From IMG/VR virus record IMGVR_UViG_3300042894_003543, positions 1 through 22,477 of that record: a DNA stretch of 22,477 bases, one strand, 5' to 3'. A program made the position numbers and the translations under genes. Origin of the DNA: a virus. This document shows, piece by piece, positions 1-22,477 of this stretch (position 1 is its first letter; every line of letters begins with the position of its first letter). Below the pieces are notes generated by a model. The model was not told the origin of the DNA. It saw only the letters and a program-made list of their open reading frames with translations, and ran no database searches.

Positions 1-1646
1 GCGGTGCTACCTTCCCTGCGATCAATGTAACAGGTTTAGGTACAGTTTCTCAATTACAAGTAACTACAGCAACCGTAGGTGCTGGTCTAACGGTTACTGG
101 AGCAACTGATCTTAATGGTGGTTTAGACGTTTCTGGTGGCGAAACAGTTCTTTCTTCGGCAACAGTTTCAGATCTAACTTCAGGTCGTGTTGTTCTTGCT
201 GGAACAAGTGGTGCTCTTGAAGATAGTGCTAACTTAACGTTTGGTGCTAATGGTCTAAGAGTAACTGGAACTGCAAATTATACAGGCATTGTAACTGCAT
301 CTTCGTTCTCTGGTCCTTTAACAGGTAATGTTACGGGTAACTTAACTGGTGAAGTTAATGCTTCTTCAATTAATGTTTCTGGACTTTCTACTTTTGTAGG
401 AAATGCTGTATTCCAGGGTCATGCAAGTTTTGGAGATCAAGATGAAATTAGATTGGGTGCTTCTGACGATTTAAAAATTGTTCATACAGCATCTGGAGCT
501 CCATTTGATCGCAATAGAATTATTTCTAATGTCACTTCATCTAGCATTATTGGACTTGCGGTTGAAACCGCAGGTGGAAGCATTGTTTTCAGTAAAAATG
601 ATGTAATCTTTGGTAGTGGTGAGAACCTTGCAAGATTTATTCCAGATGGTGCAGTAGAGCTTTATCACGATAGCTCCAAGAAGTTTGAAACCACAGGATA
701 CGGTGCAACCGTCTTTGGAACTTTACAGTCACAGCAAATAAATGTTTCTGGTGTTACAACTTCAACTGGTGGTTTCTCTGGAAACCTGACAGGTAATGTA
801 ACTGGAAACCTTAATTCAACTGGAGTTTCTACTGCTTCGTTCTTACAAGCAACTACAGTAAACGTATCTGCTGCTGCTACAATTCCAACTCTAAGTGGAA
901 CAACAGCAACCTTTACTAATATCACTGCTAACGGTGGATTTACTGGCAATATCAATACTTCTGGTATTGGTACTATTGCAACACTAAAGGCAACTACAGC
1001 AACAGTAGGTGCTGGTCTAACGGTTTCTGGAGCAACTGATCTAAACGGTGGTTTAGATGTTTCTGGTGGCGAAACAGTTCTTTCTTCCGCAACAGTTTCT
1101 GATTTAACTGCAGGTCGTGTTGTTCTTGCTGGAACAAGTGGTTCTCTTGAAGATAATTCAAACTTAACATTCAGTTCTGGTGCTGGATTACGTGTAACTG
1201 GTGGTGCTAATGTTTCTGCAGCATCTACATTTGGAGGAAACTTAAATGTTGGTGGTAACGTTGTTGTAACTGGTGACCTAACAGTTAACGGAACGACAAC
1301 TCAAATCAATACAGTCACAATGACTGTTGAGGATACATTATTAGAACTTCAAGTAATTGATGGATCTGCTCCAGCATCAGACACCAACAAAGATGTTGGT
1401 ATTGTAATGAATTACTTCACATCATCTGCTAAGAAAGCCGCATTCTACTGGGATGATTCGGTAAGCAGAATGGTTGCAGCAAGTGATGTAAGCGAAAGTA
1501 GTGGAGTTCTAACAGCATCTACGTTTGCTGGATTGGAAATTGGTTCATTGTTCCTAAATGATTGCGCTGGTGCTTCTCAAGTAATTTCTTGCAGTGGTAC
1601 TACAAGATCTCTTGAGAACATTACAATCGATGGTGGATTGTTCTGA
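1..1646 (+). CDS. Repetitive tail-fibre-like virion protein, 5' truncated by window edge
   Basis: The reading frame is open from the first bases of the window (codons in phase with position 3), so the gene begins upstream and at least 547 codons are visible. A TTG at 453 is inside the gene and is not its start. The product is low in complexity and rich in Thr, Ser, Gly, Val and Asn, with recurring pieces such as LTGNVTGNL, GVSTASF and VNGTTTQINT. These are typical of long beta-structured virion proteins in cyanomyoviruses. The C-terminal part (1261-1646) is less repetitive and contains the VNGTTTQIN...TVEDTLLEL segment and a KKAAFYWDDS segment, probably a folded terminal domain. A segment of about 60 residues occurs twice, 310 codons apart (listed separately). 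The location just upstream of the neck genes supports a tail-fibre or other host-contact role, which is inferred. A terminator follows 25 bases after the stop. Confidence 0.8.
   Translation, partial: GATFPAINVTGLGTVSQLQVTTATVGAGLTVTGATDLNGGLDVSGGETVLSSATVSDLTSGRVVLAGTSGALEDSANLTFGANGLRVTGTANYTGIVTASSFSGPLTGNVTGNLTGEVNASSINVSGLSTFVGNAVFQGHASFGDQDEIRLGASDDLKIVHTASGAPFDRNRIISNVTSSSIIGLAVETAGGSIVFSKNDVIFGSGENLARFIPDGAVELYHDSSKKFETTGYGATVFGTLQSQQINVSGVTTSTGGFSGNLTGNVTGNLNSTGVSTASFLQATTVNVSAAATIPTLSGTTATFTNITANGGFTGNINTSGIGTIATLKATTATVGAGLTVSGATDLNGGLDVSGGETVLSSATVSDLTAGRVVLAGTSGSLEDNSNLTFSSGAGLRVTGGANVSAASTFGGNLNVGGNVVVTGDLTVNGTTTQINTVTMTVEDTLLELQVIDGSAPASDTNKDVGIVMNYFTSSAKKAAFYWDDSVSRMVAASDVSESSGVLTASTFAGLEIGSLFLNDCAGASQVISCSGTTRSLENITIDGGLF
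52..240 (+). repeat. Long direct repeat, copy 1 (inside fibre-like gene)
   Basis: This stretch recurs in the same frame 930 bases (310 codons) downstream. By hand alignment of 61-240 with 991-1170 I count 15 mismatches in 180 bases, about 92% identity, many at third codon positions. It encodes the GAGLTV.GATDLNGGLDV segment and the following SGGETVLSSATVSDLT segment. Confidence 0.9.
982..1170 (+). repeat. Long direct repeat, copy 2 (inside fibre-like gene)
   Basis: Second copy of the repeat at 52-240. Similarity continues weakly downstream but needs a one-codon insertion, so the near-identical block ends close to 1170. Confidence 0.9.
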
Positions 1647-1661
1647 TCCTAATTAAAATCA

Positions 1662-1669
1662 AATAAATA
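1662..1669 (+). promoter_or_regulatory. Candidate late promoter AATAAATA
   Basis: The octamer AATAAATA fits the NATAAATA type of T4-like late promoter and lies 33 bases upstream of the 62-codon ORF. It ends only 2 bases before the terminator stem, so a transcript starting about 6 bases downstream would begin inside the hairpin. Confidence 0.4.
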
Positions 1670-1671
1670 GG

Positions 1672-1695
1672 GGGAGTTAGAAACTCCCTTTTTTT
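1672..1695 (+). terminator. Rho-independent terminator after the fibre-like gene
   Basis: Perfect 7-bp stem GGGAGTT/AACTCCC (1672-1678 with 1682-1688) and a 3-base loop AGA, followed by seven T residues (1689-1695). Confidence 0.85.
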
Positions 1696-1701
1696 ATATC
1701 T

Positions 1702-1890
1702 ATGAATGAACAAGAATTAAAAGTATTGGTCGGTGTTTATCAAAGAAGACTAACTGATGCATATGCACAAGCAATTGCACTTGAAGCAAAGACTTTAGTA
1801 CAACAAGAAATAATTAATAATTTACAGCAACAATTGCAAGAACAAATTCCTAAAAAAATTACAAAAAAACCAGATGCTGGTGAATTTTAG
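1702..1890 (+). CDS. Small coiled-coil hypothetical protein (62 aa)
   Basis: This small ORF starts with ATG 13 bases after the terminator stem. The product is strongly helical. Residues about 25-52 are rich in Gln, Leu, Ile and Glu (for example NNLQQQLQEQ) and look like a short coiled coil, followed by a basic KKITKK stretch and a short acidic tail. It resembles small ORFs near fibre genes in cyanomyoviruses, possibly a chaperone or oligomerisation helper, but I recognise no named family. There is no good Shine-Dalgarno; the bases before the start are the T-run of the terminator. A late promoter follows directly after the stop codon, so it appears to sit alone between two transcription units. 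Confidence 0.65.
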   Translation: MNEQELKVLVGVYQRRLTDAYAQAIALEAKTLVQQEIINNLQQQLQEQIPKKITKKPDAGEF

Positions 1891-1892
1891 TA

Positions 1893-1900
1893 TATAAATA
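1893..1900 (+). promoter_or_regulatory. Late promoter TATAAATA
   Basis: Exact match to the T4 late promoter -10 octamer, placed in the intergenic space immediately after the stop of the 62-codon ORF and 127 bases before the next gene. Confidence 0.65.
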
Positions 1901-1993
1901 ATACCAACTTAGAGACATAAATTCAATCTAATCAATCTTCCGTAAAGAGAGTATATACTAGTTCTGGCGGCGATTAAATGAATGGAAAAAGTC

Positions 1994-2015
1994 TCTGCTT
2001 TATAGCAGATTTTTT
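1994..2015 (+). terminator. Hairpin with T-run in the leader of the next gene
   Basis: Stem TCTGCT/AGCAGA (1994-1999 with 2004-2009) with loop TTAT, followed by TTTTTT (2010-2015) and, after one A, a second run of six T. It looks like an intrinsic terminator, yet it lies only 12 bases before an ATG and about 90 bases after a late promoter. Confidence 0.7.
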
Positions 2016-2026
2016 ATTTTTTGTAA

Positions 2027-3100
2027 ATGGCAAATCCAACAATCAAGGTAAAAAGATCAGCGGTATCTGGGAAAATTCCTACAGTAACGCAGCTGGATCT
2101 TGGTGAGTTAGCTATCAATACTTTTGATGGAAAAATATATACCGAAAGAGATCAATCTTCAGTTGGTGTTGGCACAACAGTAATTGTTATTAATCCATGG
2201 TCTGTTGGAACTGGAACAAATACTTATAACACATTTTTTACTGAAGGTAATGTAGGTGTTGGAAGCACTTTACCAACATCAAAATTTTCAGTTGTTGGTA
2301 ATGCATTTATTTCTGGTGTTACTACCTCAACAGCAATAATAACTGGAAATATTAAAACTACTGGTGTTTCGACTATTAGTGGATTTACATTTCCAACTTC
2401 TGACGGAACAACTGGTCAATCTCTTGCTACAGATGGAAATGGTAATTTATATTTTACTAGTTCTACTAGCACCGTTGGATCATCTAGTAGTATTTCTGAT
2501 CAATATTTTACAGCAACACAAGGTCAAACAACATTCACATCATCGCAAAATTTTACAAATAGATCTGTACAAGTTTTTGCAAATGGAATAAAATTAAGAG
2601 AAACTACAGATTTTACTTTAACTGAACCAACTACTATAACTTTAGTAGAAGGTCTTAAAGTCAATGATAGATTAAATTCTGTTGTATCATTTGGATATAC
2701 TTTAGACGAAGAGTATTTTACAGCAACTCAAAATCAAACACAATTTTCTCTTAGTGGTTCATTTTCTACTTCAGAAAATATTAAAGTTTATCTAAATGGA
2801 TCTAAGTTAAGAACTGGTATTGATTATTCAGCATCTTCTTCAGTACAATTAGTTTCAGGAGCTACTGCGGGAGATGAAATTGATTTAGTTTCTGATACCG
2901 CAGAGGATTATTTTACAGCAACTCAAGGTCAAACAACATTTACACCATCTAGTTCAACTATCACTTCAAGTAATCTTCAAGTATTTTTAAATGGTGTTAA
3001 ATTAGAATCTGTAGATTATACAATTGTATCTCCAAAAATTATTTTAACAAATGGGGCGTCTGCTGGGGATCAAATAGATGTTGTTATTACAAGAACCTAA
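2027..3100 (+). CDS. Virion structural protein with three C-terminal repeat modules
   Basis: 357 codons. Residues 1-40 form an N-terminal module with VTQLDLGELAINTFDGKIYT, a pattern shared by many phage fibre and virion-surface proteins (compare the QLxxGELAxNTxDGKlY sequences at fibre N termini). Residues 45-155 are Gly/Thr/Ser-rich and include a GVSTISGF stretch like the preceding fibre-like gene. Residues about 158-354 hold three copies of a 62-residue module: YFTATQ.QT.F at the start, VxxNGxKL in the middle, and GxxxGDxID at the end. The product is probably displayed on the virion (tail fibre, neck whisker or head decoration), which is inferred from repeat structure and position. The start is ATG with no Shine-Dalgarno; the T-run of a terminator-like hairpin precedes it. 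A late promoter octamer overlaps the stop region. Confidence 0.8.
   Translation: MANPTIKVKRSAVSGKIPTVTQLDLGELAINTFDGKIYTERDQSSVGVGTTVIVINPWSVGTGTNTYNTFFTEGNVGVGSTLPTSKFSVVGNAFISGVTTSTAIITGNIKTTGVSTISGFTFPTSDGTTGQSLATDGNGNLYFTSSTSTVGSSSSISDQYFTATQGQTTFTSSQNFTNRSVQVFANGIKLRETTDFTLTEPTTITLVEGLKVNDRLNSVVSFGYTLDEEYFTATQNQTQFSLSGSFSTSENIKVYLNGSKLRTGIDYSASSSVQLVSGATAGDEIDLVSDTAEDYFTATQGQTTFTPSSSTITSSNLQVFLNGVKLESVDYTIVSPKIILTNGASAGDQIDVVITRT
2498..3090 (+). repeat. Three tandem 62-residue protein modules
   Basis: Degenerate in-frame repeats covering about 2498-2686, 2708-2890 and 2903-3090. Each begins with the bases for YFTATQ and ends with a GD..D motif. The DNA copies differ more than the protein copies, so these are old duplications under selection. 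Confidence 0.8.
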
Positions 3101-3106
3101 TAAATA
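3099..3106 (+). promoter_or_regulatory. Candidate late promoter AATAAATA upstream of gp13
   Basis: NATAAATA-type octamer that overlaps the stop codon of the preceding gene and lies 20 bases before the gp13 start. Confidence 0.5.
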
Positions 3107-3125
3107 GAAAAAAGTAGGTATATCA

Positions 3126-3971
3126 ATGGCAAACCCTGCTTCAAGACAGGAATTAGTAGAATACGCTAAAAGACAATTAGGATATCCTGTATTGGAGATC
3201 AATCTCGCTGATGAGCAGATTGAAGACTTGATGGATGATGCTATTCAAATGTATCAGAATAGACACATGGATGGTGTCGAACTGATGTATTTGAAACATA
3301 AAGTTACGCAACCATTTTTGGATGCAATTCAAGCAAGAGGATCTAGTAAATCTATTGGTATAACAACAACTTCAGGAACAGCTAATATTACTGGTATAGG
3401 AACAACAACATTTTCTTTTGAAGAAAATCAAAACTTTATCCAAATCCCAGATGCGGTTATTGGTATTGAGCGCGTATGGAAATTAGATAATCGCGCAATC
3501 AGCACAAATATGTTTAGTGTAAACTACCAATTATTTCTCAACGAAATTTATTGGTTTAGTTCAACTGAACTTTTAAATTACACAATGACAAAGAGATATC
3601 TAGAAGATATTGATTTTATTTTGCACCCAGATAAGCAAATTAGATTTAATAGAAGACAAAATAGATTATACTTAGATACTGATTATAGTAGTATTAAAGT
3701 TGATGACTATATTATTATTCAGTGCTATAGGGTTTTAAATCCTAATGAGTTTACAAAAGTTTATAATGATCCCTTCTTGAAAAAGTATTTTACTCTTCTT
3801 ATGAAAAGACAATGGGGTCAAAACCTCATTAAGTTTAGAGGAGTAAAACTTCCAGGTGGAGTTGAATTAAATGGAAGAGAAATTTATGAAGATGCTGTAA
3901 GAGATATAGAAAAACTTGAAGAGCGTATGACATATGACTACGAACTTCCACCTTTAGATCTTATTGGATAA
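3126..3971 (+). CDS. gp13: Neck protein gp13
   Basis: 281 codons; T4 gp13 is 309. The N-terminus (MANPASRQELVEYAKRQLG, then PVLEINLADEQIEDLMDDAI) is the characteristic opening of cyanomyovirus gp13. In T4, gp13 and gp14 form the neck that closes the filled head and provides the joining surface for the tail. Residues about 68-100 include a Gly/Thr-rich loop (ITTTSGTANITGIGTTT) that is looser than the rest. The gene is followed by gp14 with a TAATG overlap, then gp15 and gp16, the fixed T4 order, which makes the assignment firm. A late promoter octamer lies just upstream; the Shine-Dalgarno is weak (GTAGGT). Confidence 0.9.
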   Translation: MANPASRQELVEYAKRQLGYPVLEINLADEQIEDLMDDAIQMYQNRHMDGVELMYLKHKVTQPFLDAIQARGSSKSIGITTTSGTANITGIGTTTFSFEENQNFIQIPDAVIGIERVWKLDNRAISTNMFSVNYQLFLNEIYWFSSTELLNYTMTKRYLEDIDFILHPDKQIRFNRRQNRLYLDTDYSSIKVDDYIIIQCYRVLNPNEFTKVYNDPFLKKYFTLLMKRQWGQNLIKFRGVKLPGGVELNGREIYEDAVRDIEKLEERMTYDYELPPLDLIG

Positions 3972-5353
3972 TGTTAAATCCATTTTTTACTCAAGGCACT
4001 AAAGGTGAACAAACTCTTGTTCAAGAGTTAATAGATGAACATATCAAAATTCATGGGATAGAATTTATTTACTTACCAAGAATTTTTGTAAACACTAAAA
4101 CTATAATGCGTGAAGTTTCGACTTCAAAGTTTACTAGATCTTTTCCAATTGAAGGATATATTCAAAATTATGAGGGATTTGCAGATCCTTCAAACATACT
4201 GTCAAAGTTTGGTGTTAGAACCACTGCAGAAATGCAAATTGTTATTTCGCAGAGAAGATTTGATGATGGTATTGGTCCTTTATATGAAGCAATTGTTGAA
4301 TTATCAGACAATCCAAAAAGACCCTTAGAAGGAGACTTAATTTATTTTCCTTTATCAGATACTCTTTTCGAAATTAAATTTGTTGAAAATGATCAACCAG
4401 TATTCTTCCAATTACAAAAAAATTACACATACCTCTTGAAGTGTGAAATATTTGAGTATGAAGATGAAATTCTTGATACTCAAATTAGTGATATTGATGA
4501 TGAATTTGCATCTTTTGGATACAATGCAACTCTCACTTTTGTTGGTATTGGATCAACTGCTGCTGCATTTACATCTCTAGTTAATGGTGGTGTTCATGCA
4601 ATTACTATTCTCAACGAAGGAACAGGATATACTGCAGATCCTACAGTTAGAATTGCTCCTCCAGGTATAGGTAGAACAGCACAAGCAGTTGCAATTACTA
4701 CAGAAAATAGTAGTGGTACAAGATCGCTACAAGCGATTTATGTTACAAATACTGGATATGGATATACAACAATACCAACAGTTCAAATTATTCCTACAGA
4801 TGGAAATGGAACTGGAGCAATTGCAGTAGCAGGTATTGGAACTACTGGTTCAGTTGGAGTTGTAACAATAACTACTGGTGGTCAAAACTATGTCTTACCA
4901 CCAACAATTACATTCACTGCTGCACCTTCTGGTGGAGTTACCGCTATTGGAACTGCAGTTCTCAATACGCAAAATAATCTATCTGCAATCAGAATTATCA
5001 ATGCTGGTTATGGATATACGCAAGTACCAACGATTACAGTATCTGCTGCAGGAACTATTGGTGTAGGAACATATCAGTTTGGAGATATTATCAGGGGAGT
5101 TTCTACTGGTACAACAGCAATTGCAGCATCTTGGGATAAACCAACTCTAACAATGAGGGCACGCAGTTTGACTGGTAAATTTGCTCCAGGTGAAATGATC
5201 ATTGGCGCAGGAACAACATATGGTAGTGTTGCATACATCCTAAATACAATCAACTATGATGACGATGATCCGTTTGAGCAAAATCAAGAAATTCAGTCTG
5301 CAGCGAGCACTATTCTTGATTTCTCAGAAAATAATCCATTTGGTGAGGTGTAA
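3971..5353 (+). CDS. gp14: Neck protein gp14 with a beta-repeat insertion
   Basis: 460 codons, far longer than T4 gp14 (256). The start ATG shares its A with the TAA of gp13, so translation is probably coupled. Residues 1-185 look like the conserved neck domain (MLNPFFTQGTKGEQTLVQEL, REVSTSKFT, SQRRFDDGIGPLYEAIVEL). Residues about 205-360 carry four copies of an 18-residue motif of the form I.I.N.GxGYT..PTV.I at 211, 256, 298 and 340, spaced about 43 residues. The C-terminus (NYDDDDPFEQN...DFSENNPFGEV) resembles the end of short gp14 proteins, so the repeats look like an insertion into a normal gp14. In T4, gp14 pairs with gp13 in the neck. The extra domain may project from the neck; this is inferred. 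Confidence 0.88.
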   Translation: MLNPFFTQGTKGEQTLVQELIDEHIKIHGIEFIYLPRIFVNTKTIMREVSTSKFTRSFPIEGYIQNYEGFADPSNILSKFGVRTTAEMQIVISQRRFDDGIGPLYEAIVELSDNPKRPLEGDLIYFPLSDTLFEIKFVENDQPVFFQLQKNYTYLLKCEIFEYEDEILDTQISDIDDEFASFGYNATLTFVGIGSTAAAFTSLVNGGVHAITILNEGTGYTADPTVRIAPPGIGRTAQAVAITTENSSGTRSLQAIYVTNTGYGYTTIPTVQIIPTDGNGTGAIAVAGIGTTGSVGVVTITTGGQNYVLPPTITFTAAPSGGVTAIGTAVLNTQNNLSAIRIINAGYGYTQVPTITVSAAGTIGVGTYQFGDIIRGVSTGTTAIAASWDKPTLTMRARSLTGKFAPGEMIIGAGTTYGSVAYILNTINYDDDDPFEQNQEIQSAASTILDFSENNPFGEV

Positions 5354-5356
5354 CGA

Positions 5357-6397
5357 ATGCTAGGAACATATTTTTACCACGAAATTATTAGGAAGACAGT
5401 TATTGCTTTTGGCACACTGTTTAATAATATCGAAATTAAACACAAAGCAGATGACACAGATCAAACTCTGAGTATTATCAAAGTTCCAATTGCTTATGGT
5501 CCAATTCAAAAGTTCTTAGCAAGAGTTGAACAGCAACCAAATTTTGAAAGAACTGTTGCAATTACTCTACCAAGACTAGCATTTGAAATTATATCGTATC
5601 GTTACGATCCATCAAGAAAAGCATCACCAATCACTAAGTTTTGTGGTGTGGAAGGAAACAAAATTAAAAAAGTTTTCATGCCAGTTCCATATGATATTGG
5701 ATTTAGATTGAGTTTTGCATCTAAACTACAAGACGATAGTTTACAAATTTTAGAACAAATTTTACCATTCTTTCAACCATCATATTCAGTTTCAGTTAAA
5801 CTGATCGATGAAATTAATGAAGTAAGAGATATTCCATTTACTTTAAATAACATTTCATTTAGAGATGAATATGAAGGTAGTTTTGATAAGAGAAGATATA
5901 TTCAATATGATTTAGATTTTACAGCAAAAGTATACTTCTATAGTGAACTACCAACTGATGAAAGTGGTGGCATCATTAAACGTGTTCAGATTGATTACTC
6001 TTCAGCAATCAGAGCTCCAAGAGAAGTTAGATATGTTGCAACTCCTGCGGCAACAAAAGATTACAATAATGATCAAACAACTACATTGACAGCAACACTA
6101 GAAACTTCTAAGACATTAATGAAAGTTACAAGTTCTGCTTCATTAGAAGTTAGAAAGTATATTCAAGTTAATGAGGAAGTAATGCGAATTGAAGAGATTG
6201 ATGGAACTAATATTATTGTTGCAAGAGGGCAATATGGTTCATCAATTCAAGAACATTATAGTGGAGATAAAGTTGATCGCATTACAATTGATGATGATGC
6301 ATTGATTGATCCTGATGATGATTTTGGTTTCAATGAAACTAGAACATTCTTCCAAGATTTTAAATCGTTTAGTTCAAGTCAGGGAAGTGATGTATAA
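5357..6397 (+). CDS. gp15: Tail terminator / proximal sheath stabiliser gp15
   Basis: 346 codons; T4 gp15 is 272. The N-terminus (MLGTYFYHEIIRKTVIAFGT, LFNNIEIKH) matches the gp15 family. In T4, gp15 forms the hexamer that caps tail tube and sheath and contacts the neck. The conserved body runs to about residue 215. Beyond that lies an extension with EVRKYIQVNEEVMRIEEI and IIVARGQYGSS (about 263-296), a pattern that recurs in other phage virion proteins, followed by an acidic, Phe-rich tail. The start lies 3 bases after gp14, with the Shine-Dalgarno-like GAGGTG inside the end of gp14. Order and spacing support a single gp13-gp16 transcription unit. Confidence 0.88.
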   Translation: MLGTYFYHEIIRKTVIAFGTLFNNIEIKHKADDTDQTLSIIKVPIAYGPIQKFLARVEQQPNFERTVAITLPRLAFEIISYRYDPSRKASPITKFCGVEGNKIKKVFMPVPYDIGFRLSFASKLQDDSLQILEQILPFFQPSYSVSVKLIDEINEVRDIPFTLNNISFRDEYEGSFDKRRYIQYDLDFTAKVYFYSELPTDESGGIIKRVQIDYSSAIRAPREVRYVATPAATKDYNNDQTTTLTATLETSKTLMKVTSSASLEVRKYIQVNEEVMRIEEIDGTNIIVARGQYGSSIQEHYSGDKVDRITIDDDALIDPDDDFGFNETRTFFQDFKSFSSSQGSDV

Positions 6398-6400
6398 AGA

Positions 6401-6808
6401 ATGGAAAATACGTTTGATGCTATTGATAAGGCGCTTGATATAAAAGCGGAGATGGTGGAGACTGTCAAAGAAAAACCACCAATAGAAACTCCCGATGATC
6501 CTCAAAAAGATTATGAATATAGTAGAGCACAGTTATATACTCTGATTGAAAAGGGTCAAGAAGCAGTTAGTGGAATACTTGAATTAGCTCAAGATAGTCA
6601 ACATCCAAGAGCATTTGAAGTTGCAGGACAATTAATAAAGTCTGTTGGTGATGTAACTGACAAGTTACTTGAACTGCAAAAGAAAATGAAAGACATTGAA
6701 AAACCACAAAGCAATGGTCCAAAAACAGTCAATAATGCACTGTTTGTTGGATCAACAGCAGATCTTCAAAAGATGCTAAAGCAAGGGTTTCTAAATAATG
6801 ATAAGTAG
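6401..6808 (+). CDS. gp16: Small terminase subunit gp16
   Basis: 135 codons; T4 gp16 is 164. The acidic N-terminus is followed by a helical central region (YSRAQLYTLIEKGQEAVSGI, LELAQDSQHPRAFEVAGQLI, KSVGDVTDKLLELQKKMKDI) that matches the coiled-coil oligomerisation core of T4-type small terminases. The conserved QHPRAFEV signature is present. gp16 forms a ring, recognises concatemeric DNA and regulates the gp17 motor. The start lies 3 bases after gp15, with AGGGAAG upstream. gp17 is not adjacent: a lysine-rich gene of about 490 codons lies between the two terminase genes. Confidence 0.88.
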   Translation: MENTFDAIDKALDIKAEMVETVKEKPPIETPDDPQKDYEYSRAQLYTLIEKGQEAVSGILELAQDSQHPRAFEVAGQLIKSVGDVTDKLLELQKKMKDIEKPQSNGPKTVNNALFVGSTADLQKMLKQGFLNNDK

Positions 6809-6844
6809 TAGTCAGTTTTTAGTGTGAAAGATCACGAAGTTTCA

Positions 6845-8323
6845 ATGGCAAATAGTCAACTTGATAAGACTATTGCTAATGCTAAAAAACTAAAAGCAAG
6901 ACTTGGCAAGAAGGAGAAGAATATTCCTGCTTGGGTTCAAGCTAAGATTACTGATACTGACCATAACATGGATGCTGCTGCATCATATTCTGTTAAAGAA
7001 GATTTGAGAAAGTGGTTTGGTAAAGGTGGTGAAGGTGGAGTTGGTGGTGGTGGATGGGATAGATATAATACAAAAGGTGAAAGAATTGGTAAATGTGCTC
7101 GTGAACCTGGTGAACCAAAACCAAAATGTTTATCTAAAGAAAAAGCAGCAAAAATGTCAAAGGACGAAATTGCTTCTGCAGTGAAAAGAAAACGTAAAGA
7201 AGATCCAGTAGCAGATCGTTCAGGAAAAGGAGGAAAACCAATTATGTCATCCAACAAAATTAATGAGCAAGATGCACAAGAATATCAGAAGTTTGATCGT
7301 AGAGTAAATACTGCAATGGCAGCAAAAACACCAGATCTAAAAATCAAACTCTTAAAACTTGCTGGACAAGCACATCCATCTTCTCAAGTCAAGACTGTAG
7401 AGCAGTTTATGGAAGCGTGCTGGAAAGGATATAAGCAAGTTGGAATGAAGAAGAAGGGTAAAAGAATGGTTCCTAATTGTGTTCCAGAAGAAACTGAACT
7501 TGATGAAATGATCGCATTAGCAGCTCCAATTGTAAGGGGAGTTGCAGCTGTATCTAAAGTTGGACAAGGTGTTGCAAAAGCAGGACAAGCATTAAAAACT
7601 GGAGTACAAAAAGTAGGTTCAAAAGTTAAAGATATTACTAAAGTAGCACCAAAAGTTCCAGGAGATACTGAAAAAGAACCTTTGGATGCAAAAAAGGCAA
7701 AAGAACCAGATTGGAAAAAAGGATTAAAGAAAGCAGGTGAAACTGCAAAATCCGCAATAAAAACTACTGCTGGTGGTTTTGCTTCAATGTATGAACCAAG
7801 AGAAGAATATATTATGGAGAAGAATGTTCCAACAAATCCTTCTCTATGGTCTAAAGCAAAAGCACAGGCAAGAGCAAAGTTTGACGTATATCCATCCGCT
7901 TATGCCAATGGATGGGCTGCCAAATGGTACAAATCCAAAGGTGGCGGATGGAAGACTGCTGCAAAGGAGAGCTATGACGCACGACAACTACTTTCTTTTA
8001 GTGATTTTAGGAAGATCTCTAACAATAGCATCAGCAATGAGGAGGAAACAGTAACTGAAGTCGCAGCATGGCAACGTAAAGAAGGAAAAAATAAAGAGGG
8101 TGGATTAAACGAGAAAGGAAGAAAATCTTACGAAAGAGAAAATCCTGGTAGTGATCTCAAAGCACCAGTCACTACACCACCATCAAAATTAAATCCAAAT
8201 TCAAAAGCAGCAAAAAGAAGAAAATCTTTTTGTGCAAGGATGGGAGGAAATCCTGGTCCTATGAAAGATGAAAAGGGTCGTCCAACAAGGAAAGCATTAT
8301 CTCTTCGCAAATGGAATTGTTAA
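6845..8323 (+). CDS. Lysine-rich modular protein between the terminase genes, function unknown
   Basis: 492 codons from ATG 6845. A GTG at 6824 would add seven residues but has no ribosome binding site and no MAN- opening like the neighbouring genes. I see at least four cyanophage modules. Residues about 1-130 contain SVKEDLRKWF, a glycine run and GKCAREPGEPKPKCLS with paired Cys. About 175-215 contain EQFMEACWKGYKQVGMKKKG and MVPNCVPEE. About 330-372 contain PSLWSKAKAQARAKFDVYPS and ANGWAAKWYKSKGGGW. The C-terminal 85 residues contain AAWQRKEGKNKEGGLNEKGR and RRKSFCARMGGNPGPMKDEK. A Lys/Ala-rich helical linker (about 226-315) joins them. The strong positive charge suggests nucleic-acid binding, perhaps as an internal or packaging-associated protein; that is inference only. 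I cannot assign a function. Confidence 0.8.
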   Translation: MANSQLDKTIANAKKLKARLGKKEKNIPAWVQAKITDTDHNMDAAASYSVKEDLRKWFGKGGEGGVGGGGWDRYNTKGERIGKCAREPGEPKPKCLSKEKAAKMSKDEIASAVKRKRKEDPVADRSGKGGKPIMSSNKINEQDAQEYQKFDRRVNTAMAAKTPDLKIKLLKLAGQAHPSSQVKTVEQFMEACWKGYKQVGMKKKGKRMVPNCVPEETELDEMIALAAPIVRGVAAVSKVGQGVAKAGQALKTGVQKVGSKVKDITKVAPKVPGDTEKEPLDAKKAKEPDWKKGLKKAGETAKSAIKTTAGGFASMYEPREEYIMEKNVPTNPSLWSKAKAQARAKFDVYPSAYANGWAAKWYKSKGGGWKTAAKESYDARQLLSFSDFRKISNNSISNEEETVTEVAAWQRKEGKNKEGGLNEKGRKSYERENPGSDLKAPVTTPPSKLNPNSKAAKRRKSFCARMGGNPGPMKDEKGRPTRKALSLRKWNC

Positions 8324-8329
8324 TATTTT

Positions 8330-9979
8330 ATGGCAAATGATGTATATCTTGGTAATCCTAATTTAAAAAAAGCAAATACTGCAATTGAGTTTACTGAAGA
8401 ACAAATTCTTGAGTTTCTTAAATGTAAACAGGATCCAGTTTATTTTGCTAGAAACTATATTAAAATTGTTTCTCTTGATCATGGTCTAGTTCCTTTTGAG
8501 ATGTATCCTTTCCAGGAAAAACTCATTAGGAACTTCCATGCTCACCGATTTAATATTTGTAAGATGCCTCGTCAGACAGGTAAATCTACAACTTGTGTTT
8601 CATATTTGTTACATTATGCAGTCTTTAACGACAATGTTAATATAGCTATTCTAGCAAACAAAGCGTCTACTGCTGGAGATCTGCTAAGCAGATTGCAACT
8701 TGCTTATGAAAACCTTCCAAAGTGGATGCAACAAGGCATTATTGCCTGGAACAAACGATCTATGGAGTTAGAAAATGGCTCAAAAATTATTGCTGCTTCT
8801 ACTTCTGCCTCTGCGGTACGTGGTGGTTCTTACAATATTATATTCCTAGACGAATTTGCGTTTATTCCTAACCATATTGCTGACGAGTTCTTCGCTTCTG
8901 TTTATCCTACTATTTCATCTGGTCAATCTACAAAGGTAATTATCGTTTCTACCCCACACGGTATGAACCATTTTTACCGAATGTGGCATGATGCCGAAAG
9001 AGAAAAGAATGAATATATTCCAACGGAAGTTCACTGGTCTGAAGTTCCTGGAAGGGACACTAAATGGAAAGCACAAACAATTGCAAACACTTCTGAACAA
9101 CAGTTCCGTGTTGAATTTGAATGCGAATTCCTAGGATCTGTTGATACTTTGATTGCACCATCTAAACTCAAAGCGATGGTTTATGATGATCCTGTAAAAA
9201 ATAATGGAAGTCTGTGTATATACAATGAACCAGATGAAATGAGAGATTATATTATAACGGTTGACGTTGCTCGCGGTGTATCAAAAGACTATTCTGCATT
9301 TGTAGTATTTGATATTACGACTTTCCCATATAAAGTTGTAGCAAAATATAGGAATAATGAAATCAAACCAATGCTATTTCCATCAGTTATTGAAGAAGTA
9401 GGAAGAGCTTATAATAATGCTTATATTTTATGTGAAGTCAATGATATTGGAGATCAGGTTGCTTCAATTTTAAACTTTGATCTTGAGTATGAGAACATGT
9501 TAATGTGCTCAATGCGTGGGCGTGCTGGACAGATTGTTGGAACTGGATTTTCTGGAAAGAAAACTCAACTTGGAGTGAAGATGAGTTCTACTACAAAGAA
9601 AATTGGATGCTCAAACTTAAAAACTTTGATTGAAGATGACAAACTTATTATAACAGACTATGACACTATTAGTGAGTTAACAACATTTATTCAAAGAAAA
9701 CAGTCTTTTGAAGCAGAAGAAGGATGTAATGATGACTTAGCAATGTGTCTTGTCATTTTTTCTTGGTTGGTTGCACAAGATTATTTCAAAGAAATGACAG
9801 ATCAGGATGTTCGTAAAAGAATTTATGAAGAGCAAAGAAATCAAATTGAACAAGATATGGCACCATTTGGATTTATTAGTGATGGATTAGATGGTTTTGG
9901 TGGTGAAGTTGATAGTAATGGTGATGTATGGAAAGTTGATGAATATGGAGATAGATCTTATATGTGGGAATATCACTGA
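8330..9979 (+). CDS. gp17: Large terminase subunit gp17
   Basis: 549 codons; T4 gp17 is 610. This is the ATP-driven DNA packaging motor and headful nuclease. The ATPase domain has Walker A RQTGKSTT (81-88), Walker B IIFLDE (170-175) with catalytic Glu 175, and coupling motif VSTP (207-210). The RNase H-like nuclease domain has the expected acidic residues: Asp312 in TVDVARG, Glu369 in LCEVND and Asp468/Asp469 in NDDLAM, corresponding to the T4 triad D401/E458/D542. Both enzymatic halves appear intact and full length. The start ATG is 6 bases after the previous gene without a clear Shine-Dalgarno. It acts with gp16 and docks on portal gp20. Confidence 0.96.
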   Translation: MANDVYLGNPNLKKANTAIEFTEEQILEFLKCKQDPVYFARNYIKIVSLDHGLVPFEMYPFQEKLIRNFHAHRFNICKMPRQTGKSTTCVSYLLHYAVFNDNVNIAILANKASTAGDLLSRLQLAYENLPKWMQQGIIAWNKRSMELENGSKIIAASTSASAVRGGSYNIIFLDEFAFIPNHIADEFFASVYPTISSGQSTKVIIVSTPHGMNHFYRMWHDAEREKNEYIPTEVHWSEVPGRDTKWKAQTIANTSEQQFRVEFECEFLGSVDTLIAPSKLKAMVYDDPVKNNGSLCIYNEPDEMRDYIITVDVARGVSKDYSAFVVFDITTFPYKVVAKYRNNEIKPMLFPSVIEEVGRAYNNAYILCEVNDIGDQVASILNFDLEYENMLMCSMRGRAGQIVGTGFSGKKTQLGVKMSSTTKKIGCSNLKTLIEDDKLIITDYDTISELTTFIQRKQSFEAEEGCNDDLAMCLVIFSWLVAQDYFKEMTDQDVRKRIYEEQRNQIEQDMAPFGFISDGLDGFGGEVDSNGDVWKVDEYGDRSYMWEYH

Positions 9980-9990
9980 TTTCAGGAATT

Positions 9991-9998
9991 TATAAATA
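9991..9998 (+). promoter_or_regulatory. Late promoter TATAAATA upstream of gp18
   Basis: Exact T4 late -10 octamer in the gp17-gp18 gap, 39 bases before the gp18 start, directly followed by an 8-bp inverted repeat. Confidence 0.7.
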
Positions 9999-10014
9999 AT
10001 TTTAGTCTAAAATT
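9998..10014 (+). repeat. Near-perfect palindrome at the gp18 transcript start
   Basis: AATTTTAG, one T, then CTAAAATT: an 8-bp perfect inverted repeat with a one-base centre. It overlaps the last base of the late promoter octamer and would cover the predicted start site (about 10004). Confidence 0.7.
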
Positions 10015-10037
10015 AGGGTTACTGCAGGGAGTTTAGA

Positions 10038-12242
10038 ATGGCACTTCAGTTAGCATCTCCAGGTATTCGTGTAAGAGAGGTAGATCTAACCCGTGGCGGC
10101 GTAAATGCAACACTAAACGTCGCTGCAGGTATCGCAGCACCTTTCAAAAAAGGTCCTGTAAATGAGATTGTAAGAGTTACAAATGAAAAAGAATTAGTAG
10201 AAGTATTTGGTGGTCCTGGTGCAGGTCTAACCGACTACCATTATGAAAGTTGGTACGCAGCATCAAACTTCTTATCATATGGTGGTCAACTAGATGTAGT
10301 TAGAGCAGGTGGTGGGGAATTAAACAACTCAAATGCTGGTGTTGGTATTGCATCAACAACCACTTTACGTGTTGATAATTTTGATGACTATAACAACAAT
10401 CACACTTCGGATAGTTCTTTCTACTGGGCAGCAAAAAATCCAGGAAACTGGGCAGAAAATTTAAAGGTATGTGTAATTGATGCTTCTGCAGATCAAAGAA
10501 TTTCTGGTATTTCAACAACAGTAGTTGTAACAAGTGGAATTACAACAGGATCTCATGGTATTCAAGTTGGTTATGCAGTAACTCAAGCACTAAGTGGAGT
10601 TTCTATTGGAATTGGAACAACTGCAGCAGCAAGCGGATATCTAAAAGGTGTTGTTACTGCAATTGGTGCAAGTTTTGTTGATGTAAAAGTTGTAAGTTAT
10701 GTATCTGGTCTTGGCACAGAAACTGCAGTAGATTATCAAGCGGGTTCACTATACCAGTTTACCACTGCAAACATCGGGTTCTCATCGGCAGTCATCGGTG
10801 ATGTTGGTATTATGACTGGTGGTAAGTCATTAACAGACTGGTACGATCAGCAAAATGTTTTAACAAGTGTTGCTGATGGTGGATCGGATGCAATTACACT
10901 TTCTTGGAGATCAGTTCTTGCAAAACCAGGAACAAATTCATACGTTTCTCAGAGAAATGGACGTAATGATGGATTGAATGTTGTAGTCATTGATGCAGCA
11001 GGATCTGTAACAGGAACTGTAGGAGCAATTCTAGAGAAGTTTGGCAATCTTTCAAAGGCAAAAGATGCTGAAGTTTCTCCACAGAAATCAGTCTACTACA
11101 AAGATTATCTTGCGTCTAATTCACAATATGTTTATGCTGGTCTGTCTCCAGTAAATTCAACTGATGCGTACTGGGGAACCAGATCACGTCCTTCTGGGTT
11201 TAGCAGCGGTGTTGTTCCAATTACAGCAGCAGCAAGTGCTTGGGGTCAAGATGCTAAGGATATTAACTTCTCTTCACTAGGAAACGCTGCTTATAGACTA
11301 ACTGGTGGTAAAGATTATCAGGGAGTTGGATACTATGATGCTCCACTTGGAGATCTTCTAACTGCTTATGATAAACTCGCCGATCCTGTAAACAGTGACA
11401 TTAGATTCCTATTACAGGGTGGTGCTTATAAGTCAAAAGAAGAAGAGCAAGCAAAAGCAAATAAACTAATTTCAATTTGTGAAGCACGTAAAGACTGTGT
11501 TGCATTTATTTCTCCAAACAGAGATAGCGTTGTAAATATTACAAACGCAAGCACACAACTTACAAACGTTCTATCGTTCTTTGCACCACTTTCTTCATCC
11601 TCGTATGTTGTATTTGATAGTGGTTATCAATACGTATATGATCGCTTCAATAAGCGTTTTACATATATCCCTTGCTCAAATGATGTAGCAGGTCTATGTG
11701 TAAGAACTGATAGAGATCAATTCCCATGGTTCTCACCAGCAGGATCAAACAGAGGTTCTCTAAACTTTGCAGTGAAACTTGCATTCAATCCAGGTCAAGA
11801 TGCAAGAGATAGATTGTATTCAAACAGAATTAATCCAATCATTGCATCACCTGGTTCAGGAATTATTCTCTTTGGAGATAAGACTGGACTATCATTTGAA
11901 AGTGCATTTGATCGCATCAACGTAAGACGCCTATTCATTACAATTGAAAAGGCAATTGAGAATGCTGCTAAGGCACAACTATTTGAATTGAACGACGCTG
12001 GAACTAGATCAAACTTTGTAAATATTGTTGAACCATACCTACGTGATGTTCAAGCGAAACGAGGTGTAACTGAATTCCTTGTTGTTTGTGATGAAACAAA
12101 TAACACACCTGACGTGATTGATCGTAATGAGTTTATTGCTGACATCTACGTGAAGCCAGCAAGATCGATTAACTTTATCGGTCTAACGTTCGTAGCCACG
12201 AGAACGGGAGTTTCGTTCTCCGAAATCGTCGGCACCGTTTGA
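10038..12242 (+). CDS. gp18: Contractile tail sheath protein gp18
   Basis: 734 codons; T4 gp18 is 659. The N-terminus MALQLASPGIRVREVDLTRG is the conserved opening of T4-like sheath proteins, and the C-terminal third (GQDARDRLYSNRINPIIASP, LFGDKTGLSFESAFDRINVR, RLFITIEKAIENAAK) is the conserved sheath core used for inter-subunit linking. The middle (about 90-370) is variable and Thr/Ser/Gly-rich, as expected for the surface-exposed domains. The sheath hexamers surround the gp19 tube and contract to drive infection. The start has GGGAG 10 bases upstream and its own late promoter, consistent with the high copy number of sheath subunits. gp19 follows after 18 bases. Confidence 0.94.
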   Translation: MALQLASPGIRVREVDLTRGGVNATLNVAAGIAAPFKKGPVNEIVRVTNEKELVEVFGGPGAGLTDYHYESWYAASNFLSYGGQLDVVRAGGGELNNSNAGVGIASTTTLRVDNFDDYNNNHTSDSSFYWAAKNPGNWAENLKVCVIDASADQRISGISTTVVVTSGITTGSHGIQVGYAVTQALSGVSIGIGTTAAASGYLKGVVTAIGASFVDVKVVSYVSGLGTETAVDYQAGSLYQFTTANIGFSSAVIGDVGIMTGGKSLTDWYDQQNVLTSVADGGSDAITLSWRSVLAKPGTNSYVSQRNGRNDGLNVVVIDAAGSVTGTVGAILEKFGNLSKAKDAEVSPQKSVYYKDYLASNSQYVYAGLSPVNSTDAYWGTRSRPSGFSSGVVPITAAASAWGQDAKDINFSSLGNAAYRLTGGKDYQGVGYYDAPLGDLLTAYDKLADPVNSDIRFLLQGGAYKSKEEEQAKANKLISICEARKDCVAFISPNRDSVVNITNASTQLTNVLSFFAPLSSSSYVVFDSGYQYVYDRFNKRFTYIPCSNDVAGLCVRTDRDQFPWFSPAGSNRGSLNFAVKLAFNPGQDARDRLYSNRINPIIASPGSGIILFGDKTGLSFESAFDRINVRRLFITIEKAIENAAKAQLFELNDAGTRSNFVNIVEPYLRDVQAKRGVTEFLVVCDETNNTPDVIDRNEFIADIYVKPARSINFIGLTFVATRTGVSFSEIVGTV

Positions 12243-12246
12243 TAAT

Positions 12247-12252
12247 AGGAGG
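12247..12252 (+). promoter_or_regulatory. Consensus Shine-Dalgarno AGGAGG for gp19
   Basis: A full AGGAGG 8 bases before the gp19 ATG. Most genes in this window have weak or no Shine-Dalgarno, so this marks strong initiation for an abundant tail protein. Confidence 0.85.
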
Positions 12253-12260
12253 ACAAAACA

Positions 12261-12893
12261 ATGCCATTACAGAACACAAACATTTTCAACACTCCTAATA
12301 ATGAAAGAACAATTGACAGTTTTAAGTCAAGACTTGTTCAAGGTGGTGCTAGACCAAACTTATTTGAAGTAGAAATGAATTTCCCATCGGGAAATGGAAT
12401 TTTTGATGAAATCGGTGATACTTCACATAGAATGTTAATCAAAGGTGCTCAACTTCCAGCATCAAATATTGCTGAAGTTATCGTTCCTTTCCGTGGCAGA
12501 CAACTTAAAGTTGCTGGTGACAGAAGATTTGATCCATGGACAATCACTGTTATCAATGATGGTGACTTTAAACTAAGAGAAGCATTTGAAAAGTGGTCAA
12601 ACTATATCATTAAAGTATCAGATGGTTCTGGTACAATCAATCCTGCAGACTATTTTGCAGACTGGGTTGTAACACAACTAGGAAGAGCAGACACTGTTCC
12701 AACTCCTGGTAGTCAAAATGCCGCTCCACTTCCAGTAAAGCGTGCATATAAGATGCACGGTTGTTGGCCAAGTTCAGTTGGTGCTATCGAACTTTCATAT
12801 GATAGTGCAGACGTTATTGAAGAGTTTCAGGTAACACTACAAGTTCAGTGGTGGGAAGCTTATACGGGTTCAAACACCGATTCCGTAGTCTGA
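12261..12893 (+). CDS. gp19: Tail tube protein gp19
   Basis: 210 codons; T4 gp19 is 163. Tube-family hallmarks are present: RPNLFEVEMNFP (about 32-43), the LIKGAQLPASNIAEVIVPFR stretch (about 60-79), GRQLKVAGDRRFDPWTITVI (80-99), and the AYKMHGCWPSSVGAIELSYD segment near the C-terminus. gp19 polymerises from the baseplate into the inner tube through which DNA passes. A consensus Shine-Dalgarno precedes the start. The gene directly follows sheath gp18, the usual pairing, and the stop codon overlaps a late promoter octamer for gp20. Confidence 0.94.
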   Translation: MPLQNTNIFNTPNNERTIDSFKSRLVQGGARPNLFEVEMNFPSGNGIFDEIGDTSHRMLIKGAQLPASNIAEVIVPFRGRQLKVAGDRRFDPWTITVINDGDFKLREAFEKWSNYIIKVSDGSGTINPADYFADWVVTQLGRADTVPTPGSQNAAPLPVKRAYKMHGCWPSSVGAIELSYDSADVIEEFQVTLQVQWWEAYTGSNTDSVV

Positions 12894-12899
12894 TAAATA
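12892..12899 (+). promoter_or_regulatory. Candidate late promoter GATAAATA upstream of gp20
   Basis: NATAAATA-type octamer that overlaps the gp19 stop codon and lies 23 bases before the gp20 start. Confidence 0.5.
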
Positions 12900-12921
12900 G
12901 ACCAAAGGGTTTTTTATAATA

Positions 12922-14568
12922 ATGGCGAAACTTTTTGGTTTTTCGATTGATGACGAAGAAAAGAAGTCTAAAGGCATAGTCAGTCCAGTTCCTCCAAATG
13001 ATGAGGACGGGGCTGACTATTATCTTTCTTCAGGATTTTATGGACAATACGTAGATATTGAAGGCGTTTTTAGAACGGAATTCGATATCATTAAAAAATA
13101 TCGTGATATGGCATTGCATCCAGAATGCGATACTGCCGTTGAACATGTTGTAAATGAAGCTATTGTTTCTGATCTCAATGATAGCCCTGTAGAGATTGAT
13201 CTTGATAATCTTCAAGTAAGCACTTCTTTAAAAAAAGTTATTAGAAATGAATTTAAATATGTAAAAGATTTATTGGAATTTGATAAAAAATCGCATGAAA
13301 TTTTTAGAAATTGGTATGTTGATGGAAGACTGTATTATCATAAAGTAATTGATTTGCAAAAACCTGATGAGGGTATCAAAGAAGTAAGATACATTGATGC
13401 TTTAAAGATGAAACTCATGAGAGTTCGTCCTAATGATAAAAAAGCATTACCAGCAAGACCTTACAATGAGGATGTTACTTCTACTAAAGATGCTGATGTA
13501 GTAGAATTTTATACTTACTATCCAGAAGGCGTTGCTCAGAAGTATGGATCAGTATCTGGTAAAGGAATAAAAATTGCAAAAGATGCAATTTGTCATGTTA
13601 CTTCTGGTCTTGTAGATAGAAACAAACATCTAACTCTTTCATATCTTCACAAAGCAATTAAAGCACTCAATCAACTAAGAATGATTGAGGATAGTCTTGT
13701 TATCTATAGACTATCTCGTGCTCCAGAACGTCGTATTTTCTATATTGATGTTGGTAATCTACCAAAGGTAAAAGCGGAACAGTATCTTCGTGATGTTATG
13801 TCTCGCTATCGCAATAAGTTGGTCTATGATGCATCAACTGGTGAAATCAAAGATGATAAGAAATTCATGTCCATGCTAGAAGATTTCTGGCTTCCAAGAC
13901 GTGAAGGTGGTCGTGGAACAGAAATTTCTACTCTTCCTGGTGGACAAAATCTTGGGGAATTAACTGACGTTGAATATTTCCAGAAGAAACTTTACAGATC
14001 TCTAAACGTTCCTGATAGTAGAATTGGAGCAGATAGTGGATTTAACTTAGGTCGTTCATCCGAAATTTTACGTGATGAACTGATGTTCAGTAAATTTGTG
14101 GGTCGTTTAAGAAAGCGTTTTAGTGCTCTATTTTTAGATCTTCTAAAAACACAACTCATCTTAAAAAACATTGTTACCCCAGAAGATTGGGAACAAATGG
14201 CAGAGCACATTCAATTTGATTATATTTACGATAATCATTTTGCAGAACTCAAAGATACTGAACTAATGAATGAGCGTCTCAATTTGATGGTTGCTATTGA
14301 ACCATATATTGGAACATATTATTCAAGAGATTATGTAAAGCGTAAAGTTCTTCGCCAAACAGATGAAGAGATCATGGAAATGGAAGAAGAAATGGAAAAT
14401 GAAAATGAGATGGGTATTGGTGTTCCGTTAGAAACTCAAAATGCAATCATGCAAGGTCAAATGCAAAACGATCTAGGCATGAGGCAAATGGAACCAGATC
14501 TTGAAAAGAAAAAAGATGGCGGTTCAACAGAAGCACCGACAATAAACATCAAAAAAGCTAAGATATAA
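12922..14568 (+). CDS. gp20: Portal vertex protein gp20
   Basis: 548 codons; T4 gp20 is 524. Portal signatures include YVDIEGVFRTEFDIIKKYRD, MALHPECDTAVEHVVNEAIV, the RAPERRIFYIDVGNLPKVKA stretch and the RSLNVPDSRIGADSGFNLGR region used in the common gp20 marker amplicon for cyanomyoviruses. The dodecameric portal sits at one capsid vertex, nucleates prohead assembly, is the docking site for the gp16/gp17 motor and later for the neck. The C-terminus is Met/Glu/Gln-rich and ends in a basic tail (INIKKAKI). The position after gp19 and before the prohead core genes is the T4 order. Confidence 0.96.
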   Translation: MAKLFGFSIDDEEKKSKGIVSPVPPNDEDGADYYLSSGFYGQYVDIEGVFRTEFDIIKKYRDMALHPECDTAVEHVVNEAIVSDLNDSPVEIDLDNLQVSTSLKKVIRNEFKYVKDLLEFDKKSHEIFRNWYVDGRLYYHKVIDLQKPDEGIKEVRYIDALKMKLMRVRPNDKKALPARPYNEDVTSTKDADVVEFYTYYPEGVAQKYGSVSGKGIKIAKDAICHVTSGLVDRNKHLTLSYLHKAIKALNQLRMIEDSLVIYRLSRAPERRIFYIDVGNLPKVKAEQYLRDVMSRYRNKLVYDASTGEIKDDKKFMSMLEDFWLPRREGGRGTEISTLPGGQNLGELTDVEYFQKKLYRSLNVPDSRIGADSGFNLGRSSEILRDELMFSKFVGRLRKRFSALFLDLLKTQLILKNIVTPEDWEQMAEHIQFDYIYDNHFAELKDTELMNERLNLMVAIEPYIGTYYSRDYVKRKVLRQTDEEIMEMEEEMENENEMGIGVPLETQNAIMQGQMQNDLGMRQMEPDLEKKKDGGSTEAPTINIKKAKI

Positions 14569-14571
14569 ATA
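14564..14571 (+). promoter_or_regulatory. Late promoter TATAAATA for the prohead core/protease genes
   Basis: Exact late octamer overlapping the gp20 stop codon, 22 bases before the next ATG. A second overlapping register, AATAAATA, lies at 14568-14575. Confidence 0.65.
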
Positions 14572-14593
14572 AATACAGGCATTTTTACAAATT

Positions 14594-14791
14594 ATGGATT
14601 CTGCAGAATTAATTGATATGGTAGTTTCTGATGCTCCGTCATCAGAAGTTTCCGATTATATCAAAGGTCTTTTGTTTGCAAAAGCAAGTGAAAAGGTTGA
14701 TGCTCTCAAACCAGCAGTTGCTAATGGTTTGTTTGGGGCAGAAGATGAAGTTGAAGTTACTGATGAAATCGAAACCGAAGAGGGAGAATGA
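14594..14791 (+). CDS. Small acidic protein, probable prohead core gp67 homologue
   Basis: 65 codons. A helical N-terminal half (SAELIDMVVSDAPSSEV; KGLLFAKASEKVDALKPAVA) precedes a very acidic tail (EDEVEVTDEIETEEGE). T4 gp67 is an 80-residue acidic prohead core protein encoded directly after gp20, with the same plan of a short helical region followed by an acidic tail. Position, size and charge agree, but direct sequence similarity is limited, so this is a homology inference. If correct, it is an internal scaffold component degraded by gp21 during maturation. Its TGA overlaps the next start as ATGA, so the two genes are probably translationally coupled. Confidence 0.7.
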   Translation: MDSAELIDMVVSDAPSSEVSDYIKGLLFAKASEKVDALKPAVANGLFGAEDEVEVTDEIETEEGE

Positions 14792-15360
14792 GCGCATCAC
14801 AACCACTAAGTCTTGTGCAAGACTTTGGAGAACTTACATCAAATAATACCACGTCTAAAAATTCAAGTCCACATATTGTTAAAACTGGCATTTTATATAT
14901 TTGTATTAATGATGTTGGAAAAGGAGCACATATTGGAGTGTGCAATACCACTTCAGATCCTATCGGAATAAAATCATTCCACGTAAATCCAAGTACAGAT
15001 TTTTTGTATAGATACGCTCATCCAGCTCAAGCAGTAGTAACTGGCATACAAACAGGAACTACAACTACATTAACTTTAAACCATCCTGATACTAAAATTA
15101 AAAAGGGTGATTATATTACTTTAGTTGGTTCTTCTGTTGCAGCATATAATAATGCAATTTTTCATAAAGAAGTATTGAATATTTCTTCTCCACAGCAATG
15201 GAATGATTATACTCAAACAATTACAGTAAATGTAAATACCACTGGAATTATTACTGCATTTGCTGGAATTGCAACGGTTGGAAAGTCTGTTGTATTTGTT
15301 ATGGCACCAGAAACTTCATCTGGATCGACTGCTCATTTACACGAGGTTCAACTAGGATGA
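14788..15360 (+). CDS. Unknown beta-rich protein between gp67-like and gp21
   Basis: 190 codons. ATGA overlaps link it to both the gp67-like gene (14788) and gp21 (15357), and GAGGGAG lies before its start. The sequence is rich in Thr, Ile, Val and Ser (for example GIQTGTTTTLTLNHP, TQTITVNVNTTGIITAFAGI), which suggests an all-beta fold; no transmembrane segment or signal peptide is seen. It has Cys and His (YICINDVGKGAHIGVC, STAHLHEVQLG). T4 has gp68, a prohead core protein, at this position, but this protein does not look like gp68, which is helical. It could be a head decoration, vertex or virion surface protein; the coupling suggests a role in head assembly. I do not recognise a family. 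Confidence 0.75.
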   Translation: MSASQPLSLVQDFGELTSNNTTSKNSSPHIVKTGILYICINDVGKGAHIGVCNTTSDPIGIKSFHVNPSTDFLYRYAHPAQAVVTGIQTGTTTTLTLNHPDTKIKKGDYITLVGSSVAAYNNAIFHKEVLNISSPQQWNDYTQTITVNVNTTGIITAFAGIATVGKSVVFVMAPETSSGSTAHLHEVQLG

Positions 15361-16004
15361 AACTAATTTCCGAAGAGATCGAAGCAGTAGAAGTTATCAC
15401 CGAAGAAAAAGGTGGTAAGAAAACTCTTTATATCCAAGGACCATTTCTTCAAGCTGAAGTAGTCAACCGTAATAGACGTTGCTACAAGCTTGATACAATG
15501 ATGAATGAAGTAAAGCGTTATACTGAAACCTTTATTGATAAAGGTCGTGCTCTTGGGGAATTAGGTCATCCAGATGGTCCACAGATCAATCTTGACCGTG
15601 TATCACATAAAATTGTTTCATTAACGCAAGAAGGAAATAATTTTATTGGTAAAGCACAAATTCTTAGTACACCAATGGGTAAAATTGCATCTTCACTCAT
15701 TGGTGAAGGTGTAAAACTTGGTGTTTCTTCTAGAGGAATGGGATCCATCTATCAAAGAGATGGTATTAATTATGTTGGTGAAGACTTTATGCTTGCAACC
15801 GCTGCTGATATTGTAGCAGATCCTTCTGCTCCTGATGCTTTTGTTGATGGCATCATGGAAGGAAAAGAATGGGTATGGGATGGTGGAGTTCTACGTGAAG
15901 TCCAATGTGAACAAGTTAAGAAGACAATAAATACTTTAGTAGACAGGGACATCTTAGAGGCAAATAAACTACGTCTCTTTGGAAACTTCCTATCAAATCT
16001 ATAA
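15357..16004 (+). CDS. gp21: Prohead core protease gp21
   Basis: 215 codons; T4 gp21 is 212. This is the maturation serine protease that cleaves scaffold and capsid proteins inside the prohead. Conserved motifs: QGPFLQAEVVNRNRR (27-41), GELGHPDGPQINLDRVSH (67-84) containing candidate catalytic His71/His84, and LGVSSRGMGS (121-130) containing candidate catalytic Ser124/Ser125. The start overlaps the stop of the upstream ORF (ATGA), with AGG directly upstream. It is followed by its substrates gp22 and gp23. Confidence 0.93.
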   Translation: MKLISEEIEAVEVITEEKGGKKTLYIQGPFLQAEVVNRNRRCYKLDTMMNEVKRYTETFIDKGRALGELGHPDGPQINLDRVSHKIVSLTQEGNNFIGKAQILSTPMGKIASSLIGEGVKLGVSSRGMGSIYQRDGINYVGEDFMLATAADIVADPSAPDAFVDGIMEGKEWVWDGGVLREVQCEQVKKTINTLVDRDILEANKLRLFGNFLSNL

Positions 16005-16006
16005 TT

Positions 16007-16014
16007 TATAAATA
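16007..16014 (+). promoter_or_regulatory. Late promoter TATAAATA upstream of gp22
   Basis: Exact late octamer just after the gp21 stop, 35 bases before the gp22 ATG. It probably drives gp22 and gp23, since no clear octamer precedes gp23. Confidence 0.7.
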
Positions 16015-16049
16015 ATAACAGAAATTCTAGGTATTCTCGGAAAGAAAAA

Positions 16050-17141
16050 ATGACCGTTAATAACGAACTACATGAGATGGAAAACCAGGTAACCCGTGGT
16101 GCTAAGGCTGCCGATCCAATGCCAAAGGCACCAAATTATGTACCTGACGCTGGTTCTATCGAGAATCTTGGCGGTCCAACTCCTCAGAATTCAAAACCAA
16201 CTGATGACAGCAATAAGATGAAGACACCTTCTGCATCTTTTGCTCAGTCTGGCGATGTTCAATTCAAAGGCGCTTCTGGTAAAGTACAACTACCAGGTCC
16301 TGCTGCACTAAAAGCATCTGGATATGGTCGTGGTGCTAACGAAGAAGTTGAGCAAGAAGAAGAGGAAGTAATCGCTGAGACTGAAGAACTAGAAAATCAG
16401 GTTGAAGAAACACCTGAGGAAGAGGAAGAAGAATTAGATCTTGAAGAAGATGTAAAGGCACTTCTAGAAGGCGAAGAACTTTCCGAAGAATTTGAAGAGA
16501 AAGCAAAAACAATTTTTGAAGCAGCGGTTCGTTCAAAGCTTGCTTCTTTAAAAGAAGCACTTGAGAACCGTTATGCTTCTGCTCTTGTTGAGCAAGTAGA
16601 AACAATCAAGAGCGAACTAACTGAGCGTGTTGATTCATATCTAGAATATGTTTCTAATGAGTGGATCAACGAAAACGCACTACAGGTTGAAACAGGACTA
16701 AGAGGTGAACTCTCGGAGTCCTTTATGACAGGTCTCAAGAACCTTTTTGAAGAGCATTATGTAGAAATCCCTGAAGAAAAATATAATGTTCTTGAGGCTA
16801 TGGTCGAGAAACTTGATGAAATGGAGACAAAACTCAACGAACAGATTGATACCAATATCGCTTTGACCAAGCGTTTATCGGAATCTGTTTCGGACAACAT
16901 CCTAGATGAAGTAAGTGAGGGTCTTGCTCTTTCCCAAAAGGAAAAGTTAGCAAGTCTTGCTGAAGGTGTTGAGTTTGATAGTGAGGAACAATACCGTGAA
17001 AAACTTGTTACGCTACGTGAAGCATATTTTGCTTCAAAGCCTGTAACCAATTCACAAGAAGTCAACTCGGAAGACGCAATTGCTGAAGATGTTTCTCCAG
17101 CGATGGCAGCTTATCTAAATGCGTTGACTAAGTTCAACTGA
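16050..17141 (+). CDS. gp22: Prohead core scaffolding protein gp22
   Basis: 363 codons; T4 gp22 is 269. A Pro/Gly/Ser-rich N-terminal region (about 1-105) leads into a highly acidic, helical region (EQEEEEVIAETEELENQVEE; EEEEELDLEEDVKALLEGEE) and long coiled-coil-like helices to the C-terminus, the standard composition of T4 scaffold proteins. gp22 forms the inner core around which gp23 assembles and is then digested by gp21. Several candidate gp21 sites of the (I/L)xE form are visible, for example IAE, LEE, LSE, LTE and LAE. GGAAAG lies 5 bases before the start. The gene sits between the protease and the capsid protein. Confidence 0.92.
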   Translation: MTVNNELHEMENQVTRGAKAADPMPKAPNYVPDAGSIENLGGPTPQNSKPTDDSNKMKTPSASFAQSGDVQFKGASGKVQLPGPAALKASGYGRGANEEVEQEEEEVIAETEELENQVEETPEEEEEELDLEEDVKALLEGEELSEEFEEKAKTIFEAAVRSKLASLKEALENRYASALVEQVETIKSELTERVDSYLEYVSNEWINENALQVETGLRGELSESFMTGLKNLFEEHYVEIPEEKYNVLEAMVEKLDEMETKLNEQIDTNIALTKRLSESVSDNILDEVSEGLALSQKEKLASLAEGVEFDSEEQYREKLVTLREAYFASKPVTNSQEVNSEDAIAEDVSPAMAAYLNALTKFN

Positions 17142-17192
17142 TTGATTTTTTCGTAAACACTAAACACTTTTCCCAAGACGGAGCAAACTACC

Positions 17193-18596
17193 ATGTTTAA
17201 TTCTGCTGCACTGCAGAAGAAGTGGGCTCCTCTTCTAGAGGCAGAAGGACTTGATGGAATCAAGGACAGCCACAGAAGAGCAGTTACTGCCCAACTTCTC
17301 GAAAACCAAGAAAGATTTCTAAGAGAAGAGCGTGCTTTCCTAACTGAAGCACCTCCAACAATCAATACTGATCCTTCCTCAACTGGCAACCCAGGTTTCT
17401 CTGGTTCAGCTGTTTCTCCAGTTGCTGGTTTCGATCCAGTTCTAATCAGCCTAATTCGTCGTGCAATGCCTAACTTGGTCGCTTATGACCTAGCAGGTGT
17501 TCAACCAATGAACGGTCCAACAGGTCTTATCTTTGCGATGAGAACCCGTTACGACAACCAGAGCGGTACTGAAGCATTCTTCAACGAGCCAGATTCTGCA
17601 TTCTCTGCTCAGAACAGTGCTGCTTCGCTAACCCAAGGCGATTACACTGGTGGTTCTGACGACGGCATCAGCGTTGGTTTTGGTACAACTGCACAGACAG
17701 GAACCAATCCATCGATCCTAAATGGTGGTGCTGGTCGTGACTACAACGTAGCACAAGGTTTCAGCACACAAGCACTAGAAGCACTTGGTGATAACGCATC
17801 TTCAAACGATTTCCGTGAGATGGCTTTCTCAATCGAGAAAGTTAGCGTTACCGCAAAGTCAAGAGCACTCAAAGCTGAGTACTCGCTAGAACTAGCACAA
17901 GACCTTAAGGCAATCCACGGTCTTGATGCTGAAGCTGAACTAGCAAACATCCTATCGACTGAAATTCTTGCTGAAATCAACCGCGAGATTATCCGTACAC
18001 TATACAAAGTTGCAGAACCAGGTGCTCAAACCAACGTTGCAACTGCTGGTGTATTCGATCTAGACGTTGATTCCAACGGTCGTTGGATGGTTGAGAAGTT
18101 CAAGGGTCTAATGTTCCAGCTAGAGCGTGATGCTAATGCTATCGCTCAGAGAACTCGTAGAGGAAAGGGCAATATCATCCTTTGCTCTGCTGACGTTGCT
18201 TCTGCACTTGCTGCTGCTGGTCAACTAGACTACACCCCAGCACTATCTGCAAACCTAAACGTTGATGATACTGGTAACACCTTTGCTGGTACTCTAAACG
18301 GTCGCTTCAAGGTATACATCGATCCATTCGCTGCAAACCTAAGCGCAGATCAGTACTACGTCATGGGTTATAAGGGTTCAACTCCTTACGACGCAGGTAT
18401 CTTCTACTGCCCATACGTTCCACTACAGATGGTTCGTGCAGTTGGTCAGGATACTTTCCAACCAAAGATTGGATTCAAGACACGCTACGGCATGGTCGCA
18501 AATCCATTCGCAGAAGGAACTGGCGTTGGTGCAGGTCGCATTGCCGAGAACACCAACCGTTACTACAGAAGAGTAAAGGTACAAAACCTAATGTGA
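17193..18596 (+). CDS. gp23: Major capsid protein gp23
   Basis: 467 codons; T4 gp23 is 521. Family segments include PVLISLIRRAMPNLVAYDLA, GVQPMNGPTGLIFAMRTRY (the usual gp23 primer region) and the C-terminal FQPKIGFKTRYGMVANPFAE. The HK97-type fold forms the hexamer lattice of the head. A candidate gp21 maturation site is LTE|A at residues 50-53, which would remove an N-terminal peptide of 52 residues. Codon choice differs visibly from the neighbours: AAC, TTC, ATC, TAC and GGT are favoured over the AT-rich alternatives, as expected for the most abundant virion protein. CGGAG precedes the start, and a strong terminator follows. Confidence 0.97.
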   Translation: MFNSAALQKKWAPLLEAEGLDGIKDSHRRAVTAQLLENQERFLREERAFLTEAPPTINTDPSSTGNPGFSGSAVSPVAGFDPVLISLIRRAMPNLVAYDLAGVQPMNGPTGLIFAMRTRYDNQSGTEAFFNEPDSAFSAQNSAASLTQGDYTGGSDDGISVGFGTTAQTGTNPSILNGGAGRDYNVAQGFSTQALEALGDNASSNDFREMAFSIEKVSVTAKSRALKAEYSLELAQDLKAIHGLDAEAELANILSTEILAEINREIIRTLYKVAEPGAQTNVATAGVFDLDVDSNGRWMVEKFKGLMFQLERDANAIAQRTRRGKGNIILCSADVASALAAAGQLDYTPALSANLNVDDTGNTFAGTLNGRFKVYIDPFAANLSADQYYVMGYKGSTPYDAGIFYCPYVPLQMVRAVGQDTFQPKIGFKTRYGMVANPFAEGTGVGAGRIAENTNRYYRRVKVQNLM

Positions 18597-18614
18597 TCTT
18601 GGATCACAATTATC

Positions 18615-18645
18615 AGGACCTCCTTACAAAAGGGGGTCCTTTTTT
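18615..18645 (+). terminator. Strong rho-independent terminator after gp23
   Basis: An 11-bp stem with one G-T pair (AGGACCTCCTT at 18615-18625 with AAGGGGGTCCT at 18630-18640) and loop ACAA, followed by a T-run through 18645. It should end the late gp22-gp23 transcript. Confidence 0.92.
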
Positions 18646-18675
18646 ATTGTCTACCAATAGATAGTAAAGCAGAGT

Positions 18676-18703
18676 TTGACATTGCCATGGACTTGCTTAT
18701 AAA
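18676..18703 (+). promoter_or_regulatory. Candidate sigma70-type promoter ahead of PTOX
   Basis: -35 TTGACA (18676-18681, perfect consensus), 16-base spacer, -10 TATAAA (18698-18703, 5 of 6). It begins about 31 bases after the gp23 terminator and would start transcription near 18710, inside the 28-codon ORF and about 60 bases before PTOX. Confidence 0.5.
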
Positions 18704-18773
18704 AGCAGTAATAATTTATGGATCAATTGTATATTTTGTGTATTGGGGTCTTCATAACGGATATCCATCATGA
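18687..18773 (+). CDS. 28-residue predicted membrane peptide upstream of PTOX
   Basis: ATG 18687 to TGA 18773. The product is almost one hydrophobic segment (LLIKAVIIYGSIVYFVYWGL) followed by a short polar tail (HNGYPS), so a single membrane span is likely. Its stop overlaps the PTOX start as ATGA, the arrangement of a translationally coupled pair. AAAGCAGAG lies upstream and could serve as a weak Shine-Dalgarno. A sigma70-type promoter overlaps its first codons, so that promoter would not make this peptide; expression would need read-through. At this length the ORF could be fortuitous, but the matching small membrane ORF on the other side of PTOX supports it. Confidence 0.5.
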   Translation: MDLLIKAVIIYGSIVYFVYWGLHNGYPS

Positions 18774-19270
18774 AAAAACTCAACGATGTACTATTGGGAA
18801 TAACGGTAACAATCATTGATTTTCTCTACCAGGATCTTCCAATACAAAGATTTTGGGTGCTTGAGACTATTGCTAGAGCACCTTATTTTGCCTTTTTAAG
18901 TGTGCTTCATCTCAGAGAAAGCCTTGGTTTGAGAACGGAAGCACATTACTATCTGATGAAAGAACACTTCGCACAGACAGTCAATGAAACTGAACATCTC
19001 ATCGAAATGGAAAATCGCGGTGGTGCAGATCGTTGGTATGACCGTTTTATTGCTTATCACTTGGTTCTCATCTATTATTGGATTTTGGTGGGTTATTATT
19101 TTATTAATGCTAAGTCTGCTTATCACTTGAATGCAGGTATTGAGTTTCATGCAACTGAAACTTATCTAGATTACTTCTGGGATCATCAGGAAGATACAAA
19201 GATCGCTGAGATTGCAGTTGATGAAATGAACCATTATGTTGAACTAACCAGAGCAATGGAGATGATCTAA
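18770..19270 (+). CDS. PTOX: Plastoquinol terminal oxidase (PTOX, alternative oxidase family)
   Basis: 166 codons. Di-iron oxidase that passes electrons from plastoquinol to O2, reducing it to water, bound to one face of the thylakoid membrane. The family opening FWVLETIARAPYFAFLSVLH (28-47) is clear, as are the GGADRWYDRFIAYH and YYWILVGYYF segments. All six expected iron ligands can be placed: Glu32, Glu73 and His76 (ETEH), Glu125 (GIE), Glu152 and His155 (EMNH). The Glu125-to-Glu152 spacing is only 27 residues; plant and trypanosome relatives have over 50 there, so a C-terminal loop segment is missing. The gene is presumably host-derived and may relieve over-reduction of the electron chain during infection; this is inferred. 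It sits between late genes gp23 and gp3, which is odd for a metabolic gene. Confidence 0.92.
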   Translation: MKKLNDVLLGITVTIIDFLYQDLPIQRFWVLETIARAPYFAFLSVLHLRESLGLRTEAHYYLMKEHFAQTVNETEHLIEMENRGGADRWYDRFIAYHLVLIYYWILVGYYFINAKSAYHLNAGIEFHATETYLDYFWDHQEDTKIAEIAVDEMNHYVELTRAMEMI

Positions 19271-19377
19271 TGGGTGATTTTCCTTGGGGAGTTTTTACCA
19301 TACTTTCCTGTGGATTATTATTCACTTGTTATTGCATCTATTATATTTTAAAACTAGCACACGACGAGATGAGATGA
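19270..19377 (+). CDS. 35-residue predicted membrane peptide downstream of PTOX
   Basis: ATG 19270 shares its A with the PTOX stop (TAATG) and the ORF ends at TGA 19377. The product has a short N-terminal polar part (MGDFPW), one hydrophobic segment (VFTILSCGLLFTCYCIYYIL) and a charged end (KLAHDEMR), so it is a likely single-span membrane protein with the charged tail on one side. It has two closely spaced Cys in the span (CYC) and one more earlier. Close coupling to PTOX suggests co-expression at a membrane, possibly as a partner or anchor; this is inference. No family is recognised. Confidence 0.65.
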   Translation: MGDFPWGVFTILSCGLLFTCYCIYYILKLAHDEMR

Positions 19378-19380
19378 TCA

Positions 19381-19542
19381 ATGCCTAGAAATCAACTTAC
19401 GAAAGATCAAATTAAAATAGATATTTTGAAGATCAAACAAGATCTTTACAGGGAACATATTCGCCATGACATGGACATGAAGGGTTTGGCAAATAGTTAT
19501 ATTGATAGAATTTTGAATAAGATCGAGGAATATCGCTACTAA
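19381..19542 (+). CDS. Small charged helical hypothetical protein (53 aa)
   Basis: ATG 19381 to TAA 19542, 3 bases after the preceding small membrane ORF. The product is rich in Lys, Ile, Asp, Arg and Leu and looks entirely helical (KDQIKIDILKIKQDLYREHI; ANSYIDRILNKIEEYRY). It resembles small soluble ORFs found near gp3 in cyanomyoviruses, though I cannot name a family. It could act with gp3 or with the PTOX cluster; the tight spacing to the left favours the latter for expression. The start has no strong Shine-Dalgarno, so coupling to the upstream ORF is plausible. An ACTAAATA octamer (19538-19545) overlaps its stop. Confidence 0.65.
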   Translation: MPRNQLTKDQIKIDILKIKQDLYREHIRHDMDMKGLANSYIDRILNKIEEYRY

Positions 19543-19545
19543 ATA
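19538..19545 (+). promoter_or_regulatory. Possible late promoter variant ACTAAATA upstream of gp3
   Basis: Resembles the CTAAATA variant of the late octamer, 21 bases before the gp3 start. Weak evidence beyond position. Confidence 0.3.
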
Positions 19546-19566
19546 GTCCTAGCTTGGGAAGCTGAC

Positions 19567-20133
19567 TTGTCCAATAATCCTTGTACCTTACAGCAAGTTT
19601 CAAATAAAAACTTTCTGTCATTAGGTGGGTTCAAACTTATTATTAATAGGTGTCCAAAGGTAGATTTTCTTTGCAACAAAGCAAATTTACCAGGGATGAC
19701 ATTGGGCAGTGCAGTACAATCAACATATCTAAAAGACATTCCTGTTCCAGGAGACAAACTTAGATATGAAGATTTGACAATTAACTTTATGGTAGATGAG
19801 GAATTAGAAAACTATATCCAAATCTACCAGTGGATGACATCATTGGGTTATCCACAATCAGTTGCACAATACTCTGAATTACAAACAAAAAATAGATTTT
19901 ATCCAAATACGGATGCTGATGATCCGTATAGTGAAAGATCTGATGCTACATTATTAATTTTGAACAGCAATTATCAAACTGCTGGAAAGGTAATTTTTAA
20001 AGATATATTTCCAACATTTCTTTCGGGAATTCCTTTCGATGCAACGTTGCAGGAGCAGCAATACTACAGCGCAACTTGCACATTCCGCTATACTATTTTT
20101 GATTTGATTGACATTGATGGAAAAGAAGTCTAG
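19567..20133 (+). CDS. gp3: Tail completion and sheath stabiliser protein gp3
   Basis: 188 codons; T4 gp3 is 176. The TTG start is chosen because GGGAAG lies 5 bases upstream and no in-frame ATG occurs near the 5' end. Tail-tube-fold signatures: NFLSLGGFKLIINRCPKVDF (14-33), LPGMTLGS, and the YEDLTINFMVDEELENYIQI / YQWMTSLG segment, which parallels the FIVDEELKSWIGMYEWM stretch of T4 gp3. gp3 caps the top of the tail tube and helps stabilise the sheath with gp15. Its neighbours uvsY and uvsW follow, a usual cyanomyovirus arrangement. Alternative: another tube-like protein such as gp54, less likely given its size and the VDEEL..Y...YQWM match. Confidence 0.85.
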   Translation: MSNNPCTLQQVSNKNFLSLGGFKLIINRCPKVDFLCNKANLPGMTLGSAVQSTYLKDIPVPGDKLRYEDLTINFMVDEELENYIQIYQWMTSLGYPQSVAQYSELQTKNRFYPNTDADDPYSERSDATLLILNSNYQTAGKVIFKDIFPTFLSGIPFDATLQEQQYYSATCTFRYTIFDLIDIDGKEV

Positions 20134-20566
20134 TATTTCACTGGAAGTAATCCAGGAAATGTGGCAAAAAGATAGTGAGGTAAATCAAGACGAACTTGAT
20201 ACAGAAAGTCTAAAAATACCTCAATTACACGCCAAATATTACCAACTATATAATACTATACTGTTGCTTCGCAAACAAGCAGAGCAGCAGCATAGTAGTA
20301 TTCTTTTAGAACGTAGAAAATTTTACATGGGGAAAGCGGAAACGCAAGTTTACATTGACGAACCCTTCCCATACAAAGTCAGAGACAAAGAAGATCTAAA
20401 ACTTTATCTTGAAGCAGACGAAAAAATCAGCAAGATAAGATTAAAGATCGATTATTACGACACAATGCTGAAGTATCTTGAAGAGATCCTGAAGCAGATT
20501 TCTAACAGAACCTACCAAATCAAGAATGCAATTGAATGGCGAAGGTTCACTGCTGGATATGGCTGA
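20117..20566 (+). CDS. uvsY: Recombination mediator UvsY
   Basis: 149 codons from ATG 20117; T4 UvsY is 137. Upstream in-frame TTG codons at 20108 and 20114 are less likely starts. The gene overlaps the end of gp3 by 17 bases. UvsY loads the UvsX recombinase onto single-stranded DNA coated with gp32. The sequence has the helical, charged features of the family: LHAKYYQLYNTILLLRKQAE, ERRKFYMGKAETQVYIDEPF and the conserved KYLEEILKQISNRTYQIKNA region with the C-terminal IEWRRFTAGYG. The pairing with uvsW downstream confirms the assignment. The end overlaps the uvsW start by 8 bases. Confidence 0.92.
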   Translation: MEKKSSISLEVIQEMWQKDSEVNQDELDTESLKIPQLHAKYYQLYNTILLLRKQAEQQHSSILLERRKFYMGKAETQVYIDEPFPYKVRDKEDLKLYLEADEKISKIRLKIDYYDTMLKYLEEILKQISNRTYQIKNAIEWRRFTAGYG

Positions 20567-22007
20567 TCTAATTATAAGTAAGAAGAATGAAGTTTGGTTG
20601 AAGATTGAATGTGATCCTCACATCAAATATGAATTGCAAGATCAATTTACGTTTGATGTCCCAAATGCAAAGTTTATGCCTCAGTATCGAAACAAATACT
20701 GGGATGGAAAGATTAGACTGTTCAACATTGAGAAGTCTGAAATTTATGCTGGACTAATTGATAAACTACAAGTTTTTTGTGAACGATATAATTATACGTT
20801 TGAATTTGAAAATAATAAATTTTACGGATTACCGTATGAAGAAAATGATATGGTGTCTGAAGAGGGCGTCAAAGACTACGTTACAAGCGTCTCCAAGTAC
20901 CCTCCACGCGATTATCAACTAGAAGGTATCTATGACGCTTTGAGGCGTAACAGGCGTCTTCTGATTAGTCCTACGGGGTCTGGCAAGTCTTTAATGATCT
21001 ATGCTGTCTGTAGATATCATGCAGAAGCAGGAAGGAGAGTTTTAATTGTGGTTCCTACAACATCCCTTGTTGAACAGATGTACAAGGATTTTGAAGACTA
21101 CGGTTGGGACGCTGAAGGAAACTGCCACAAAATTTATTCAGGTAAAGAACGAATAACTGATAAAAGTGTTGTTATTACAACCTGGCAGTCCATTTATAAA
21201 ATGGATAGAAAATGGTTTGCACCATATCAGGTTGTAATTGGTGATGAAGCTCATCAATTCAAATCTAAGTCACTGATTAGTATCATGACAAAACTTGGTG
21301 ATGCAAAGTATCGCTATGGATTTACAGGAACTCTAGATGGAACACAAACCCATAAGTGGGTTCTTGAAGGATTGTTTGGTCCATCATATAAAATTATCAA
21401 TACAAAAGAATTGCAAGATGCTGGATACTTAGCTAAACTAGGTATTAAAGTTTTACTTCTAAAACATGATCCACAAAAATTTGAAACGTATGAAGATGAA
21501 GTTCAATATTTAATTGGACACGAAAAACGAAACAAGTTTATTAAAAATCTTGCACACGATCTTAAAGGAAATACTTTGATCCTTTTTAGTCGGGTCTCCG
21601 CACATGGACAGGTTCTTTATGACCTCATAAATACTAGTGATCGAAGAGTATTCTTCGTTCACGGTGGCGTGGACGTTGAAGAAAGAGAAGAAGTCAGAAG
21701 AATTACTGAAAAGGAAAACAACGCAATCATCATTGCTTCTTTCGGAACATTCTCAACTGGCATCAACATCAAGAACTTGCACAACGTTATTTTCTCATCT
21801 CCAAGCAAGTCCAGAATTAGGACACTACAATCAATCGGTAGAGTACTGAGAAAAAGCGAAAATAAAATCAAAGCAACACTATACGATATAGCAGACGATT
21901 GTAAAAAAGGGTCAAGATCAAACTATACACTCAACCATCTCATCGAACGTATAAAATACTACAACGAGGAGAAGTTTAATTATGAAATCATTCAAGTCAA
22001 AATCTGA
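20559..22007 (+). CDS. uvsW: UvsW-type DNA/RNA helicase
   Basis: 482 codons from ATG 20559, which gives the MADLIISKKNEVWLKIECD opening; an ATG at 20526 would add 11 residues that lie inside uvsY. Superfamily 2 motifs are all visible: Q-motif PRDYQ (116-120), motif I SPTGSGKS (137-144), motif II DEAH (229-232), motif III FTGT (255-258), motif V FSTGINI (398-404) and motif VI QSIGRVLR (424-431). The first 100 residues form the N-terminal DNA-binding region with NKYWDGKIRLF. In T4 UvsW unwinds branched recombination intermediates and origin R-loops and helps the switch from origin- to recombination-dependent replication. It overlaps uvsY by 8 bases. Confidence 0.95.
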   Translation: MADLIISKKNEVWLKIECDPHIKYELQDQFTFDVPNAKFMPQYRNKYWDGKIRLFNIEKSEIYAGLIDKLQVFCERYNYTFEFENNKFYGLPYEENDMVSEEGVKDYVTSVSKYPPRDYQLEGIYDALRRNRRLLISPTGSGKSLMIYAVCRYHAEAGRRVLIVVPTTSLVEQMYKDFEDYGWDAEGNCHKIYSGKERITDKSVVITTWQSIYKMDRKWFAPYQVVIGDEAHQFKSKSLISIMTKLGDAKYRYGFTGTLDGTQTHKWVLEGLFGPSYKIINTKELQDAGYLAKLGIKVLLLKHDPQKFETYEDEVQYLIGHEKRNKFIKNLAHDLKGNTLILFSRVSAHGQVLYDLINTSDRRVFFVHGGVDVEEREEVRRITEKENNAIIIASFGTFSTGINIKNLHNVIFSSPSKSRIRTLQSIGRVLRKSENKIKATLYDIADDCKKGSRSNYTLNHLIERIKYYNEEKFNYEIIQVKI

Positions 22008-22404
22008 TGATTTATACGATGAGTTTTACGCTTCAGTAAAACTTATCAGTGGTGAAGAAGTTCTTTGTCTTATCATTATTGATAAAACTAATCCTGAACA
22101 TGTTATGCTAGATAACCCAGTTATCTGTGTAGAAATTCGTTCCCCTGGAACGAATATACCCTCTGGGTATAAATTTGAACCATGGATAAAATTTTCTACT
22201 GATCAAATGTTTTTACTTGAAACTTCAAGGATCATTACAGTTAGTGAAGTCAAAGATGAAGACATCATTGAAACTTACAAACATGTTGTCAATGTAGGGT
22301 TCAAACAGTCTCATCCAGATATCAGTAAAGAGATGGGATATATTTCTTCTGTTGATGATGCTAGAGATCTTCTAGAGAAGCTTTATAATACTAAAAGTAG
22401 TTAA
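21982..22404 (+). CDS. Unknown protein with a possible Sm-like N-terminal domain
   Basis: 140 codons. The start overlaps the end of uvsW by 26 bases and has a good Shine-Dalgarno (GAGGAGAAG, 7 bases upstream). Residues about 14-88 are beta-rich, with a pattern of short strands (YASVKLISGEEVLCLIIID, HVMLDNPVICVEIRS, EPWIKFSTDQMFLLETSRII, TVSEV) that recalls the Sm/Hfq small-barrel fold, including the SGEEV turn. The C-terminal 50 residues are helical (DEDIIETYKHVVNVGF; DDARDLLEKLYNTKSS). If the fold is right it could bind RNA or nucleotides, but this is pattern-based inference. Proteins like this are common beside uvsW in cyanomyoviruses without a known function. Confidence 0.75.
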   Translation: MKSFKSKSDDLYDEFYASVKLISGEEVLCLIIIDKTNPEHVMLDNPVICVEIRSPGTNIPSGYKFEPWIKFSTDQMFLLETSRIITVSEVKDEDIIETYKHVVNVGFKQSHPDISKEMGYISSVDDARDLLEKLYNTKSS

Positions 22405-22446
22405 GCTATATTACCTTCAACCCTGACAGAGTTATTCTACAGACAT

Positions 22447-22475
22447 TTGAACATCTTGTCAAGCTATGCTATAAT
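22447..22475 (+). promoter_or_regulatory. Candidate sigma70-type promoter at the right edge
   Basis: -35 TTGAAC (22447-22452), 17-base spacer, -10 TATAAT (22470-22475, perfect) with an extended -10 TG at 22467-22468. It lies in the noncoding end after the last gene and points rightwards, out of the window. Confidence 0.65.
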
Positions 22476-22477
22476 TG

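Follow-up and report, generated by a model that had tools for sequence, protein, structure and literature searches.

Cyanophage genes for the plastoquinol terminal oxidase (PTOX) appear to code in two reading frames at once. Codon choice shows statistically that a +1 frame embedded in phage PTOX is maintained by selection, its putative product being a short hydrophobic peptide. PTOX, gnd, and zwf are textbook auxiliary metabolic genes of cyanophages, and in the annotations searched the embedded coding layer of these genes is unrecorded. The explanation that we favor, and regard as likely when its parts are taken together, combines a gene-exchange slot between gp23 and gp3, a PTOX with the active site and fold of an alternative oxidase (AOX), and a second coding frame within PTOX, with similar frames in gnd and zwf.

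The window, i.e., the whole stretch of DNA analyzed here, comprises the 22,477 nucleotides of IMG/VR record IMGVR_UViG_3300042894_003543 and holds the structural module of a T4-like cyanophage, running from gp13 to gp23 and then through gp3, uvsY, and uvsW. According to the searched text of PMC3037559 (Sullivan 2010; Millard 2009 cited therein), petE, PTOX, gnd, and zwf form a mobile cassette in the g15-g18 hyperplastic region of cyanophages, and PTOX was proposed to relieve an over-reduced plastoquinone pool through oxygen reduction. The PTOX of the window belongs to the same family and shares with that cassette its compact packing and the occurrence of mobile metabolic genes within the structural module. 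It differs in being adjoined by gp23, three small open reading frames (ORFs; sA, sB, and sC), and gp3, without petE, gnd, or zwf. Small transmembrane (TM) partners and embedded +1 ORFs are likewise unmentioned in the searched text of that paper.

Organization of the island

PTOX lies among virion genes, as an earlier note on this DNA had stated: gp23 ends at 18596 and gp3 starts at 19567. The gp3 start codon is apparently TTG, likewise in close relatives. The tight packing that the note described is also borne out, with overlaps of 4 nt between sA and PTOX (ATGA) and of 1 nt between PTOX and sB (TAATG), and a gap of 3 nt between sB and sC; the ORFs are packed in a way that would suit translational coupling. 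Two tiny predicted membrane ORFs and one helical ORF were correctly recognized as well, since sA and sB each have one hydrophobic or TM segment and sC is helical. The coordinates are collected in Table 1.

Table 1. Features of the gp23/gp3 island, in window coordinates
Feature	Position	Strand	Description
Intrinsic terminator of gp23	18615..18640	+	11-pair stem and T tract; left island edge
AATAGATA	18656..18663	+	Weak T4-late-promoter-like motif 5' of sA; candidate
sA	18687..18773	+	28-aa ORF, one hydrophobic segment; 'YWGLxNAYP' family
PTOX	18770..19270	+	Plastoquinol terminal oxidase, 166 aa; phrog_4235, Pfam AOX
Embedded ORF in PTOX	18984..19130	+	+1 frame, 48 aa, hydrophobic; MKLNISSKWKIAVVQIVGMTVLLLITWFSSIIGFWWVIILLMLSLLIT
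sB	19270..19377	+	35-aa ORF, one TM; phrog_25130/814
sC	19381..19542	+	53-aa helical ORF; phrog_566
CTAAATA	19539..19545	+	gp3 late-promoter remnant fused to sC stop; right island edge

All four ORFs, sA, PTOX, sB, and sC, are genuine and under purifying selection. They were found again in further IMG/VR contigs, with pooled pN/pS values, computed over non-independent sequence pairs, of 0.15 for PTOX, 0.46 for sA, 0.37 for sB, and 0.40 for sC; sB matches phrog_25130 at 6e-12 and sC matches phrog_566 at 6e-11. The small ORFs were also considered as homologues of known oxidase subunits, a candidate that we rejected as no Pfam or NCBIfam match rose above the cut-off.

The strong terminator that the note placed between gp23 and the island holds up (z of -4.3 for the fold of the 66 nt from 18590 to 18655) and is kept in relatives both with and without the island. 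TATAAATA or NATAAATA stands 5' of other structural genes in the window, and at the empty junction of one relative (L183) the late-promoter motif TATAAATA lies directly 5' of gp3, where the window has CTAAATA. At the other end, a motif like AATA[CG]ATA is present in close relatives with sA and missing from the empty sites of L180 and L183. As AATAGATA has two mismatches to TATAAATA, its reading as a late promoter is suggestive only. Matches to a sigma-70 promoter in sA were near the number expected by chance.

PTOX as an enzyme

PTOX matches phrog_4235 at 5.6e-75 and the Pfam AOX model with 49.3 bits (cut-off 22.7). PTOX ligands had been pointed out in the earlier note; E32, E73, H76, E125, E152, and H155 are invariant in the phage and host sequences aligned, and we take them to be the AOX di-iron ligands. 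An AF2 model (pLDDT 91.7) has the AOX four-helix-bundle fold, with trypanosome alternative oxidase chains as the best fold matches (TM-score ~0.82, probability 1.0, E ~0.01); a PTOX profile run against PDB sequences gave no match. From what is known of the family, PTOX would, in the infected cell, reduce oxygen with electrons taken from plastoquinol. The idea that the phage enzyme is shortened relative to the host's and so needs an anchor was rejected, as Prochlorococcus PTOX aligns across all 166 residues.

A probable second coding frame within PTOX

The embedded ORF was first seen in a list of ORFs, i.e., post hoc. Its ATG, formed by the codons for Asn72 and Glu73, opens a +1 frame of 48-52 codons that would give a hydrophobic, probably single-TM peptide. 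The openness of the frame far exceeds what synonymous shuffling permits. Among 85 phage sequences there are no +1 stops in PTOX codons 73-117, against ~200 expected from codon usage, and elsewhere in phage PTOX such stops are not depleted. The choice of codon depends on the base that follows. Val and Ile xTA codons in the region stand 44 times before C or T and once before A or G, and Val and Leu xTG codons stand before A in 0 of 165 cases, as +1 stops predict, which identifies the +1 frame as the one constrained. Parsimony on the PTOX tree, which spans deeply split phage clades, places only 2 of 87 synonymous changes inside the ORF among those that create a stop, compared to 282 of 512 outside it; corrected for usage, 2 are seen and 30.6 expected, with the p-values of such tests assuming independent changes on an estimated, moderately supported tree, as the gp3 tree used below also is.

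The boundaries of the frame are kept as well. PTOX sequences were split by motif into two clades, for which 'freshwater-like' and 'marine' are motif labels rather than habitats and in which a few sequences are mis-binned. The start is ATG in 42 of 42 and 67 of 72 members (109 of 114 overall), and the length is 48 aa in 41 of 42 and 52 aa in 66 of 72, with a length of 50 aa for the P-SSM4 group. The stop is particular to each clade and retained within it, made with four different Leu codons in one and with GTA or ATA in the other, and the median KD17 hydropathy of the peptides is 2.79 and 2.09. Codon heterozygosity over the ORF is low in both clades (0.35 versus 0.63 and 0.44 versus 0.70) and level over the homologous host stretch (0.50 versus 0.49), the reduction in synonymous variation ending where the ORF ends. 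Host genes mostly have ACG in place of the start and contain interior +1 stops, although some are nevertheless open, and the tree-based test finds 7 stop-creating changes versus 8.8 expected. Among isolates the frame is open in 12 of 12, with an ATG start in 11.

With an open frame, a retained start and stop, low synonymous variation confined to its length, and hosts that do not maintain it, the embedded ORF is probably a case of overprinting. By eye, no Shine-Dalgarno-like motif precedes its ATG. The ORFs embedded in PTOX have no match in PHROGs and none above the cut-off in Pfam; among the tblastn matches listed, only PTOX is annotated over the stretch, and no report of such ORFs turned up in our search of open PMC literature, which does not prove that there is none.

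Embedded frames in gnd and zwf

The other two enzyme genes carry +1 ORFs similar to that of PTOX. Stop-creating +1 changes number 3 versus 71 expected in phage gnd and 0 versus 18 in phage zwf, and the stop-free stretches encode hydrophobic peptides; these windows are the best per gene, which flatters their p-values, but the controls fall far short of them (petE, uvsY, gp3, uvsW, gp21, gp22, and gp23, with a best +1 p of ~1e-4 over all windows). Syn9 gnd (L003:6610-7647) has two conserved +1-frame hydrophobic ORFs, the first of which starts with ATG in 77 of 77 sequences; phage gnd is, as we take it, of a short type with which the host enzyme is not comparable. Syn9 zwf (L003:7644-9089) has one such ORF, which has its terminal stop in every phage sequence (15% expected) and is phage-specific by the host control, as host zwf shows no avoidance (127 +1 stops versus 113 expected). 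Over its 5'-terminal alignment columns 1-45, phage zwf shows very low synonymous variation as well (0.13-0.38, compared to 0.69 gene-wide).

The avoidance of +1 stops in PTOX could reflect a constraint on the nucleic acid or its codons, such as preferred codons at the catalytic site, RNA structure, or a regulatory site, rather than a protein. The stretch does fall in a conserved part of PTOX, hosts are partly depleted of +1 stops by raw count (22 versus 66 expected), Ser TCA is absent from the stretch, and antisense stops are avoided too, so that an additional constraint may act there. We nevertheless consider such a constraint unlikely, given that the next-base dependence fits +1 stops exactly, that the end stop is retained in PTOX through several synonymous codons and in zwf through ATA or GTA in 42 of 42 phage sequences (6.4 expected) and 0 hosts, that RNA folding over the ORF is ordinary (z -0.7 to 1.6 in seven sequences), and that the synonymous constraint, not seen in hosts, stops at the ORF end. 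The reverse strand at 18984-19130 (PTOX codons 73-120) is as stop-free as the +1 frame, with 1 versus 29.9 expected in reverse frame -0, and the conserved element might then be an antisense ORF. This reading is hardly credible, however: Val and Ile xTA and Val and Leu xTG codons, which give no antisense stops, are avoided solely at positions where they would generate a +1 stop, and in zwf the antisense p is 0.015 versus 1.5e-8 for +1.

Overprinted viral genes, reviewed in PMC8227390, consist of a new frame over an older gene with both under selection, and the PTOX ORF, read as a protein-coding frame, would be of this kind. Unlike the genes reviewed, the putative products here belong to a large dsDNA phage and lie within host-type metabolic genes, and apparently three enzymes of one cassette are affected. 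If the overprinting is real, the enzymes by themselves do not suffice to interpret how PTOX, gnd, and zwf are conserved in phages, mutating or expressing any of them affects two products together, and cyanophage genome annotation overlooks a class of proteins.

Gene exchange at the gp23/gp3 junction

The location of PTOX at gp23/gp3 is unusual, since in the isolates examined it is found elsewhere, mostly in the g16-g18 region and often near petE, gnd, or zwf. The gp16-gp17 slot of the window, unlike that of phages with the known cassette, contains a single 499-aa ORF (6824-8323), apparently related to T4-GC119. T4-GC119 itself was considered as the small TM partner of the cassette and rejected, being a protein of 495 aa in S-SM1.

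We compared the junction across IMG/VR contigs with a gp3 90-100% identical to that of the window, and among these relatives (gp3 at least 90% identical) it takes five states. The full order sA-PTOX-sB-sC recurs among close relatives; others have sA-PTOX-sC (L080), sA-sB-sC without PTOX (L086 and L179), or sA-sC without PTOX (L085 and L177). The junction is empty, at 84 nt, in L180-L183, and the contig of L183, 172 kb long, yielded no PTOX. More distant relatives with sA-sC and no PTOX are L088, L098, L212, and L214. Many relatives have sC alone; in the wider clade most junctions have it, irrespective of PTOX, and it is the last gene before gp3 in the lineage of the window. On the moderately supported gp3 tree, these states imply a minimum of 3 changes for PTOX, 4 for sA, 3 for sB, and 7 for sC. 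In other contigs quite different genes occupy the slot.

Comparison thus shows the junction to be, by its gene content, a slot for gene exchange, bordered by the terminator of gp23 and the late promoter of gp3, because PTOX, sA, sB, and sC occur in differing combinations or not at all. PTOX and sB are gained and lost there, sA and sC being present with or without PTOX. The slot is a second recombination site within the structural module, beside g15-g18. In two relatives (L184 and L185) a 64-aa phrog_593 ORF lies between sA and sC, and phrog_593 ORFs follow PTOX in other phages. In further phages (L152, L154, L155, and L107) the slot has ORFs resembling, by eye, fructose-bisphosphate aldolase and peptide deformylase, and in L107 a long ORF of no recognized kind.

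Small TM ORFs adjoining PTOX

Partners of PTOX were defined as ORFs no longer than 76 aa, with a single hydrophobic segment called by a hydropathy threshold, that start between -11 and +12 nt from the PTOX stop. Such an ORF is present at 35 of 52 dereplicated viral PTOX genes (about two thirds), compared to a background of ~2% (10 of 450 genes from three large cyanophage contigs). Among control genes of the retrieved loci it is present at 26 of 741, gnd or zwf making up many of the 26, and among Prochlorococcus PTOX genes at 0 of 80. By sequence, the partners group into several families. In a reverse search, in which small TM families were located without regard to PTOX and 80 loci each were reported, phrog_1096 lies directly 3' of PTOX in 43, sA lies 5' of it in 19, and sB is near it in 10. 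The sB family also directly follows PTOX in other genomic contexts, and sA is found between petE and PTOX in phages of the 'marine' motif label. P-SSM3 and P-SSM4 have after PTOX an unannotated 34-aa ORF with weak similarity to phrog_814, and a small ORF at this place lies within a gap of the annotation in P-SSM3, P-SSM4, S-CAM9, and S-TIM54; none follows PTOX in L080, S-SM1, S-H38, or S-RSM4. The association of small TM ORFs with PTOX is a real trend, non-obligate and least so for sB.

The earlier note had gone further and taken sA, PTOX, sB, and sC for what looks like a self-contained membrane cassette inserted at the junction. On this reading the four would be co-inherited and inserted as a whole, and small ORFs would be expected there only where PTOX is present. 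The 4-nt and 1-nt overlaps speak for this, as do the enrichment 3' of PTOX and the other contexts in which sA abuts the PTOX start (L015, L051, L295, and L038, the last with sB close downstream, before gp17). The note's reading is thereby partly supported, but insertion as one unit is very improbable: close relatives show most of the partial combinations, small ORFs stand at the junction without PTOX in L085, L086, L177, L179, and others, sA and sC do so even in distant relatives, and sB is mostly away from PTOX. A more serious contender, only a little short of an even chance in our judgment, is that the adjacent TM ORFs are generic cyanophage accessory genes that share recombination slots with PTOX and have no functional link to it. 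Members of two families are also found after gnd or zwf, most sB loci lack PTOX, and partners switch 22 times on the 52-tip, weakly resolved PTOX tree. Against it stand an enrichment 3' of PTOX that greatly exceeds the genome-wide rate and is absent from hosts, and the phrog_1096 loci, found independently of PTOX. This alternative is compatible with the exchange slot, the PTOX enzyme, and the embedded frame of the explanation that we favor.

Small single-TM subunits, such as CydX and PetG/L/N, occur in electron-transport complexes. The phage peptides resemble them in size (30-50 aa), in having one TM helix, and in their linkage to a quinol-handling enzyme; they differ in that no Pfam or NCBIfam similarity was found and partner identity is freely swapped, and complex formation is an analogy only. 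Within the favored explanation, the overprinted and adjacent peptides may work alongside the electron-flow cassette at the thylakoid or plasma membrane of the host, for instance as interchangeable accessory or anchoring peptides for the oxidase or related complexes. Such a joint membrane role is the weakest step and, in our view, doubtful. As a broader proposal, which we put forward tentatively and hold to be nearly as probable as its opposite, cyanomyoviruses would have overprinted phage-specific membrane-peptide genes in PTOX, in gnd (twice), and in zwf, forming with the TM genes between the enzymes a membrane layer that aids the cassette in infection. In S-SCSM2R (L417:2986-3860), PTOX itself has a C-terminal extension of ~40 aa, which overlaps an sB-like frame.
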